Part shown: positions 1 through 64,000 of the stretch, in pieces | Position numbering within the stretch: the first letter of the stretch is position 1 | How the letters are laid out: each line of letters starts with the position of its first letter | Source of the DNA: Streptomyces inusitatus | GTDB lineage: Bacteria > Actinomycetota > Actinomycetes > Streptomycetales > Streptomycetaceae | Assembly (NCBI RefSeq): GCF_014651115.1 | Contig: NZ_BMWG01000009.1 | Span: 75,354 to 139,353, forward strand | Direction: 5' to 3' | Length of the DNA stretch: 64,000 nucleotides | Translations under genes and position numbers: made by a program | Notes under the pieces: model-generated | What the model saw: only the letters and a program-made list of their open reading frames with translations | Told to the model about the DNA's origin: nothing | Database searches by the model: none

Positions 1-102
1 GGGGTGCGGCCGGCGCGAAGCGGGGGCGGGGGGGGCCCCGGCCCCCCCCGCCGGGGGGGGGCGCCCCGCCGCGGGGGGGGGACCCCACCGCCGCGGCAGG
101 CC
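1..102. other. G/C homopolymer tract at window edge
   Basis: This stretch is nearly pure G and C, with runs of seven to nine identical bases. It lies just past the stop codon of the leftward expansin-like gene. No gene, hairpin or promoter is recognisable. Such runs are error-prone in sequencing, so it may be a low-quality contig end rather than a biological element. Confidence 0.4.
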
Positions 103-693
103 CTACCGGCAGGTGTAGGGGTCCCAGTACCAGGTGCTGATCACCGGGTCGTACCCCGGATTGCCGTGCTCAGCGATGTAGTGGCGGCCCGCGTACACGA
201 CCACGGTCCCCGCCGGGTACCAGGTGCCGGCCGTCCAGGCGGGCGCGGTGGAGCAGGCTCCGCCGCCACCGGCTCGGACGAACTTCCAGGTGATTCCGTT
301 GATCACACCGAGGTCGGTCGCGGCCAGCTTCTGGAAGGCCGTACGGCTGAGGTCGATGTGCTCCGGGCCGCACGAGGGGCACTTGTCCTTGACGGGGACG
401 GTGATCGTCCGGCCGTTGTACGTCACCTCGACGGAGATTCCGGCGCAGAGTTCGTCGTTGTTGGGGTTGGCCGCGGTCCACCAGCGGTGGGAGATCGCGA
501 CCAGATCCTGGGTGGAGGCGTCGATGGGCGTCCCGCAGGCGCCGTAACCCGCGTCGCTGTACCAGGTCGCCTTGCCGGTGCGGGACTCGCCGATGGGCAG
601 GGCGGCGAACGCGGTCCCCGCGCCGAGGACGGCGAAGAGCAGCGCGCCGAGGACGACCGAGGTCCATCGGAACAGACGCGTACGCAGGTGCAT
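103..693 (-). CDS. Secreted expansin-like protein with C-terminal carbohydrate-binding module
   Basis: A 196-residue exported protein. Residues 1-30 form a Sec signal peptide (basic MHLRTRLFR, then a hydrophobic core ending in GTAFA). Next comes an RlpA/expansin-like double-psi beta-barrel with GKATWYSDAGYGACG, paired cysteines (DKCPSCGPEHIDLS) and a conserved Asp in the DLS motif. The last 45 residues resemble a chitin-binding CBM5/12 module (WTAGTWYPAGTVV). Expansins loosen polysaccharide networks without hydrolysis, so a role on plant, fungal or chitin walls outside the cell is inferred. I chose the ATG at 693 because GGAGGAA lies just upstream; the longer open frame would put about 35 unrelated residues before the signal peptide. 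It is divergent from the SARP regulator. Confidence 0.8.
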   Translation of the reverse strand: MHLRTRLFRWTSVVLGALLFAVLGAGTAFAALPIGESRTGKATWYSDAGYGACGTPIDASTQDLVAISHRWWTAANPNNDELCAGISVEVTYNGRTITVPVKDKCPSCGPEHIDLSRTAFQKLAATDLGVINGITWKFVRAGGGGACSTAPAWTAGTWYPAGTVVVYAGRHYIAEHGNPGYDPVISTWYWDPYTCR

Positions 694-748
694 GCTTCCT
701 CCAGGCCGGGCCGGTCGGATCCGAGGAGGCCGATTCTTCCCGGAACCT

Positions 749-830
749 GTCGACAAAATGTCAACAGCCCATGGCGGGAAGGCCGTTGAACCGGCCATGC
801 CGTCGAAGCGGCGTCAACAACGAGTCAACA
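749..830. promoter_or_regulatory. Candidate SARP-box heptamer repeats
   Basis: Five GTCRANR-like heptamers lie between the expansin-like gene and the SARP gene. GTCGACA (749) and GTCAACA (760) are exactly 11 bp apart. GTCGAAG (802), GTCAACA (813) and GTCAACA (824) are again 11 bp apart. SARP DNA-binding domains typically recognise direct heptamers on one face of the helix at 11-bp spacing, about 8 bp before the -10. A -10-like CAGACT starts at 838, which fits. Autoregulation of the SARP gene is inferred, possibly with control of the divergent gene. Confidence 0.5.
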
Positions 831-876
831 GCCGTGCCAGACTGGCAATTTTCGATCAAGGAAAGGGCCACAAGAC

Positions 877-3800
877 GTGAATCCGAGCGTTCCCTTCACC
901 TTCACCCTCCTTGGCACGGTCCGCGGCTGGCGCGGTACGGAGGAACTCTCCCTGGCCGGACCGCAGCAGCGCACGGCGCTGGCGATGCTCCTGCTGGCCG
1001 GCGGGCAGCCGGTCACCACGGAGGAGCTGGTCGACGGCCTGTGGGGCGCGGGCTCCCCCAAAGCCGGCACGACCACGGTACGGACGTACGTCTCGCGGAT
1101 CCGCACCCTGCTGGAGCCCGGGCACCGCCGGAACGGCGGCCCGACCCTGCTGGTTTCGGTCGGATCCTCGTACGCGCTGGAGCTGCCGGACGGCTCCCTC
1201 GACGTGACGCTCGCCGAGCGGGAGGCGACGGCGGCCGAGGCGCGTCGGGCGGACGATCCGCGCGGGGCGCAGATCCTGCTGAACCGGGCCGTGAGCCGCT
1301 GGCGGGGCGCCCCGCTCGCCTCTCTGGCCGGGCCCTTCGCGGAGGCCTGGCGGGAGCGGCTCGCCCAGCGCCGGCTGAGCCTGCTCGAAGCCAGGGTCGA
1401 ACTGGATCTGGAACTCGGCGACGCCCGCGCCGCGGTGACCGATCTGACCGCGGCGGTCGCCGGGCACCCACTGCGGGAGAGCCTGCGGCTGCCGCTGATG
1501 CGGGCGCTCTACCAGTGCGGGCGGCAGGCCGAGGCCCTCGATGTGTTCCGGGACGTCCGCACCGTGCTCGCCCGTGAGCTGGGCATCGACCCGGATCCCC
1601 GGCTGTCCGAGCTGTACGGGCGGATCCTGCGCTCCGATCCGGCGCTGCTGCCGGGCCGGGCGGAGCGCGCTGCCGGGCCCACGCCGGTGGCGGCTCAGGT
1701 TCCGGTTCCAGCCCCGGCCCCGGCTCCGGCAGCCGCCGTCCCCGCCCCGGCGCAGCTTCCGGCCGACATGGCGGACTTCACCGGCCGGGAGCGGATCGTG
1801 GCCGCCCTCACCGCGTCCCTGAGCGCTCCCGCCGGGCCCGCCGTGCCCGTCTTCGCCATCTCCGGCATGGGCGGCAGCGGCAAGACCGCGCTGGCGGTGC
1901 ATGTCGCGCACCGGCTGCGCCCGCGCTTCCCCGGCGGCCAGCTCTTCGTCGATCTCGCGGGGGTGACGGACCGTCCGGCCGAGCCTCATATGGTGCTGGG
2001 GCATCTGCTGCGCTCGCTCGGCGTTCCCGAGGCGGGGGTGCCCGAGGATCTGGAGGCCCGGGCGGCGCTCTACCGCACGATGCTGGCGGAGCAGAAGATG
2101 CTGGTGGTGCTGGACAACGCGGCGGGCATGGAGCAGATAAGACATCTGCTGCCCGGCTACCCCTCCTGTGCGGTGATCGTCACCAGCCGGGTGCGGCTGA
2201 CCGCCATGCCCGCGCACACCGTCGAGCTCGATCCCTTCCACCCCGAAGAGGCCCTGGAGCTGCTCGCCTCGGTGATCGGCCGCCGCCGTGTGCTGGCCGA
2301 GCCGGAGGCGGCACGAAAGCTGGTGGCGGCCTGCGGACATCTCCCGCTCGCCGTGCGGGTCATCGCCTGCCGCGTCGTGGCGCGGCCCGGCTCCACCGTC
2401 GCGGACTGTCTCCGCCGGCTCTCCGACGAACGGCGCGGGCTCGACCAGCTGCGGGCCGGGGACCTGGATGTGCAGGCGTGTTTCCAGCTCGGTTACGACC
2501 AGCTCGCCCCCGCCCTGGCGCGGGCGTTCCGGCTGCTGGCGCTCCCCGAGGCCGAGACCGTGTCGCTGCCGTTCGCCGCCGCGCTGCTCGGGGCCGAGGA
2601 GTTCGACGCCGAGCAGCTGCTGGACGAGCTGGTCCAGGCGGGTCTGCTCCAGTCTCCGCAGCTGGGCCGCTACCGCTATCACGACCTGGTGCGGCTCTTC
2701 GCCCGCCGCCGATGTGCCGAGACGGACGCCGAGGAGCGGGTCGCCGAGGCGCTCACCCGGCTGCTGGACTTTCTGCTGGGGACCGTGCGCAACGCGTACC
2801 GGCTGGTCCGCCCCGGTCATCTCATCGCGTCGCTGCTCGAAGGGGGCCGGGCTCCGGGGGTGGCGTTCGCCGACGCGCGGTCGGCGCACGACTGGTTCGA
2901 CGTGGAGCGCGACGGAGTCCTCTGTGTGCTCCTCCAGGCGGTGCTGCGGACGCCCGCGCTGGTGGGGCGGGCGTCGGATGTGCTGCTCGGTCTCGATCCG
3001 CTGCTCGAACGGGCCTACGCGTGGTCCGACATCGTGCATGTGGGCGGGGCGGTGGTGAGCGGGGCGGAGCGCGCCGGGCTGCCGCGCGCGGAGGCCGCCG
3101 CGCGCTACATGCTCGGCGGGGCGCTGTGGCAGCTCGGCCGGCCCGTCGAGGGGGCCGATCACATCGAGCGGGCGGGCGGGCTCTGCCGGGACCACGATCA
3201 CCCGCTGGTGCTCGCCGAGGTGATGATGCTGCGGGCGCTGATCTCGGCGGCGCTCGACGGCGGCCACAACGGTGTGACGGTCGGGCTGCTGCGGGAGGCA
3301 CTGGATTTCCAGCGGGCGATCGGGAACCCCTCCGGGGAGGCGAACACCCTCGGCAGCCTCGCGTTCGCCCAGAACGTGGTCGGCGATCCGGCGGCGGCGA
3401 TCCGGACCTGCGCGGAGGGGCTGGCGCTCTACCGCGAACTCGGCGACCCGATGGGCGAGGCGCAGATCCTGATCCACCGGGGCAGTGCGCTGGGGCTGTC
3501 GGGCGAGACCGCGGCGTCGGCCGAGTGCTACGCCCGGAGTCTGGAGCTCAGCCGTGAACTGGGCTTGCGCTTCCTGGAGGCGGGGACTCTGCACCGGATC
3601 GCGGAGACCCGGCTGTCCGCCGCCGACGCCTCTTCGGCGGTCGCGGCGGCGGAGGAGGCCCGGGCGCTCAGCCATGACCTGGGGATGTTCCGGATCGAGG
3701 CGCGCGCCCTCGCCACCCTGGGCCGGGCGCTGGCCGCGCTCGGCCGGCGCGAGAGCGCCGTGGCCCGGCTGCGCGAATCGGTCGCCGTCTACCGGCGGCT

Positions 3801-3918
3801 GGGGCTGGCCGAGGGGGCGGGCGCGGAAGCGGCCCTCGCCGAGCTGACGGAAGCGAGAGCGGGAGCGGGAGCAGGAGCGGCGACCGCCCCGATGGGCGGT
3901 CCGGTAGCGGGCGGTTGA
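877..3918 (+). CDS. Large SARP regulator with BTAD, NB-ARC and TPR domains (AfsR-like)
   Basis: A 1013-residue pathway or global regulator of the AfsR type. The N-terminus is an OmpR-like winged helix (about 5-95), followed by a bacterial transcriptional activation domain (about 100-250) with RRLSLLEARVELDLELGD. An Ala/Pro linker (about 262-300) leads into an NB-ARC ATPase with P-loop GMGGSGKT at 330-337 and kinase-2 LVVLDN near 410. The C-terminal third carries TPR-like helices with repeats such as GEANTLGSLAFAQ and GEAQILIHRGSAL. Start is GTG at 877 behind GGAAAGG. Proteins of this architecture activate secondary metabolism after ATP-dependent signalling. No biosynthetic cluster adjoins it, so the target is unknown; heptamer repeats upstream suggest autoregulation. 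Confidence 0.9.
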   Translation: MNPSVPFTFTLLGTVRGWRGTEELSLAGPQQRTALAMLLLAGGQPVTTEELVDGLWGAGSPKAGTTTVRTYVSRIRTLLEPGHRRNGGPTLLVSVGSSYALELPDGSLDVTLAEREATAAEARRADDPRGAQILLNRAVSRWRGAPLASLAGPFAEAWRERLAQRRLSLLEARVELDLELGDARAAVTDLTAAVAGHPLRESLRLPLMRALYQCGRQAEALDVFRDVRTVLARELGIDPDPRLSELYGRILRSDPALLPGRAERAAGPTPVAAQVPVPAPAPAPAAAVPAPAQLPADMADFTGRERIVAALTASLSAPAGPAVPVFAISGMGGSGKTALAVHVAHRLRPRFPGGQLFVDLAGVTDRPAEPHMVLGHLLRSLGVPEAGVPEDLEARAALYRTMLAEQKMLVVLDNAAGMEQIRHLLPGYPSCAVIVTSRVRLTAMPAHTVELDPFHPEEALELLASVIGRRRVLAEPEAARKLVAACGHLPLAVRVIACRVVARPGSTVADCLRRLSDERRGLDQLRAGDLDVQACFQLGYDQLAPALARAFRLLALPEAETVSLPFAAALLGAEEFDAEQLLDELVQAGLLQSPQLGRYRYHDLVRLFARRRCAETDAEERVAEALTRLLDFLLGTVRNAYRLVRPGHLIASLLEGGRAPGVAFADARSAHDWFDVERDGVLCVLLQAVLRTPALVGRASDVLLGLDPLLERAYAWSDIVHVGGAVVSGAERAGLPRAEAAARYMLGGALWQLGRPVEGADHIERAGGLCRDHDHPLVLAEVMMLRALISAALDGGHNGVTVGLLREALDFQRAIGNPSGEANTLGSLAFAQNVVGDPAAAIRTCAEGLALYRELGDPMGEAQILIHRGSALGLSGETAASAECYARSLELSRELGLRFLEAGTLHRIAETRLSAADASSAVAAAEEARALSHDLGMFRIEARALATLGRALAALGRRESAVARLRESVAVYRRLGLAEGAGAEAALAELTEARAGAGAGAATAPMGGPVAGG

Positions 3919-3946
3919 CGCTCCCCGGCCGTATCCGGGGCGTCAA
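3915..3946 (+). terminator. Hairpin after the SARP gene
   Basis: The arms are TTGACGCTCCCCGG (3915-3928) and CCGGGGCGTCAA (3935-3946), which pair with a small bulge around a 6-nt loop. The stem starts inside the SARP stop codon. There is no U-tract, as is usual in Streptomyces. Confidence 0.5.
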
Positions 3947-4114
3947 GGCAGCATGAACACTGCATGACCCATGAAGTACGCCAATCTCCCCCAAAGAAGG
4001 GCATCGAGCCACTCACACCGGGGGGATTTCCTCCGATTGGGCAGCAATTGAAGGCCTGCCGTGAATTAATCCGGGACATTGACGTTAATCAGCGCCGACG
4101 GCACCATCCTCCGC

Positions 4115-5257
4115 ATGCCGAGGAGTGAGCCGACCGCGCTGACCCTCCTGCGCCGGACCCATGAGGCGCAGGTGGTCGAACTGCTGCGCCGGCTCGGCGC
4201 GCTCAGCCGCGCCGAGCTGGGCCGGCGCACCGGTCTGTCCCGTACGGCTCTGTCGTCCATCACCGGCTCGCTGATCGGCCGCGGTGTCGTCGTCACCGCA
4301 CCGGCGGCCCCCGCCCGGGGCACGCGCGGTCGCGGCCGTCCCGTCGATCTGCTGCGGCTCAACCCCGCCATCGGCCGGTGCGCCGGGGTCGATCTGGGCC
4401 GGGGCCGGGTGCGCGCCGTCGTCAGCAACGCGGCGCACGAGATCATCGGCTCGGAGAGCCGCCCGTACCCCCGGCGGACCTCCTGGGAGGAGCGGACCGC
4501 GATCGCGCTGGAGCTGCTCGACACGGTCCTCGGCGGCGGGAGCGACGGCCTGGAGGGCATCGGGATCGGACTGTACGGTCCCGTCGGCCCGGCCACGGAA
4601 CGGGCCTCGGCCGCCGTGCGGCTGTTCGGCGAGCGGTACGGGGTGCCCGTGCTCGTCGACAACAACACCCGGCTCGCCGCGCTCGCCGAGGCCGTTCACG
4701 GAGCCGGGGCCGGAACCCGGCACTCCGTCTATGTACGGCTGTCGCACGGCGTCGGCGGCGGACTGGTCGTGGACGGCCGGCTGCTGCGCGGCGCGAGCGG
4801 CGCGGCGGGCGAGATCGGGCATGTCCCGGCCGATCCGCGGGGGCCGCGCTGCCACTGCGGCGGCCGTGGCTGCCTGGAGCTGTACGCGTCCCTGCCCGCC
4901 GTGGAGGCCGCGGGCGGTCTCGGGGACGACGCCGCCGTCGAGCGGGCGGGGCGGCTCACCGGACAGGTGCTGGCCGGGCTCTGCAACACGCTCGACCCGG
5001 AGCTGATCGTCGTCGGCGGCGAACTGGCCGGCTGCGGCGAGCGGCTGCTCGCCCCGCTGGAGGCGGAGCTGCGGGCCCGTGCCCTGCCCGCCGTCCGGCA
5101 GGGGCTGCGGATCACCGCCGAGCGGCTGGGCGACTCGGGCGGCGCGCTGGGCGCGATCGCGCTGGTACGCCAGGAGTCCCCCGCTCCGCGTCTCGCCCGG
5201 CAGCCGTACCCGGCCGCCGCCGGCACCGGCTGTACCGGGCCGGTCGTCTCCGGCTGA
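4115..5257 (+). CDS. ROK-family transcriptional regulator
   Basis: A 380-residue sugar-sensing repressor or activator of the ROK family. The N-terminal winged helix contains LSRAELGRRTGLSRTALSSITGSL. A ROK domain follows, with GVDLGRGRVRAVV, a VDNNTRLAALAEA segment, the metal-site motif CHCGGRGCLE after EIGHVP, and DPELIVVGGELAG near the end. It lies just upstream of and parallel to the ABC importer-sulfatase-DUF4838 operon, so it probably controls that operon in response to a sugar or sugar derivative. The start is uncertain. An in-frame TTG at 4079 would add 12 residues including a rare TTA codon; neither start has a convincing ribosome-binding site. I prefer the ATG at 4115 because family members begin close to this point. 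Confidence 0.85.
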   Translation: MPRSEPTALTLLRRTHEAQVVELLRRLGALSRAELGRRTGLSRTALSSITGSLIGRGVVVTAPAAPARGTRGRGRPVDLLRLNPAIGRCAGVDLGRGRVRAVVSNAAHEIIGSESRPYPRRTSWEERTAIALELLDTVLGGGSDGLEGIGIGLYGPVGPATERASAAVRLFGERYGVPVLVDNNTRLAALAEAVHGAGAGTRHSVYVRLSHGVGGGLVVDGRLLRGASGAAGEIGHVPADPRGPRCHCGGRGCLELYASLPAVEAAGGLGDDAAVERAGRLTGQVLAGLCNTLDPELIVVGGELAGCGERLLAPLEAELRARALPAVRQGLRITAERLGDSGGALGAIALVRQESPAPRLARQPYPAAAGTGCTGPVVSG

Positions 5258-5368
5258 CCCTTTCTCTCCCCTCCGGCGCGCCCGGGGCCGCTCCCCGGCC
5301 CGGGTCCGCCGTGCCGGGGCGGCGCTCCGCCGCCTTCGAACACCCCAGAACACAGAGGCGGTACCGCC

Positions 5369-6217
5369 ATGCCCAGGACCAGACCCCCCGCGCCTCCCCC
5401 GGCCGGGGGCCTTTCGAAGACGAGCGCGAAGCCCCCGGCCGGGCCGGTGCGCGCCGCCGCCCGGCGGAGGTGGACCGTCCGGCTGCTGGGCGCGGTGTCG
5501 GTGCTCACCGGGCTGGCGCTGTGGCAGCTGCTCGCCGCGCTCGGGGCCGGGGGTGTCCCCGGCCCGGGGCCGGTGGCCGCGCGCGGTGCGGAGCTGGTGG
5601 CCGACGGGACGCTGATCGCGGACGCGCTGGCCTCGCTCCGCCGGGTGCTGACCGGCTTCGCGCTCGGCACGGCGGCCGCGATCCCGGTCGGCGCGCTGAT
5701 GGGCTGGTATCCCACGGCGCGGGCGCTGTTCGAGCCCTGGGTGCAGTTCTTCCGGGTGATCCCGCCGCTGGCGATCATCCCGCTGGCGATCGTGCTGCTC
5801 GGCATCGACGAGGCTCCCAAGATCACCGTGATCTTCCTGGCGGCCTTCCTCTCCACGGTGGTCCCGGTCTTCCAGGGCGTGATCGGGGTGGAGAGGACCC
5901 TCATCGACGCGGCCCGGGTGCTGGGCGCGGGCGATCCGACGATCTTCGTACGGGTGGTCGTGCCGGCCACCACGCCGTTTCTCTTCGCGGGCGCCCGGAT
6001 CGGCCTGGGCGCGTCCTGGTCGACGCTGGTGGCCGCCGAACTGATCGCCGCCCAGAAGGGGCTGGGCTATCGGATGCAGCAGGCGCAGCTCTACTACGAC
6101 CTGGAAACGATCTTCGTCGGCATTGTCTCGATCGGTCTGCTCGGACTGCTGATGGACCGGCTGCTGATGGCGGCCGAGCGCCGGGCCACCGCCTGGCAGG
6201 AAAGGAGGGCGGCATGA
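5369..6217 (+). CDS. ABC importer permease, sulfonate/nitrate/taurine type
   Basis: A 282-residue inner-membrane permease of the SsuC/TauC class. A proline-rich cytoplasmic N-terminus is followed by about six membrane segments. The ATPase-contact loop is [37 protein letters not shown], the EAA-type motif typical of this class, shown here only as a pointer to about residues 170-208. AGAGGCGG precedes the ATG. It opens a coupled operon: its stop overlaps the ATPase start, and a lipoprotein, a sulfatase and a secreted DUF4838 protein follow. The substrate is probably a small sulfonate or sulfate ester, inferred from family and neighbours. Confidence 0.88.
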
Positions 6218-7065
6218 CCGCCACCGTCCCCGCCGTACCCGCCCACTCCCCCGGCTCCCCGGACTCCCCCGCGCTGATCTCGTTCCGGGACACGGTGAAG
6301 CACTTCCCCGGCCCGGACGGCGGTTTCACCGCCCTCGGCGGGATCGGTCTCGATGTGGCCGAGGGCGAGTTCACCGCGATCGTCGGCCCGTCCGGGTGCG
6401 GGAAGTCGACCCTGCTGGCGATCGCCGCCGGACTGGTCGAGCCGACCTCGGGCGAGGTGCTCCTCGACGGCCGCCCGGTCTCCGGGCCCGGCCCCGACCG
6501 GGGCGTGGTCTTCCAGCAGTACGCCCTCTTCCCCTGGCTGACCGTCCGCGCCAATGTGGAGTTCGGGCTGCGCACCGCCCGGGTGCCGCGCGCCGAACGG
6601 CGTCGCCGGGCGCAGCACTACATCGACCTCGTGGGGCTCGCCGACTTCGCCGACGCCCTGCCCAAGACCCTGTCCGGCGGGATGAAGCAGCGCTGCGCGA
6701 TCGCGCGGGCGTACGCCGCCGACCCCCGGATCCTGCTGATGGACGAGCCCTTCGGCGCGCTCGACTCGCTCACCCGGTCGCAGTTGCAGGAGCAGCTCCT
6801 CCAGACCTGGGAGCGGGAGCGCCGCACCGTCCTCTTCGTCACCCACGACGTCGACGAGGCCGTCTTCCTCGCCTCCCGCGTGATCGTCATGGCCTCCCGG
6901 CCGGGCCGGATCGACCGCACGGTCGAGATCCCGCTGCCCTACCCCCGTACCCGGGCCACCCGGCTGACCGCCGAGTTCACCGCGCTGCGCACCGAACTCT
7001 GGCAGGCCGTCCAGCGGTCCGAGCCCACTGCCCGCCCCGCGTCCGAAGCCACCCAGGAGAACTGA
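6214..7065 (+). CDS. ABC importer ATPase, sulfonate/nitrate/taurine type
   Basis: A 283-residue ATP-binding subunit of the SsuB/TauB class. Walker A is GPSGCGKST, the Q-loop lies in [11 protein letters not shown], the signature is LSGGMKQR, Walker B is ILLMDEP, and the switch histidine is in FVTHDVDEA. The start is the ATG in the ATGA overlap with the permease stop, behind AAAGGAGG. An open frame extends much further upstream but only mirrors other genes. It energises uptake of the ligand delivered by the downstream lipoprotein. Confidence 0.93.
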
Positions 7066-7067
7066 CC

Positions 7068-8120
7068 ATGCCCCTGCCCAGACTGCCCCGGACCGGCCGG
7101 ACGACCCGGCCCGCGCGGGGCCGCACCACCCGCTTCACCAGCGCCGCCGCCGCCGTGCTCGTCGTACTGGCCGCCGCGGGCTGCTCCGCCGAGGCGGCGG
7201 ACGGCGAGAAGCGGCAGAAGATCGACTTCGGCTACATCGCCGACTACAACCAGGCGGGGCTGCTGGCCATCGCCGAGAAGCGGGGCCTGTGGGCCAAGCA
7301 CGGCCTCGACGCCTCGTACAAGGTGTTCACCGACGGCCCCACCCAGATCACCGCGCTCGGCGCGGGCGATCTCGACTTCGGCACCATCGGCCCCGGCGCG
7401 ACCTGGCTGCCCGCCTCCGGGAAGGCCACGGTCATCGCGGTCAACCAGCTCGGCCAGGCCGACCGTGTGGTGGCGCTGCCGGGGAAGGGCATCCGGACGA
7501 TCGCGGATCTCAAGGGCCGCGAGGTCGCCGTCCCGGAGGGCACGTCCGGCGACATGATCCTCACTCTCGCACTGAAGAAGGCCGGGCTGACCAGGCAGGA
7601 CGTACAGGTCGTGCCCATGGCCCCGCCCACCGCCGTCGCCGCGCTCGCCTCCGGCAAGATCGACGCGGCCGCCCTGTGGCACCCGCTGCTCGGCACGGTC
7701 GAGAAGCGGGTGCCGGATCTGGTGGAACTGGCGAAGAGCGCCGACTTCGCGGAGAAGTTCGTCTTCCCCAGCTCCGTCGTCGCCTCGCCGAAGACCGTCA
7801 AGGAGCGTCCCGGCCTGGTCACCGACGTCAACCGGGTGCTCCAGGAGGCCAATGACATCCGCCACCGCGACCGGGCGGAGTCGGTGAGGATCACCGCCGG
7901 ATTCCTGCGGCTGGACGAGCGGGCCGTGGCCGAGGACGCGCGGAACACCCAACCGCTGTCGACGGCCGACCTGCTGAAGAAGACCGAGGACGGCACCGTC
8001 GCCCGGTGGTACGCCGCGCTCCAGGAGTTCTTCGTCTCCACCGGGAAGCTCGACGGTCCGGCCCGCCCCGGCAGCTTCTACGCGGGCGGCCTCTACACGA
8101 AGGCGGCGGACGGAAAGTGA
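7068..8120 (+). CDS. ABC importer substrate-binding lipoprotein
   Basis: A 350-residue extracytoplasmic binding protein of the SsuA/NMT1 fold. The N-terminus is arginine-rich, then hydrophobic, with a lipobox LAAAGC placing the lipidated cysteine at residue 39. The mature part has features of the aliphatic sulfonate/nitrate family: GYIADYNQAGLLAIAEKRGL, ALGAGDLDFGTIGPGA, and IADLKGREVAVPEGTSGD. It starts 3 bp after the ATPase stop and overlaps the sulfatase start by GTGA. The ligand cannot be read from sequence. The sulfatase partner suggests a sulfate ester or sulfonated sugar. Confidence 0.88.
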   Translation: MPLPRLPRTGRTTRPARGRTTRFTSAAAAVLVVLAAAGCSAEAADGEKRQKIDFGYIADYNQAGLLAIAEKRGLWAKHGLDASYKVFTDGPTQITALGAGDLDFGTIGPGATWLPASGKATVIAVNQLGQADRVVALPGKGIRTIADLKGREVAVPEGTSGDMILTLALKKAGLTRQDVQVVPMAPPTAVAALASGKIDAAALWHPLLGTVEKRVPDLVELAKSADFAEKFVFPSSVVASPKTVKERPGLVTDVNRVLQEANDIRHRDRAESVRITAGFLRLDERAVAEDARNTQPLSTADLLKKTEDGTVARWYAALQEFFVSTGKLDGPARPGSFYAGGLYTKAADGK

Positions 8121-9667
8121 CGTACGAACCGGCCCCGGCCGAGGGCTCCCGGCGGCCCAACATCCTCTTCCTGATGACCGATCAGCACCGTACGGACACC
8201 CTGGGCGCGTACGGCGCGAGCGGCGGCCACACCCCGCATCTCGACGCGCTCGCCGCCGACGGCACCCGCTTCGACCGCTTCTACACCCCGACGTCGATCT
8301 GCACCCCGGCCCGCGCCAGCCTGCTCACCGGGTACGCGCCCTTCCGGCACAAGCTGCTCGCCAACTACGAGCGGAACGTCGGCTATCAGGAGGATCTCGC
8401 CGACGGCCAGTTCACCTTCACCGCCCCGCTCGCCGAGGCGGGCTACCGGCTCGGGCTGATCGGGAAATGGCACACGGGGGTGCGCCGGGTCCCGGCCGAC
8501 TTCGGCTTCGAGGGGCCGTATCTGCCCGGCTGGCACAATCCGGTGACCCATCCCGACTATCTGGCCCATCTGGCGGAGCACGGGCTTCCGCCGTATGCGA
8601 TCAAGGATCCGGTCCGCACCCGGCTGCCCGGCGGCGGGCCGGGGCCGATGCTGGCCGCGCGGCTGCTCCAGCCCGTCGAGGCCACCTTCGAGCACTATCT
8701 CGCCACCCGGGCCATCGAACTGCTGCACCGCTGGGCGCGGGAGGACAGCGGACGGCCCTTCTTCCTCGCGACCCACTTCTTCGGCCCCCATCTGCCCTAT
8801 CTGCTGCCCGACGCCTACTACGACCTGGTCGACCCGGACACGGTGGAGCTGCCTCTCTCGCTCGCCGAGACCTTCGAGGGCAAACCGCCCGTCCAGCGGA
8901 ACTACAGCGCGCTGTGGGGTCACGACTCCCTCTCCGAGAGCGAGTACCGGGGGCTGATCGCCGCCTACCGGGGCTATGTGGCCCTGATCGACTTCCAGAT
9001 CGGCCGCATCCGGCAGGCCGTCACGGACCTCGGTCTCGCGGACTCCACGGCGGTCATCTTCACCGCCGACCACGGCGAGTTCACCGGCTCCCACCGGATG
9101 CACGACAAGGGACCGGCGATGTACGAGGACGTCTACCGCGTTCCCGGTCTGCTCCGGGTGCCCGGCGCGCCGGGCAAAGTGGTGCGGGACGAGTTCGCCA
9201 CGCTCACCGACATCACCGCCACCATCCTGGATCTGGCGGGCTGCGACCCGGCCCCGGCGGTGGACGGCCGCAGTCTGCTGCCGCTGGTCTCGGGGGACGC
9301 CGCGCCCGCGTCCTGGCCGCGCGAGGTGATCGGCGAGTTCCACGGCCATCACTTCCCGTATCCGCAGCGGATGCTGCGCGAGGAACGCTTCAAGGTCGTG
9401 GTGAACCCCGAATCCGTCTGCGAGCTGTACGACCTGGTGACGGACCCCCATGAACTGCGCAACGCCTGGGACGATCCCGCCCTGCGCGACGCGCGCGACC
9501 GGCTCGTACGGCGGCTGTACGAGCGGCTGCGCGAGCGGGGCGACAACTTCCACCACTGGATGGCCGCCGTTCTCGACATCGGCGGACCGGCCGGTGACAC
9601 CTCCCTCGGCTCCTTCGAGCCGGACCGCACCCCCGAAGGGCGTGACAGCCATGCACCGACACCCTGA
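8117..9667 (+). CDS. Type I sulfatase
   Basis: A 516-residue formylglycine-dependent sulfatase of the alkaline phosphatase superfamily. The maturation motif is CTPAR with Cys62 predicted to become formylglycine. Metal ligands include Asp22-Gln23 in LFLMTDQHRTD and the later TADHGEF motif. The second sulfatase signature appears as LIGKWHTG. There is no signal peptide, so it should act in the cytoplasm on an imported sulfate ester, which fits its GTGA coupling to the lipoprotein gene. Related enzymes hydrolyse glycan sulfates, choline sulfate or phosphonate monoesters. The substrate is unproven; an anaerobic or aerobic FGE would be needed elsewhere in the genome. Confidence 0.9.
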   Translation: MTYEPAPAEGSRRPNILFLMTDQHRTDTLGAYGASGGHTPHLDALAADGTRFDRFYTPTSICTPARASLLTGYAPFRHKLLANYERNVGYQEDLADGQFTFTAPLAEAGYRLGLIGKWHTGVRRVPADFGFEGPYLPGWHNPVTHPDYLAHLAEHGLPPYAIKDPVRTRLPGGGPGPMLAARLLQPVEATFEHYLATRAIELLHRWAREDSGRPFFLATHFFGPHLPYLLPDAYYDLVDPDTVELPLSLAETFEGKPPVQRNYSALWGHDSLSESEYRGLIAAYRGYVALIDFQIGRIRQAVTDLGLADSTAVIFTADHGEFTGSHRMHDKGPAMYEDVYRVPGLLRVPGAPGKVVRDEFATLTDITATILDLAGCDPAPAVDGRSLLPLVSGDAAPASWPREVIGEFHGHHFPYPQRMLREERFKVVVNPESVCELYDLVTDPHELRNAWDDPALRDARDRLVRRLYERLRERGDNFHHWMAAVLDIGGPAGDTSLGSFEPDRTPEGRDSHAPTP

Positions 9668-11936
9668 CGACCGCACCGGCACGGCGGCGGCTGCTGCCGG
9701 ACCCGGACCCGGACCCGGCCGCCGGACCGTGCTGAGAACGGCGGCCGTCGGCGCGACGGCGGTCGCGGCCACCGCCCTCGCCGCGCCGGAGGCCGCCGCC
9801 CGGAAGCACGGCACGGGCGGCACGGGCGGCACGGGCGGCACGGGCGGCACCCAGGTGGCCGGCTCCGCGGTCCTGTGGTGGGCCCCGGACGCGGAGGCCG
9901 AGGTGGTCTCCTTCGCCGCATCGGAACTCGCCGGGTATCTGGGACGGATCGTCTCCGGCCCCGTCGCGGCACGGCGCTCGGCCCGCCCGGGGCGCGGCCT
10001 GGCGCTGCTCCCCGCCGGTTCGCCGTCCTCCGGTGCGCACGGCGATGTGCCCGCTTCGCTCGGCGCCGGGGCGGACCGGCTGCTCGCGGGCCGGGGGCCC
10101 GAGGCGCACACCTTCACCGTGGGCGCGACGGGGGCGCTCGCCACCGGCAACGGCGCGCGGGCCGTGCTGTACGCCGCGTACGCGCTGCTCGAACACGCCG
10201 GGGTGCGCTTCTTCGCGCCCGCCTTCCCGCAGTACGAGGGCCGGGCCGAGCGGGTGCCGAGGGACGGCGGGCTGGTGATCCCCGCGACCGCCGGGGCCGG
10301 GACCGTGGCGGAGCCCGCCTGGACCTGGCGGCGCAAGTACGTCGAGGAGGGCACCAGCCACACCGCCGAGGGGCTGGTGCTGCTGCTCGACTGGATGGCC
10401 AAGAACCGGCTCAACACCCTCGTACACCCCTATGACTACAACCACTGGGGGCACATCACCTACGACAGGGTGCGCGAGAGCGTCTCCCCCGAGGCCGCGC
10501 GGCGCGGCATCGTCGTCGAGGTCGGCGGCCACGGCTACGAGAGCTTCCTGCCCAGGGAGCGGTACCCGGACTTCTACACGCCCGGCTCCAATGTCTTCAA
10601 CGTCCATGACGAGGCCGCGCTGAACACCTATGTCCGGGCGGTCACCGGCTATCTCGCCGGGCGTCCGGAGATAGCCGTCTTCGACGCCTGGCCGCCCGAC
10701 ACGGCGACCTGGCCCGCCGCCTCCGTCGCCGCCTTCGGCTCGGTCGCCGACGCCGAGGCCCATGTGGTCAACACGCTGCGCGCCGCGCTCGCCACCGCGC
10801 TCCCCTCGGTACGGGTGGAACGCGTCGCCTACGGCGCGGCCATCGCCCCGCCGAGCGCGGGCCCCGGCTTCCACCCGGAGGTGCTGATCGACTTCGCGCC
10901 GTACGAGCGGAACTATCTGCACGCGCTCGCCGACCCCGCGTCCGGCCCCAACGCGCCCCTGGCGGCGCTGCTGCGCTCCTGGGCGGAGGCGGCCGACGGC
11001 CCCCTGTCGGTCTACGACTACAACCGGCGCTACCGGTGGCGCTCGCTGCCGGTGCGCCCCTTGCGGATCCTCGCCGCCGACGCGCGGTTCTACGAGTCCC
11101 TGGGCGTCGACGGGCTGGGCTCGTACTCGGAGCCCGCCGACTGGCTGCCCTTCGAGGCCGTGCATCTGTTCTCCGCGCGGCTCGCCCGCGAGCCCGGCAC
11201 CGACCCGGACGCCTGGCTGGCGGAGTATCTCGCGGACAGGTTCGGACCGGCCGCCGGGGCGCTCGGCGAGTACTTCCGCGCGACCGCGGCCGATCCCGAC
11301 GGGCTGGCCGACCCCTCGTACGCCGCCGCCGTGCTGGCCGGCTACCGGAGCGCGGCCACCGCTCTCGACAGCGCGCTGGCCGCTCTCGCGGGCCGGGAGG
11401 AGCGGCTGGTCGTGGCCCTGCTGCGGTCCCATCTCGAACTCGCCCTGGCCGATGTCACGATCTCGGTCTCGGCCACCGCCGCGTCCCGGGCCACCGCGAG
11501 GGCCGCCTATCGCGCGCTCCTCGAAGAGCGCCGGTTCCGCGGGCTGGTCCTCCAGGACATCCGGGCGGTGCAGCGCTGGGGCGGCTCGCTCGCCCACCGG
11601 GACGGGTATCCGCTCTACCATCTCCCGGCGCATGCCTCCCTGGTGAGCGACCGGGTCACCCTCGCGCGCGGCGGCTCCGCCGCGGTACGGCTGCGCGCCC
11701 AGGACGTCGACTGGCGCGGCCACACGGTGACCTGGAGCGCCTCGGCTCCCCCGGGCCTCACCCTCTCCGCCGCCTCGGGCGCGCTCACCGTGTCGGGCGC
11801 GAGCGACGGCGCACGGCGGCTGACCCTCACCGCCGCCGGGTCGCTCGCTCCCGGTACGCACACGGTGGTCTTCGCCTTCACCGGTGACGGCACCGTGCCG
11901 CTGCCCCCGGCCCGGCTCACGGTGACCGTCGTCTGA
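9651..11936 (+). CDS. Tat-exported DUF4838 (glycosidase-like) protein
   Basis: A 761-residue protein with a twin-arginine signal (GRRTVLRTAAVGATAVAATA). A low-complexity linker of repeated Gly-Thr-Gly encoded by tandem GGCACG units (about 9811-9850) follows. An N-terminal domain like that of GH67/GH20 enzymes comes next, then a TIM-barrel-like DUF4838 region with DYNHWGHITYDRV, EVGGHGYESF and YDYNRRYRWRSLPV. The last 90 residues form a beta-sandwich resembling an Ig-like domain. Its ATG lies 17 bp inside the sulfatase gene, so it belongs to the same operon. I infer extracellular cleavage of a sulfated or amino-sugar glycan. DUF4838 has no firmly established activity that I know of. Confidence 0.75.
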   Translation: MHRHPDDRTGTAAAAAGPGPGPGRRTVLRTAAVGATAVAATALAAPEAAARKHGTGGTGGTGGTGGTQVAGSAVLWWAPDAEAEVVSFAASELAGYLGRIVSGPVAARRSARPGRGLALLPAGSPSSGAHGDVPASLGAGADRLLAGRGPEAHTFTVGATGALATGNGARAVLYAAYALLEHAGVRFFAPAFPQYEGRAERVPRDGGLVIPATAGAGTVAEPAWTWRRKYVEEGTSHTAEGLVLLLDWMAKNRLNTLVHPYDYNHWGHITYDRVRESVSPEAARRGIVVEVGGHGYESFLPRERYPDFYTPGSNVFNVHDEAALNTYVRAVTGYLAGRPEIAVFDAWPPDTATWPAASVAAFGSVADAEAHVVNTLRAALATALPSVRVERVAYGAAIAPPSAGPGFHPEVLIDFAPYERNYLHALADPASGPNAPLAALLRSWAEAADGPLSVYDYNRRYRWRSLPVRPLRILAADARFYESLGVDGLGSYSEPADWLPFEAVHLFSARLAREPGTDPDAWLAEYLADRFGPAAGALGEYFRATAADPDGLADPSYAAAVLAGYRSAATALDSALAALAGREERLVVALLRSHLELALADVTISVSATAASRATARAAYRALLEERRFRGLVLQDIRAVQRWGGSLAHRDGYPLYHLPAHASLVSDRVTLARGGSAAVRLRAQDVDWRGHTVTWSASAPPGLTLSAASGALTVSGASDGARRLTLTAAGSLAPGTHTVVFAFTGDGTVPLPPARLTVTVV

Positions 11937-11942
11937 CGGCCG

Positions 11943-11985
11943 CCCGGCCGGCTCGCCCCCGTACGCGGGCGGCGGGCCGGTCAGC
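11943..11985. terminator. Imperfect hairpin between convergent genes
   Basis: A GC-rich imperfect inverted repeat, CCGGCTCGCC to the left and GGCGGCGGGCCGG to the right around a CGTACG centre, separates the DUF4838 stop from the phospholipase stop on the other strand. It may terminate both transcripts. Pairing is imperfect. Confidence 0.35.
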
Positions 11986-12532
11986 GGTAGCCGAAGGCCT
12001 TGCCGCCGACCGCGCGGACGGCGAGGTAGTAGTTGGCCGCGAGCAGCCTGCACTTCGTGCGCGATCGACCCTTGTAGGTGTCGTTGCAGGTCCGCCGCAT
12101 CTCGGCGAGGAATCTGCCGTCGATCTTCTTCCGGGTCGCCCTGGTGGGGCTGAGTTCCAGCTTCCCTCTGGCCCCGTAGTTGCGGTAGCCGAAGTCGTGC
12201 TGGTCGCAGGCCCTTCTGAACTTCTTCTTGTACGGGAAGTCCTTCATCGGGACGCTGCATCCGTCGGCCCGCCAGTCGAAGGGCTTCGCCCGCTTGGCCT
12301 TGGCGAACTTCTTGTAGCTGAGCGCCATGACACGGTCGGCCCTGCGCTTCAGCTCCGCCTTGTCGAAGGCCGGCGAGACGGCCGGGGCCAACGGGGCCAC
12401 TGGGGCCGACGGGGCCACCGGGCGACTCGCCGCGGCCTCCGCCGGGCCCGCGGTCCCGGCCAGGGCGGTCAGGGCCAGGGCGGCCGAGACCGCCGCCGTT
12501 CCCAGAGGGCTCTTCTTCCTGCCGTGCGTCAC
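11981..12532 (-). CDS. Secreted prokaryotic phospholipase A2
   Basis: A 183-residue exported enzyme. Residues 1-35 are a signal peptide (basic THGRKKSP, hydrophobic core, AGPAEAAA). An Ala/Pro/Val linker precedes the catalytic domain. ACDQHDFGYRNYG matches the His-Asp catalytic and calcium-coordinating helix of Streptomyces phospholipase A2 (ACARHDFGYRNY). Paired cysteines flank it (DGCSVP, RTCNDTYKGRS, TKCRLLA). It hydrolyses the sn-2 ester of phospholipids outside the cell. The start is GTG at 12532, directly behind GGGAGGAAGCA. The longer frame to 12598 adds 22 residues without a ribosome-binding site and spoils the signal peptide. Confidence 0.85.
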   Translation of the reverse strand: MTHGRKKSPLGTAAVSAALALTALAGTAGPAEAAASRPVAPSAPVAPLAPAVSPAFDKAELKRRADRVMALSYKKFAKAKRAKPFDWRADGCSVPMKDFPYKKKFRRACDQHDFGYRNYGARGKLELSPTRATRKKIDGRFLAEMRRTCNDTYKGRSRTKCRLLAANYYLAVRAVGGKAFGYR

Positions 12533-12809
12533 TGCTTCCTCCCTCACCCGCGGTCCCGCCCGCCGGGACGGCCCGTCTTTTTCCCAAGAGCCTGCCACCG
12601 CGGGCGCGGCGAGTGAACGGATCGGACACCGGCGCGTACGCCAGAGACCGTCACGGCCGTACCACCCCCGCGCGCCGGGCGGTTGACGGCCCGGGCGGGC
12701 GCGTACGCCGGGGCGCCGCGGGGGCCGTCGGGAGCGCCTCCGAATTTTCCGCCTTCGGGCGCATCCGTTCCCGGGACATCGGCGGAATGGTGCACGGGAC
12801 GGGCTCGCT

Positions 12810-12835
12810 TCCCGTGGCGACGTGTCGCCACGGGA
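12810..12835. promoter_or_regulatory. Perfect dyad in the phospholipase-MMPL intergenic region
   Basis: TCCCGTGGCGAC (12810-12821) and its exact complement GTCGCCACGGGA (12824-12835) flank a GT centre. It lies 90 bp before the MMPL start in a divergent gap of about 390 bp. That position suits an operator better than a terminator. The rest of the gap (12533-12924) shows nothing else I can support. Confidence 0.4.
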
Positions 12836-12924
12836 GCGTTCCGCCGTCCCGGACCGGGCCGTCCGCGCCCCGGGGAGCGTTCACGTCTCCTCGCGGCGGA
12901 CGGCGGAGAACAGCTGGGAGAGCG

Positions 12925-15009
12925 ATGATCGCCACCTCACGACGGGCCCGCCGGCTCGTCCCTGTCGTCCTGCTCGTCGTCTGGCTCTGCATAGGCGGCG
13001 CACTGGGCCCCTACGCGGGAAAGCTCGGCGAGGTCGCCACCGCCGACCAGGCCGCCTTTCTGCCGAGCGGGGCGGAGTCCACCGAGGTGCTCGCCGAGCA
13101 GCGGGCGTTCCAGCGGGACGGGCGGACCCCCGTGGTCGTCGTCTGGACGGCGGACGGCGGCGGACCGCTCGACGCGGACCGGCGGAGCGCGGCGGACCGG
13201 GCGCTGGCCTCGGTGACCCCGGTCTCCGGGGACGGCGAGCGGCCGGTTCCCGTCCTGCCGTCGCGGGACGGGGAGGCCCTCCAGGGAGTCGTCCTGCTCG
13301 AAGGCGACCTCGGCGACCGGCTGCCGGCCGCGCTGGACCGGGTCAGACAGGCCGCCGAGACCGTGCCCGGCACGGTGGTCGAGCTGGCGGGGCCCGCCGC
13401 CGCCAGGGCGGACCTGTCCTCGGCGTTCGCGGGGATCGACGGGCTGCTGCTGGGGGTGGCCCTCGCCACGGTGCTGGTGATTCTGCTGCTGGTCCACCGC
13501 AGTGTGCTGCTGCCCCTCGTCATCATCGCCGGGGCGGTCCTCGCGCTCGCCCTCGCCTGCGCGGTCGTGTACGCCCTCGCCGCCCGTGGCATCGTCCGGG
13601 TGGACGGCCAGGTCCAGGGCATTCTGTCCATTCTCGTCATCGGCGCGGCCACGGACTACGCGCTGCTGCTGACCGCCCGCCACCAGGAGGAGCTGGCCGG
13701 GGGCGACAGCGACCGGTTCACCGCCGTACTCGCCGCGCTGCGCCGGTCCACCGGCGCGATCGTCGCCAGCGCGGCGACCGTGGCGCTGGGCCTGCTGGCG
13801 CTGCTGCTCAGCGATCTCACCAACAACCGGGCGCTCGGGCCGGTGGGCGCGATCGGCATCGTCTGCGCCGTCCTCAGCACGCTGACCTTCCTTCCGGCCG
13901 CCCTGGTGCTGCTCGGTCCCGCCGTCCACTGGCCCGCCGGGCCGCGCCGCGCCGAGGACCCGGAGAGCGGCCGGGGGGTGTGGCACCGGGTGGCGGGCCT
14001 GGTCGACCGCGCGCCCCGCAAGGTCTGGTCCCTCACCCTCGCCGGGCTGCTGGTCTGCGCCGCCTTCGCGCCCATGCTCACGTCGAAGGGGGTGCCGCTG
14101 GAAGAGATCTTCGTCAAGGAGGCCCCGTCGGTCTCCGCCCAGCACACCCTCGCCCGGCACTTCCCCGGCGGATCGGGGAGCCCCGCCGTGGTCATCGCCG
14201 ACGCCGACGGGCTGGCGCGGGTGACGGCGGCGGCCAGGGACACCGAGGGGGTGGCGAGCGCGACCGCCGTGACGGAGTCCGGACGCCCCGGCGACGGCGG
14301 GCCCCGGACCGTGGACGGCCGGGTGCGTGTCGATGTCACCCTCCGGGACGCGCCGGACAGCGAGGCCGCCCGGGACACCGTGGTCAGGCTGCGGAGCGCC
14401 CTGCACTCCGTGCCCGGGGCCGACGCGATCGTCGGCGGCCCCACGGCCCAGCAGTACGACACCCTGGTCACGGCGGAACGCGACCGCGCGATCATCGTCC
14501 CGGTCGTCCTCGCCGTCATCCTGGTGATCCTGATCGGTCTGCTGCGCTCCCTGCTGCTGCCGGTGCTCCTGGTGGCAACGGTGGGCCTCAACTTCCTGGC
14601 CACCCTCGGCGTCTCGGCGCTCGTCTTCGAGCATCTGCTCGGCTTCAGCGGCACCGACCCGTCCGTGCCGCTGTACGGCTTCGTGTTCCTGGTGGCCCTC
14701 GGGGTCGACTACAACATCTTCCTTCTCTCCCGGGTGCGCGAGGAGTCCCTGCGCCACGGGGTGCGCCGGGGAGTGCTGCGCGGGCTCGTCACCACCGGCG
14801 GAGTCATCACCTCCGCCGGGGTGGTGCTGGCCGCGACCTTCGCCGCGCTCGGCGTCATCCCGCTGGCCTTCCTCGTACAGATCTCCTTCATCGTCGCCTT
14901 CGGCGTGCTGCTCGACACCCTCGTCGTCCGCTCCCTGCTCGTCCCGGCCCTGGTACGGGACATCGGACGCGCCGTCTGGTGGCCGGGGTCGCTCCGCTAC
15001 ACCCGGTAG
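12925..15009 (+). CDS. MMPL-family (RND superfamily) transporter
   Basis: A 694-residue integral membrane exporter with two repeats of one N-terminal helix, a large extracytoplasmic loop and about five further helices each. Membrane cores are seen at VPVVLLVVWLCIGGALGPYAGK, at LLLGVALATVLVILLLVHR and in the matching second half at IIVPVVLAVILVILIGLLRS. RND-type signatures include GAATDYALLLTARHQEEL and VALGVDYNIFLLSRVREE. Family members move lipids, siderophores or secondary metabolites across the membrane using the proton gradient. The start is ATG at 12925 behind GGGAG. The 3-prime end overlaps the convergent terpene-synthase remnant by 13 bp. Confidence 0.9.
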   Translation: MIATSRRARRLVPVVLLVVWLCIGGALGPYAGKLGEVATADQAAFLPSGAESTEVLAEQRAFQRDGRTPVVVVWTADGGGPLDADRRSAADRALASVTPVSGDGERPVPVLPSRDGEALQGVVLLEGDLGDRLPAALDRVRQAAETVPGTVVELAGPAAARADLSSAFAGIDGLLLGVALATVLVILLLVHRSVLLPLVIIAGAVLALALACAVVYALAARGIVRVDGQVQGILSILVIGAATDYALLLTARHQEELAGGDSDRFTAVLAALRRSTGAIVASAATVALGLLALLLSDLTNNRALGPVGAIGIVCAVLSTLTFLPAALVLLGPAVHWPAGPRRAEDPESGRGVWHRVAGLVDRAPRKVWSLTLAGLLVCAAFAPMLTSKGVPLEEIFVKEAPSVSAQHTLARHFPGGSGSPAVVIADADGLARVTAAARDTEGVASATAVTESGRPGDGGPRTVDGRVRVDVTLRDAPDSEAARDTVVRLRSALHSVPGADAIVGGPTAQQYDTLVTAERDRAIIVPVVLAVILVILIGLLRSLLLPVLLVATVGLNFLATLGVSALVFEHLLGFSGTDPSVPLYGFVFLVALGVDYNIFLLSRVREESLRHGVRRGVLRGLVTTGGVITSAGVVLAATFAALGVIPLAFLVQISFIVAFGVLLDTLVVRSLLVPALVRDIGRAVWWPGSLRYTR

Positions 15010-15521
15010 CGGCCGGTCTCGGAGAGCCATCCCCGTAAGCCGGTGATCCAGTGGCCGAGGTCGGCCACGCGGGCGGCCGGCTCCGGGTGCGGGGGTCCGG
15101 CGGCGGCCAGGGCGGTGAACTCCTCGGTGCGGGCGGCGATTCTGGTGCGTACGGAGTCGGCGGCGCGGCCGTGGTCGACGCGGTGCTCCGCCAGAGGTCC
15201 TCGTACGCCCTGACGAAGGCGTCTCGCGACCGCCGTTTCCCCGCCGTCACCGCGACGAGGTCCGCCAGCAGCGGGTCCGCCGTACGGGCGTCCGGGCGTT
15301 GCCCGGGGGGGAGCCTGCGGATGGGTCTTCGCCGCCGGCGCTCCGAAGCGGGCGCGCCGGAAACTCCCGGCCCGCGCCCGGTCCCGTAACAGCCCGTGCT
15401 CCCGGCACCAGCCGAACGCGTACTCCTCCGCCTCCCGTGCGCGGGATCCGCTCCCCGGCGGAGGATCGGCTGCCTTGGCGAGGTGGTCCGAGTGGTCCGA
15501 GTGGTCCGATTCGGTCGACAT
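14997..15521 (-). pseudogene. Decayed terpene synthase remnant
   Basis: One frame encodes a class I terpene synthase N-terminus (EYAFGWCREHGLL, then RRARFGAPAAKTHPQAPP) and also a class I C-terminus (VRTRIAARTEEF, then LGHWITGLRGWLSETGRY). Between them, near 15290 to 15200, the recognisable sequence (DPLLADLVAVTAGKRR, then FVRAYEDLWRST) lies in another frame, implying two compensating frameshifts. The aspartate-rich metal motif and the NSE motif are both missing, so about half of a normal 320-350-residue enzyme is deleted. Activity is not expected. Three perfect 9-bp repeats near the start (15483-15509) encode SDHSDHSDH. The assignment is from motif memory. Confidence 0.6.
15483..15509. repeat. 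Three perfect 9-bp tandem repeats
   Basis: GTGGTCCGA is repeated three times without a mismatch. On the minus strand it encodes Ser-Asp-His three times at the N-terminus of the terpene-synthase remnant. It is a slippage-type repeat, not a CRISPR. Confidence 0.85.
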
Positions 15522-15587
15522 CGCGCGAGATTCTCATACGACTGGCCGCTGTTCGGGGCTATTTGGCCGGACAGCCCTCATGGCGGC

Positions 15588-15610
15588 GGGACATGTGGCG
15601 ATGATGTCCC
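15588..15610. promoter_or_regulatory. Candidate operator dyad upstream of the DapB-like gene
   Basis: GGGACAT (15588-15594) and ATGTCCC (15604-15610) are exact inverted copies separated by 9 bp, about 50 bp before the ATG at 15661. It could be an operator. No adjacent regulator is present. Confidence 0.3.
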
Positions 15611-15660
15611 ATCGGATGAGGCGGCCCGTGGAGCGGTCCGCACGGAACGAGGAGTGAGCC

Positions 15661-16704
15661 ATGCCCGAAATCGTGGAAAGTCCGCGTATCGCCGTCTACG
15701 GGCTGGGGGCCATGGGGCTGGACATCGTCAGAATCCTGCACGGTCGCGGGGCGGACATCGTCGCGGGAATCGTCAGGCCAGGCTCCGACAAGGACGGCCG
15801 GAGCCTGGGTGAGCTGGCCGGTGTCCCCGGACTGGCGTTCCCCGCCCGGGGCGACGCCGAGCAGGTGCTGCGCGAGAGCGCTCCGGACATCGTGGTCGTC
15901 ACGGTCAGCACCTATCTCGACGAGACCCAGTACGAGATCTTCGCGACCGCCGTCCGGGCCGGGGCCGATGTGATCACGCTCGCCGAGGAGATGCTCTACC
16001 CCTTCGCCACGGACAATCCCCTGGCCCGGGAGCTGGACGCGCTGGCGAAGCGGCACGAGGTGACGGTGACGGGCACGGGTCATCAGGACGCCTACTGGGT
16101 CAACCTCGTCAGTGTGCTGGCGGGCTCCACCCATGATCTCGGAAGCGTGACCGGCCGGCTCTCCTGGAACGTCGACGACTTCGGCCGGGCCCTCGCGGAG
16201 CAGCAGCGGGTGAACGCGACCGCGGAGGAGTTCGCCCGGTGGCAGGCGCACGCGGAGCGCCCGCCGACCTTCACCCACTACTCGCTGTACGCCCTGGCCG
16301 CCGCCCTCGGGCTGACCCCTCAGGGCGCACTGCGCACCACGACCGAACCGGTGATCGCCGAGCGGGACGTGCGCTCCAAGGCGCTCGGGGCGACGGTGGG
16401 GCAAGGGAGGCTGCTGGGGTACACCGACACCGACACCCTGGAGACGGAGGAGGGCGTCACCCTGTCCGTCAGCTCGCGGGGCTCGGTCTACGAGGAGCAC
16501 GAGCGGGACTTCAACGAATGGAATCTGACCGATTCCTCGGGCAGGCCCACGCTCCATCTGCGCGACAGCGACCTGGACACAGCGCACACCACCTGCGCGA
16601 CGCTGGTCAACCGCATCCCCGATGTCATCGCCGCGCGGCCGGGGATCGTCACCGTGGACAAGCTTCCCCAGCTTCGCTTCCGGCCGGTCCGCCGCGCGTC
16701 CTGA
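15661..16704 (+). CDS. DapB/2,4-diaminopentanoate dehydrogenase-like NAD(P) oxidoreductase
   Basis: A 347-residue Rossmann dehydrogenase. The dinucleotide-binding start is RIAVYGLGAMGLDIVRIL, with a TVSTYLDET segment at the end of the nucleotide-binding half and TGTGHQDAYWVNLVSVLAG in the catalytic half. The overall plan resembles dihydrodipicolinate reductase-like 2,4-diaminopentanoate dehydrogenases, which act on amino-acid-derived imines. GAGGAGTGAGCC lies just before the ATG. It stands alone, between a decayed terpene-synthase gene and the metE riboswitch, so context gives no substrate. True DapB is shorter (about 250 residues), so a lysine-pathway role is unlikely. Confidence 0.6.
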   Translation: MPEIVESPRIAVYGLGAMGLDIVRILHGRGADIVAGIVRPGSDKDGRSLGELAGVPGLAFPARGDAEQVLRESAPDIVVVTVSTYLDETQYEIFATAVRAGADVITLAEEMLYPFATDNPLARELDALAKRHEVTVTGTGHQDAYWVNLVSVLAGSTHDLGSVTGRLSWNVDDFGRALAEQQRVNATAEEFARWQAHAERPPTFTHYSLYALAAALGLTPQGALRTTTEPVIAERDVRSKALGATVGQGRLLGYTDTDTLETEEGVTLSVSSRGSVYEEHERDFNEWNLTDSSGRPTLHLRDSDLDTAHTTCATLVNRIPDVIAARPGIVTVDKLPQLRFRPVRRAS

Positions 16705-16794
16705 GCACGGGCGAACGGGCTGCTCCACGGGTGTCGGACGGTTCCAACCCTGCTCCGTCCGTGTCTCATATCACGGTCCGGTATGTGAACAGTG

Positions 16795-16824
16795 CTGTCC
16801 GAACCCGGGTCGCCGCTCTAGGCT
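16795..16824 (+). promoter_or_regulatory. Candidate promoter of the riboswitch-metE transcript
   Basis: CTGTCC (16795-16800) and TAGGCT (16819-16824) are separated by 18 bp and lie just ahead of the riboswitch aptamer. The -10 fits the Streptomyces TAGNNT pattern; the -35 is weak. Confidence 0.4.
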
Positions 16825-16835
16825 GACGGACGCAG

Positions 16836-17024
16836 CTGGTTCGCCCTGTCCGCCAGACAGACGCGTCGCAAGAGGGAACCCGGTGGAAATCCGGGACTGC
16901 CCCGCAGCGGTGAGCGGGAACGACCGCCGTCATACGCACTGGGCCCGTCCGGGCCTGGGAAGCGACGGCCAGTAGGTGTCCGCCGGGAGACCGGAGGATG
17001 TGCCCGCGAGTCCGAAGACCTGCC
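16836..17024 (+). promoter_or_regulatory. Adenosylcobalamin riboswitch
   Basis: The aptamer core is clear: GGGAACCCGGTGGAAATCC near 16873, followed by GGGACTGCCCCGCAGCGGTG, and the closing B12-box region GCGAGTCCGAAGACCTGCC at 17005-17023. It lies in the leader of metE, the B12-independent methionine synthase. With abundant coenzyme B12, such elements switch the downstream gene off so that the B12-dependent MetH takes over. Aptamer limits are approximate. Confidence 0.9.
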
Positions 17025-17091
17025 CGTTGCCCGCGCACGGCCGATCGTGCGCGGTATCCCGGTGACCTCGTGGGCGGGTCGAGTGGGGGCA

Positions 17092-17112
17092 CCCCTGGAC
17101 CTGGTCCGGGGG
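17092..17112 (+). promoter_or_regulatory. Leader hairpin, possible expression platform
   Basis: CCCCTGGACC pairs with GGTCCGGGGG (one G-U pair) about 70 nt after the aptamer and 126 nt before the metE start. It may be the terminator that the riboswitch controls, or only a structural element. The remaining leader to 17237 shows no gene. Confidence 0.35.
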
Positions 17113-17237
17113 CGTACGAATCAGGCGGACGACCGTACCCAGGTGCGGCCTCGGTCCGTCCGGTCTGTCATCCCTTCGCGTTCTCCGTCCCGTGTCGTCC
17201 CCGGGAGTTCAGGAGACATCTCGCGAAGGAGATTTCC

Positions 17238-19562
17238 GTGACAGCGCAGTCCGCAGCCGCGGCAGCACGGGCCACCGTGTACGGCTACCCCCGCCAGGGA
17301 CAGAACCGGGAACTGAAGAAGGCCATCGAGGGCTACTGGAAGGGCCGCGTCACCGCCGACGCCCTCCGGGAGACCGCCGCCGGTCTGCGCCGGACGAACT
17401 GGCGGCAGCTGGCCGAGGCCGGCGTCCACGAGGTGCCGACCGGTGATTTCTCGTACTACGACCACATGCTGGACACCAGTGTCATGGTCGGCGCTGTCCC
17501 CGAGCGGCATCGCGGCGCCCGTGCCGCGGACGCGCTCGACGGCTACTTCGCCATGGCGCGCGGCACCCAGGACGTCGCGCCCCTGGAGATGACCAAGTGG
17601 TTCGACACCAACTACCACTATCTGGTCCCCGAACTCGGCCCCGACACCGTCTTCACGGCCGACTCGGCCAAGCAGGTCGCCGAGTTGAAGGAGGCCCTCG
17701 CGCTCGGGCTCACCCCCCGGCCGGTCCTCGTCGGACCCGTCACCTATCTGCTGCTGGCCAAGCCCGCCCCCGGGGTGGCCGCCGACTTCGAGCCGCTGAC
17801 GCTGCTGGACCGGCTGCTGCCGGTGTACGCGGAGGTCCTCGCCGATCTGCGCGCCGCCGGGGCCGAGTGGGCGCAGCTGGACGAGCCCGCGCTGGTCCAG
17901 GACCGCACTCCGGCCGATCTGAACGCCGCGGCCCGTGCCTACCGTGACCTCGGCGCGCTCACCGACCGGCCCAAGCTGCTGATCGCCTCCTACTTCGACC
18001 GTCTCGGCGACGCCCTGCCCGTGCTGGCCAAGGCGCCCGTCGAGGGCCTCGCCCTCGACTTCACGGAGCGGGCCGCGGGCAACCTCGCCGATCTCGCCGC
18101 CGCGGGCGGGCTGCCCGGCAAGCGTCTGGTCGCCGGTGTCGTCAACGGCCGCAACATCTGGATCAACGACTACGAGAAGTCCCTCGCGACCCTGGGCACC
18201 CTGCTCGGCCTCGCCGGCCGGGTCGATGTGGCCGCCTCCAGCTCGCTGCTGCATGTGCCGCTCGACGCCGCCGCCGAACGCGACATCGATCCGCAGATCG
18301 GCCGCTGGCTCGCCTTCGCCCGGCAGAAGACGGCCGAGATCGTCACTCTCGCCAAGGGGCTGGCCCAGGGCACCGGCGCGATCACCGCCGAAATCGCCGC
18401 CAACCGGGCCGATCTGGCCTCCCGCGCCTCCTCCGCCCTCACCCGCGACCCGGCCGTGCGCGCCCGTACCGCCGCCGTCACCGACGCCGACGGCCGCCGC
18501 TCCCAGCCCTACGCCGAGCGGACCGCGGCGCAGCGCGCGGGGCTGCGGCTGCCCCTGCTGCCGACCACCACCATCGGTTCGTTCCCCCAGACGAACGAGC
18601 TGCGCACCGCGCGGGCCGATCTGCGTGCCGGGCGCATCGACACCGCCGGGTACGAGGAGCGCATCAAGGACGAGATCCGTGAGGTCCTCGCCTTCCAGGA
18701 GAAGGCGGGCATCGACGTCCTCGTGCACGGCGAGCCCGAGCGCAATGACATGGTGCAGTACTTCGCCGAGCAGCTCACCGGCTATCTCGCCACCCAGCAC
18801 GGCTGGGTCCAGTCCTACGGCACCCGCTATGTCCGGCCGCCGGTGCTGGCAGGCGACATCTCCCGTCCCGAGCCGATGACCGTGCGCTGGACCTCCTACG
18901 CGCAGTCGCTCACCGAGCGGCCGGTCAAGGGCATGCTCACCGGCCCGGTGACCATGCTCGCCTGGTCCTTCGTCCGCGACGACCAGCCGCTCGGCGACAC
19001 GGCCCGGCAGGTGGCCCTCGCCCTGCGCGACGAGGTGGACGACCTGGAGGCCGCCGGTACCTCGGTCATCCAGGTCGACGAGCCCGCGCTCCGCGAGACC
19101 CTCCCGCTGCGCGCGGCCGACCACGCCGGATATCTGGAGTGGGCCACCGAGTCCTTCCGTCTCACCACCAGCGGGGTGCGGCCGGCCACCCAGATCCACA
19201 CGCACATGTGCTACGCCGAGTTCGGCGACATCGTCCAGGCCATCGACGATCTGGACGCCGACGTCATCAGCCTGGAGGCCGCCCGCTCCCACATGCAGGT
19301 CGCCGCCGAACTCGCCGGGCACGGCTATCCGCGCGAGGCCGGGCCCGGTGTCTACGACATCCACTCGCCGCGGGTGCCCAGCGCCGACGAGGCCGCCGCC
19401 CTGCTGCGCAAGGGGCTGGAGGCGATCCCGGCGGACCGTCTCTGGGTCAACCCCGACTGCGGGCTGAAGACGCGCGGCTGGCCCGAGACGAAGGCGTCGC
19501 TGGAGAATCTGGTCAGCGCCGCCCGTACGGTCCGCTCGGGTCTGAACGGCGAGAGCGCCTGA
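17238..19562 (+). CDS. metE: Cobalamin-independent methionine synthase
   Basis: A 774-residue cytoplasmic enzyme that transfers the methyl group of 5-methyltetrahydropteroyl-tri-L-glutamate to homocysteine, making methionine. The N-terminal barrel starts with [23 protein letters not shown]. The catalytic C-terminal barrel starts near [19 protein letters not shown]. Zinc ligands are visible in [14 protein letters not shown] (His and Cys) and [12 protein letters not shown] (Cys), with an intervening acidic residue in [10 protein letters not shown]. The length matches the family (about 755-775). The start is GTG at 17238 behind GAAGGAGA. An AdoCbl riboswitch in the leader represses it when B12 is plentiful. 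Confidence 0.96.
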
Positions 19563-19570
19563 CCCCCTCT

Positions 19571-19612
19571 CCCGGTGCCGGGGCGGGCTTCGTGGCCCGC
19601 CCCGGGACCGGG
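19571..19612 (+). terminator. metE terminator hairpin
   Basis: Arms of 18 nt, CCCGGTGCCGGGGCGGGC (19571-19588) and GCCCGCCCCGGGACCGGG (19595-19612), pair with one mismatch around the loop TTCGTG, 9 bp after the metE stop. Confidence 0.8.
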
Positions 19613-19625
19613 GGCGAACCGTCTT

Positions 19626-19652
19626 CCGTACTTCCGTACTTTCGGCCGGTGC
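19626..19652. promoter_or_regulatory. Candidate response-regulator operator, copy 1
   Basis: CCGTACTT (19626-19633) is followed directly by CCGTACTTTCGGCCGGTGC (19634-19652). The 17-nt core of the second element recurs exactly, inverted, at 21667-21683, and in a near copy at 21701-21719, both upstream of the linked ABC transporter genes. The shared motif upstream of both transcription units suggests binding by the response regulator encoded between them. Confidence 0.55.
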
Positions 19653-19866
19653 GCCGAGCGGCCCGGGCTTCCTAATCTGGGCGGCGTGGACGCCGGCCCC
19701 GTGCCCGGAGAGGCACGGGGAGGTGTGGGGAGGTGCGGAGGAGCGCGGAGACAAGGTGGAACCGGAATCAGTGGGCACCGGCCGTCCGGGCACGGCGTCG
19801 GAGTACGCGACGGACAGCCACGGGTCCGACTCCGGGCCCAGGTTCGGGTTCGGTAGCCTGCCCGGC

Positions 19867-21000
19867 ATGATCATTCCCGGCCCTCGGAGCAGGCGCGTGT
19901 CCGCGGCCGGGCTCGGTGCGGTGTTTCTCGCCGCGATCGCCGCGCAGGCGTTCGCGGTGGCGCAGAGCTGGGGCTCCGGCTACTGGATCCCGGGCGCTGT
20001 CGCCGCTTCGGCGGTGGGCGCGCTGGCGCTGGTCCGCCACCGGTGGCGGACCCGGACGGCGGCGGCGGGCCTGGGCGTGGCGGGACTCGTGGTGGCGGCC
20101 GGGCTGCTGCCGGGGGTCCGTCTTCCCGCCGAGCCGGGGCCCGCCATGACGCTGGCGCTGGCGGTGCTCATCGGCTCTTCGGTCAGGGCGCTGCCCGTGG
20201 CCCGGGCCGGGGCCGTCGCCGGTGCCGGACTGCTGGTGATCGCCGGTCAGTTCGCCGCCCGGCCCGCGTCGGCGGTGGCGGTCATCACCGCGACGGGCTG
20301 GGTACTCGCCGTCGCGGCGGGGCTGTCGCTGCGGGCCCACGACGGCCGGGCACGGGCCACCGTCGAGCGGGTGCGCCGGGACGAACGGCTCGATCTGGCA
20401 CGGGAGCTGCACGACATCGTGGCCCATCACATCACCGGAATGCTGATCCAGGCGCAGGCCGCGCAGATCGTCGCACGGCGCGACCCGCACCGGGTGGCGG
20501 ACTCGCTCGCCGAGATAGAGACCGCGGGCTCCGAGGCCATGGCCGCGATGCGCCGCGTCGTGAGCCTGCTGCGGGACACCGACGACACACCGCCCGCCCC
20601 GCCCGGTCCCGACCGGCTGAGCGCGCTGGTGGAGCACTTCGGCCGACAGGGCCCGAAGGTGAGTCTGACCGTCCCCGACGGCGACGCGCGGTGGCCGCCG
20701 GAGGTGACCAGCACCGTGTACCGCGTCGTCCAGGAGGCCCTGACGAATGTGCTGCGGCACGCGCGGCACGCCCGTTCCGTCGAGGTCACCGTCGGCCGGA
20801 CCGCCGGGGGCGTCACCGTGGAGGTGACCGACGACGCCCCGCCGAACTCCGTCCGCCCCCCTCAGCGCGGCGGATACGGTCTGATCGGCATGCGCGAGCG
20901 CGTCACCACGCTCGGCGGCTCGCTGGACGCCGGACCCGGACCCGGCGGCGGCTGGTCCGTGCGGGCGACCCTGCCCGTACCCGCCCGGGAGCCCGGATGA
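19867..21000 (+). CDS. Membrane sensor histidine kinase (NarL-partner type)
   Basis: A 377-residue kinase. The N-terminal half holds about five hydrophobic helices. The dimerisation and phosphoacceptor box is [19 protein letters not shown] with His182. The HATPase domain has the N-box [13 protein letters not shown] and the G-box [19 protein letters not shown]. This HisKA_3 plan pairs with LuxR-type response regulators, and one overlaps its stop codon by ATGA. A -10-like TAGCCT (19854-19859) ends 7 bp before the ATG and no ribosome-binding site is visible, so the transcript is probably leaderless. Its function is probably to sense an envelope signal and control the ABC exporter downstream. Confidence 0.9.
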
Positions 21001-21662
21001 CCATCGAGGTGCTGATCGCCGACGACCAGGCGATGATCCGGCGCGGTCTGCGGCTGATCCTGGAGGACCAGCCCGACATCACCGTCACGGGCGAGGCCCC
21101 GGACGGGGCCGCCGCGATGGCGATGGCCAGGGCGCTGCGCCCGGATGTGTGCCTGGTCGACATCAGGATGCCGGGAGTCGACGGCATCGAGGTCACGCGC
21201 GCGCTGGCCGGTCCGGGAGTACCCGATCCGATGAAGGTCATCGTGGTCACCACCTTCGATCTGGACGAGTACGTGTACGGGGCGCTGCGCGGCGGCGCGG
21301 TGGGTTTTGTCCTCAAGGACGCCGGGCCCGCGCTGCTCGTCGAGGCCGTCCGCGCCGCGCACAAGGGCGAGGCGCTGGTCTCGCCGTCGGTCACCCTGCG
21401 GCTGCTCAGACATCTCAACGACCCCGCCGCCGCGCCCCGTTCCCCCGCCGGGCGGTCGACTCCGCTGTCCGGGCGGGAGATCGAGGTGGTCCGGGCCGTC
21501 GCGCGCGGCCGTACCAACCAGGAGATCGCCTCCGAGCTGTTCATCTCGCTCAGCACGGTCAAGAGCCATCTGTCCGGGATCCAGGGCAAGCTCGGGGCGC
21601 GCAACCGGACCGAGATCGCGGTCTGGGCCTGGGAACACCGCCTCGTCGGGGGCGCTCCGTAG
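20997..21662 (+). CDS. NarL/LuxR-family response regulator
   Basis: A 221-residue DNA-binding response regulator. The receiver domain has acidic residues in VLIADDQAMIRRG, phosphoacceptor Asp55 in CLVDIRMPGVDG, and the conserved lysine in FVLKDAGP. The C-terminal LuxR helix-turn-helix reads LSGREIEVVRAVARG, then TNQEIASELFISLSTVKSH. Translation is coupled to the kinase by an ATGA overlap. The repeated CCGTACTTTCGGCCGGT element before the kinase gene and before the ABC genes is a good candidate for its binding site. Confidence 0.93.
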   Translation: MTIEVLIADDQAMIRRGLRLILEDQPDITVTGEAPDGAAAMAMARALRPDVCLVDIRMPGVDGIEVTRALAGPGVPDPMKVIVVTTFDLDEYVYGALRGGAVGFVLKDAGPALLVEAVRAAHKGEALVSPSVTLRLLRHLNDPAAAPRSPAGRSTPLSGREIEVVRAVARGRTNQEIASELFISLSTVKSHLSGIQGKLGARNRTEIAVWAWEHRLVGGAP

Positions 21663-21666
21663 CCGA

Positions 21667-21719
21667 ACCGGCCGAAAGTACGGCCGCCGGGGGGCGGAAG
21701 CCGTACTTCAGGCCGGTGC
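21667..21719. promoter_or_regulatory. Candidate response-regulator operators, copies 2 and 3 (inverted pair)
   Basis: ACCGGCCGAAAGTACGG (21667-21683) is the exact reverse complement of 17 nt at 19634-19650. CCGTACTTCAGGCCGGTGC (21701-21719) matches the same element with two changes. The two are inverted with a 17-nt spacer and sit between the regulator stop and the ABC ATPase start. They could also fold as a terminator of the kinase-regulator transcript. The distant third copy favours an operator role. Confidence 0.55.
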
Positions 21720-21752
21720 CGCGACGATCGTGGATCTTCCAGGATTTGGGGC

Positions 21753-22670
21753 ATGTCCCTTGCAGAACTCCCTCCGGCGCTCGGCGCGGAGAACTTGACG
21801 AAGAAGTACGGCCGACGCGGCCGGACGGCCCTGAGCGGGGTGAACCTCGCGGTCCCCTCCGGCCGGGTGATCGGTCTGGTCGGCCCGAACGGAGCCGGTA
21901 AATCGACGCTGCTGCATCTGGCCTGCGGGCTGACCGAGCCGTCGGCCGGCTCGCTGACCGTGCTGGGGTCGCGCCCGGCGGCGAGCGCCTCGCATCTGGC
22001 CCGGGTGGGATTCGTCGCTCAGAACACCCCGGTGTACGGCTCGCTGACCGTGGCCGAGCACTTGAGGCTCGGCGCGAGCATGAACCCTTCCTGGGACCCC
22101 GACCTGGCCAAGCGGCGTATCGGCGAGGCCGGGCTGAACCCGGCGCGGAAGGCGGGGCAGCTCTCGGGCGGCCAGCGGGCGCAGCTGGCGCTGACCGTCG
22201 CGGCGGCCAAGCGGCCGGAGCTGCTGATCTTCGACGAACCGGCGGCGGCGCTGGATCCGCTGGCCCGCCAGGGGTTTCTGCGGAACCTCCTGGAGTTCGT
22301 ACGGGAGCTGGGCGCCAGCGCCGTGCTCTCCTCGCATCTGCTCGGCGACATCGAGCAGGTCTGCGACTACCTCATCGTGCTGTGCGACGCACGGGTGCAG
22401 GTCGCCGGCGACACCCGGGATCTGCTGGCCGAGCACGCCCGGCTGGTGGCTCCTCGCGCCGAGTTCGACCGGCTGCCCGCCGGGGTCGAGATGATCTCCG
22501 CGGAGCACCGTGGACCGCACGGCAGCGCGATCGTCCGCGCCCGCGGGCTGTCCGCGCCCCCGCCGTACCGGGTCGAGCCCGTCTCGCTCGAAGAACTGGT
22601 CCTCGGCTATATGACACGGGCGGCCGGAGCGCCCCTCGCCGGGGCCGGGGCCGGGGAGGGTTCGCGATGA
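21753..22670 (+). CDS. ABC exporter ATPase
   Basis: A 305-residue CcmA/YtrB-type ATPase. Walker A is GPNGAGKST, the signature is LSGGQRAQL, Walker B is LLIFDEP, and the switch histidine is in LSSHLLGD. A C-terminal extension of about 90 residues follows the ATPase core, as in antibiotic- and lipid-export ATPases. The stop overlaps the start of a membrane subunit (ATGA). Together with the upstream two-component system this looks like a stress-induced exporter for a membrane-active compound, as in YtrBC- or BceAB-like loci; the substrate is inferred only as a class. Confidence 0.9.
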   Translation: MSLAELPPALGAENLTKKYGRRGRTALSGVNLAVPSGRVIGLVGPNGAGKSTLLHLACGLTEPSAGSLTVLGSRPAASASHLARVGFVAQNTPVYGSLTVAEHLRLGASMNPSWDPDLAKRRIGEAGLNPARKAGQLSGGQRAQLALTVAAAKRPELLIFDEPAAALDPLARQGFLRNLLEFVRELGASAVLSSHLLGDIEQVCDYLIVLCDARVQVAGDTRDLLAEHARLVAPRAEFDRLPAGVEMISAEHRGPHGSAIVRARGLSAPPPYRVEPVSLEELVLGYMTRAAGAPLAGAGAGEGSR

Positions 22671-23692
22671 TGTGGCTGAGCTGGCGGCAGTTCCGCGTCC
22701 AGGCGCTGGTCGGGGCGGGCGCGCTGCTCGTCATCGCCGTCTTCCTGATCCGCCTGGGCTGGGACGTCCGCGACGGATACGAGCTCTACCGGGCCCATTG
22801 CCTGAACCGGGCCGACTGCGCCGAGGCGGCCGCCCGGTTCCGCGGGGCCCACAGGAACACCCTGCTGTTCCTCGCGGCCGGACTCGGTCTGATCCCCGCC
22901 GTGGCCGGCGCCTTCTGGGGCGCGCCGCTGATCGCCCGGGAGCTGGAGAACGGCACCCACCGGCTCGTGTGGAACCAGAGCGTCACCCGTCCGCGCTGGC
23001 TGCTCGGCAGGATCCTGCTCGTCGGCCTGGCCTCCGTGGTCCTCACCGGCACGGCGGCGGCCCTGCTCACCTGGGCGGCGCAGCCGTACGACGAGATCGC
23101 CGGGGACCGGTTCAGCGCCCTGGTGTTCGGTGCGCGCGGCATCGCCCCGATCGGCTACGCCACGCTGGCCCTCGCCTTCGGGACCGTCACCGGACTCCTG
23201 CTGCGCCGGACGCTGCCCGCGATGGCCGTGACGCTCGTCGGCTTCCTCGCCTTCCAGTTCTTCTTCCCGAATGTGGTGCGTCCCGCTCTCATTCCGCCGG
23301 AGAGGGCCACGCTGGCGATGACGGCCGGGGCCATCAACGGGGCCCAGAACCTCGGCGGGATCGGCGGCGGCTCCGTGATCGGCGGGGTGCGGATCCCGGG
23401 CGAACCCGACGCGTGGATCGCGGACACCAGTCCGCTGCGCACCGCGGACGGGAAGAACCTCGACACGGCCGTGTTCGGCGACTGCGTCGACAGCCCGCCC
23501 AGAACGGGCGCGGGTGGAACATTCGGCGACGCGGCGGTGTGTCTCGCCCGGCTCGATCTCCATGTCGACGTCAGCTATCACCCCGAGAGCCGTTACTGGA
23601 CGTTCCAGTGGCTGGAGACCGGGATCTATCTGTCGCTCGGCGGGATCCTCGTTCTGTTCGGCCTCTGGCGGATACGGCGCGGGGCCGGCTGA
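22667..23692 (+). CDS. ABC exporter membrane subunit
   Basis: A 341-residue ABC-2-like permease. Hydrophobic helices begin at ALVGAGALLVIAVFLI and at LLFLAAGLGLIPAVAGAFWG, where GAPLIARELENGTHRLVWNQSVTR is the cytoplasmic motif usual in Streptomyces ABC-2 transport proteins (given as a position near residues 85-108). A predicted extracytoplasmic loop (about 220-310) contains cysteines in FGDCVDSPP and DAAVCLARLD, which may form a disulfide. A final helix ends the protein. It is coupled by ATGA to the ATPase. Confidence 0.82.
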   Translation: MMWLSWRQFRVQALVGAGALLVIAVFLIRLGWDVRDGYELYRAHCLNRADCAEAAARFRGAHRNTLLFLAAGLGLIPAVAGAFWGAPLIARELENGTHRLVWNQSVTRPRWLLGRILLVGLASVVLTGTAAALLTWAAQPYDEIAGDRFSALVFGARGIAPIGYATLALAFGTVTGLLLRRTLPAMAVTLVGFLAFQFFFPNVVRPALIPPERATLAMTAGAINGAQNLGGIGGGSVIGGVRIPGEPDAWIADTSPLRTADGKNLDTAVFGDCVDSPPRTGAGGTFGDAAVCLARLDLHVDVSYHPESRYWTFQWLETGIYLSLGGILVLFGLWRIRRGAG

Positions 23693-23703
23693 TCCGGGGT
23701 CAG

Positions 23704-23820
23704 CGGTCCGTACCGGGCCCCGGTCCGTGCCCCGGTACGGACCGGCCCGGGCGCGGGCCCGCGGAGGGAGGGCACACGACCCGGTCGTCGCCCCGTCCGG
23801 ATGGGGCGACGACCGGGTCG
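23704..23820. terminator. Two strong hairpins between convergent genes
   Basis: The first has 14-nt perfect arms, CGGTCCGTACCGGG (23704-23717) and its complement (23731-23744). The second has 18-nt perfect arms, CGACCCGGTCGTCGCCCC (23777-23794) and its complement (23803-23820), with an 8-nt loop. They fill the gap between the ABC permease and the convergent aminopeptidase, and probably stop transcription from both sides. Confidence 0.8.
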
Positions 23821-23828
23821 CGGCGCGC

Positions 23829-25244
23829 TCAGCCCGCGAAGCGGGCCATCCACGCCTCGACGTCCTCCGCCGACCGGGGCAGACCCGCCGACAGGTTCTC
23901 GTGGCCGTCCTCGGTGACGAGGAGGTCGTCCTCGATGCGGACGCCGATGCCGCGCCACTCCTCGGGGACGGTGAGGTCGTCGGGCTGGAAGTACAGGCCG
24001 GGCTCGACGGTGAGGACCATGCCCGGCTCCAGGAAGCCGTCGACGTACTCCTCGTTGCGGGCCCGGGCGCAGTCGTGGACGTCCAGGCCGAGCATGTGAC
24101 CGGTGCCTGCCATGGTGAAGCGGCGCTGGAGGCCGAGTTCGTACGCGCGGTCGGCCGGGCCCTCGATGAAGCCCCACTCGACCAGCCGGGCCGCGAGGTG
24201 GCGCTGGGAGGCCTCGTGGAAGTCGCGGTAGGCGGCGCCCGGCCGGACGGCGGCCATGCCCGCCTCCTGGGACTCGTACACCGCGTCGTAGACCTCGCGC
24301 TGGAGCGGTGTGAAGGTGCCGCTGATCGGAAGGGTGCGTGTGACGTCGGCGGTGTAGAGGGTGCGTGTCTCCACACCGGCGTCGAGGAGCAGCAGGTCGC
24401 CCGGGCGCACCGGGCCGTCGTTGTCGGTCCAGTGCATGATCGTGGCGTGCTCGCCGGCGGCGCAGATCGAGCCGTAGCCGACGGAGTTGCCTTCGAGGCG
24501 GGCGCGGCGGAAGAAGGTGCCCTCGATCCACCGCTCGGACGAGGCGATCGCCCGGGACAGCTCGGCGATCACATCGGTGAAGCCGCGCACGGTGGAGTCC
24601 ACTGCCTTGCGGAGTTCGGTGATCTCCCAGTCGTCCTTGACGAGACGGAGGTCGCTGAGCGCCTCTTCCAGTTCGTCGTCGCGCTCCTCCTCGGTGGTGA
24701 CGGCTGCCTCCAGGGCGGGGTCGACGCCTCGGACGATCCGGGTCGGCGTCGTGCCGGAGGCGGCGGCCAGGTCGCCCGCGGCCGTGCGGACGTCGCGGCA
24801 GGGCAGCCCGAGCACCTGTTCCGACTCGGCGAGGGAGCGGCGGCGGCCCATCCACAGTTCCGCGGTGTTGCCGGTCCAGAATTCGTCGTCGTCCCGGCTG
24901 TCCCGGGGGAGCTGGTAGCAGTAGGCGTCGTGGCCGCCGTCCGCGCGGGGCTCCAGGACGAGCGCGCAGTCCCTGGCCTGGTCGCCGGTCATGTGCACAT
25001 AGCCGGTGTACGGGCGGAACGGGTAGCTGTCGTCGTTCGAGCGGGCCTTGAGGTTTCCGGAGGGGATCACGAGGCGCTCGCCCGGGAAGCGCGCGGAGAG
25101 CGCGGCGCGGCGGCGGGCCGCGTGCGGGGCCTGCTCGCCGGGGAGCAGATCGTGGCGCTCGGTGTCCGCCCATCCCGTCCGCATCAGGGCGGAGAGTTCC
25201 TCGGAGATCCCTGAGTAGAGACCGTTCTTGCGGCCTTTCGCCAT
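23829..25244 (-). CDS. M24 Xaa-Pro aminopeptidase
   Basis: A 471-residue cytoplasmic metallopeptidase that removes an N-terminal residue preceding proline. An N-terminal creatinase-like domain (about 40-190) precedes the pita-bread catalytic domain. The five metal ligands are visible: Asp in LLLLDAGVET, Asp in YTADVTRT, His in GTGHMLGLDVHD, Glu in LTVEPGLYF, and Glu in GVRIEDDLLV. The start is ATG at 25244 with GGAAGG upstream. The longer open frame runs far beyond but carries no further recognisable domain. Length fits the PepP family (about 440-500). It is transcribed alone. Confidence 0.9.
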   Translation of the reverse strand: MAKGRKNGLYSGISEELSALMRTGWADTERHDLLPGEQAPHAARRRAALSARFPGERLVIPSGNLKARSNDDSYPFRPYTGYVHMTGDQARDCALVLEPRADGGHDAYCYQLPRDSRDDDEFWTGNTAELWMGRRRSLAESEQVLGLPCRDVRTAAGDLAAASGTTPTRIVRGVDPALEAAVTTEEERDDELEEALSDLRLVKDDWEITELRKAVDSTVRGFTDVIAELSRAIASSERWIEGTFFRRARLEGNSVGYGSICAAGEHATIMHWTDNDGPVRPGDLLLLDAGVETRTLYTADVTRTLPISGTFTPLQREVYDAVYESQEAGMAAVRPGAAYRDFHEASQRHLAARLVEWGFIEGPADRAYELGLQRRFTMAGTGHMLGLDVHDCARARNEEYVDGFLEPGMVLTVEPGLYFQPDDLTVPEEWRGIGVRIEDDLLVTEDGHENLSAGLPRSAEDVEAWMARFAG

Positions 25245-25378
25245 GTCGTGCACCTTCCCTGGGTGGCCTCGCCGCCGCCGGTCCTCGGCGGCTCCCGGAC
25301 GGTATCCCGCACCGTGTCCGTACGGTGCCGGGCCGTGCCACTGGCATGGATCGGCCATTCGCCGGGGAGGGGGTCGTC

Positions 25379-25384
25379 GATAAT
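25379..25384 (+). promoter_or_regulatory. Leaderless-type -10 (GATAAT)
   Basis: GATAAT ends 7 bp before the ATG of the TrmB/LuxR regulator. There is no Shine-Dalgarno sequence, so transcription probably begins at the A of the ATG. Confidence 0.55.
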
Positions 25385-25391
25385 GAGACAC

Positions 25392-26375
25392 ATGACGAAC
25401 GCGAAACTCGGCGAGGCCCTCCGGCTTCTGGGGCTCGATCACGCGGCGGCGCGGGTCTATCTGACCCTCCTCGAACGGGCGCCCGCCCCGCTGAGCGCGA
25501 TCGCGGAGGCCGCCGGTCTGAGCGGTGCGGAGCTGACCGCCGCCTACGGGGCGCTGGTCGACGCGGGGCTGGCCAGCGCCGCCGAGGAGGGCGGGGACAC
25601 GGTCGCGCCGGTTCCGCCGACCGCCGGTCTGGAGATCCTCGCCCGGCACCGGGCGGCCGAGGTCGAGGAGTCCCGCATCGCCGTCGGGGGCGCTTTCGAA
25701 TCGTTTCGGCGGCAGCGGCTCGCCGCGTACAACGACGATCTCGTCGAGGTCGTCACCGGGGAGGCCGTCGGCCCCCGGATCCGGCAGGCGTGGGCGAGCG
25801 CCCGCGATCAGATCAGGCAGTTCGAGTCGCCCCCGTACTTCCCGCTGTCCAGTGCCACGCGGGACGCGCTGGACACGCTCGCGCGCGGTGTGACGCAGCG
25901 TGTCGTGTACTCGCGGGAGTCGCTGGAGCACCCGGGCCATCTGAGGGAGGTGATCGAGCCGTGCGTCGAGGCCGGCGAGCAGGCGAGGGTGCTGCCGTCG
26001 GTACCGGTGAAACTCGTGATCATCGATGAGGCGTACGCGCTCGTCTCCCTGTCGATCAAAGAGGCCGATGTCCACAACACCATGCTGGTCGTGCAGCCCT
26101 GCGGCCTGCTCTCGGCGCTCATCGCGCTGTTCGAGCAGTCCTGGCTGAACGCCCTGCCGTTCCAGGGCCGCACCACCCGCCCGGGCGGTCTGCCGCCCGC
26201 CGACCGCCGGCTGCTGTGGCTCCTCGCGGGCGGCGCGAGCGACGAGGTCATCGCCCGTGAGATGGGCGTCAGCCGTCGTACGCTCTACCGCCGTCTGCAG
26301 ATTCTGATGGCGCGGCTGGGCGCGGCCAACCGCTTCCAGATGGCCTTGCAGGCACAGCGCAGCGGCTGGCTGTGA
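25392..26375 (+). CDS. TrmB-like/LuxR-type transcriptional regulator
   Basis: A 327-residue regulator of a type common in Streptomyces. The N-terminal TrmB-like winged helix has LGLDHAAARVYLTLLERAPAPL followed by EAAGLSGAELTAAYGALVDAG. A middle ligand-like or phospholipase-D-like domain follows (about 115-250). The C-terminal LuxR helix-turn-helix has PPADRRLLWLLAGGASDEVI, then GVSRRTLYRRLQILMARLGA. It is divergent from the aminopeptidase gene. The promoter appears leaderless. Its target is unknown. Confidence 0.85.
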   Translation: MTNAKLGEALRLLGLDHAAARVYLTLLERAPAPLSAIAEAAGLSGAELTAAYGALVDAGLASAAEEGGDTVAPVPPTAGLEILARHRAAEVEESRIAVGGAFESFRRQRLAAYNDDLVEVVTGEAVGPRIRQAWASARDQIRQFESPPYFPLSSATRDALDTLARGVTQRVVYSRESLEHPGHLREVIEPCVEAGEQARVLPSVPVKLVIIDEAYALVSLSIKEADVHNTMLVVQPCGLLSALIALFEQSWLNALPFQGRTTRPGGLPPADRRLLWLLAGGASDEVIAREMGVSRRTLYRRLQILMARLGAANRFQMALQAQRSGWL

Positions 26376-26464
26376 CCGGCCGGGCGGGCGCATGGCCCAG
26401 CCGGCCGCCGCCGTCGTCGAAATCCACTGGCCGACCCGGCTCCCCCGGGACGAATATGGCCCCC

Positions 26465-27025
26465 ATGAGCGACCAGCCGGCACGATGGACCAGGGCGACC
26501 GTCTACGCGGACATGTGGGCGGACCCGGACGACGACCCCCGCGGCGGCGAAGGGGTGAGCCGGGACGGCGAGCTCGCGACGCTTGAGGACTTTCTGGCGG
26601 ACTACCGTCTGACCCTGCGGATGAAGTGCGAGGGCCTGGCCCCGGAGCAGCTGGCCCGCCGGTCGGTCCCGCCGTCGACGATGTCGCTGCTCGGTCTGGT
26701 CCGGCATCTCGCCGAGGTCGAGAGGGACTGGCGCAACTGGCTCGGCGAGGGCGATCCGCTGCCGAAGCTCTACGGCGGGCGGGACGCCGATTTCCACGGC
26801 GCGGTCGGCGAGCGGGCGGTGGTCGACGCCGCGTTCTCCGATCTGGAGCGCGAGCAGGCCGCGACCGACGCGGCGCTGGCCGCGCACCCGGACCTGGGCG
26901 AGCGGGTGGGGAGGGACAGGACCTCGATCCGGGAGCTGATGGTGCACCGGATCGACGAGTACGCCCGGCACTGCGGCCACGCCGATCTGCTGCGCGAGTG
27001 CGTCGACGGCAGAGTGGGCCAGTGA
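26465..27025 (+). CDS. DinB/DUF664-family protein
   Basis: A 186-residue protein of the DinB-like four-helix-bundle superfamily. The pattern ATLEDFLADYRLTLRMKCEGL, then SMSLLGLVRHLAEVERDW-type helix with its conserved His, then VHRIDEYARHCGHADLLRE, gives three histidines that usually bind a divalent metal. Related proteins include bacillithiol/mycothiol-dependent S-transferases, but the specific activity is unknown. A GAATAT -10 (26452-26457) ends 7 bp before this ATG, so a leaderless start is likely. An alternative ATG at 26456 adds three residues. Confidence 0.82.
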   Translation: MSDQPARWTRATVYADMWADPDDDPRGGEGVSRDGELATLEDFLADYRLTLRMKCEGLAPEQLARRSVPPSTMSLLGLVRHLAEVERDWRNWLGEGDPLPKLYGGRDADFHGAVGERAVVDAAFSDLEREQAATDAALAAHPDLGERVGRDRTSIRELMVHRIDEYARHCGHADLLRECVDGRVGQ

Positions 27026-27028
27026 GGC

Positions 27029-27060
27029 CCCGGCGGTACGCGTGATCCCGCGCCGCCGGG
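27029..27060 (+). terminator. Hairpin after the DinB gene
   Basis: CCCGGCGG (27029-27036) and CCGCCGGG (27053-27060) are perfect inverted repeats with a 16-nt loop, just after the DinB stop. Confidence 0.35.
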
Positions 27061-27136
27061 CGGGCCCGGCCGCTACCGTGTGAGCCGCATGGGGAGTCCG
27101 GCATCCGGGCCGGACGGCGGAGAAGGGGCGCGGAGT

Positions 27137-27943
27137 ATGACGTTCACGGACTGGAAGGACCGCTCGGTCGTGGTGACCGGCGGAACGCGCGGCATCGGGA
27201 AGGGGATCGCCGAGCTCTTCGCCCGTCAGGGGGCCGCGGTCCTGCTCACCGGCCGGGACACCGGGGCCGCGCGCGCCGTCGCGGCCGAGATCGCCCGCGA
27301 CACCGGCGGCCGGGTCGTGGGAACGGGGGTGGATCTGCGGGTCCCGGAGGCCATCGACGCGATGGCGGCCGAGGCCGTGCGTCTGCACGGGGGCGTCGAC
27401 GTGCTCTGCGCGAATGCCGGGATCTTCCCCGAGAAGCCGCTGCGCGAGATGACCGCCGACGATGTGGACGAGGTCCTCGACGTCAACCTCCGCGGTGGCA
27501 TTCTCTCCGTCCGGGCCTGTCTGCCGGCGATGGAGCGCGCCGGGCGCGGCAGGATCGTTCTCACCTCCTCGATCACCGGCCCCACCACCGGGTACACGGG
27601 GTGGTCCCACTACGGCGCGAGCAAGGCGGGCCAGCTCGGTTTTCTGCGCGGCGCCGCCCTTGAGCTGGCACCGCACAACATCACCGTCAACGCCGTCCTG
27701 CCCGGCAATGTGCGCACCGAGGGTCTCGCCGGGCTGGGCGAGGAGTATCTGCGGAAGATGACCGCCGCGATCCCGCTGGGCCGTCTGGGCGAGACCTTCG
27801 ACATCGCGCACTCGGTGCTCTTCCTCGCTTCCGACGAGGCCGCCTTCATCACCGGCCAGACCCTCACCGTCGACGGGGGCCAGACCCTCCCGGAATCCCT
27901 GGACGCCTTCACTCCGGCGGCCCACGGCCCCGGGCCCCGCTGA
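27137..27943 (+). CDS. Short-chain dehydrogenase/reductase (FabG-like)
   Basis: A 268-residue NAD(P)-dependent oxidoreductase of the classical SDR family. The cofactor motif is VVVTGGTRGIGKGIAELF, the structural NAG motif is CANAGIF, and the catalytic Ser-Tyr-Lys are in VLTSSITGPT and HYGASKAGQ. The C-terminus has the usual FITGQTLTVDGGQTL. A -10-like TACCGT (27074-27079) and GAAGGGGC precede the chosen ATG. In-frame earlier starts at 27080 and 27089 would add a glycine-rich tail unlike the family. The substrate is unknown. Confidence 0.88.
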   Translation: MTFTDWKDRSVVVTGGTRGIGKGIAELFARQGAAVLLTGRDTGAARAVAAEIARDTGGRVVGTGVDLRVPEAIDAMAAEAVRLHGGVDVLCANAGIFPEKPLREMTADDVDEVLDVNLRGGILSVRACLPAMERAGRGRIVLTSSITGPTTGYTGWSHYGASKAGQLGFLRGAALELAPHNITVNAVLPGNVRTEGLAGLGEEYLRKMTAAIPLGRLGETFDIAHSVLFLASDEAAFITGQTLTVDGGQTLPESLDAFTPAAHGPGPR

Positions 27944-28045
27944 GGTGAGCAGCGCCGCCGCCGAAGAGCGGCGGTGGCGTGATCCTTCAAGACACCCCCG
28001 GACCGCCGCGCATACCGTGCCCGCAGAGCGCGGAAAGGGGCGGTC

Positions 28046-29029
28046 ATGGAGGAGTACGCGAGTGCCAAGCTGGTGGATCTGGTCCAGCGCGCGCTGACGG
28101 CGGCGGGCATCCCCGCCGTCGCGCCCAGGAGTGACGGCGCTCTGCTGCCGTTCGAGGCGAAGCGCCGGTTTCTGACCGAAGTGGCGGGCGGCCACGGGCT
28201 GTTGCCCTTGATGCGGGTCGGCTCGACGCTGGCGGTGCACCCGTCCGATCCGGCCGTCTCGGCCCTGCTGCACGCCCGCACCCCGCTCGATCTGTTCGAG
28301 CGGTGGCAGCGGCTGGAGCGGTTCACCCACTCCCGTCACCGTGTGGTGATCCGGGAGCACGGCGTACGGCGGCTGGTCGCGGAACACGTCGGCCCCCCGG
28401 GGGCGCCGCCCGACCCGGCCGAGGACGCCCTGGTACTCGGCGTGCTGACGGCGCTGCTGTCGATGTGCGGGGCCCTGGACCTCACGGTCGCCGCGGGCGA
28501 CGCACCGGTGGTCGTGTTCACGGACGGCGGCTTCGGCGTGCCGCCGCCCCAACACGGCAGCGGCCTGTGGCGCTTCACCTGGTCCGGCACGGCGCCCGCC
28601 CTGAGCGCCGGTACGGAGGACACCGGCACCGAGGACACCGGTACGGGGGAATCCGGCCGGGACGAGGTGTCGAGGACGCGCGGGCTGATCGCCGCCGATC
28701 CCGCCCGGCGGTGGACGCTCGGCGGGCTCGCCGCCGAGCTGGGGCTTCCCACCCGGAGCCTCCAGCGGCGGCTGGCGGACGCCGGGGGCTTCAGCGGAGT
28801 GCTGGGGACGGTGCGTACGGAGGTCGCCGCCGGGCTGCTCATGCGCAGCGGGCACCCCCTGAGCGTCGTCGGCTTCGCCTGCGGCTACGCGGACCAGCCC
28901 CACTTCACCCGCCATTTCAAACTCCGGACCGCCATGACGCCCGCGGTCTACCGATCGGCGTTCCGGCGGCGGACCGCCGAGGAGCACGGGGACCGGACAG
29001 CCGGACCCGCGAAGGAGAGGACTCCATGA
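28046..29029 (+). CDS. AraC-family transcriptional regulator
   Basis: A 327-residue regulator of the OruR/ArgR-like type. The N-terminal domain (about 1-190) resembles the arabinose-binding-like region of this subgroup, with AKRRFLTEVAGGHGLLPLM. A short tandem peptide repeat (GTEDTGTEDTGT) links to two AraC helix-turn-helices, WTLGGLAAELGLPTRSLQRRL and PLSVVGFACGYADQPHFTRHF. GGAAAGGGG precedes the ATG. The stop overlaps the start of an SDR gene, so it probably regulates its own operon of SDR and membrane protein. Confidence 0.87.
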   Translation: MEEYASAKLVDLVQRALTAAGIPAVAPRSDGALLPFEAKRRFLTEVAGGHGLLPLMRVGSTLAVHPSDPAVSALLHARTPLDLFERWQRLERFTHSRHRVVIREHGVRRLVAEHVGPPGAPPDPAEDALVLGVLTALLSMCGALDLTVAAGDAPVVVFTDGGFGVPPPQHGSGLWRFTWSGTAPALSAGTEDTGTEDTGTGESGRDEVSRTRGLIAADPARRWTLGGLAAELGLPTRSLQRRLADAGGFSGVLGTVRTEVAAGLLMRSGHPLSVVGFACGYADQPHFTRHFKLRTAMTPAVYRSAFRRRTAEEHGDRTAGPAKERTP

Positions 29030-29775
29030 ATCTCACCGGCAGAACGGTTCTCGTCACGGGCGGCACCCGTGGCATCGGCCGGGCCCTGACCCGGCGGCTG
29101 GTCGCACTCGACGCCCATGTGGTGGCCGTGGGCCGTGACCCCGACGGGCTCGCGCGGCTCGGGGCCGAGTACGGCGACCGGGTGTCGGCCGAGGCGCTGG
29201 ACCTCTCGGACCCCGAGGCCGTCGGCGATTTCGCCGACGGGCTGCCCGGCCGTCACCCCGCGCTCTCCGTGGTCATCAACAACGCCGGGGTGCAGAACCT
29301 CAGCGACTTCCTGACCGCCGACCCCCGCGACACCCGGACGGTGCTGCGCCGGGAGCTGGCCGTCAATCTGGACGCCGTCATCACGCTCTCCACGGGCCTG
29401 CTCCCCCATCTCCGGGACCGGCCATCGGCCGCGATCGTCAACATCAGCAGCGGGCTGGCCATCGTTCCCAAACCCTCGGCGCCCGTGTACTGCGCCGCCA
29501 AGTCGGCGGTCCGGACCTTCACCCGGGCGCTGCGCTACCAGTGCGAGGACTCCGCGCCCCAGATCCGGGTGATCGACGCGATCCTCCCGCTCGTCGACAC
29601 CGACATGACCGCCGGCCGGGGCCGGGGCAAGATCAGTGCGGCCGAGACGGCGCGGGCGGTCCTGGAGGGCGTCCGCCGCGAGCGGACGGAGATCTATGTC
29701 GGCAAGGCGCGCTTTCTGCCCGCCCTGATGCGGATCTCCCCCTCGCTCGGCCACCGCGCGCTGCGGCATGGCTGA
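29026..29775 (+). CDS. Short-chain dehydrogenase (DltE-like)
   Basis: A 249-residue SDR. The cofactor site is VLVTGGTRGIGRALTRRL, the NAG motif is NNAGVQNL, and the catalytic Ser-Tyr-Lys are in VNISSGLAIVP and YCAAKSAV. The overall form resembles DltE-type reductases of unknown substrate. AAGGAGAGG precedes the ATG, which overlaps the AraC stop by ATGA. The 3-prime end overlaps the next gene by 8 bp. Confidence 0.88.
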   Translation: MNLTGRTVLVTGGTRGIGRALTRRLVALDAHVVAVGRDPDGLARLGAEYGDRVSAEALDLSDPEAVGDFADGLPGRHPALSVVINNAGVQNLSDFLTADPRDTRTVLRRELAVNLDAVITLSTGLLPHLRDRPSAAIVNISSGLAIVPKPSAPVYCAAKSAVRTFTRALRYQCEDSAPQIRVIDAILPLVDTDMTAGRGRGKISAAETARAVLEGVRRERTEIYVGKARFLPALMRISPSLGHRALRHG

Positions 29776-30505
29776 CGCCCCGGCCCCGGCCCCCACCCCG
29801 GCTCCCGCTCCCGCGCCCGCCGCCGCTCCTCGCGGCCCGGCCGCTCGTACCGTACGCACCCTGATACGGCTCGACCGCGCCGCGCACCGGCGATGGTTCC
29901 TGCCGGCGCTCGCCGTCTTCCCGCTCGGGGACTACGCGCTGCCGTTCCTCCCCAACCAGATGCTGCTCATGGGGGTCCCCGCGCTCCACCCCCGGCGCTG
30001 GCGGGCGATCGCCCTGACCTTCGTCATCGCGTCCGCCGCGGGCGCGTTCCTGACGGCGACCGCCGTCCAGAGCGCCGGGCCCCGGCTGCTGGACGCCCTC
30101 GGGCTGCCCGCTCCCGGCCTCGGCGGGCTGAGCGAGGCCGGCGGGACGGTCACCCGGTACGGCGTCTGGGCCCTGGTCCTTCTCGCGCTCCTGCCGTGGA
30201 CGCCCCGGGCGACCGTTCTGGTGTGCGCGCTGGCGGGCGTGCCGCCCTGGACCATCGCACTCGCCGTACTGGCGGGCCGTCCGCTGCCCGTCGCGCTTCT
30301 CGCCGCCGCCGGGGCGAGAGCGCCTCATCTGCTGCGGCGCTTCCGCCGGGTCGACCGGGTGCTGACGGAGGTCGAGGCCCGCCGTGCGACCCCGGCCGGG
30401 CGGCCCGTCAAGGGGTCCGACGCACCGCCCCCACCTGCGGAATGTCCACCTGCTGACACTCCGGTCCCGAAATCCGGGCAGCGAAACCCTTGCGGTGACG
30501 ATTAG
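29768..30505 (+). CDS. DedA/VTT-like membrane protein
   Basis: A 245-residue membrane protein. A proline-alanine repeat of about 20 residues opens the protein. Four to five hydrophobic helices follow, with LPALAVFPLGDYALPFLPNQ, then a loop TRYGVWALVLLALLPWTPRA that recalls the conserved half-loop of DedA/YqaA-type transporters. The C-terminus is a charged, proline-rich tail. Translation is coupled to the SDR. Its TAG stop lies inside the iron box of the next operon. The function is unknown; lipid or metabolite transport is possible. Confidence 0.6.
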   Translation: MADAPAPAPTPAPAPAPAAAPRGPAARTVRTLIRLDRAAHRRWFLPALAVFPLGDYALPFLPNQMLLMGVPALHPRRWRAIALTFVIASAAGAFLTATAVQSAGPRLLDALGLPAPGLGGLSEAGGTVTRYGVWALVLLALLPWTPRATVLVCALAGVPPWTIALAVLAGRPLPVALLAAAGARAPHLLRRFRRVDRVLTEVEARRATPAGRPVKGSDAPPPPAECPPADTPVPKSGQRNPCGDD

Positions 30506-30520
30506 GCGAGCCTTACGATT
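30490..30520 (+). promoter_or_regulatory. Promoter overlapped by an IdeR/DmdR-like iron box
   Basis: TTGCGG (30490-30495) and TACGAT (30514-30519) are separated by 18 bp. TTAGGCGAGCCTTACGATT (30502-30520) covers the spacer and the -10, and matches about 14 of 19 positions of the actinobacterial iron-box consensus TWAGGTWAGSCTWACCTWA. Repression when iron is sufficient is inferred. It precedes the GltB-like, CysJ-like and HemS-like operon. Confidence 0.6.
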
Positions 30521-30607
30521 CACATTCACACCCTCGGGGCTCGGCCGTCACACCGGCCTGCCCGCGGCGAGCGCTTCACCGACGCAGCCTGGCCGTCCGC
30601 TGCCGGT

Positions 30608-33600
30608 ATGTATTTCGCTGACAGGATCCATGTGAACCACTCCCCCTTCGGGCTCTACAGCCCTGCCCTCGACCACAGTGACTGCGGAGTCGGCTTCATC
30701 ACCCGTCTCGACGGGACGCCGAGCCACGACGTCATCCTCAAGGGCGACGAAGCTCTCCGCACCATCCCGCACCGCGGCGGCAAGTCCGCCGAGGGCGTCG
30801 GCGACGGCGCGGGCGTGAGCGTCGATCTGTCGGTGGAGTTCTTCGACGCCATCACCGGCGAGAAGCTGCGCGCCGGGCACTTCGGTGTCGCGAACTGCTT
30901 CGTGCCGGGCGACGACGGCCGCCGCGACGGCGCGGTGGACCTCGTCGGCCGGAGCATCGCCGAGCAGGGGTTCGAGGTTCTGCTGGTCCGCGACGTCCCG
31001 GTGGATCACAGCGTCGCCTGTCCCGAGGCGGAGCGCTACCAGCTTCCCATCGTGCAGTGGGTCTTCCGCGCGCCCGAGAGCTGGGAGCGGGGTGACGTCG
31101 ACGCGGCCGCCAACCGCGCGCTGCTCGCCGTCGAGGCCGCCGCCTACGCCGAGGACGCGTACGCCGGGCTGTACCCGCTCTCCCTGAGCGCGCGGACCCA
31201 GGTGCTCAAGGGACGGCTCAACTCCGGCGAGGTCATCGGCTACTTCCGCGACCTCGGCGACCCGGCGCACTCCGTCCGGTCGCTCTACTTCCACACCCGG
31301 TTCTCCACGAACACCGAGCCGCACCCGACCATGGCGCAGCCGTTCCGCCTCATGGCGCACAACGGCGAGCTGAACACCGACCGCAAGAACCGTCTCTCCG
31401 ACGAGGCCCTCGCCCGCGCCCGCACCCGCAGCATCGTGCGTCCGCCGGGGCAGTCGGACTCCAGCCGGCTCGACCAGACCCTCCAGAGCCGGGTGTTCGA
31501 CGACGGTCTGGACATCGTCGAGGCCGTCGTGTCGCTCATGCCGCCCGCGTGGGAGAACGACCGCACCCTGCCCGACTCCGTGCGGGACATGCTGGAGTAC
31601 TTCTCGCTGTACGAGGAGAAGAACGACGGCCCGGCGGCCGTGATCTTCAGCGACGGGGACGTCATCGGCGCGCGGCTCGACCGGCTCGGTCTGCGCCCGC
31701 TGCGCACCGTCGAGACCGCCGAGTACCTCATGGTGGCGTCGGAGGCCGGCCAGGTCGCCTTCCCCGACGACGAGGTCGTGCACCGGGGCCGCATCGAGGC
31801 AGGCGGCATGCTCGTCGTCGACCACCGCACCGGCGACCGGATGCGCACCCGCGAGGTGCTCGACGCCCTCGCCGCGCGCCGCCCGTACTCCGAGCTGCTC
31901 ACCGCGGCCCGGGTGAACCTGGACGACCTGCCCGCGCCGGACTACCAGCGCGGCACGACGACGCTCGGGTACGACGGCGATCTGACGCCGGCCGGCCGGT
32001 ACGTGGCGTACTCGCTGAACCAGGAGAGCTTCCGGTTCATGCTCGACCCGATGCTCGCCAACGGCTCCGAGCGGATCTCCGCGATGGGCTACGGCAATGC
32101 CATCAACGCGCTCAGCGACACCGAGGGCGGCATGGCGAAGTACTTCTCGCAGCGCTTCGCCCAGGTGACGAACCCGCCGCTCGACAGCATCCGTGAGGCC
32201 GACGGCATGAGCATGCGGGTCGCTCTCGGCCCGAAGCCCGACGGCACCGGGAGCACCGGAATCGCCGGAAGCCGGCAGCTCGTGCTCTCCTCACCCGTGC
32301 TCGGACACCTCGACATGGTCCGGCTGCGCGACCAGCGGATCGTGCCGCTGAAGCGGTTCGCCATGCTCTACACCCCGGTGACCGGCGACGAGAGCGCGAA
32401 CGCCGACGCGCTCCGCTCCGCGCTCGAACTGCTCTGCGACGACGTCGAGCGGTTCGCCGCGGAGGGCGGTGGCATCGCGCTCCTCAGCGACCGGGCGGTC
32501 TCCTCGGCGCGCGCGCCGCTGCCGGTGATCCTCGCCGTCGCGGCGGTGAACCAGCGCCTCATCGAGACCGGGCTGCGCCTGCGCGCCTCGATCGTGGCGG
32601 AGAGCGGCCAGCTGGCCTCCTCGCACCATGTGGCGACCGCGCTCGGTTTCGGCGCGTCGGCGGTCTACAGCCTCAGCGCGCGGCTGCGCGCCGAGGAGAA
32701 GCACCCGAGCGCCCCCGCGCCCGCGGGCGAGATCACCGAGACCGACCGGGCGCTGGCGAGGTTCCGCAAGGCGGCCGAGAAGTCGCTCGCCAAGACCATG
32801 GGCCGCGTCGGGCTGTGCACCGCCGAGAGCTACATCGGCGGCGAGTTCTTCGAGCCGAACTACCTCGACACCCGCGACGACGTGTTCGCGCGGATCTTCC
32901 CGCACATGGACGCCCCGGTCGGCGGTGTCGGCTTCGCCCGGATCGCTCAGACCACGACGGAGTGGCACGAGCGGGCCCGTACGGTGGAGACCGAGCAGCA
33001 GATCCCGCTGCTCGGCCTCTTCAAGGAGCGGTCGGACGGCGCCGGGCACTCGTTCGGCGTCACGGCCGTGCGCGGCTTCGGCGGTATGACCGAGGAGCGG
33101 CCGGAGTTCGGCCGGCCGGACGACTCGGAGGCGCTCCGCCTCCTCACGCTCGGCCAGCTCGACGACGCGTTCGGCATCACCGACGCCGCGTACCGCAACA
33201 CCGGGTACGACGCGCTCAGCGACGCCGAGATCGACGCGTTCCACATCACCCCCGGATACCGCGCCTTCCTGCGGACCACGCGCGAGGAGCGCCTCCGCCG
33301 CCCGGCCGCGCTCCGCGATGTGCTGGCGCTGCCCGCCGATGTCGCGGGGCTGCGCACCCCGGAGGACTTCGCCCGCGAACTCGGCCGCTTCTGCCCCGAG
33401 GGCAACGCGAGCATCACGGTCCGCGGTGTGGTCACGACCGCCTCCGGGACGGACGGCGACACGGGCGCGGTGACGGCCCGGCTGAGCCTGCTCTCCCCCG
33501 GCCCCGACGGCGCGGAGCGGCACGCCGCGCTCGCCGAGGGGCTCGCGCTCGCCCACCCGGGCCAGGTCGAGACGGCGGGGGCGGACGCCGACGGTGTCGT

Positions 33601-36181
33601 CGTCACCGCCTCCGGCGACGCGGCCCGGCTGCTCGCGCTGCTGACGGGCGCGCCCGAGAGCGTGCCGCTCGACGAGGTGCAGCCCGCGCACGAGATCACC
33701 CGCGCGCTCGCCTCCGGCGCGATGAGCCACGGCGCGCTCGTGGCGACCGCCCACGAGGCCGTCGCGCACGGGACGAACATGGTCGGCGGCATGTCGAACA
33801 GCGGTGAGGGCGGCGAGCACCACTCCCGGTACGGCACCATCCGCGGCTCCCGGATCAAGCAGTTCGCGTCCGGCCGGTTCGGGATCTGGGCGGGCTATCT
33901 CGCCGACCCGATGCTGGAGGAGCTGGAGATCAAGATCGGCCAGGGCGCGAAGCCCGGCGAGGGCGGCCAGCTGCCCGCGCCGAAGGTCACCGTCGACATC
34001 GCGGCGGCGCGCGGCGGCACCCCGGGCATCGAGCTGATCTCCCCGCCGCCGCACCACGACACGTACTCGATCGAGGACCTCGCGCAGCTCATCCACGACT
34101 GCAAGGCCGCGCGGGTGCGGGTCATCGTGAAGCTCGTGTCCTCCGAGGGCATCGGCACCATCGCGGTCGGCGTCGCCAAGGCGGGCGCGGACGTGATCAA
34201 TGTCGCCGGGAACACCGGCGGCACCGGCGCGGCCGCCGTCACCAGCCTCAAGTACGCCGGGCGGTCGGCGGAGATCGGCGTCGCCGAGGTGCACCAGGCG
34301 CTCGTCGCCAACGGGCTCCGGCAGAAGGTCACCCTGCGCTGCTCCGGCGCGCACCAGACCGGCGGCGACGTCGTCACCTCGGCGCTGCTCGGGGGCGACA
34401 GCTTCGAGTTCGGCACGACCGCGCTCATGATGCTCGGCTGCGTCATGGCGAAGAACTGCAATGTGAAGTGCCCCGCCGGGCTCACCACGAACGCCGAGGC
34501 CTTCGAGGGCGACCCGCGCGCGCTGGCGCAGTACCTGCTCAATATCGCGCACGACGTCCGGCAGATCCTCGGCCGTCTCGGGCTGCGTTCCCTGCGCGAC
34601 GCCCGGGGGCGCACCGATCTGCTCCAGCTTCTCGACCACCCGGCGAGCGTGGGACGCCTCGACGTCCGCAGGCTGCTCACCCGTGTGCCGGAGAAGATCG
34701 TCGAGAACCCGGAGTACCTGGAGAAGGACTTCACCACCGACGACGCCCTCATCGAGCGCGTCCGCGCCGCGCTCGTCGACCGGCGGGAGCCCGCCGCGCT
34801 CATCGAGGGCATCCGCCTCGGCAACAGCGACAAGTCGGTCGGCGGACAGCTCGGCATCGATGTCGAGCGGCTCCTCAACCACGAGCTGAGCGCCGCCGAC
34901 CTCGCGGGCGCGCCCGCGATCACGGCCGACGACCGGGGCCGCCGCCGTCTCGCCGACGGCGCCGTCCGTATCCGCACCAGCGGTTCGGCCGGTCAGTCGT
35001 ACGGTGTGTTCTGCAACGACGGCATCACGCTGGAGCACACCGGCACCGCGAACGACGGTGTCGGCAAGAGCCAGAGCGGCGGGCGGATCATCGTCCGCGC
35101 CCCGGGCGGCGGCAGCGCCGAACGCGGCGGCAATGTGCTCATCGGGAACTTCGCGCTGTTCGGCGCGACCGGCGGCCGGACGTTCGTCGAGGGGGAGGCG
35201 GGCGACCGGTTCGCCGTGCGGAACTCCGGCTCGACCGCGGTCGTGGAGGGCCTCGGCGACTTCGGCTGCGAGTACATGACCGGCGGCACCGTGCTCAACC
35301 TGGGCGGCTTCGGCAAGGGCCTCGGCAACGGCATGAGCGGCGGGTTCCTGTACCAGTACGACCCGACGGGCGAGGTGCGCGACCGGGTCAGCGCCGACTC
35401 ACTCCTGGTGTTCCCGGTGACCGACACCGAGCACGGGGCCTTCCACGAGGAGGCCGTCCGGCTGCTCCTGGAGTGGCACCTGGCCGCCACCGGCTCGCGG
35501 CTCGCGGCCCGGCTGCTGGAGAACTGGGCGAGTGAGCGGGAGCATGTGTACTGCGGGATGCCCCGCTCGCTGCTGCTGTACCAGGACGCCTCCGAGATCC
35601 TCGCCGCGGCGACCCGCTCCGAGCTGCTCGACGAGCTGGCGACCTCGACCGCGACGGACAAGCTCCGCGCCTTCAAGGTCGACTACCGCGACCGCCGCAC
35701 CGTGCTCGGCGGCCGTGCCCCGGCACTCGGCGACCAGGGCGGCGACGGCATGTTCTCGCTGCTCTCCTCGTACACGGTGCTCGGCGTCGCGCAGGACCTC
35801 GCCCTCAAGCGGGTGCCCGGGGCGACGGGCCTGGACGACCCCCGGGTCGCCGACGCGGTCCGCAATCTGGTGCTCACCGAGGACTTCCTCGTCAAGCAGC
35901 GCGTCGTGAAGTATCTGCGCGGAGCGCTGGAGCGGTTCGACGACGACGAACTGGCGACGCTCATCGCGATCAAGCGTCTCGACGACTACAAGCACGCGCT
36001 GAGGCAGCGGAACAACCTGAGTGTGGACGCTCCCGGCACCTACGGCTGGATCGTCCACCAGAACACGAAGAACGCGGGCCGCGTCCGAGCCGCCCGATTC
36101 GACGAACTGCTCGCGACCGCGGCCTTCGAGGACATCGCGCGCCGCGCCCCGCAGGCCCCGACCGAGGCGGTGACCGCGTGA
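30608..36181 (+). CDS. Glutamate synthase large-subunit-like protein, enlarged, with no GltD partner
   Basis: A 1857-residue GltB-like protein; usual GltB is about 1500. A class II amidotransferase domain begins at Cys26 (SDCGVGF) and has HTRFSTNTEPHPTMAQPF and MAHNGELNT. A central domain carries SERISAMGYGNAINALS and QVTNPPLDSIREAD. An FMN domain carries NSGEGGEHHSRYGTIRGSR (about 1063) and ELISPPPHHDTYSIEDLAQ. Iron-sulfur cysteines are 1278, 1284 and 1288 (C-x5-C-x3-C; usual spacing C-x5-C-x4-C). A GXGXG helix domain follows, then about 200 extra residues of no known domain. GTG at 30632, behind AGGA, is an alternative start. The reductase partner is probably the next gene. Making glutamate from 2-oxoglutarate and glutamine is the family reaction, but the true product is uncertain. 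Confidence 0.85.
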   Translation: MYFADRIHVNHSPFGLYSPALDHSDCGVGFITRLDGTPSHDVILKGDEALRTIPHRGGKSAEGVGDGAGVSVDLSVEFFDAITGEKLRAGHFGVANCFVPGDDGRRDGAVDLVGRSIAEQGFEVLLVRDVPVDHSVACPEAERYQLPIVQWVFRAPESWERGDVDAAANRALLAVEAAAYAEDAYAGLYPLSLSARTQVLKGRLNSGEVIGYFRDLGDPAHSVRSLYFHTRFSTNTEPHPTMAQPFRLMAHNGELNTDRKNRLSDEALARARTRSIVRPPGQSDSSRLDQTLQSRVFDDGLDIVEAVVSLMPPAWENDRTLPDSVRDMLEYFSLYEEKNDGPAAVIFSDGDVIGARLDRLGLRPLRTVETAEYLMVASEAGQVAFPDDEVVHRGRIEAGGMLVVDHRTGDRMRTREVLDALAARRPYSELLTAARVNLDDLPAPDYQRGTTTLGYDGDLTPAGRYVAYSLNQESFRFMLDPMLANGSERISAMGYGNAINALSDTEGGMAKYFSQRFAQVTNPPLDSIREADGMSMRVALGPKPDGTGSTGIAGSRQLVLSSPVLGHLDMVRLRDQRIVPLKRFAMLYTPVTGDESANADALRSALELLCDDVERFAAEGGGIALLSDRAVSSARAPLPVILAVAAVNQRLIETGLRLRASIVAESGQLASSHHVATALGFGASAVYSLSARLRAEEKHPSAPAPAGEITETDRALARFRKAAEKSLAKTMGRVGLCTAESYIGGEFFEPNYLDTRDDVFARIFPHMDAPVGGVGFARIAQTTTEWHERARTVETEQQIPLLGLFKERSDGAGHSFGVTAVRGFGGMTEERPEFGRPDDSEALRLLTLGQLDDAFGITDAAYRNTGYDALSDAEIDAFHITPGYRAFLRTTREERLRRPAALRDVLALPADVAGLRTPEDFARELGRFCPEGNASITVRGVVTTASGTDGDTGAVTARLSLLSPGPDGAERHAALAEGLALAHPGQVETAGADADGVVVTASGDAARLLALLTGAPESVPLDEVQPAHEITRALASGAMSHGALVATAHEAVAHGTNMVGGMSNSGEGGEHHSRYGTIRGSRIKQFASGRFGIWAGYLADPMLEELEIKIGQGAKPGEGGQLPAPKVTVDIAAARGGTPGIELISPPPHHDTYSIEDLAQLIHDCKAARVRVIVKLVSSEGIGTIAVGVAKAGADVINVAGNTGGTGAAAVTSLKYAGRSAEIGVAEVHQALVANGLRQKVTLRCSGAHQTGGDVVTSALLGGDSFEFGTTALMMLGCVMAKNCNVKCPAGLTTNAEAFEGDPRALAQYLLNIAHDVRQILGRLGLRSLRDARGRTDLLQLLDHPASVGRLDVRRLLTRVPEKIVENPEYLEKDFTTDDALIERVRAALVDRREPAALIEGIRLGNSDKSVGGQLGIDVERLLNHELSAADLAGAPAITADDRGRRRLADGAVRIRTSGSAGQSYGVFCNDGITLEHTGTANDGVGKSQSGGRIIVRAPGGGSAERGGNVLIGNFALFGATGGRTFVEGEAGDRFAVRNSGSTAVVEGLGDFGCEYMTGGTVLNLGGFGKGLGNGMSGGFLYQYDPTGEVRDRVSADSLLVFPVTDTEHGAFHEEAVRLLLEWHLAATGSRLAARLLENWASEREHVYCGMPRSLLLYQDASEILAAATRSELLDELATSTATDKLRAFKVDYRDRRTVLGGRAPALGDQGGDGMFSLLSSYTVLGVAQDLALKRVPGATGLDDPRVADAVRNLVLTEDFLVKQRVVKYLRGALERFDDDELATLIAIKRLDDYKHALRQRNNLSVDAPGTYGWIVHQNTKNAGRVRAARFDELLATAAFEDIARRAPQAPTEAVTA

Positions 36182-37956
36182 CTCTCATGCCCCCTACCGG
36201 ATCCCTCATCCTGGCCGACGCGCCGTTCTCCGCCGAACAGGAGTCCTGGCTGGCCGGGTTCATCGCGGGCGTCGCGGCCGCCGGACGCCGGGAGACCGCC
36301 GCGGCGGACACGCCCTCGGCCACGGTCGACGTGCTGTTCGGCACCCAGACCGGCAACGCGGAGTTCCTCGCCGGCGAACTCGTCGCCGGGGCCCGCGCCC
36401 GCGGCCTCGGCGGTGCCGCCACCGCGCTCGACGACGTCACCCCCGAGCGGCTCGCCGCCATGTCCCATCTGATCGTCGTCGTCTCGACCTACGGCGAGGG
36501 CGAGATGCCCGACAACGCCGGGCTGTTCTGGGAGGCGCTCCAGGCCGAGAGCGCGCCCCGGCTGGAGGGTCTGCGCTACGCGGTCCTCGGGCTCGGCGAC
36601 CGGGGGTACGACGACTTCTGCCAGGCCGCGAAGTTGCTGGACACCCGGCTGGAGCAGCTCGGGGCGACCCGGCTGCACGACCGCGTCGACTGCGACGTCG
36701 AGTTCGAGGAGCCCGCCGCGGCGTGGACGGCCTCGGTCCTGGACCGTCTCGCCGACGAGACCGGCGCGACCGCCACGGCCGGTGCGACGACGACGACGGC
36801 GGCGAGCACCGCGCCCCCGGCCGGCCGGACCCGGTCCCCCTGGAACCGGCGCAGCCCGTACCGCTCCCGGCTCGCGGTGAACAGACTGCTGTCCTCGCCG
36901 GACAGCGCGAAGGAGATCCGCCACTACGAGTTCGACCTCGGCGACAGCGGCATCACCTACACGGCCGGTGACGCGCTCGCCGTCGTACCCGTCAATGACG
37001 ACGCGCTCGTCGTCGACTTCCTCAAGCAGTTCGGCGCGAGCGGCGACGAGGACGTCGAAGGGGGGCGGCTCGCCGAGGTGCTGAGCACCGGGCGCGAGAT
37101 CCGCATCCCGTCGAAGGAGCTGGTCGCCGACCTGGTCGAGCGCGCCCCTTCGAGCGAACTCGCCTCGGTCGTCGCGCACGGCGACCGGTCCGACCTCGAC
37201 TCCTGGCTCTGGGACCGGGATGTGCTCGACCTGATCCGTGACGCCGGGTCCGCCGCGCCGGGCCTGGACGAGCTGCTGCCGTTCCTCCGTCCGCTCCAGG
37301 CACGGCAGTACTCGATCTCGTCGAGCCCGCTCGCGCACCCGGACCGCATCCATCTCACCGTCGCGTCCGTGCGGTACGCCAACGCGCACCGCCGGTACGA
37401 GGGCGTCGCGTCGACCTATCTCGCGGACCGGATCGGCGAGGGCGCCTCCGACGGCACGGCGGGCGTCTACCTCCAGCCGAACGCCTCCTTCGGCGTCCCG
37501 GCGGACGACGACGCCCCGATGATCATGATCGGTCCCGGCACCGGCATCGCCCCCTTCCGGGGCTTCCTCCACGAGCGCGCCGCGCGGGGGGCCGCCGGGC
37601 GCAACTGGCTGTTCTTCGGCGACCAGCACCGCCGTACCGACTTCGTGTACGAGGACGAGCTGACCCAGCTGGGTGAGCAGGGCGTCCTCACCCGGCTCGA
37701 CCTCGCGTTCTCGCGCGACCAGGCCGAGAAGGTCTATGTGCAGACGCGGATGCGCGAGCAGTCGCGGGAGCTGTACGGATGGCTGGAGGACGGCGCTCAT
37801 GTGTACGTCTGCGGTGACGCCTCCCGGATGGCGAAGGACGTCGAGGCGGCCCTGCTGGGCGTCATCGCCGAGCAGCGCGGGCACGGGGAGGACGACGCCT
37901 CGCAGTACCTCGCGGATCTGCGCCGGGCGAAGCGCTATGTGCGGGATGTGTACTGA
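36178..37956 (+). CDS. CysJ-like diflavin reductase
   Basis: A 592-residue NADPH-dependent diflavin protein. The flavodoxin domain (about 50-195) has LFGTQTGNAEFLAGEL and STYGEGEMPDNAGLFWEAL. An Ala/Thr linker leads to an FAD domain with ARQYSISSSPLAHPDR and GVASTYLADRIGEG. The NADP domain has MIGPGTGIAPFRGFLHER and YVCGDASRMAKDV. It ends in the usual aromatic residue (Tyr). Length matches sulfite reductase alpha subunit (about 600), but no CysI hemoprotein is nearby. The GTGA start overlap with the GltB-like gene and a 3-bp gap to the HemS-like gene argue that it donates electrons to one or both. Confidence 0.88.
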   Translation: MTLMPPTGSLILADAPFSAEQESWLAGFIAGVAAAGRRETAAADTPSATVDVLFGTQTGNAEFLAGELVAGARARGLGGAATALDDVTPERLAAMSHLIVVVSTYGEGEMPDNAGLFWEALQAESAPRLEGLRYAVLGLGDRGYDDFCQAAKLLDTRLEQLGATRLHDRVDCDVEFEEPAAAWTASVLDRLADETGATATAGATTTTAASTAPPAGRTRSPWNRRSPYRSRLAVNRLLSSPDSAKEIRHYEFDLGDSGITYTAGDALAVVPVNDDALVVDFLKQFGASGDEDVEGGRLAEVLSTGREIRIPSKELVADLVERAPSSELASVVAHGDRSDLDSWLWDRDVLDLIRDAGSAAPGLDELLPFLRPLQARQYSISSSPLAHPDRIHLTVASVRYANAHRRYEGVASTYLADRIGEGASDGTAGVYLQPNASFGVPADDDAPMIMIGPGTGIAPFRGFLHERAARGAAGRNWLFFGDQHRRTDFVYEDELTQLGEQGVLTRLDLAFSRDQAEKVYVQTRMREQSRELYGWLEDGAHVYVCGDASRMAKDVEAALLGVIAEQRGHGEDDASQYLADLRRAKRYVRDVY

Positions 37957-37959
37957 CGC

Positions 37960-38892
37960 ATGGCGGATCACCGGGCCGGGCCGCCGCACGCCGACGGCCG
38001 CCTGTGCGTGTTCGGGGAGCACTGCGGCAGACGGAGCGGCACCGGGCGTCCGATCGACGCGCGGATGCCGGAGCTCGGTCGCTGTCTGACGCTCTTCCAG
38101 TACGTCCAGGCGGTCACCGGCGGTCCCGTCGCGCGGATCGACCAGGCCGGCAGCTACGCGGTGCCGAGTCTGCGCGGGGAGGCGTTCTCCGTCCTGCCGG
38201 GGTCGATCACGCTGCGCGTCGACGGTGACGCGGTCGCTTCGGCCTCGGTCGTACGGGACGAGCGCACCGGCTCGGTCGCCGTCCAGCTGTTCGACGCCGC
38301 GGGCCGGATCGCCCACCAGGGGCTGCTGCTCTCCGAGGGCGACCGGCTGCTGGCCGGTCTCACCGGCCCGGCCGCGGGCGGTGCGGTGACCGCCGCGCCG
38401 CCCCCCACGGCCCCCGTCCGGCCGCCCGCCTGGGAGGACGGCGACCAGCTCGCGCAGCTCGACGCGATCCTCGTCGACGGGGGTGTCGCCCGGCGCGAGG
38501 CCTTCGACCGGTATCCCGGCGAGCACCGGAAGATCGACGCCGCCGTCCTGCCCTCGGTTCTGGAGCACGTCCGCTCCGCCGGGCTGCCGATCGGCGTCGC
38601 GGTGTTCGGCCCGGCGGCCATGCAGGCGTGCGCCGGGCGGGTGCACATCACCGACCAGACCGTCGGCGGCCAGGTGTTCGCGGCCGTCGCGGACAGCTCG
38701 GTGGTGATCGGGCTCCCCGCCGTCCGCGCGTGCCACCTCGTCCGCTCCACGGCCGCGCACGGCCCGACCTCGGCGATCGAGCTCGACGACGAGGACGGGC
38801 GGTGCGTCGCGGTCATCACCCAGTTCGGGATCGTCGGGGAGCGGGTCCACACGGACTGGGAGCGCCTCGCGGCGTCGCTGCCCGACGCCTGA
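37960..38892 (+). CDS. HemS/ChuX-like heme-utilisation protein
   Basis: A 310-residue protein with two halves that both resemble the HemS/ChuX fold. The first has ITLRVDGDAVASASVV, then VAVQLFDAAGRIAHQGLLLSE, close to the SLQFFDA-G-AVHKIYL pattern of HemS. The second has GVAVFGPAAMQACAGRVHIT, then TSAIELDDEDGRCVAVITQFG ending in WERLAASLP, close to the VTSLEVFD and FG-R-E-WR pattern. HemS-type proteins bind heme and in some species open the ring when given electrons. The iron box ahead of the operon and the diflavin reductase next to it support a heme-iron role. Divergence is large, so confidence is moderate. Confidence 0.6.
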   Translation: MADHRAGPPHADGRLCVFGEHCGRRSGTGRPIDARMPELGRCLTLFQYVQAVTGGPVARIDQAGSYAVPSLRGEAFSVLPGSITLRVDGDAVASASVVRDERTGSVAVQLFDAAGRIAHQGLLLSEGDRLLAGLTGPAAGGAVTAAPPPTAPVRPPAWEDGDQLAQLDAILVDGGVARREAFDRYPGEHRKIDAAVLPSVLEHVRSAGLPIGVAVFGPAAMQACAGRVHITDQTVGGQVFAAVADSSVVIGLPAVRACHLVRSTAAHGPTSAIELDDEDGRCVAVITQFGIVGERVHTDWERLAASLPDA

Positions 38893-38903
38893 GAGTCCCC
38901 TCC

Positions 38904-39055
38904 TCAGCTCCCCGTCTTCCGCCGGTCCGTGTTCCGGCGGTCCGTGTTCCGGCGGTACTGCCGCTGTCTGCACGCGCGCGAGCAGTAGGTGCGGCGGCGG
39001 CCCCGCGCGGGCTGGGCGAGCGGGCCAGGCACTGAGCGCATCGCCGACCGCGGAT
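38904..39055 (-). pseudogene. Frameshifted small zinc-ribbon protein
   Basis: On the minus strand, GRRRTYCSRACRQRQYRRNTDRR and a preceding RRCAQCLAR resemble the short Streptomyces CxxC...YCSRACRQRAYR family, but they lie in two frames that differ by one base near 39015-39025. The second frame alone has an ATG at 39041 giving a 45-residue product that lacks the first CxxC. No in-frame start precedes the first CxxC. Two 15-bp repeats (GGTCCGTGTTCCGGC) encode the C-terminal NTDRRNTDRR. It is a decayed gene or a sequencing error. Confidence 0.45.
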
Positions 39056-39070
39056 GACGCGGCCGCGGCC

Positions 39071-39076
39071 TAGTGT
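39071..39076 (+). promoter_or_regulatory. Leaderless-type -10 (TAGTGT)
   Basis: TAGTGT ends 6 bp before the ATG of the methyltransferase gene, with no ribosome-binding site between. The transcript probably begins at or next to the ATG. Confidence 0.5.
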
Positions 39077-39082
39077 GCTGCC

Positions 39083-39916
39083 ATGCGCGACGACACCCCC
39101 GAAGAGACGCACCGTACCCGGCTGAGCCGGACCTTCGACGAGGACGCGGAGCTGTACGACCGGGCCAGGCCCGGATATCCGCCGGAGCTGTTCGAGGACC
39201 TCAGCGGCATGGCCGTCATCGGTCCCGGCCGCCGTGTCCTTGAGGTGGGGGCGGGCACCGGGAAGGCGACCCTGCCGCTCGCCGAGCGGGGCTGCCGGGT
39301 CACCGCCGTCGAGCTGGGGGCGAACATGGCCGCCGTCGCCCGGCGCAACCTGGCCGGTTTCCCGGCGGTGGAGATCGTGACCGCTGATTTCGAGAGCTGG
39401 CCGCTGCCCGGGGAGCCTTTCGACGCGGTTCTCTTCGCCACGGCGTTCCACTGGATCGATCCGGCGGTGCGCACGGCGAAAGCCGCTGACGCGCTGCGGC
39501 CCGGGGGCGCCCTCGCCGTGGTGGCCACGCAGCATGTGGCGGGTGGCAGCGAAGAGTTCTTCATCGAGGTCCAGGAGTGCTACGAACGCTTCGACCCGGC
39601 CACCCCTCCGGGGCTGCGCCCGCCCGCCGCCGGGGACGTCGACACCTCCGACCACGCGGACGAGGTCGCGCGCACCGGCCGGTTCGGCCCTGTCGCCCTC
39701 CGGCGTCACGAGTGGGAGCTGACGTACACCACCGCCCAGTATCTGGAGGTACTGCGGACCTATTCCGGCCATCGGGCGCTGCCGCCGAAGGCGCGCGAAG
39801 GGCTCCTCGAATGCATCGCCACGCTGATCGACGGGCGGTACGGAGGCCGGGTCGCCAAGCGGTACCTCACGGAACTGCGCGTGTCGCGAACGGTCCCCGG
39901 CCCCGGCCCCCGGTAG
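39083..39916 (+). CDS. Class I SAM-dependent methyltransferase
   Basis: A 277-residue methyltransferase. Motif I is RVLEVGAGTGKATLPLA, the acidic end of strand 2 is VTAVELG, and FDAVLFATAFHWI is the post-I region seen in UbiE/Tam-like enzymes. The N-terminus TFDEDAELYDRARPGYPPEL is characteristic of a widespread actinobacterial subgroup of unknown substrate. It appears to be a single leaderless gene. Confidence 0.88.
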   Translation: MRDDTPEETHRTRLSRTFDEDAELYDRARPGYPPELFEDLSGMAVIGPGRRVLEVGAGTGKATLPLAERGCRVTAVELGANMAAVARRNLAGFPAVEIVTADFESWPLPGEPFDAVLFATAFHWIDPAVRTAKAADALRPGGALAVVATQHVAGGSEEFFIEVQECYERFDPATPPGLRPPAAGDVDTSDHADEVARTGRFGPVALRRHEWELTYTTAQYLEVLRTYSGHRALPPKAREGLLECIATLIDGRYGGRVAKRYLTELRVSRTVPGPGPR

Positions 39917-40015
39917 ACGTTTTCGGCCGACGGCCGCCACGGCGGTTCGCCGGAGCCGAGCGGCGGCCCCGGGATAGCGTTCCTCGTGACAGGTCCGCGC
40001 TCCGGGAGGCACACC

Positions 40016-40408
40016 ATGCCGTCTGACCCTGATTTCCGGGTGCGCCGGGTCTACGACCCTCCCGAGCCGGCCGACGGCCGGCGGGTCCTGGTGGACCGGC
40101 TGTGGCCGCGCGGGGTGTCCAAGGAGCGGGCCGCGGTGGACGAGTGGCTCAAGGATGTGACGCCCTCGGGTGATCTGCGCACCGCCTACCACTCCGGACG
40201 GCTCGACTTCGCCGCCTTCCGGGCCCGCTACGAGGAGGAATTGGCCGAGCCCGACCGGGTGGCGGCGGTCGGCCGTCTGATCGACCTGGCCCGCGCCTCC
40301 ACCGTCACCCTGGTCACCGCCGTCAAGGACCCGGAGCACAGCCACGTACCCGTCCTCGTCGATCATCTCCGTCGCCGTCTCCGTCTCCGGCGACACCGGC
40401 ACGAGTGA
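40016..40408 (+). CDS. DUF488 family protein (YeaO-like)
   Basis: A 130-residue cytoplasmic protein. The YeaO/DUF488 signature is present: VRRVYDPPEPADGRRVLVDR, then LWPRGVSKERAAVDEWLKDV, with a conserved C-terminal TLVTAVKDPEHSHVPVL. The function is unknown. I chose the ATG at 40016 because GGGAGG lies 6 bp upstream. An alternative GTG at 39986 follows a -10-like TAGCGT by 5 bp. It is convergent with the P450 gene, from which it is separated by 14 bp. Confidence 0.8.
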   Translation: MPSDPDFRVRRVYDPPEPADGRRVLVDRLWPRGVSKERAAVDEWLKDVTPSGDLRTAYHSGRLDFAAFRARYEEELAEPDRVAAVGRLIDLARASTVTLVTAVKDPEHSHVPVLVDHLRRRLRLRRHRHE

Positions 40409-40422
40409 TCGTCGAGGTCGGC

Positions 40423-41688
40423 TCACAGGCGCACGGGGAGCGCTCTCAGATGCCAGTTGACAGGGTTGGCGCCGCGTTGCAGATCCTGTGGATCGGTGGC
40501 GAGCCGGAGGTCCGGCACCCGGTCGAACAGAGCGGTCAGGGCGGCGGCGGTCTCCTCCTGGGCGAGGTGCGCGCCCAGACAGCGGTGGGCGCCGTGCCCG
40601 AATCCGAGGTGGGGTTCCCTGCCGCGACGGGTGCGGCCGAGGTCGAGACGGTCGGGGTCGGTGAAGGCGGCCGGGTCGCGGTTGGCCGCGGACACGATCG
40701 GCAGGACCGCTTCCCCCGCCTGTACGGGGGTGCTGCCCACGGTGGTGTCGCAGACGGCGTAGCGCGGGAGGGCGCGCACGACGGGGCCGCAGTAGCGCAT
40801 GAGTTCATCGACGGCGTACGGCATGAGGGTGGGGTCCTCGCGCAGCAGAGCGAGCTGGTCGGGGTGGGCGAGGAGTGCCTCGGTGCTGTTGGCGATGAGA
40901 TTGACGGTGGTGATGTGCCCGGCGACGACCAGGTTGGTGATGAGCGCGACAAGCTCGTCGGTGCTCAGTCGATCGCGGTGGCGGGGCGACAGCAGTTCTG
41001 AGATGAGGTCGCCGCCGGGGTGGGCCGCGTGGTGCTCGATGAGCGTGTGGGCGTCGTCGATCATGCCTGCGAGCGCCTCTCCCAGCTCCTCACCGCACAC
41101 GCCCGCGCTCAGTGTGGCGCTCCGTGCCCGCCAGCGGTCCCGGTCCGCTTCGGGGACGGCGATCAGTTCGCAGATGACGGTGATCGGCAGCGGCCGGGCG
41201 AAGTGTTCGACCAGGTCGACGACGCCGTCCTCGGCGTGGTCCGGCAGCCGGTCCAGCAGTTGGGCGGCGATGGCGTCGATCCTGGGGCGCAGCGCCGCCA
41301 CTCGGCGCGGGGAGAACGCGGCGGTGACCAGGCCGCGCAGCCGGCGGTGGTCGGCTCCGTCCGCGTCGAAGATTCCTGCGCGCAGATATTTCTCGTGCCC
41401 CGCGTACATGCCGCGCGCCTGCCAGGTCTGCTCGGTGCGATGCGCCACCGACGCGCCGGGGACGGTCGCCGCGTCAATGGTGAAGCGGGAATCGCTCATG
41501 ATCGTACGAATGTCGTCGTGCCGTGTGGCCACCCACATGAGGTCGACGCCCCGTACCCGTCCCCGCACCATCCGCTCACGTTCACGAACCGGTGCGTACG
41601 CGGTGAACGGATCACGGACCAGCTCCTGGTCGGCCAGGTCCAGCGGTTCGCCGCCCGCTTCGGTGGTGTCCTGGTCCCGTTCAGTCAT
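40423..41688 (-). CDS. Cytochrome P450
   Basis: A 421-residue bacterial class I P450 (monooxygenase). The I-helix is AGHITTVN with Ile259 where most P450s have the acidic residue of the acid-alcohol pair. The K-helix ExxR is in AVDELMRY. The heme-binding loop is GFGHGAHRCLG with the thiolate ligand Cys370. The start is ATG at 41688 with GGAG upstream; a longer frame to 41940 adds only proline-rich sequence. No ferredoxin, reductase or biosynthetic cluster adjoins. The changed acid may alter proton delivery or oxidation chemistry. The substrate is unknown. Confidence 0.92.
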   Translation of the reverse strand: MTERDQDTTEAGGEPLDLADQELVRDPFTAYAPVRERERMVRGRVRGVDLMWVATRHDDIRTIMSDSRFTIDAATVPGASVAHRTEQTWQARGMYAGHEKYLRAGIFDADGADHRRLRGLVTAAFSPRRVAALRPRIDAIAAQLLDRLPDHAEDGVVDLVEHFARPLPITVICELIAVPEADRDRWRARSATLSAGVCGEELGEALAGMIDDAHTLIEHHAAHPGGDLISELLSPRHRDRLSTDELVALITNLVVAGHITTVNLIANSTEALLAHPDQLALLREDPTLMPYAVDELMRYCGPVVRALPRYAVCDTTVGSTPVQAGEAVLPIVSAANRDPAAFTDPDRLDLGRTRRGREPHLGFGHGAHRCLGAHLAQEETAAALTALFDRVPDLRLATDPQDLQRGANPVNWHLRALPVRL

Positions 41689-41950
41689 CTTGGGGCTCCA
41701 ACCGGGTGATTGTTCCGTGACGGCATCATCACGCGAACACCGCACCCCGCAAGCCCTCAGGATGCCGATTCCCCCGAACGAAGGTATCGCCGCAGGTACA
41801 GCACCCTCAGGAGCACCACCAGCGCCACATCCGCCGACGCGGGACCGGCCGGTTCGGGGCGATGCGCACGGTGGCGGTGGCGGTGGCGGTGGAAATCGAT
41901 TCCGCCGTGTGCTGTGCCCTGTTCGATTCCGGGCCCTCACCGGAACGGAG

Positions 41951-41956
41951 TAATAT
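41951..41956 (+). promoter_or_regulatory. Candidate -10 (TAATAT) for the EF-hand gene
   Basis: TAATAT is an AT-rich hexamer in a GC-rich gap, 75 bp before the EF-hand ATG. The preceding TTCCGG at 18 bp is a poor -35. The 342-bp gap between the divergent P450 and EF-hand genes also holds a short GGTGGC-type repeat (about 41865-41890) and nothing else I can support. Confidence 0.35.
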
Positions 41957-42030
41957 CACCGTGCACCGCTGCCGCCCCGGGCCCTTCTCCGGCCTCCGGG
42001 GCCGCTCCCCCGCTCGAAGGAGACAGGCCG

Positions 42031-42600
42031 ATGTCAGAGGAACTGCTGATCCGCAAAATCGCCTACGGCTTCGACCAGTTCGACGTGGACGGCAGCGGGG
42101 ATCTGACCGAAGCCGATCATGTCCTCATGGGACAGCGGTCCGCCCGGTCGCTCGGTCACCTCTCCGGGTCGGAGGAGGAGCAGCGCATCGTGGACGCGTA
42201 CGTGTCCATCTGGCGGAACCTGCATGTGCCCCATCTGCCGCCCGGCGCGGAGGCGATGAGCCGCGAGCAGTTCATCGAGTCCACCCGTTCCCTGGCCGAC
42301 GACCCCGCAGCGGCGCGCGCCACCGTGGGGGCCCTGGCGGAGGTCTTCCTGACCGTCGCCGACACCGACCGGGACGGGGCACTCGACCCCGACGAGTACT
42401 TCTCCTTCCTGAGCGGCCACTTCCCCCGACAGTCCAGAGAGCATGTGGACGCCGCCTTCCGCCGACTGGACCGTGACGGGGACGGCAGGCTGTCGGCGGA
42501 GGAATTCACCTCGGCGGTCGTCGAGTTCTGGACCAGCAGGGATCCGGAGGCACCGGGCAACTGCTGGCTGGGCTTGGACTTCACCGAACAACCAGAGTGA
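42031..42600 (+). CDS. EF-hand calcium-binding protein (calerythrin-like)
   Basis: A 189-residue cytoplasmic calcium-binding protein. Three canonical EF-hand loops are visible: DVDGSGDLTEAD (19-30), DTDRDGALDPDE (about 112-123) and DRDGDGRLSAEE (about 146-157). A degenerate fourth loop probably lies between the first and second. This is the four-hand calerythrin/SARC-like plan of actinomycetes, thought to buffer or sense calcium. The ATG follows AAGGAGA. Confidence 0.9.
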   Translation: MSEELLIRKIAYGFDQFDVDGSGDLTEADHVLMGQRSARSLGHLSGSEEEQRIVDAYVSIWRNLHVPHLPPGAEAMSREQFIESTRSLADDPAAARATVGALAEVFLTVADTDRDGALDPDEYFSFLSGHFPRQSREHVDAAFRRLDRDGDGRLSAEEFTSAVVEFWTSRDPEAPGNCWLGLDFTEQPE

Positions 42601-42673
42601 TGGTTCACCCCTCACCGGCCTCGCCGGACCGGTCACGGAAGCCGTCGAGGGCGAGCCGAGCCGAGCCGTCCGA

Positions 42674-43576
42674 TCACTCGGGCCCCGGACCGGCCGCGGC
42701 ATCGCGCAGTAGCTCCCGCACTCCGCGAACAGGTCGGTAACCGAACGCGTTCGCCGCGGCGGTCGAGTCGTACACCCGGTCCAGACGATCGGGCACAGGC
42801 CACCCCTGGTCGCGGAATGCCCGGACGACGTCCGGAACCCGTTCGGCGAGCACCGCGCCCGCATCACGGAAAAGGGCAAGGCAGTCCTCGCGGTGAAACG
42901 GGTGCGGCCCTGAGATGTTGAACCTGCCGGTAACGGTGGGATGTGCCACGGCCAGGACCCCCGCCGCCGCTACGTCGGCGACGTCGACCGCCCTGTGGAG
43001 CAGATGGCGGGCTCGCACCGGCGGCGGCTCCGGAAAACATCGCGATATGCGCAGCGTGATCGAAGAAACGGCGCAGCCGGCGACCAGCTCCTCCGCGGCC
43101 AGTTTGGTCTCGTCGTAGATGTCCCTGGGAAGCGGCGTGAGCCGCTCGTCCACCCAGACAGCACGATCGGTGGGCTCCAGGGCGTGCCCGTACACACTCG
43201 TACTGCTGATGTAGAGAACCCGCCGGGCGCCGAGGCGGTCGGCGTCGTCGAGCAGGCCCACGGTCGCGCCTACGTTCACGGACCGGAACTCTCCATCCGC
43301 CAGACGGCCGACATGCGGGGCGTGCAGCGCGGCAGCATGGACCAGGACATCGGCCGACTCCAATGCGGCCAGTCTCACCGGCCGGTTTCGCAGATCTCCG
43401 ACCACGCTCGTCCAGCGCCCGGGAATCCGGTCCACACCGCGAACCACCCAGCCGGCCGCGTCCAGCGCCTCGGCCAGGGCCGCTCCGACCTGGCCCGAAC
43501 TTCCGGTGACCGTAACCAGCCCGGCGGGGGCTCTTCTTGTCGCTGAGTGCACGCGTCCGACTGTACGGCGTGGCAC
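42674..43576 (-). CDS. NAD-dependent epimerase/dehydratase (extended SDR)
   Basis: A 300-residue extended SDR. The nucleotide-binding motif is VTVTGSSGQVGAALAEAL, the mid-region is YISSTSVYGHA, and the catalytic Tyr-Lys is in YDETKLAAEEL. The C-terminal substrate half has FNISGPHPFHREDC. It looks like a nucleoside-sugar epimerase or related dehydrogenase of unknown substrate. The start is uncertain: GTG at 43576, or GTG at 43552 that removes eight residues. Confidence 0.82.
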   Translation of the reverse strand: MPRRTVGRVHSATRRAPAGLVTVTGSSGQVGAALAEALDAAGWVVRGVDRIPGRWTSVVGDLRNRPVRLAALESADVLVHAAALHAPHVGRLADGEFRSVNVGATVGLLDDADRLGARRVLYISSTSVYGHALEPTDRAVWVDERLTPLPRDIYDETKLAAEELVAGCAVSSITLRISRCFPEPPPVRARHLLHRAVDVADVAAAGVLAVAHPTVTGRFNISGPHPFHREDCLALFRDAGAVLAERVPDVVRAFRDQGWPVPDRLDRVYDSTAAANAFGYRPVRGVRELLRDAAAGPGPE

Positions 43577-43609
43577 CGCGGTGGGCGGCAGGATCGGCCG
43601 ACCGCCCGA

Positions 43610-44686
43610 TCACGCGGGTCGGCCGAGGGCCGGGTAGTCGGTGTAGCCGTGGGCTCCCCCGCCGTAGAAGCCCGTCGGGCGGGCCGGGTTGAGGGGGGCG
43701 CCGATGCGGCAGCGGGTGACGAGGTCGGGGTTGGCGAGGAAGTCGCGGCCGAAGGAGACGAGGTCCGCGCCGTGTTCGAGGGAGTGGGCGGCGGCCTGTG
43801 GTTTGTCGCGGTGGGCCGGGAGGGGGGTGATCATGAGGGCTGTGGGCCAGAGTTCTCGTACCGCCGTGTCCAGTGGTGTGCCCGTCTCGCCGTGGTGCAG
43901 ATAGGCGATGCGGAGGGGCGCGAGTGTGCGGAGGAGGGCGGTGTAGGTGGTGTGGGGGTCGGTCTCGGTGAGGTCGCCGAAGGGGTTGGACGGGGAGATG
44001 CGCACTCCGACCCGGTGGGGGCCGATGGTGTCCGCGACGGCCTTGGTGATGGCGGTGGTGAGGCGGATACGGCCCTCGGTGTCGCCGCCCCAGCGGTCGG
44101 TGCGGAGGTTGGTGTTCTCCGCGAGGAATTGGTGGAGCAGATAGCCGTTGGCAGCGTGGATCTCGACTCCGTCGAGGCCCGCGGCCACCGCTCGGCAGGC
44201 GGAGTGGACGAAGGCGTCGATCAGTTCCTGGATCGCGGTGTCGGTGAGGGCCGTCGGGGTGACGGCGGGCATCCGGCCGGCGGAGGTGTGGACGAGGGTG
44301 TCGGCGGCCACCGCCGAGGGGGCCGCCGGGGGCGTCCCCTCGGGCAGGAAGTCGGGGTGGGCCAGCCGGCCCGCGTGCATGAGCTGGAGGAAGAGATGTC
44401 CGCCGGCCGCGTGCACCCCGTCGGCGACCCGTGCCCAGCCGTCCTGGTGGGCGTCGGTGAACAGGCCCGGCGCGCCGGGGCCGATGGCTCCGGCGGCGAC
44501 CGGGTGGGTGCCCTCGGCCACGATCAGTCCGGCCGAGGCGCGCTGGGCGTAGTAGTTCGCCATGAGCGGGCCGGGGGTGCCGTCGGCGTCCGCGCGGGCG
44601 CGGCTCATCGGCGCCATGACCATGCGGTTGGGCAGGGCGAGGTCACCGAGCCGGGTGGGCCGGAAGAGGGCGGCGGGCGCGTTCAC
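43610..44686 (-). CDS. Old Yellow Enzyme family alkene reductase
   Basis: A 358-residue FMN-dependent ene-reductase like NemA. ALPNRMVMAPMSRARA at the N-terminus, the substrate-binding pair in EIHAANGYLLHQFL, DRWGGDTEGRIR and GADLVSFGRDFLANPDLV are classical. These enzymes reduce activated C=C bonds of quinones, enones or nitro-compounds with NADPH. A GTG start follows AAAGGATC. It is probably the last gene of a leftward set with the LLM oxidoreductase and the quinone oxidoreductase, under the divergent TetR. Confidence 0.92.
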   Translation of the reverse strand: MNAPAALFRPTRLGDLALPNRMVMAPMSRARADADGTPGPLMANYYAQRASAGLIVAEGTHPVAAGAIGPGAPGLFTDAHQDGWARVADGVHAAGGHLFLQLMHAGRLAHPDFLPEGTPPAAPSAVAADTLVHTSAGRMPAVTPTALTDTAIQELIDAFVHSACRAVAAGLDGVEIHAANGYLLHQFLAENTNLRTDRWGGDTEGRIRLTTAITKAVADTIGPHRVGVRISPSNPFGDLTETDPHTTYTALLRTLAPLRIAYLHHGETGTPLDTAVRELWPTALMITPLPAHRDKPQAAAHSLEHGADLVSFGRDFLANPDLVTRCRIGAPLNPARPTGFYGGGAHGYTDYPALGRPA

Positions 44687-44717
44687 TGCGGATCCTTTCG
44701 CGAGGAGGGTGCCGGGG

Positions 44718-45713
44718 TCAGTGGTTCCAGGTCTTGGCGAGCAGTTCGTACGAGCGCAGCCGGGCGTCGAAGTCCCAGGCCTCGCTGACGATCATCAGCT
44801 CGTCGGCGTGCGTCCGGTCGACGAGGCCCTCCAGGCCCCGGCGGACGGTCTCCGGGGTGCCGGTGAAGGACTCGGCGAGCATGGCGTTCACCATCCGGGC
44901 CTCCTGCGGGGCCCAGACGGCGTCGATGTCGTCGACCGGCGGCAGGAACTCCATGCCGCCCCGGAAGTGGGTGAGGAACTTCTGCCGCATGGTGCTGAAG
45001 ATCCGTACGGCTTCCTCGTCGGTGTCGGCGACGACCGCGTTGGCCGCGACGACGGCGTACGGCTTCGCCAGCGTCGCCGACGGGCGGAACGCGTTGCGGT
45101 ACAGCTCCAGCGCGGTGCCGAGCTGGTCGGGCGAGAAGTGGGAGGCGAAGACGAACGGCAGCCCCTCGCGGGCGGCGAGGGCCGCGCCGAAGGTGCTGGA
45201 GCCGAGGATGTAGACGGGCAGGTCGACGCCCTCGCCGGGGATCGCGCGGACCTTGCGCTCGGCGCTGCCGGGCGCGAGGTAGCCGCGGAGTTCGGCGACC
45301 TGCTCGGGGAAGTCGGCGCCGCTCTGGTGCTCGCGCCGCAGGGCGCGGGTGGTCCAGGGGTCGGTGCCGGGGGCGCGGCCGAGGCCGAGGTCGATCCGGC
45401 CCGGGTGGTAGGTGGCGAGGGTGCCGAACTGCTCGGCGACCACGTACGGGGCGTGGTTGGGGAGCATGACGCCGCCCGCTCCGACTCTGATCCGCTCGGT
45501 GGCGGCGGCGACCCGGCCGATGATGATCGAGGTCGCGGAGCTGGCCATCGCCGGGGTGTTGTGGTGCTCGGAGATCCAGAAGCGGCGGTAGCCGTACGCC
45601 TCGGTGGCGCAGGCCAGCGCGACGGTGTTCTCCAGCGCCTCGGCGGCGGGCCGGCCCGTGCGGATCGGGGAGAGGTCGAGGACGGAGAGCGGGATGTCGG
45701 AGTAGCGGGTCAT
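44718..45713 (-). CDS. LLM-class flavin-dependent oxidoreductase
   Basis: A 331-residue luciferase-like TIM-barrel enzyme of the MsnO8 subgroup. Features are [20 protein letters not shown] at the N-terminus, [34 protein letters not shown], and [13 protein letters not shown]. It uses reduced flavin and oxygen, or F420, on an unknown substrate. It sits 31 bp upstream of the OYE gene on the same strand. Three unrelated reductases in one TetR-controlled set suggests detoxification of electrophiles or quinones. Confidence 0.9.
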
Positions 45714-45797
45714 GACGGTTCGGTTCTTTCGTGGTGGGGTCGGGGGCCGGTTCCGGTGATGGAACCGGGCCGGGTCGCGATCGGCGCGGCGGGCGCG

Positions 45798-46724
45798 TCA
45801 GGACAGCTCCAGGACGGCCTTTCCGGCGAGCCGGCTCATCCGTACGGCGTCGAGTGTCTCGGCGGCGTCGTTCCAGTCGCCGCGCCACACGGTGTGCGTG
45901 CGCAGCCTCCCGGCGGCGACCTCGGCGGCGAGCCAGGTCAGGTCCGTGTCGATGCCGCCGCCGGTCATCTCGAAGAAGGTGACGATCGAGCGGTTCTGGC
46001 GCGCGGGGTCGGCGAGCAGACCGCCCGGTCCGAAGGTGGTGGCGCCGCCGGAGGCGGCACCGGTCAGCACGAGCGTGCCTCCCTCGCCGAGCGCGTCGAA
46101 GTACGCGGCGAGGTCGGGGCCGCCGACCTGGTCGAGCACTCCGTCGACGGGTGCGGTGATCCCGTCGGGGCCGGTGACGACCTCGTGCGCGCCGAGGGCG
46201 CGCAGCTCGTCGGCCGTCTCCGGCTTCCGGGCGACGGCGATCACATACGCGCCGCCCCGGGCGGCGAGCTGGACGGCGAACCGGCCGACCGCGCCCGAGG
46301 CCCCGTTGACCAGGACCCGACGGCCCAGGATCGGGCCCAGTCTGCGCAGGGCGCGCAGCGCGGTCCCGCCGGAGACGGGCAGGGTGCTCATCTCTCCGAG
46401 GTCGGCGCCCCGGGGGACGGTGCCGATCAGCGCGGTGTCGACGGCGCGCAGCTCCGCCCAGCCCTCGCTGAGGCCGAGGGTGGTCACGGGGGTGCCGGCC
46501 GCCGGGCCCGAGCCGTCGGCGGCGGCCCGCTCGACGACACCGGCGGCGTCCCAGCCGATCACCGCGCCGTCGGGCGCGCCCGGAAGGATGTAGCGGAACT
46601 CGGCCGGGTTGGGCGAGATCGCCGTGACGCGGACGAGCGCCTGGTGGGGCGCGGGGACGGGGTCGGGTGCTTCGGCGAGGCGCAGCCGTCCCGGGGCGGA
46701 GCGGTCGGCGATCAGGGCACGCAT
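45798..46724 (-). CDS. Zinc-type alcohol dehydrogenase-like quinone oxidoreductase
   Basis: A 308-residue MDR-superfamily NADPH:quinone oxidoreductase. The GroES-like N-domain has [16 protein letters not shown] and [11 protein letters not shown]. The Rossmann half has [20 protein letters not shown], then DGVLDQVGG. Zinc ligands are missing, as usual in the quinone oxidoreductase branch. It is the first gene of the leftward set and begins 136 bp from the divergent TetR gene, with a dyad operator between. Confidence 0.88.
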
Positions 46725-46770
46725 GGGATTCCTCCGGTCGGTCTCTGGGGCGGGCGGGCCGCCGTCCAGA

Positions 46771-46791
46771 AAATGTCACTCAGTGGCACTT
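46771..46791. promoter_or_regulatory. Candidate TetR operator
   Basis: The dyad TGTCACT-C-AGTGGCA (46774-46788) has one mismatch and flanking A/T pairs, which extends symmetry to 46771-46791. It lies between the TetR gene and the divergent quinone oxidoreductase gene, next to a TACTAT-like -10 on the minus strand (46793-46800 region). This is the expected place for autoregulation and repression of the divergent genes. Confidence 0.5.
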
Positions 46792-46847
46792 GCTTATAGT
46801 AGGCAAACGCTGCTCGGTGGCTTAGGTATTCCAGGGGCGATTCCGCC

Positions 46848-46853
46848 TACACT
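46848..46853 (+). promoter_or_regulatory. Leaderless-type -10 (TACACT)
   Basis: TACACT ends 7 bp before the ATG of the TetR gene at 46861, without a ribosome-binding site. Confidence 0.5.
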
Positions 46854-46860
46854 CGCCGGT

Positions 46861-47613
46861 ATGACGACAGGGACGGCGACGAGACCGGGACCGGCACCGG
46901 GGCCGGGGCCGGGGCCGGGGCTGGAGGGGAAAGAGCTGCCGCTGCGCGAGCGCAAGCGGCTGCGTACCCGGCGGGCCCTGGTCGAGGCCGCGCTCACCCG
47001 GTACGCCAGGGACGGCTTCGAGCGGACGACACTCGACGACCTCACCGACGATGTCGAGATCTCGAAGCGGACCTTCTTCCGCTACTTCGCCTCCAAGGAG
47101 GATGTGGCGCTCGCGCCGGAGAAGGAGTTCTGGGCCGCCTTCCTCGATGTGCTCCGGGCGGCCGAACTGTCCGGGCCGGTCCTCGGTGTGCTGCACCGGG
47201 CGCTGATCGCCTCTCTGGAGCGGATGGGAGAGGAGTGGGAGCGGCGGTTCGCGGAGAGCCGGCGGCTCGTGGAGCGGATCCCGGCGCTCTCGGCGCACAG
47301 CCTCCAGCACTGCGCCGAGACCTCCGGCGCCGTCCTGGCGCTGCTCTCCGGGCGCCTGGGGGCCCGGGGGCCACTGATCGCGGACGACGGCGGTCCGGAC
47401 GGGCCGGGGATGGACGAGCTGCGGTTGCGGATCGCGCTGGAGATCACCGTGGCCGCCTTCCGGTGCGCGCTGCACGCCTGGTCCACCGGGCCCGCGAACG
47501 CGGGCCGGCCGGAGCTGATCGCCCTGACCGACCGCGCGTTCGCCGCCGTACCGGGAAGCCTGGACCTGACGGCCGGGCCCACCGCGAACGGCGTTCCCGC
47601 CGGGAACGGCTGA
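46861..47613 (+). CDS. TetR-family transcriptional regulator
   Basis: A 250-residue TetR regulator. After a proline-glycine repeat (about 10-20), the helix-turn-helix domain reads RTRRALVEAALTRYARDGFER, with TTLDDLTDDVEISKRTFFRYFASKED. The C-terminal ligand-binding part is of the MftR-like actinobacterial type. It is divergent from a set of three oxidoreductases (quinone oxidoreductase, LLM enzyme, OYE), with a clear dyad between, so it probably represses them until a reactive ligand is bound. Confidence 0.9.
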   Translation: MTTGTATRPGPAPGPGPGPGLEGKELPLRERKRLRTRRALVEAALTRYARDGFERTTLDDLTDDVEISKRTFFRYFASKEDVALAPEKEFWAAFLDVLRAAELSGPVLGVLHRALIASLERMGEEWERRFAESRRLVERIPALSAHSLQHCAETSGAVLALLSGRLGARGPLIADDGGPDGPGMDELRLRIALEITVAAFRCALHAWSTGPANAGRPELIALTDRAFAAVPGSLDLTAGPTANGVPAGNG

Positions 47614-48530
47614 AGGGCCGGTCCGCGAGCGGTACGGTTCACGGACGCCCGGCCGGGACAGTGAGAGTGTTCCGGCCGGGCGCCCGTTCGCCGTCGGGTC
47701 CGCTCGGGCCCGCTTGGGTCTGCTCGGACCCCCTCAGATCCGCTCGCACCCCCTCCGGTCTGCGGCTTCGGGTGCGGCGGGGGCAACACGTCGAAGGACG
47801 AGTGCGCCCCACCCAGCGCCCGGGACTCCGGCAGCCAGGACGAGATGATCAGGCTGGTCCGGTCCATCAGCTGCTCGGCGCCGAGCCGCCCGGGCAGGAA
47901 GCGGCCGAAGGGCTCGACCTTCTCCAGGCGCTCCAGGCCCTTGGAGATGGCGACGGACTGGTCGGCGTCGCCGGTCTTCTCGGCGACGGTCAGGATGCCG
48001 ATCTGCTTCTCCTCGGGCTGGAACATCAGCCAGATGCTGGACTGGCCCTGCTTCTCGGCCTCGTCACGGATGGCCGGCCACACCTCGGCCAGCAGCCGCT
48101 CGACGCCCTCAGCGCTCTCGGCGGGGTAGGAGTACCGCTCGAACCGGTTGATGTGGTGCGAGGTGGCCATCGGCTTGAAGTCGTGCGCGCCGGTGACCTT
48201 CCAGTAGTGCTTGTCCACACCGGGGAAGCGCGACCAGAACTTCACGCCGGGCTCCGGGAAGAGCTCCTCGTTGGTGAAGTGGTTGTAGTCGAGGACGTTC
48301 TCCCAGGTGTCGAAGAGGTAGCGACCGCCGATGTACTTGACGCCGGTGGCCGGGTCGAAGCGCAGCGGGGTGTACTTGTGGCGCATGCCCGGGCGGATGT
48401 CCATGTTGGGGCGCTCACGCTCCAGCATGTCGACGAGGTCCTGGGTGGAGTAGCGGTCATCCAGGGGGAAGTCGGAGGTGAAGGCCGCCTCCGCCTTGAT
48501 CGGGCCGGTCTCGTAGCCGCGGACGTCCAT
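47082..48530 (-). CDS. Conserved hypothetical protein with open-ended C-terminus
   Basis: The frame gives 482 residues, but only about 1-265 look like a natural protein, ending near SSFDVLPPPHPKPQT at about 47750. The rest is low-complexity sequence translated through a decamer repeat and a terminator hairpin into the antisense strand of the TetR gene. A one-base shift near 47750 would reach TGA at about 47735. The conserved part is rich in aromatic and charged residues (KFWSRFPGVDKHYWKVTGAHD, SSIWLMFQPEEKQIGILTVAE) and may hold two dimeric alpha-beta-barrel-like halves; I do not recognise the family. Start ATG at 48530 follows GAGAGGAAAC. It is divergent from a TetR gene, with paired dyads between, so it is probably its target. 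Confidence 0.55.
   Translation of the reverse strand: MDVRGYETGPIKAEAAFTSDFPLDDRYSTQDLVDMLERERPNMDIRPGMRHKYTPLRFDPATGVKYIGGRYLFDTWENVLDYNHFTNEELFPEPGVKFWSRFPGVDKHYWKVTGAHDFKPMATSHHINRFERYSYPAESAEGVERLLAEVWPAIRDEAEKQGQSSIWLMFQPEEKQIGILTVAEKTGDADQSVAISKGLERLEKVEPFGRFLPGRLGAEQLMDRTSLIISSWLPESRALGGAHSSFDVLPPPHPKPQTGGGASGSEGVRADPSGPERTRRRTGARPEHSHCPGRASVNRTARGPALQPFPAGTPFAVGPAVRSRLPGTAANARSVRAISSGRPAFAGPVDQACSAHRKAATVISSAIRNRSSSIPGPSGPPSSAISGPRAPRRPESSARTAPEVSAQCWRLCAESAGIRSTSRRLSANRRSHSSPIRSREAISARCSTPRTGPDSSAARSTSRKAAQNSFSGASATSSLEAK
47646..47682. terminator. Hairpin between TetR gene and convergent gene
   Basis: CGCCCGGCCGGGACA (47646-47660) and TGTTCCGGCCGGGCG (47668-47682) pair over 15 nt with one mismatch around a 7-nt loop. 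It should terminate the TetR transcript, and also the convergent gene if that gene ends near 47700. Confidence 0.7.
47695..47769. repeat. Degenerate 10-bp tandem repeats
   Basis: About seven decamers related to CGCTCGGACC follow one another without spacers (for example CGCTCGGGCC, CGCTTGGGTC, TGCTCGGACC, CCCTCAGATC, CGCTCGCACC). They sit exactly where the leftward gene should end. A 10-bp unit shifts reading frame, which may explain the missing stop codon. Confidence 0.65.
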
Positions 48531-48711
48531 GGTTGTTTCCTCTCTCACTGCGTGCTGCCACTCCCCGGATCGGGCGATCCCGCTCGGGGCGGGCCCCGCC
48601 GTGACACCGGCGGGGCGGGGAGGTCTGATCGGGCGCGCCCCCGTCCTGGGGCCGCGCCGAGACCGGTGGCACTCGGCTCCGAAGCGCCTCGTGCCACACG
48701 ATCCGGACAAC

Positions 48712-48763
48712 CGGACCGCTCGGTCATGTTCTGAACCGTAGCACAACATGACCGCGCGGTCCG
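48712..48763. promoter_or_regulatory. Paired TetR operators
   Basis: CGGACCGCTCGGTCATGTT (48712-48730) and AACATGACCGCGCGGTCCG (48745-48763) are inverted copies over 19 nt with one mismatch and a 14-nt spacer. Each half also contains its own dyad of the form GACCGNNCGGTC, so two repressor dimers could bind. They lie between divergent genes and overlap the TetR promoter region. Confidence 0.6.
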
Positions 48764-48782
48764 ATTAGGTAGGATGGGACCC

Positions 48783-49385
48783 ATGATGAGAGCTGACGCC
48801 GTGCGCAACCGCCGCCTGCTGATGGACGCCGCCGCGGCGGAGTTCGCCGAGAACGGCATGGATGTGTCGATCACCCGTATCGCCACCCGGGCCGGAATCG
48901 GCAAGGGGACGGTCTTCCGGCACTTCGACACCAAGGAACAACTGCTCGCCGAGATCTTCAGCGACCGCCTGGAGGAACTGGTCACGGCCGGTCTCCGGCT
49001 CGCCGAGTCCGACGACCCGGCCGGCGCGCTCTTCGAGTTCATGACCATCGGCACCGAGATCCAGGCCCGCGACCGCTCCTTCTGCCAGGCCGCCGCCGCC
49101 CTCTCCCGCAGCGAATCAGCCGTCCACACCTCCCGCGAACGCCTCGCGGACGTGGCCGAGACCCTCGTCGCCAACGCGCAGCGGGCCGGGGCGATCCGTG
49201 ACGACATCACGGGCCTCGACATCGTGCTCCTGCTGAGCGCCGCCTCCCAGGCCGTCCTCAGCATCAGCGAGGACGCCCCCGGCCTCTGGCGGCGCTATCT
49301 GGCCATGGTCTTCGACGGTCTGCGCACCCGAAGCGCCCACCCGCTCCCCGTCCCCGCCCCCACCCGGGCGCAGTTCACGGGGTGA
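48783..49385 (+). CDS. TetR-family transcriptional regulator
   Basis: A 200-residue TetR regulator. The helix-turn-helix domain is RNRRLLMDAAAAEFAENGMDV, with ITRIATRAGIGKGTVFRHFDTKEQ. The C-terminal part is of the TetR_C_33/SbtR-like kind common in Streptomyces. TAGGAT (48770-48775) ends 7 bp before this ATG, so the transcript is probably leaderless; an upstream ATG at 48774 would overlap the -10. Paired GACCGNNCGGTC dyads upstream suggest autoregulation and control of the divergent hypothetical gene. Confidence 0.9.
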   Translation: MMRADAVRNRRLLMDAAAAEFAENGMDVSITRIATRAGIGKGTVFRHFDTKEQLLAEIFSDRLEELVTAGLRLAESDDPAGALFEFMTIGTEIQARDRSFCQAAAALSRSESAVHTSRERLADVAETLVANAQRAGAIRDDITGLDIVLLLSAASQAVLSISEDAPGLWRRYLAMVFDGLRTRSAHPLPVPAPTRAQFTG

Positions 49386-49428
49386 ACGGACACAGGGTCC
49401 GGCCGGCGTGGAACGATGCGCGAGATCA

Positions 49429-49445
49429 ATGCGTGTGAGACGCAT
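49429..49445. promoter_or_regulatory. Small dyad upstream of the DUF2165 gene
   Basis: ATGCGT (49429-49434) and ACGCAT (49440-49445) are exact inverted copies with a 5-bp spacer, 28 bp before the ATG. It could be an operator or a chance dyad. Confidence 0.25.
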
Positions 49446-49472
49446 GGGACTTGTGTGATGGAAGGGGATTTC

Positions 49473-50057
49473 ATGACGAAGGACGGCAAGGACGGCAGGG
49501 ACGGCAAGGACGGCGACGGCATACGGAGCGGGTTCGGGAGTCTGCCGGTCGCGGGGGCCGTGCTCACGGGCATCGTCGCCGCCTACATGGCCCTGGTCGC
49601 GTTCGGGAACATCACCGACTTCGGGACGAACCGCGAGTTCGTCCGCCATGTCCTGGCCATGGACACCACCTTCCGGGACGAGGACGTGATGTGGCGGGCG
49701 ATCGAGTCGCACGCCGTGGCCGACGTGGCGTACGTGGGCATCATCGCCTGGGAGACACTGACCGCCGCCGTCCTGCTGGGCGCGGTGTGGCTGTGGGTAC
49801 GCGGACTGCGGCGCGGGAACCGGGGGGATGTCGGCCCGGCGCGCCGGACCACCACCCTGGGGCTGCTCATGGTGCTGCTGCTCTTCGGACTCGGCTTCAT
49901 CGTGATCGGCGGCGAGTGGTTCCAGATGTGGCAGTCGTCCGACTGGAACGGGCTGGAGCCCGCGGGACGCAATGTGATGCTGGCGGCGTTCGCCCTCGTA
50001 CTGATCCATCTGCCCGGCGCGCGCGGGAACGGGGAGGGCGCCGACCGGACGCCGTAG
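49473..50057 (+). CDS. DUF2165 family membrane protein
   Basis: A 194-residue integral membrane protein with about four helices. The N-terminus has a lysine-aspartate-glycine repeat (KDGKDGRDGKDGDG) encoded by 9-bp units. The DUF2165 pattern follows: AGAVLTGIVAAYMALVAFGNITDF, then FVRHVLAMDTTF, and WRAIESHAVADVAYVGIIAWE, then GEWFQMWQS near the last helix. The function is unknown. The chosen ATG follows GAAGGGG; earlier in-frame starts lack such a site. Confidence 0.8.
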   Translation: MTKDGKDGRDGKDGDGIRSGFGSLPVAGAVLTGIVAAYMALVAFGNITDFGTNREFVRHVLAMDTTFRDEDVMWRAIESHAVADVAYVGIIAWETLTAAVLLGAVWLWVRGLRRGNRGDVGPARRTTTLGLLMVLLLFGLGFIVIGGEWFQMWQSSDWNGLEPAGRNVMLAAFALVLIHLPGARGNGEGADRTP

Positions 50058-50209
50058 AAGAGCCTCCGTGGGGGCTCGGTCTCAGGCGGGAAACCGGGGT
50101 GCCCGGTGGGATTCGTCCCGCGTAAAGGGAAGGGCGGGGACGGTGAGCCGCGACGAGTCCCGCGGCGGTCGGCTCATAGAGTCGGGCCTGTTCCGGAGGA
50201 GGACTTCTG

Positions 50210-50785
50210 ATGCGCGGGGTGACCTACTCGATGGGCGTCTCCCTCGACGGCTACATCGTCGGGCCGGACGGCCGCTTCGACTGGACGGAGCCCGACGAGG
50301 AGCTCTTTCGCTTCGTCACCGACGAGATCCGGGAGGTCGGCGTCCATCTGCTGGGACGGCGGCTGTACGAGACGATGCTGTACTGGGAGACTGCGGACCA
50401 GGATCCGTCGCTCGGCGGCTCCCTGCGTGAGTGGGCGGCGATCTGGAAGCCGCTCCCCAAGGTGGTGTTCTCCACCACGCTGTCGACGGTGCGGGGCAGC
50501 GCCCGCCTGGCCTCCGGTGGTCTGCCGGAGGAGATCGAGCGGTTGCGGGCCGAGCCGGGGGAGGGTGACATCGCGATCGGCGGTGCGACGCTCGCCGCCG
50601 AGGCGGCCGCGCTGGGGCTGATCGACGAGTACCGGGCCAGGGTCCACCCGGTGCTGGTCGGCGGCGGTGTTCCGTTCTTTCCCCGGCGGGAGCGCCGGGT
50701 GGATCTCGAACTCGTCGGGACCCGTGCCTTCGGTTCGGGAGTCGTCTGCCTCCGCCACCGCGTGGTGCGCCGGGCCTCGCTCTAG
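50210..50785 (+). CDS. Dihydrofolate reductase-like (RibD C-terminal) protein
   Basis: A 191-residue reductase-fold protein. SMGVSLDGYIVGPDGRFDWTEP at the start, LLGRRLYETM in the middle and DIAIGGATLAAEAAALGLIDE at the NADPH site are typical of the COG0262/RibD C-terminal family, which is far more common in actinomycetes than true FolA. The substrate is unknown. GGAGGAGG precedes the ATG. It is probably a single gene. Confidence 0.85.
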   Translation: MRGVTYSMGVSLDGYIVGPDGRFDWTEPDEELFRFVTDEIREVGVHLLGRRLYETMLYWETADQDPSLGGSLREWAAIWKPLPKVVFSTTLSTVRGSARLASGGLPEEIERLRAEPGEGDIAIGGATLAAEAAALGLIDEYRARVHPVLVGGGVPFFPRRERRVDLELVGTRAFGSGVVCLRHRVVRRASL

Positions 50786-50875
50786 AAGTCGCCGGTGCCC
50801 GTACGGCGGGAAGGTTCCCTCATACGCGCCGCGCCGCACCACACCGCGCCGCACCTCCAACCCCCCTCCCTGGAT

Positions 50876-50907
50876 TTGACTTTCACATTGATGTGAGGGT
50901 TTACCGT
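50876..50907 (+). promoter_or_regulatory. MerR-type promoter of the MFS gene
   Basis: TTGACT (50876-50881) and a -10 read as TTTACC or TACCGT (50900-50907) are separated by a long spacer of 18-20 bp. The spacer holds a perfect dyad TCACAT-TG-ATGTGA (50883-50896). A dyad inside an elongated spacer is the hallmark of promoters that MerR-family activators twist into register. No merR gene is adjacent. Confidence 0.6.
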
Positions 50908-50940
50908 TCGTGCGAACGGCCGTCGCCGAGTGACGGCCGT
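50904..50940 (+). promoter_or_regulatory. Dyads in the MFS leader
   Basis: CCGTTCG-TG-CGAACGG (50904-50919) is a perfect dyad that overlaps the -10. ACGGCCGTC (50916-50924) pairs with GACGGCCGT (50932-50940) over 9 nt. The two can form alternative structures or bind a second regulator. Confidence 0.35.
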
Positions 50941-50972
50941 GAAGTGACGCACGGAAGGAAGGAGGCACGGCA

Positions 50973-52571
50973 GTGCCCAGCGAAAGCGCGCCGCCGCGCG
51001 CGGGACGACGGGAGTGGTGGGGGTTGGCCGTACTGGCCCTGCCCACCTCCATGCTGGCGATGGACATGACCGTCCTGCATCTCGCCGCGCCCGCCATCAG
51101 CGAGGATCTCTCCCCCAGCGGCAGCGAGCTGCTGTGGATCCTGGACATCTACGGCTTCCTGATCTCGGGATTCCTGATCTCCATGGGCACCCTCGGCGAC
51201 CGGATCGGACGCCGTCGGCTGCTGATGGCCGGAGCCACCGCCTTCACCGCGGCCTCGGTGTTCGCGGCGTATGCGCAGAGTGCCGAGACGCTCATCCTGG
51301 CCCGGGCGCTGCTGGGGGTCGCCGGGGCGACGGTGATGCCCTCCGCACTGGCCCTGATCTCCACCATGTTCGCGGTCCCCGCCCAGCGCGCCTTCGCCAT
51401 CGCCGTCTGGATGACCGCCTTCATCACCGGCGAGGCGGTCGGCCCCCTGGTGGGCGGCGTGCTGCTGGAGTTCTTCTGGTGGGGGTCGGTGTTCCTCATC
51501 GCCGTCCCGGTGATGGTGCTGCTCCTGGTCACCGCGCCCAAGCTGCTGCCGGAGCACCGCGAGGCCCGGCCGGCGGGGCGTTTCGACTTCGTCAGCGCCG
51601 CGCTGTCGCTGCTGGCGGTGCTCTCGCTGGTCTACGCGGTCAAGCTGCTCTCCGAGTCGGGCGCGGGTGCGGGGCCACTGGGCTTCGCTCTCGTCGGCCT
51701 GGCCGCGGGCGCGGCCTTCGTCCGGCGGCAGAAGCGGCTGGACGAGCCGCTGGTGGATCTCGGTCTGTTCCGCGTCCCGGCCTTCAGTGCCGCGCTGAGC
51801 ACTCAGACGCTCTCGGTCTGCGGTCTCGCGGGCACCCAGCTCCTGCTGATGCAGTATCTCCAGTCCGTCCACGAACTCTCCCCGCTCCGGGCGGGCCTGT
51901 GGACGCTGCCCGCCGTCGGCATCGGCATCGTCGGCACCCTGCTCGCCCCGCGCACGGTCACCCGGGTCCGCCCGGCCACCGCGGTCAGCGTCTGTCTGGT
52001 GCTGGCCGCCGTCGGCGCGGCGCTGATCGTGCCCGCGGGCCCGGAGTCCGGACTGGCCTGGGCGATCGGCGGATTCACCCTGCTGTACGCCGGTGTCACC
52101 CCGATTCTCGCCCTGACCGCCGACCTCATCGTGGGCTCCGCCCCGCCGGAGCGCGCGGGCGCGGCGTCGGCCGTCTCGGAGAGCGGCGCGGAGCTGGGCC
52201 TCTCCCTGGGCATGGCGCTGCTCGGCAGCCTCGGCCTCGCCGTCTACCGGCGGCAGCTCTCCGACAACGCGCCCGCCGGTGTGGACGACGCCGCGCTGAG
52301 CGACGCCCAGCAGACCGTCGGCAGTGCCGTCAGCGCCGCCGAGGACCTGCCGGAACCGGCCTCGTCGGGTCTCGTCGACGCGGCCCGCGACGCCTTCACC
52401 GACGGCCTCGCCACCGCGGCGGGCGTCTCCGCCGCGCTGCTGCTCGCCACCGCGGCGCTGGCCGCGGTGATGCTGCGCGGCGTTTCGACCGTGGGCCACG
52501 GGGAGGAGGAGACAGAGCAGCCCCCGGCCCCGGAGCGGGAGTCAGAACCGGCGGCGGCGCACGGCGATTGA
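50973..52571 (+). CDS. DHA2-type MFS multidrug exporter
   Basis: A 532-residue exporter with about 14 membrane helices, of the QacA/SmvA branch. The first helix has ALPTSMLAMDMTVLHLAAPAI, which contains motif D1-like acid residues. Motif A is GTLGDRIGRRRLL, and motif C-like glycines are in AVWMTAFITGEAVGPLVGG. The C-terminus is a charged tail. It pumps cationic or hydrophobic drugs using the proton gradient. The start is GTG at 50973 behind GAAGGAGG. The promoter has MerR-type geometry, so induction by a drug or metal is likely. Confidence 0.92.
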   Translation: MPSESAPPRAGRREWWGLAVLALPTSMLAMDMTVLHLAAPAISEDLSPSGSELLWILDIYGFLISGFLISMGTLGDRIGRRRLLMAGATAFTAASVFAAYAQSAETLILARALLGVAGATVMPSALALISTMFAVPAQRAFAIAVWMTAFITGEAVGPLVGGVLLEFFWWGSVFLIAVPVMVLLLVTAPKLLPEHREARPAGRFDFVSAALSLLAVLSLVYAVKLLSESGAGAGPLGFALVGLAAGAAFVRRQKRLDEPLVDLGLFRVPAFSAALSTQTLSVCGLAGTQLLLMQYLQSVHELSPLRAGLWTLPAVGIGIVGTLLAPRTVTRVRPATAVSVCLVLAAVGAALIVPAGPESGLAWAIGGFTLLYAGVTPILALTADLIVGSAPPERAGAASAVSESGAELGLSLGMALLGSLGLAVYRRQLSDNAPAGVDDAALSDAQQTVGSAVSAAEDLPEPASSGLVDAARDAFTDGLATAAGVSAALLLATAALAAVMLRGVSTVGHGEEETEQPPAPERESEPAAAHGD

Positions 52572-52637
52572 CGCGCCCCGGACGGCCCCTCAGCCCCGGG
52601 CTACGGCCCCGGACGGCCTCGGGCTACGGCCCCGGGC

Positions 52638-53939
52638 TCAGGGGGTGAAGCTGCCCAGGTCTCCGCGCAGCCGCTGGGCGCGCAGCACCAGTTCGAGTTC
52701 GAAGCGGCGGTCGGGGTCGTCGATCTCGTCCCCCCACAGCTCCCGGATCTGGCGGAGCCGGTAGCGGACGGTCTGGGGGTGGACCCCGAGGCGTGCCGCG
52801 ACCTCGGGGGCGCCGCCCCGGGTCTCCAGCCAGGCGAGGAGGGTCTCGGCGAGGCGGCGGGCGGGGGTGCGGCCGCAGTGGGCGAGGGGGGCGAGGGTGC
52901 GGCGGGCGAGGTCGTCGATCAGCTCCTCGGGCTGGAGGAGCACCAGGGCCTCGGTGTGCTCGGTGCAGTGGAGCACCTCCCCCGCCGGAAGCAGCCCGCG
53001 TTCCATGAGGCGTACGGCGGCCTCGGCCCAGCGCAGCGACTTCGCGGCGTCGACCAGCGGCACCGGCGGTCCGATCGCGCCGGCCCAGCCGGTCATGGCG
53101 CGCCGCAGCAGTTCGGGGCGGCCCGCCGCGTACGGGTCGGGGACGATCACGCGGGGCTGTTCGGCCTCCATGTCGAGGAGGACGCCCTGGCCGACGGCGG
53201 GGGCGACGGCCTGGCGGGCGGGGCGCAGCAGCACTCCGGCGGAGACCTTGGCGGGCAGCGGCCAGCCGATCCGGGCGGCGCGTTCCGCGAGGGCGGCGGC
53301 GATCTCGTGCGGGCCCGCGGCGGGGCGGGTGCTGTGGTCGGCGAGGAGGAGTTCCATGAGCTCGCGCTGGAGGCGGAGGCGTTCACCGGCCTGTCGGGCG
53401 GCGGCCTCGGCATAGCCGCGTACCGACTGGTCGACGAGGCCGTCGAGGTACTCGTAACCCGCGTCGACCAGCTCGTACATGGCGGGCGGCGGGATGTCGA
53501 CGCGTTGGCCGATCTCGGCGAGACGCCGCCAGGTGAGGCGGACGCCGAGGCGGTAGATGGCCTGGAGGGAGTCGAGGCTGCGGCCGCCGATCTCCTCGCC
53601 GCGGCCGAAGTCCTGGAAGACTTCGGGGTGGACGCGGGGCCGGTCCTCGGCGGTCTCCAGACGCAGTACGAAGATCTCGATGGCGCGCCGGATGCCGATG
53701 AGGGACTTGGGTTCCCCGGAGTCGTCGAGGACGACCGGGACATGGGGGTACTCGCGGCGGATCTCCCGCAGGATCTCCTCGGCCAGCGTGGGGGCCTCGG
53801 CCATGACGAGTGCCGCGAACTGGCGTACCTGGGTGCGCGGTACGTCGTGCCAGGCCGAGCGGGTCCCGAGTGGCGGCACGGTGCGGTCCCCCGTGGTGAG
53901 GGGGCCCGCGGTGGCGCCCGGGGAGGTGGGGGAAGGCAC
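52638..53939 (-). CDS. PucR/CdaR-type transcriptional regulator
   Basis: A 433-residue regulator. The N-terminal half (about 35-230) is an all-helical RsbR/PucR-like sensory region including GRSLDSLQAIYRLGVRLTWRR. A middle GGDEF-like region follows. The C-terminal PucR helix-turn-helix is LLAWLETRGGAPEVAARLGVHPQTVRYRL, marked by LGVHPQTVRYRL and WGDEIDDPDRRFELELVLRA. Its target is unknown. The gene begins 3 bp after the stop of a small DUF2613 membrane peptide on the same strand, so the two are probably co-transcribed. Confidence 0.88.
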   Translation of the reverse strand: MPSPTSPGATAGPLTTGDRTVPPLGTRSAWHDVPRTQVRQFAALVMAEAPTLAEEILREIRREYPHVPVVLDDSGEPKSLIGIRRAIEIFVLRLETAEDRPRVHPEVFQDFGRGEEIGGRSLDSLQAIYRLGVRLTWRRLAEIGQRVDIPPPAMYELVDAGYEYLDGLVDQSVRGYAEAAARQAGERLRLQRELMELLLADHSTRPAAGPHEIAAALAERAARIGWPLPAKVSAGVLLRPARQAVAPAVGQGVLLDMEAEQPRVIVPDPYAAGRPELLRRAMTGWAGAIGPPVPLVDAAKSLRWAEAAVRLMERGLLPAGEVLHCTEHTEALVLLQPEELIDDLARRTLAPLAHCGRTPARRLAETLLAWLETRGGAPEVAARLGVHPQTVRYRLRQIRELWGDEIDDPDRRFELELVLRAQRLRGDLGSFTP

Positions 53940-53942
53940 TGG

Positions 53943-54095
53943 TCAGCGCTCCCGGGGGGCCGTCTCGTAGGTGACAAGGGGGGTGTTGGGCTGCTCCGGG
54001 GCGGCATTGAGCAGGGCGACGGCACCGAGGGCGGCGCCCACGGCGAGGGCCGCGGCGGCCACGACGGTGAGTGCGGCGGTGAGCAGTCTGGGCAT
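53943..54095 (-). CDS. DUF2613-like small membrane peptide
   Basis: A 50-residue peptide: a short basic start (MPRLL), one strongly hydrophobic helix of about 28 residues (TVVAAAALAVGAALGAVALL), then a polar tail ending in TYETAPRER. Size and pattern match DUF2613 family membrane peptides, whose function is unknown. The frame is open further upstream to 54341, but the helix begins here and the start ATG follows GGAGAGG by about 12 bp. Confidence 0.6.
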   Translation of the reverse strand: MPRLLTAALTVVAAAALAVGAALGAVALLNAAPEQPNTPLVTYETAPRER

Positions 54096-54266
54096 GCTGG
54101 GGTCCAGCCTCTCCGGTCGAAAGGTCGTCCCCACCCCGGGTGATCCGCACAATCCGCGCCGGTGCTCATGAGTTCCCTGCTCATGGGCGGTCACGGGTCC
54201 CTGGTACCGCCTTCCCGTGGTGGCGCGCGCCGGTCTCGGCCGGCAGGGGTCAGTCTCAACAATGCA

Positions 54267-54296
54267 TTGACACCTAGTCAAGAGGGCGCCTACGGT
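54267..54296 (+). promoter_or_regulatory. Strong housekeeping-type promoter of the envelope cluster
   Basis: TTGACA (54267-54272) and TACGGT (54291-54296) are separated by 18 bp. The -35 is part of a dyad TTGAC-ACCTA-GTCAA (54267-54281), a possible operator. It precedes the DUF3068 gene by 117 bp. Confidence 0.65.
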
Positions 54297-54412
54297 TCCC
54301 GGCCCATACCGCGCCTGCGTTTTCTCCCTACGCGCGCACACGCTCCGTCACCTTGTGACCGCGATTCTCCGCCACTGCGCTGACCCGCCCCGAACCCTCC
54401 TGGAGTGCCCGG

Positions 54413-55408
54413 ATGCGACGTACCGCCTCACCCGTCCCGCTCGTTCTGCTGGGCGTCGGCACCTTTTTGCTGGTGCTGGCCGCGATGCTCGCCTGGTATG
54501 TCGAGCCGCGCGCCCAGCGCACCCCGATCGACACCGACGCGACCACGGTCTTCACTGGTCGGGGTAGCTATTTCGATGCCAAGAAGGTCAAAACCGTCGA
54601 CGGTACGAAGCTCACCGTCACCCGGAAGGTCCGCGGGGACGTGGCCGACAGCGAGGAGAGCGGCCGGGCCGTCTGGGACGTGTCGACGAGCGTCGACACC
54701 GACGACACCCTGCCCGCGTCCGACACCCACGACTCGTTCCAGTGGACGGTGGAACGCTGGGTGACCGACCGGAGGACCAACACCCCCGTGCACTGCTGCG
54801 AGGAGAGCCCGCGCTTCGAGGGCGAGGCGTATCTGAAGTTCCCGTTCAATGTGGAGCGGCGGGCGTACCGCTGGTGGGACAGCACGCTGGGCGGCACCGT
54901 GGAGCTGGAGTTCGCGGGCGGGACGAAGGTCCAGGGGCACGAGGGATACCGGTTCACCGGCACGGTCGACCCGGTGAGGACCGGGACGCGGCAGGTGCCG
55001 GGGGTGCTCGTCGGTCTGCCGGACCGCGGGCAGGTGCTCGCCGAGGAGTGGTACGCGAACCACGGCATCGAGCTGGTCGCGGACCGGAAGACCGGGCGGA
55101 TCCTGTTCGCGGCGATCGGGCCGAGGAAGACGCTGCGGGCTCCGGGCGCGGTCTCCGGCGGGAACGAGGTGGTGCTGCTGGAGAGCGAGCGCATCGCGTT
55201 CACCGAGGAGACGCAGAAGAAGCAGGTCGAGCTGGCGCGGGCCGATAACCGCAAGTTCCGGCTGCTGGGGCTGACGGTGCCCGTGGGGGCGGGCGCGCTG
55301 GGGCTGCTGCTGGCCGCGGCGGGCTCGGTGATGGTGTTCCGGGGGCGTTCCGAGGACACCGGCGCGGTCCCGGCTCCGGCCGGAGAACCGGAACCCTTCA
55401 CTCGGTGA
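54413..55408 (+). CDS. DUF3068 (PorA-family-like) envelope protein
   Basis: A 331-residue protein with one N-terminal helix (SPVPLVLLGVGTFLLVLAAMLAWYV, about 7-31), a large extracytoplasmic domain and a C-terminal helix (VGAGALGLLLAAAGSVMVF). DUF3068 landmarks are TVFTGRGSYFD, CCEESPRFEG and NVERRAYRWWDSTLGG. The family is found in actinobacteria with complex envelopes, and its role is not established. The ATG follows CTGGAGTG. It begins the envelope-glycan cluster. Confidence 0.8.
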   Translation: MRRTASPVPLVLLGVGTFLLVLAAMLAWYVEPRAQRTPIDTDATTVFTGRGSYFDAKKVKTVDGTKLTVTRKVRGDVADSEESGRAVWDVSTSVDTDDTLPASDTHDSFQWTVERWVTDRRTNTPVHCCEESPRFEGEAYLKFPFNVERRAYRWWDSTLGGTVELEFAGGTKVQGHEGYRFTGTVDPVRTGTRQVPGVLVGLPDRGQVLAEEWYANHGIELVADRKTGRILFAAIGPRKTLRAPGAVSGGNEVVLLESERIAFTEETQKKQVELARADNRKFRLLGLTVPVGAGALGLLLAAAGSVMVFRGRSEDTGAVPAPAGEPEPFTR

Positions 55409-55778
55409 TGAGGTACGGCCGGTAACAGGCGCGCGATTTGTCATCCCGGTGAGTAGCCGCGGCGAACCGCTGGGCGAAAACTGTCCATCCCACCCACCCG
55501 AACACACCATCCGTGCAAGACCCCGGCACATTCGAGCGGCCCCGGCACCCTCCGGGGCTCGTCCGGAGCCGGATCCCCGGGCCGGAGTCCCGCCGGGACC
55601 GCGTGCGGCAGCAGTCGTTCGCCCGCGCGGTCCCGGACCCGGCCCACCCACCCGTACACCTCACCCGTACCTCTTACGCACCCGTACCTCATCCCGTACC
55701 CCGCTCGAACTCCGTACCGCCGTGGACCTCCCTGGTACCGCCGCACCGTTCCGCACCCCGAGACGAGTCGGAGCACCA
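55409..55778. other. Intergenic region with CCGTACC repeats
   Basis: This 370-bp gap between the DUF3068 and glycosyltransferase genes holds an irregular series of CCGTAC-type words between about 55650 and 55740. An in-frame extension of the glycosyltransferase into this region encodes only proline/arginine-rich sequence. I see no gene or convincing promoter. Confidence 0.4.
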
Positions 55779-56936
55779 ATGCCCCAGCACGTGCCCGCTT
55801 CGCTGCGCAAGGCCGGTCCCCGGCCCGCTCAGCCGCTCGCGGCGCCGCCCTCCGAGCCGCGCCGCATTGTGTTCCTCTCCCGCCGCGACCTCGGCAATCC
55901 CGCCGCCGGCGGTTCCGAACTCCTGGTGGACCGGCTGGCCGGCGGTCTCACCCGACTCGGCCATCAGGTCACCCTTGTCTGCGGTGGCCCGGCGGCCCCC
56001 CGTGACTACCGTGTGGTGTCGGCGGGCGGCGACCTCGGTCACTTCCTGCGGGCCCGGGGGACCCTGGCCCGGCGGGTCGGCGACTGCGATCTGCTGGTCG
56101 AGGTGTGCAACGGCATGCCGTATCTGACGCCGCTGTGGCATCGCGGCCCGACGCTGTGCCTGGTCAACCATGTCCACACCGAGCTGTGGAACATGCGCTT
56201 CGGCGGCCGTGCCCTCGCGCCCGCCGGGCGGCTCGGCCGCCGGCTGGAGCACTGGTCCCTCAAGGAGGCGCAGCGGCGGAATCTGGTGGTCGCGGTGTCC
56301 CCGTCCACGGCCGGGGCGCTGCGCGGGATCGGCGTCGACCAGGACCGAATACGTGTGGTGCACAACGGCGTCGATGAGCCCGGTCCCCGGCCGCCGCGCT
56401 CGCCCGAGCCCTTGTTCCTGGCTCTGGGCAGGCTCGTGGAGTACAAGCGGATCGATCTGCTGCTGAGGATGTGGGAGCGGGTCAGACCCGTGACCGGCGG
56501 GCGGCTCGTCATCGTCGGGGACGGTCCGGAGCGGGACCGGCTGGCGAGGCTCGCGGGCCCCTCAGTGGAGTTCACGGGCCATGTCACGGAGGCGGAGAAG
56601 CACCGGCTGCTCTGCTCGGCCTGGCTGCTGCTGCATCCCTCGGCCGTGGAGGGGTGGGGGCTGGTGGTCACGGAGGCCGCGATCCGGTCGACCCCGACGG
56701 TCGGCTTCGACGTTCCGGGGCTGCGGGACTCCGTCGTCGACGGGGTGAGCGGGGTGCTGGCCCGGGGGGAGAGTTCGTTCGCCGCCGCCTGGTGCTCGCT
56801 GGCGCTCGGCGAGGAGCACCGCTCGGCGATGGGGCGGGCCGCGCGGGAAATGGCGGCCGGATACACCTGGGACAGTACGGTACGGGCGTTCCACGAGGTC
56901 GCCGTGGAGGCCGCCGGGCGCTCCCGGCGGAAATGA
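55779..56936 (+). CDS. GT4-family glycosyltransferase
   Basis: A 385-residue GT-B glycosyltransferase. The N-terminal domain has RRIVFLSRRDLGNPAAGGSE with the glycine-rich acceptor-side loop. The C-terminal domain has VVHNGVDEPGP, LALGRLVEYKRIDLLLRM, and VGDGPERDRL. The catalytic EX7E-type motif is seen in HPSAVEGWGLVVTEAAIRSTPTVGFDVPG. It transfers a sugar from a nucleotide donor at the cytoplasmic face. GGAG precedes the ATG. It lies in one run with two methyltransferases, an AftD-like enzyme and an acyltransferase, so it probably builds a cell-surface glycan or glycolipid. Confidence 0.88.
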   Translation: MPQHVPASLRKAGPRPAQPLAAPPSEPRRIVFLSRRDLGNPAAGGSELLVDRLAGGLTRLGHQVTLVCGGPAAPRDYRVVSAGGDLGHFLRARGTLARRVGDCDLLVEVCNGMPYLTPLWHRGPTLCLVNHVHTELWNMRFGGRALAPAGRLGRRLEHWSLKEAQRRNLVVAVSPSTAGALRGIGVDQDRIRVVHNGVDEPGPRPPRSPEPLFLALGRLVEYKRIDLLLRMWERVRPVTGGRLVIVGDGPERDRLARLAGPSVEFTGHVTEAEKHRLLCSAWLLLHPSAVEGWGLVVTEAAIRSTPTVGFDVPGLRDSVVDGVSGVLARGESSFAAAWCSLALGEEHRSAMGRAAREMAAGYTWDSTVRAFHEVAVEAAGRSRRK

Positions 56937-56942
56937 GCGCCG

Positions 56943-57701
56943 ATGCCAGCCCCTGATCCAGGAGTACGTACCGCGCCGAAGGGCGGCGCTTCCCCCGGAC
57001 GCTCGCTCGCCCTGTTCCGGGCCTTCATGCGGGAGCGGGACGACCCCGAGACGTGCTACACGCTGCTGGCGCGGGACTCCGCCGATCAGGTCGAGGCGTA
57101 CGGCGGACCGGTCGGCGGGCTGACCGTCGTCGACATCGGCGGTGGGCGCGGGTACTTCACCGAGGAGTTCCGCCGTCGCGGTGCGCGCTGTTTCCTCTTC
57201 GAGGCGGACGTACGGGAGCTGGGGCCGAGGCCGCCCGGGGGGACGGTCGTCGCGGACGGCTGTCTGCTGCCGCTCGCGGACGGTTCGGCCGATGTCTGCT
57301 TCTCCTCCAACGTCCTGGAGCATGTGGCCGATCCGCGGGCCTTCCTCGGCGAGATGATCCGTGCGACCCGCCCCGGCGGGCTGATCTATCTCTCGTTCAC
57401 CAACTGGCTGTCCCCCTGGGGCGGTCATGAGTGGGCGCCCTGGCACTATCTGGGCGCGGCGCGGGCCCGGGGCCGCTACGAGCGGCGTACCGGACGCCCC
57501 GCCAAGCACACCCTCGGCGAGAACCTCTTCGCCGTGCACATCGGTCCCACCCTGCGCCAGGTACGGGCGAGGACCGACGTCACGGTGGTCTCGGCCCGCT
57601 CCCGCTACTGGCCGTTCCTGGCCGGGGCGGTGACCCGGGTGCCGGGCCTGCGTGAGTTCGCTACCTGGAATCTCCTTCTCATCCTTCGGCGGTGTCCATG
57701 A
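56943..57701 (+). CDS. Class I SAM-dependent methyltransferase
   Basis: A 252-residue methyltransferase. Motif I is LTVVDIGGGRGYFTEEF, the acidic end of strand 2 is CFLFEADV, and VCFSSNVLEHVADPRAF is the Methyltransf_11 motif IV region. It starts 6 bp after the glycosyltransferase and its stop overlaps the AftD-like start by ATGA. It probably O-methylates a sugar on the glycan made by the cluster. Confidence 0.87.
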   Translation: MPAPDPGVRTAPKGGASPGRSLALFRAFMRERDDPETCYTLLARDSADQVEAYGGPVGGLTVVDIGGGRGYFTEEFRRRGARCFLFEADVRELGPRPPGGTVVADGCLLPLADGSADVCFSSNVLEHVADPRAFLGEMIRATRPGGLIYLSFTNWLSPWGGHEWAPWHYLGAARARGRYERRTGRPAKHTLGENLFAVHIGPTLRQVRARTDVTVVSARSRYWPFLAGAVTRVPGLREFATWNLLLILRRCP

Positions 57702-60700
57702 CCAGTACGGCCCCAGCGGCCCAGGCTCCCCCTCCGGCTGCCGTCCGGACCACCGGTGCGGCCCAGGACCCTCCCGACGGGCCCCGGTCGCGCTGGTGGC
57801 TGCTGGGGTTCTGGGCCGTGGTGTTCGTGCTCTTCCTGGCGGCGTCGCCGGGGCGCATGACGTTCGACACCAAGCTCGGCGTCGTCGCCGATCCGTGGCG
57901 GTTCATGGCCGACCTCGGGCGGCTGTGGCAGGACACCGGCGGGTTCGGCGGGCTCTCGAACCAGTACATCGGGTACGCGTTCCCGATGCTCCCGTTCCAC
58001 GGACTCGCCGATCTGGCGCAGTCGCCGGTGTGGCTGACGGAGCGGCTGTGGCTCTCGCTGGTGGTGACCACCGCCTTCTGGGGGGCGCTGCGGCTGGCCG
58101 AACGCCTCGGCTTCGGCACCCGTCCGACGCGGCTCCTCGGCGCGGTGGCGTACGCGCTGTGGCCGACGTTCACCATCGTCGTCGGGTCCACGTCGGCGGC
58201 CGCGCTGCCCGGCGCGCTGCTGCCGTGGGTGCTGCTGCCGCTCACCGACGACCGGTACGGCGCGCGGGTCGCGGCGCTGCGCTCCGCGCTGCTGATCCCG
58301 TTCATGGGCGGGGTCAACGCGGTGTCGACCCTCGCCTCGCTGCTGCCGGTGGCGCTGTATCTGCTGTCCCGGCCGAACGGTCCGCGGAAGCGGGGGCTCA
58401 TCCTGTGGTGGGTGCCGGGGGTCTTCCTGGCGACGCTGTGGTGGGTGATCCCGCTGCTGCTGCTCAGCGTGTACGGCGAGAACTTCCTCCCGTACGTCGA
58501 GACGTCACAGGTCACCACGGACACGATGGCGGCGACGGAGGCCCTGCGCGGCGCGGGCAACTGGGTGGCGTATCTGAACTTCGGTGAGGCCTGGCTGCCC
58601 GCCGGGTGGAGTGTCGCGACCTCGGTCCTGGTCGTCATCTGTTCGGCGCTGGCCGCGGCGCTGGGGCTCGGCGGGCTCGCCCGGCGGGATCTGCCGGAGC
58701 GCCGCTGGCTGACGCTGACGGTGCTGACGGTCGCGCTGCTCACCCTCGCCGGGTACGCGGGGAAGTTCGGCGCGCCGTTCGCCGGGCCCGTACAGGATCT
58801 GCTGGACGGGGCGCTGGCCCCGTTCCGGAACGTCTACAAGTTCCAGCCGGGGCTGGCGCTCGCCCTGGTCCTCGGACTCGTCCATCTGACCGCCGTCGCG
58901 GAGCGGGAGCGCGGGTCGCGTCCGGGGCACGGGGTGCGGTGGGGGCGGCGGTACGCCGCGCCGATCGCGGCGCTGCTGGTGCTGCCCGGGCTCGCCCTGC
59001 CGTATGCCAGCGGGGCGGTCCTGCAACCGGGCTCGTTCACGAAGCTGCCGACGCACTGGAGCGACACGGCGGACTGGCTGGAGAAGCACTCGCCGGACAG
59101 CCGGGCCCTGGTGGTCCCGGCGACCGCGCACGGCACCTACACCTGGGGCTCCCCGATCGACCAGCCTCTCGATGTGCTCGCCGACTCCCCCTGGGCCCAG
59201 CGCGACTATGTGCCGTTCGGCACTCCGGGGAACCGGCGCGCGATGGACGCCGTGGAGCAGGCCCTGCTCACCGGCGCCGCGATACCGGGGCTGCGGGACT
59301 ACTTGAGCCGGGCGGGACTGCACTATGTGGTGGTCCGCAACGACCTGGACCCGGACCAGCTCGGCCATGTGCCGACGCCGACCGTGAAGCGGGCGCTGGA
59401 GCAGTCCGGCTATGAGCGGGTCAAGGCCCTCGGCCCGGTCATGACCGGTGGACGGATCGCGGACGACACCCCCCTCCAGGTGGAGGCGGTGTATCCGCGG
59501 CAGCGGGCGGTGGAGATCTTCGCGCCCGCCGAGGACATCCGGCGGCCCGGCCGGGCCGGAATCTACACCGCCGCCGACACGGCCGTGGTGTCGGGCGGAC
59601 CGGAGTCGCTGCTGCCGCTCGCCGCCGATCCCTCGCTGCGCGGACGGCCCACCGTGCTGAGCGGGGACGAGCACCCCGGCGTCGAGAAGCCTGCGCTCCA
59701 GGTCACCGGTGATGGGCTGCGGCGCGCCGACACCCGGTTCGGCCTGGTGAACACCAACACCTCGTACACCTACACCAAGGACGAGCGCAATCATCCCGGC
59801 AGCGTGCAGAACCCCTCGGAGGCGCCGCATCAGATCCTGCCGACGAGGGGCATCGAGCGTCAGACGGTCGCGGAGCTGCGCGGGGCGCGTGAGGTGACGG
59901 CGTCCTCCAGCGGCAACTGGCTGTTCCATCTGCCGCAGTACGACCCCGTGAACGCCTTCGACGGGAACCCGGACACGGCGTGGGCCGAGGGCTCGCACAC
60001 CGGCGCGAAGGGCCAGTGGCTGCGTATCGCGTTCGACGGGAAGAAGCGGCTGCCGTCGTCGCTGAAGGTGACCCCGCTTCCGCGGGACGGGGTGCGGGCC
60101 GCCGCGACGCGGGTGCGGGTGGAGACCGAGCAGGGCAGTGAGATCAGCCCGCTGACGGCCGACGGCACGACCCAGGACATCGCCTCGCCCCCTGGTGAGA
60201 CGGGTTGGGTGAAGGTCACCATCGTGGACGCGGAGGCCGGGCGGCCGGGGCTGATCGGCGCCGGGTTCGCCGAGATCGCGATTCCCGGTGTCACGGTGAC
60301 ACGGATGCTGAGGCTGCCGACGGACGGCGCGGATTCGGACGCGGCGGCCGAGACGGTGTCGCTGCACCGGCCGTCCGACCCGGGCGGGCTCTCCCCGGCC
60401 GGTACGGAGTCGGGGCTGCACCGCTCCTTCACCACCGGCTCGGCCGGAGTCAGGGACATCGGGATCAGCGCGGTTCCGGTGCCCGGCGAGGAGCTGGACA
60501 AGCTGCTGTACCGGGTCGCTCCCGAGCAGAAGGGGCGGATCGTCGCGACCGCCGACTCCACGGCCCGGCTCGGCGCGGAGCTTTCGGCGCGCAATCTGAC
60601 CGACGGCGATCTGACGACCGCGTGGATCGCCGGGAACAAGCCGGTGATCCATCTGAGCTGGTCCGGCGAGAAGTCCGTGGACTCGCTGGTGCTGGCCGGC

Positions 60701-61930
60701 GCGGGCGGACTCTCCGCCCGGCCCACGAAGATCGAGATCAGCTCCCCCGACGGCGCGGCGATCGCGAACGTCGACGACAACGGCTGGGCCCGCTTCGAGG
60801 CGATCACCACCGACCGGCTCGACATCACGGTCACCCGGACCGCGCCGGTGACCCTGCACAACCCGATCGCCGACGACGACCTCCAGCTCCCCGTCGGCCT
60901 CACCGAGCTGCATGTCCCGGCACTCGCCGACCAGCGCACCGAGCAGCCCTCCGCCGACCGCCCCTTCACCCTGAAGTGCGGCGAGGGACCGGCCCTCGCG
61001 GTCGACGGGACCCTGCACGCGACCAGTGCGACGGGCACCGTCGGGGACCTGGTGGAGCGCCGCCCGATCGAGGTGACGCTCTGCCAGAAGGGAGAGAAGG
61101 ACACACGGCTGGCCCTCGGCGCGGGCATGCACCGGGTCGAGGCCGGGGACGCGGGTCCGCTCGCGATCACCGATGTGACCCTCACCCGGGGCGAACCGGC
61201 CGCGCCCGCCGCGAACAGCCGGGAACTCACCGTCGGCGACTGGTCGTCCGACCGCCGTGAGGTGTCGGTCGAGCCCGGTGCCGCCTCGTATCTGACGACG
61301 TACGAGAACTTCAACGACGGCTGGAAGGCCACGCTGAACGGCGAGGAACTCTCGCCGCTCCGGCTCGACGGCTGGCAGCAGGCCTTCGAGATCCCGGAGG
61401 GCGAGGGCGGGACGGTCGAGCTGTCGTACGAGCCGTCCCGGGTGTACGGGGCGGGGCTGATCGCCGGCGGCGTCGCCCTGCTGGCGCTGATCGGTCTGGT
61501 GCTGTACCGCAGGCACGAGGAGAACCCCGAGCGCACGGACGGGACCGGGCCGACGCCGGTGCCGAACGGGCCGGGGACGGTCCTCGGGGTGGTGGCGCCG
61601 ACCCTGGTGGCCGTGGTGGTCGCGGGCTGGTTCGCGCTGCTGGTCCCGGCGCTCGCGCTGATCGCCCTGCGGCGGCACACGCTGCTGACGCCGATCGCGT
61701 TCGCCGCGATGGCGGGGGCGGGGATCGTGGCGGCCACCGGCGCGGGCGAGGCTCCGGCCGCCGGGGCGGGGGCGTTCGGGTACGCGGCCCAGCTCCTGGC
61801 GTTCATCGCGCTGTTCGCGGCCCTGGTGACCGTCGGAGGGCTCGGGCGGTTCGGACGGGTGTCGCCCGGGGCCGATTCCGGCCCGGGCACCAGCCCTTCC
61901 GGTGCTCCTGAAGACGGCGGTGGCCAGTGA
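57698..61930 (+). CDS. AftD-like (DUF3367) arabinofuranosyltransferase
   Basis: A 1410-residue membrane glycosyltransferase of the GT-C class. About 10-12 N-terminal helices occupy residues 30-430, with the acidic loop DTKLGVVADPWRFMADLG and FGGLSNQYIGYAFPMLPF conserved in AftD. An extracytoplasmic region contains discoidin-like/CBM modules (SSSGNWLFHLPQYDPVNAFDGNPDTAWAE, marked by FDGNPDTAWAE, and LTDGDLTTAWIAG). The C-terminus has LTTYENFNDGWKATLNGEEL and four helices. AftD adds alpha-1,3-arabinofuranose to arabinan in mycobacteria; the acceptor here is unknown. GTG at 57692 is an alternative start. Confidence 0.85.
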   Translation: MTSTAPAAQAPPPAAVRTTGAAQDPPDGPRSRWWLLGFWAVVFVLFLAASPGRMTFDTKLGVVADPWRFMADLGRLWQDTGGFGGLSNQYIGYAFPMLPFHGLADLAQSPVWLTERLWLSLVVTTAFWGALRLAERLGFGTRPTRLLGAVAYALWPTFTIVVGSTSAAALPGALLPWVLLPLTDDRYGARVAALRSALLIPFMGGVNAVSTLASLLPVALYLLSRPNGPRKRGLILWWVPGVFLATLWWVIPLLLLSVYGENFLPYVETSQVTTDTMAATEALRGAGNWVAYLNFGEAWLPAGWSVATSVLVVICSALAAALGLGGLARRDLPERRWLTLTVLTVALLTLAGYAGKFGAPFAGPVQDLLDGALAPFRNVYKFQPGLALALVLGLVHLTAVAERERGSRPGHGVRWGRRYAAPIAALLVLPGLALPYASGAVLQPGSFTKLPTHWSDTADWLEKHSPDSRALVVPATAHGTYTWGSPIDQPLDVLADSPWAQRDYVPFGTPGNRRAMDAVEQALLTGAAIPGLRDYLSRAGLHYVVVRNDLDPDQLGHVPTPTVKRALEQSGYERVKALGPVMTGGRIADDTPLQVEAVYPRQRAVEIFAPAEDIRRPGRAGIYTAADTAVVSGGPESLLPLAADPSLRGRPTVLSGDEHPGVEKPALQVTGDGLRRADTRFGLVNTNTSYTYTKDERNHPGSVQNPSEAPHQILPTRGIERQTVAELRGAREVTASSSGNWLFHLPQYDPVNAFDGNPDTAWAEGSHTGAKGQWLRIAFDGKKRLPSSLKVTPLPRDGVRAAATRVRVETEQGSEISPLTADGTTQDIASPPGETGWVKVTIVDAEAGRPGLIGAGFAEIAIPGVTVTRMLRLPTDGADSDAAAETVSLHRPSDPGGLSPAGTESGLHRSFTTGSAGVRDIGISAVPVPGEELDKLLYRVAPEQKGRIVATADSTARLGAELSARNLTDGDLTTAWIAGNKPVIHLSWSGEKSVDSLVLAGAGGLSARPTKIEISSPDGAAIANVDDNGWARFEAITTDRLDITVTRTAPVTLHNPIADDDLQLPVGLTELHVPALADQRTEQPSADRPFTLKCGEGPALAVDGTLHATSATGTVGDLVERRPIEVTLCQKGEKDTRLALGAGMHRVEAGDAGPLAITDVTLTRGEPAAPAANSRELTVGDWSSDRREVSVEPGAASYLTTYENFNDGWKATLNGEELSPLRLDGWQQAFEIPEGEGGTVELSYEPSRVYGAGLIAGGVALLALIGLVLYRRHEENPERTDGTGPTPVPNGPGTVLGVVAPTLVAVVVAGWFALLVPALALIALRRHTLLTPIAFAAMAGAGIVAATGAGEAPAAGAGAFGYAAQLLAFIALFAALVTVGGLGRFGRVSPGADSGPGTSPSGAPEDGGGQ

Positions 61931-63258
61931 CCGCCGTGGAGGGTCCCGCGCGCTCCGCGCCCGGAGCGCGGCCCGTCCTCGTGCCGTTCCCCGTCGTCGA
62001 CGAGGTCTCGCGGCACTGTCTCCGGGAGGAGGAGCCCGAGACCATCCATCTGGAGATCCGGCTGCCGGGCCGGCCCGACCCGGCCCGGCTGCGGCGGGCG
62101 TTCACCGACGCGCTGCGCCGCCATCCGCGCGCGCAGGTCCGCCAGGCCACGGGCCCCTGGTACCGGCGGCGCTACTTCTGGGAGCTGACCGAGGAGCCGG
62201 ACCCGGGCGTGGACGTGGTGACGGTCGCACCCCCGGGGCCCGGGGCGCTGGAGCGGGCCAGGGAGCGCTGTCTGGCCTCGGCTCCCTCCCTGTCGGCGTC
62301 CCCGCCGGTCCGGCTCGACATCGTCGAGGATCCCGAACGTCCCGGCGGCACGGCCCTGTTCCTCACCGTCAACCACACCGCGCTGGACGGCCCCGCGTGT
62401 CTGCGGGTCCTCGCGACGGCCGCCGAGCTGTACGGCGGCCGGGGCAGCGCCCCGGCGGCGCCCCCGGTCCGTGCCGCCCCCGGCGGCCGGCCCCCGGCGG
62501 CGCCGGGGCCGCCCCCGTGGTCGCCGTCCGCCCGCGTGGCCCGCGGCACCCCGTCCGGCCCCCCGGGCAACGGCATGCTCGTGGCCGACCTGGCCGTACC
62601 TCGCCGCCCGCCGGGTGCCGCGTACACCGTGAACGATCAGCTCCTGGTCGCCACCGCGCTGATGATCGCGTGCTGGAACCGGGAGCACGGCGTCCCACCG
62701 CGCCCGATACGGATCACCATGCCGGTGGACGACCGGCCTCGCGGCGTCGACATGCCCATCGGGAACGGCACCCGGCTCGTCGAGGTCCCCTTCACCGCGG
62801 CCGAGCTGGCCTCCGGTGAACGGGGCGGCGTGGACGGGCTGCTGCACCGCACCGCCGGCCGCACCCGCGCCCTCAAGGCCGTACCCCGCCCGCAGCTCGG
62901 GTACGGAGCCGCCCTGCTGACGGCTCCGGTCGCGCCGGTGGCATGGCGGGCCGCCGTCACCCGCGGCCTGCGGCGGGCGGCGGGGCCGTGGACGTCCACG
63001 ACGCTGCTGAGCAACATCGGACGCGTTCCGTACGCCCTGGACTTCGGCGACGCGGGCCGCGCGGACGCCGTCTGGTTCTCGGCGCCCGCCCGGATGCCCC
63101 GGGGGCTCAATGTGATGACGGCGTCCACCGCCGGGCGGCTGCATCTCGCGCTCCGCTGGTCGAAGGAGCTGCTCGCACAGCGGGACGGGGAGAGGCTGCT
63201 GGAGCTGTTCGAACGGTACCTGGGCGCGACAGAGGCCGCGGAGAAGGGGTCGGGATGA
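61927..63258 (+). CDS. Condensation/PapA-like acyltransferase
   Basis: A 443-residue protein of the condensation-domain superfamily. The active-site motif HxxxDG appears as NHTALDGPACLRVL. The second-half DFG-like region is LDFGDAGRADAVWF, preceded by STTLLSNIGRVP. It stands alone without carrier protein or adenylation domains, as PapA-type acyltransferases do. I infer acylation of the glycan or glycolipid. The start is GTG in the GTGA overlap with the AftD-like gene. An Ala/Pro-rich linker (about 177-205) joins the halves. Confidence 0.78.
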   Translation: MTAVEGPARSAPGARPVLVPFPVVDEVSRHCLREEEPETIHLEIRLPGRPDPARLRRAFTDALRRHPRAQVRQATGPWYRRRYFWELTEEPDPGVDVVTVAPPGPGALERARERCLASAPSLSASPPVRLDIVEDPERPGGTALFLTVNHTALDGPACLRVLATAAELYGGRGSAPAAPPVRAAPGGRPPAAPGPPPWSPSARVARGTPSGPPGNGMLVADLAVPRRPPGAAYTVNDQLLVATALMIACWNREHGVPPRPIRITMPVDDRPRGVDMPIGNGTRLVEVPFTAAELASGERGGVDGLLHRTAGRTRALKAVPRPQLGYGAALLTAPVAPVAWRAAVTRGLRRAAGPWTSTTLLSNIGRVPYALDFGDAGRADAVWFSAPARMPRGLNVMTASTAGRLHLALRWSKELLAQRDGERLLELFERYLGATEAAEKGSG

Positions 63259-64000
63259 AGACAACGGCCCAGTCGGAGAGGGGCACGGAGACGGAGACGG
63301 AGACGGAGACAGAGGCGGAGACAGAGGCGGAGACGGATGCCGACACCGCGCCGCGCCGGGGGCTCCGGGGGCTTCGGGAGTTCTACGAGAATCCCGCCGT
63401 GCCCGTCGCCTCCGGGGACGCCCGCACTCTGCGACAGGCCCGGATGCTCGCCGCCGCGCTCGGCCCCGCCGCCGCGCGACCCGCCGTCGTCCTCGACGTC
63501 GGCTGCGGCGACGGCACGGCGGCGGCCACCGCGGCACCGCTGCTCGCCGGGCACCGGGTCATCGGCGTCGACTGGTCGCAGGACGCCCTGCGCCGGGCCC
63601 GGACCCGGCTCACCGACGTGGTCCGCGGCGAACTCACCCCCGGCCGACTGCCGTTCAGGTCCGGCGCGGCCGACGCCGTGCTGTTCAGCGAGGTGATCGA
63701 GCATCTGGTCGACCCGGACGGCGCCCTGGACGAACTGCGGCGCGTACTGCGCCCCGGCGGCCATCTGATGCTGTCCACCCCCAACCTGGCCGCCTGGTAC
63801 AACCGGGCCCTGCTGCTCGCCGGTGTCCAGCCCGTCTTCTCCGAGGTCAGCCTGCGCGGCATCCACGGACGTCCCGGAGCCGAGGTCGTCGGGCACCTTC
63901 GGCTCTACACCGCCCGCGCGCTGCGGGAGTTCGTGTCCGCGTCCGGCTTCGAGGTGGTCCGGCTCGCGGGCGCGCCCTTCCACGGGGTGCCGCGCCCCCT
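63255..64000 (+). CDS. SAM-dependent methyltransferase, truncated by the window end
   Basis: At least 248 residues are present and the frame is still open at the window edge. The ATG overlaps the acyltransferase stop by ATGA. A low-complexity Glu-Thr repeat (about 11-27) is followed by RGLREFYENPAVPVASGD, motif I VVLDVGCGDGTAAATAAP, and FSEVIEHLVDPDGALDELRR with VLRPGGHLMLSTPN. The form is Methyltransf_11/25-like. It completes the visible part of the envelope-glycan cluster, where it may methylate a terminal sugar. Confidence 0.85.
   Translation, partial: MKTTAQSERGTETETETETEAETEAETDADTAPRRGLRGLREFYENPAVPVASGDARTLRQARMLAAALGPAAARPAVVLDVGCGDGTAAATAAPLLAGHRVIGVDWSQDALRRARTRLTDVVRGELTPGRLPFRSGAADAVLFSEVIEHLVDPDGALDELRRVLRPGGHLMLSTPNLAAWYNRALLLAGVQPVFSEVSLRGIHGRPGAEVVGHLRLYTARALREFVSASGFEVVRLAGAPFHGVPRP
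63285..63335. repeat. Hexanucleotide (ACGGAG) tract in the methyltransferase N-terminus
   Basis: About eight ACGGAG or ACAGAGGCGGAG units encode the Thr-Glu run. Length changes in multiples of 6 bp would keep frame, so variation among strains would be tolerated. Confidence 0.7.

Follow-up and report, generated by a model that had tools for sequence, protein, structure and literature searches.

What would a streptomycete bring into the cell with six neighbouring genes that encode an importer of the sulfonate type, a sulfatase without an export signal and an exported DUF4838 protein, all placed behind a regulator of the ROK family? This locus lies in a stretch of Streptomyces inusitatus DNA of 64,000 nucleotides, referred to here as the window, and the answer developed below rests on gene content, sequence comparison and structure prediction.

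The gene cluster

The features of the cluster are the following:

4115..5257, + strand: ROK-family regulator with a winged helix and a ROK domain (PF00480, 152.9 bits)
5369..6217, + strand: ABC permease of the TauC/SsuC/NtrB type (PF00528, 89.3 bits)
6214..7065, + strand: ABC ATPase of the importer (PF00005, 117.3 bits)
7068..8120, + strand: substrate-binding lipoprotein (SBP) of the SsuA family (TIGR01728, 195.9 bits)
8117..9667, + strand: cytoplasmic type I (formylglycine-type) sulfatase (PF00884, 149.7 bits; PF16347)
9651..11936, + strand: Tat-exported DUF4838 putative glycoside hydrolase, labelled GH163 (PF16126, 40.3 bits)

A sequence-only reading of this DNA had described a ROK regulator followed by five overlapping or abutting genes, and all six genes are confirmed at these positions. 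The regulator is separated from the permease by 111 bp, while permease and ATPase overlap by 4 bp, ATPase and SBP lie 2 bp apart, SBP and sulfatase overlap by 4 bp, and sulfatase and DUF4838 overlap by 17 bp. The SBP starts with ATG and the sulfatase with GTG; the DUF4838 frame was listed from 9450 by the ORF lister, and the Tat protein begins at 9651. The localization that had been proposed also holds, since inspection by eye reveals no signal peptide on the sulfatase and a Tat motif, RRTVLR, on the DUF4838 protein. The six genes are a real single cluster and more than a chance arrangement, because S. clavuligerus carries all six in an identical order (70-83% identity), with dN/dS of 0.18-0.42 over the six genes and no stops. 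No sugar kinase was seen within the cluster, and palindromes upstream of the ROK gene and of the permease gene have nothing in common.

A conserved core with an exchangeable exported enzyme

Among 178 genomes of the same genus that were searched, with at most 17 candidates scored per genome in one search and at most 8 in another, 25 other than the window's carry an orthologous sulfatase. The core formed by ROK regulator, permease, ATPase, SBP and sulfatase is present in 23 of these 25; L083 retains only a fragment of the SBP, and the core of L086 is broken. One short contig, L066 (5,813 bases, of which the trees took 3,600), holds the permease, ATPase and SBP, with the ROK gene cut by the contig end. 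Two Embleya records display a complete but rearranged module, with DUF4838. Together with the window, L020, L021 and L023, the 25 relatives make up a collection of 29 modules, in 28 of which an exported-type glycoside hydrolase of one of three types adjoins the core.

It is the identity of this enzyme that varies. Beside the sulfatase, 22 of the 25 relatives carry a GH43 gene, two carry DUF4838 and one, a degraded copy, has neither. The core is thus conserved and DUF4838 is the exchangeable part of the cluster. Within roughly 10 kb of flanking sequence, or as far as the contig reached, none of the 29 modules showed DUF4838 and GH43 together; GH43 was sought with a single query each for GH43A and GH43B, which would miss other kinds, and Pfam was run on seven of the GH43 proteins. 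The GH43 enzymes of these sister modules are nearest to arabinan-active ones, and the DUF4838 modules L073 and L085 are accompanied by a GH35 gene and not by a hexosaminidase. DUF4838 and GH43 would act as exchangeable front ends to one importer-sulfatase core; the exchange is seen as gene content, and the enzymes would be functionally equivalent.

These results modify two earlier expectations. Homologous operons had been expected to keep both the sulfatase and the DUF4838 genes, which is true of the sulfatase and, with GH43 in 22 of 25 relatives, mostly untrue of DUF4838. The operon had also been regarded as a clue to the substrate of DUF4838; since most homologous modules carry GH43 and not DUF4838, the clue survives as one to a shared released product, and the idea that the operon by itself reveals the DUF4838 substrate was rejected.

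The number of times that the exchange took place appears to be small. On a concatenated tree (from which the sulfatase of L027/L029 was left out), DUF4838 versus GH43 requires two changes; the presence of GH43A requires at least two and that of GH43B at least three. The exclusion was therefore rejected as a set of many independent cases, and perhaps reflects one or two switches. A single event is possible, because a weakly supported branch (54/5) already sets the six actinobacterial DUF4838 modules apart, and a tree made to unite all eight DUF4838 modules stands up to the AU test (p-AU 0.568).

Importer and regulator

The SBP passes the curated cut-off of the SsuA family TIGR01728 (195.9 versus 163.5 bits), carries the lipobox LAAAGC (by eye), and has TauA (6ssy, 1e-25) and SsuA (2x26, 6e-21) as its best solved relatives in PDB profile searches; the taurine and E. 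coli-type SsuA models score below cut-off, as does every NCBIfam equivalog for the permease. An SBP set (A5) comprised 12 actinobacterial and two Paenibacillus proteins. The ATPase is 65-81% identical across the actinobacterial modules. The known ligands of SsuA-family binders are sulfonates, not sugars. The ROK family, on the other hand, is often linked with sugars; the regulator studied here, whose S. clavuligerus counterpart is 70.5% identical, scores below cut-off with NagC/Mlc-type models.

The sulfatase and its maturation

The CTPAR (CxPxR) motif is unchanged across the aligned sulfatases, and D22, Q23, C62, R66, K117, H119, H225, D318, H319 and K331, which we take to be the metal-binding and catalytic residues, are invariant over 28 aligned rows, at least 25 of which have a letter at each position; a further set (A4) covered 17 of the 29 sulfatases. 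No copy with a readable start displays a signal peptide by eye, so that the pairing sought as the mark of an ats-type importer, ABC genes of the SsuA type together with a sulfatase that has no such peptide, is present. The enzyme is remote from all solved sulfatases. Its best PDB profile match is the exo-2S-iota-carrageenan sulfatase 6pt4 (5e-71), which leads the next enzyme by 38 bits, and seven of the ten best solved-structure rows bear carbohydrate-sulfatase names; further matches include phosphonate monoester hydrolases and choline sulfatases. All NCBIfam matches, of which the generic arylsulfatase model is the best and PehA another, are below cut-off. The frame is intact, and dN/dS relative to S. 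clavuligerus (0.18) is the lowest among the six genes.

A formylglycine-type sulfatase evokes the question of its maturation. Neither a canonical FGE nor an anSME turned up in the strain's own draft genome, an assembly of 106 contigs with an estimated completeness of 99.98% from which a gene may still be absent. The only FGE-like candidates are EgtB and a SUMF1-like protein whose FGE cysteine pair lacks its first member, and the best anSME match is the peptide maturase FxsB, below the anSME cut-off. Elsewhere, an FGE gene adjoins 16 of the 29 modules, the 15 examined besides the query all having the cysteine pair, and all 11 other genomes tested that lack a module-adjacent FGE encode one with the pair at another site. 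That such a sulfatase stays under constraint although no maturase can be recognised in the genome is a separate, testable puzzle.

The exported DUF4838 protein

The window's protein exceeds the gathering score of PF16126 (40.3 versus 26.6 bits), and all 25 aligned DUF4838 rows match this family, with E up to 0.01; the alignment comprised the window and 24 of 26 loci, leaving out L030, which has a stop codon, and L046, whose frame is split. Searching the strain's genome with the PF16126 family failed to recover the window's copy, so protein queries were used instead. The AlphaFold model (mean pLDDT 80.7) resembles GH115, GH84, GH20 and GH67 folds (Z 19.6-22.3), GH115 being the top match (Z 22.3, rmsd 3.8, 514 residues, 13% identity) with the other three within Z 3. 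A glycosidase fold is thus predicted for the protein, which also has a weak PDB profile match to a beta-N-acetylhexosaminidase (E 3e-4). The view that the activity of DUF4838 is unsettled is outdated: one table row in PMC9870897 labels a DUF4838 protein GH163, and a passage of PMC10154615 reports that the characterised B. thetaiotaomicron GH163 cleaves GlcNAc-beta-1,2-Man in complex N-glycans.

Beyond Streptomyces, a species-genome scan with two peptide patterns yielded at least 26 DUF4838 kin. Sulfatase matches lie near 8 of 26 loci as a raw count. Related permease, ATPase and SBP genes occur at two of six Paenibacillus DUF4838 loci, and GH20, GH84 and GH95 genes adjoin Paenibacillus relatives; the operon's sulfatase there (31%, on a very long branch) looks like a member of another subfamily. 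Supposed NagB and NagA genes beside DUF4838 kin at L036 and L037 were discarded, Pfam assigning the two 'NagB' proteins to no family and identifying the remaining one no more specifically than as an amidohydrolase.

A probable sulfated-sugar scavenging module and its alternatives

Gene overlaps, the conserved core, the adjacent glycosidase, the glycosidase fold of DUF4838, the invariant sulfatase residues, the FGE genes beside modules, the transport genes and sulfatase matches near DUF4838 loci elsewhere and the carbohydrate-sulfatase matches lead us to interpret the cluster as a sulfated-sugar scavenging module with a swappable exported enzyme, with a probability of roughly 0.6. The exported glycoside hydrolase, DUF4838 here and mostly GH43 elsewhere, would trim an O-sulfated mono- or small oligosaccharide off an external polymer; the SsuA-type lipoprotein and ABC transporter would bring in the still-sulfated product, and the cytoplasmic sulfatase, whose family and motif are clear, would strip it to sugar and sulfate, with the ROK regulator probably sensing the sugar. 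This order of release, import and internal desulfation, proposed in the sequence-only reading, fits the conserved core, the sulfatase without signal peptide and the glycosidase in 28 of 29 modules, and the exchange suggests that several exported enzymes feed one uptake route. It is doubtful that DUF4838 and the two GH43 types are isofunctional, releasing the same O-sulfated, probably arabinose- or galactose-like sugar for one core, and that in the window's strain something other than FGE or anSME matures the sulfatase; if so, DUF4838/GH163 would gain a second activity outside N-acetylglucosaminides. Counted against the scavenging module were the sulfonate binders of the SsuA family, the remoteness of the sulfatase and its matches to phosphonate monoester hydrolases and choline sulfatases, the divergent Paenibacillus sulfatase, the small number of switches behind the exclusion, the FGE/anSME result and the lack of a kinase.

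A special case of the scavenging module, in which a GH163-like DUF4838 protein would act on sulfated GlcNAc or LacNAc (N-glycans, mucin, keratan-type), is possible at rather low odds: the GH163 precedent in the passage of PMC10154615, the Paenibacillus GH20, GH84 and GH95 neighbours, the proximity of GH84 and GH20 folds and the weak hexosaminidase match favour it, but GH115, the best fold match, is an alpha-glucuronidase, and the arabinan-like GH43 enzymes, the GH35 companions at L073 and L085 and the modest PF16126 score of 40 bits argue otherwise. That the core scavenges sulfur from general aryl or alkyl organosulfates, with the glycosidase freeing an organosulfate aglycone or being loosely linked, is quite unlikely, although the SsuA-type binder and its TauA and SsuA relatives, the generic arylsulfatase match and the soil environment speak for it, a passage of PMC4267179 putting soil sulfur at about 95% organic, with sulfate esters one of two main forms and a major pool. 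The almost constant glycosidase and the many carbohydrate sulfatases among the best matches count against it, as does a ROK-type regulator.

The PehA and PMH-type matches evoke a phosphodiester or phosphonate monoester hydrolase supplied by an importer of phospho- or phosphono-sugars, an explanation rendered very improbable by the below-cut-off NCBIfam scores, the 38-bit lead of the carrageenan sulfatase and the sulfonate-type importer. It is also unlikely that the module is idle in this strain, its sulfatase being impossible to mature for want of FGE. The EgtB, SUMF1-like and FxsB candidates and the FGE of other module genomes support such a state, but the sulfatase has kept its frame, its catalytic residues and the strongest constraint of the six genes, and the draft could have missed a gene.

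Comparison with known systems

Searches of an open-access collection, with few subscription papers and no bioRxiv preprints in it, turned up no account of the module and no description of uptake of sulfated glycan fragments by Streptomyces. A conserved importer-sulfatase core with swappable glycosidases offers a testable route for such uptake, and comparison of products with the GH43 versions provides a way to assign DUF4838 substrates.

One of the closest known systems is the Pseudomonas ats system, in which the AtsRBC importer serves the intracellular arylsulfatase AtsA as part of a sulfur-starvation response, with no known exported glycosidase. Both would involve SsuA-type ABC import of a sulfate ester followed by cytoplasmic desulfation, whereas the window's unit also has an exported glycoside hydrolase and is headed by a ROK regulator. 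Sulfatase-rich polysaccharide loci of Bacteroidota, several of which (L035, L044, L045, L048) have sulfatase matches in the neighbourhood of DUF4838 relatives, employ outer-membrane uptake and exported sulfatases, and signal peptides are seen by eye on the sulfatases of these loci; the window, in contrast, has ABC import and a cytoplasmic sulfatase. The carrageenan sulfatase 6pt4 is the best solved relative, but the window's enzyme is distant from it and has no signal peptide. Finally, what the window's protein has in common with the B. thetaiotaomicron GH163 is the DUF4838 label, given for a PF16126 domain, and a predicted fold of the glycosidase kind, but its clade is actinobacterial, Tat-exported and tied to sulfonate-type import, and it is replaced by GH43 in most relatives.

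The gene cluster

Six plus-strand genes make up the cluster, at the positions that the sequence-only reading had assigned to them:

4115-5257, plus strand, ROK regulator
5369-6217, plus strand, ABC permease
6214-7065, plus strand, ABC ATPase
7068-8120, plus strand, SBP, SsuA family at 195.9 bits (cut-off 163.5), lipobox by eye
8117-9667, plus strand, sulfatase, CTPAR motif
9651-11936, plus strand, DUF4838 (PF16126) protein, RRTVLR Tat motif by eye

The coordinates bear out five closely packed genes after ROK, with overlaps of 4 bp (permease and ATPase), 4 bp (SBP and sulfatase) and 17 bp (sulfatase and DUF4838) and a gap of 2 bp between ATPase and SBP; the ROK-to-permease spacing is 111 bp. 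Inspection by eye agrees with the earlier reading both on the Tat signal and on the sulfatase, which carries no signal peptide. Permease and ATPase fall under the cut-offs of the taurine, nitrate and Ssu equivalog models. Upstream, at 877-3918, lies a large AfsR/SARP-like regulator (by eye), apparently unrelated. The most likely role of the cluster is to release an O-sulfated sugar, import it and remove its sulfate in the cytoplasm, a reading to which we give a probability of roughly 60%.

Conservation of the core and exchange of the putative glycosidase

The sulfatase is commoner than DUF4838, being found (E up to 1e-80) in 12 of 119 other relatives and, with these included, in 25 of 178 other same-genus genomes, as judged from the best-scoring candidates per genome. 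Neighbourhoods were fetched for all 25 loci, 23 of which hold ROK, permease, ATPase, SBP and sulfatase; in genome G074 the contig ends inside ROK. Two loci show erosion: the GH43B module of L083 (12457-14126) has an SBP reduced to a 29-residue match and a split permease match, while in the degraded module of L086 (7789-11742) the ATPase matches by its C-terminal part only and the sulfatase is spread over two frames, followed by a formylglycine-generating enzyme (FGE) gene.

The sequence-only reading would have been refuted by homologous operons lacking the sulfatase and DUF4838 genes; the sulfatase was kept and DUF4838 mostly replaced, with one or both of two GH43 types in 22 of the 25 loci (both in 2). 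GH43A adjoins the core in 12 loci (66-87% identical to the query from L062, or the query itself), as does GH43B in 12 (76-84%, or the query itself); DUF4838 does so in L073 and L085, each with a GH35-like gene, and L086 yielded none of the three. Conversely, none of six actinobacterial DUF4838 modules, the window's included, has either GH43 type in the stretch searched. Pfam was run on 3 GH43A and 4 GH43B proteins. The nearest relatives of GH43A are endo-arabinanases, and GH43B gave a remote match to an alpha-L-arabinofuranosidase (E 4e-4). A GH2 gene follows GH43A in L064 (13479-19751), L078 and L081; in L064 the next genes are, by eye, those of a sugar-type ABC importer and a LacI-like regulator, and L075, L077, L078 and L081 have homologues.

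A tree of four core proteins joins the window to S. clavuligerus (100/100) and leaves the actinobacterial base unresolved. The six actinobacterial DUF4838 modules form one side of a weak branch (54/5), the distribution of DUF4838 and GH43 requires 2 changes, and a single clade of all eight DUF4838 modules is not rejected (p-AU 0.568). The exchange is real as gene content but may represent one event.

The sulfatase and its maturation

Ten catalytic positions are invariant in 28 aligned sulfatases, each column having a letter in 25 or more rows; L086 and L029 were left out of this set, and the latter, from Paenibacillus, has identical residues there. By eye, no sulfatase start that could be read resembles a signal peptide, L086 being truncated. 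When 17 of the 29 sulfatase sequences were combined into a profile, its best match was the exo-2S-iota-carrageenan sulfatase 6pt4 (243 bits), followed by 4upi (205 bits) and 7oz8 (198 bits), whose chain is named choline-sulfatase. The organism's own genome has one other sulfatase-superfamily match, at C9:17849-19003 (L091 1350-2504), which lacks the CxPxR motif and is likely not formylglycine-dependent.

An FGE gene adjoins 16 of the 29 modules; none stands beside the module in the window or in S. clavuligerus, whose plasmid record, the extent of that search, contains no FGE. Although a sulfatase with the formylglycine motif is present, no canonical FGE was found in the own draft genome, where the only matches were EgtB, over its cut-off, and a SUMF1-like protein in which Asp replaces the first cysteine of the pair (L087, L088); a search there for the other maturase, anSME, gave nothing over the cut-off, FxsB being the best match. 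All 11 other module genomes without an FGE found beside the module have one with the cysteine pair elsewhere.

The DUF4838 protein

A species-genome scan placed DUF4838 kin at no fewer than 26 loci in Actinomycetota, Bacillota, Bacteroidota, Armatimonadota, Verrucomicrobiota, Myxococcota and others. Eight of the 26 have a sulfatase match nearby (a raw count). All 25 aligned rows match PF16126, and the invariant acidic residues include E233, E290, D345, D350 and E494. In the AlphaFold model (mean pLDDT 80.7) these sit in strands or just past them, and between residues 226 and 492 strands and helices alternate, eight strands in all, an arrangement that by eye looks like a predicted TIM barrel. 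Fold neighbours are GH115 (Z 22.3; Foldseek 8e-19), GH84 (20.4), lacto-N-biosidase of GH20 (19.8) and GH67 (19.6), and weak sequence matches to solved structures comprise a GH67 alpha-glucuronidase (2e-4) and a beta-N-acetylhexosaminidase (3e-4). A sulfated GlcNAc or LacNAc substrate is a special case of the O-sulfated sugar proposed here, so the probabilities of the rival readings need not sum to one.

Among six Paenibacillus loci, L029 runs sulfatase-permease-ATPase-SBP-DUF4838 and L027 has permease-ATPase-SBP with a GH20; L024 neighbours GH95 and GH2, L025 GH84, and L028 GH20.

When plasmid records were searched by tblastn, five proved to carry DUF4838 kin: 3 from S. clavuligerus, 1 from Embleya and 1 from Gemmatirosa. 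One S. clavuligerus record keeps all six genes in order, 70-83% identical to those of the window. Embleya sp. NBC_00888 has all six (ROK, sulfatase, permease, ATPase, SBP, FGE gene, DUF4838), an arrangement shared by E. scabrispora; no other module gene was found at the Gemmatirosa locus. There (L022 9024-28540), judged by eye throughout, the gene comes directly after SusC/SusD-like genes, and genes resembling corrinoid methyltransferases lie downstream of it. Between the window and S. clavuligerus the six genes show no stops, and dN/dS is 0.42 (ROK), 0.20 (permease), 0.24 (ATPase), 0.36 (SBP), 0.18 (sulfatase) and 0.34 (DUF4838), values that are likely upper bounds because the GC content here probably makes dS come out too low.

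Among the candidates scored in 60 other relatives, a homologue spanning the catalytic part is confined to G023, where the gene has decayed; the other 12 genomes with matches align only from residue ~643 on. At the G023 locus (L019, 9029-13028), a ROK gene adjoins the decayed gene and an FGE gene broken into two frames, and positions 4038-7310 hold what by eye is a GH92-like gene.

Comparison with known systems

The cluster would work in the manner of the ats system of Pseudomonas, in which sulfate esters are imported by an SsuA-type ABC transporter and then desulfated in the cytoplasm; the putative exported glycosidase is an addition to that scheme.
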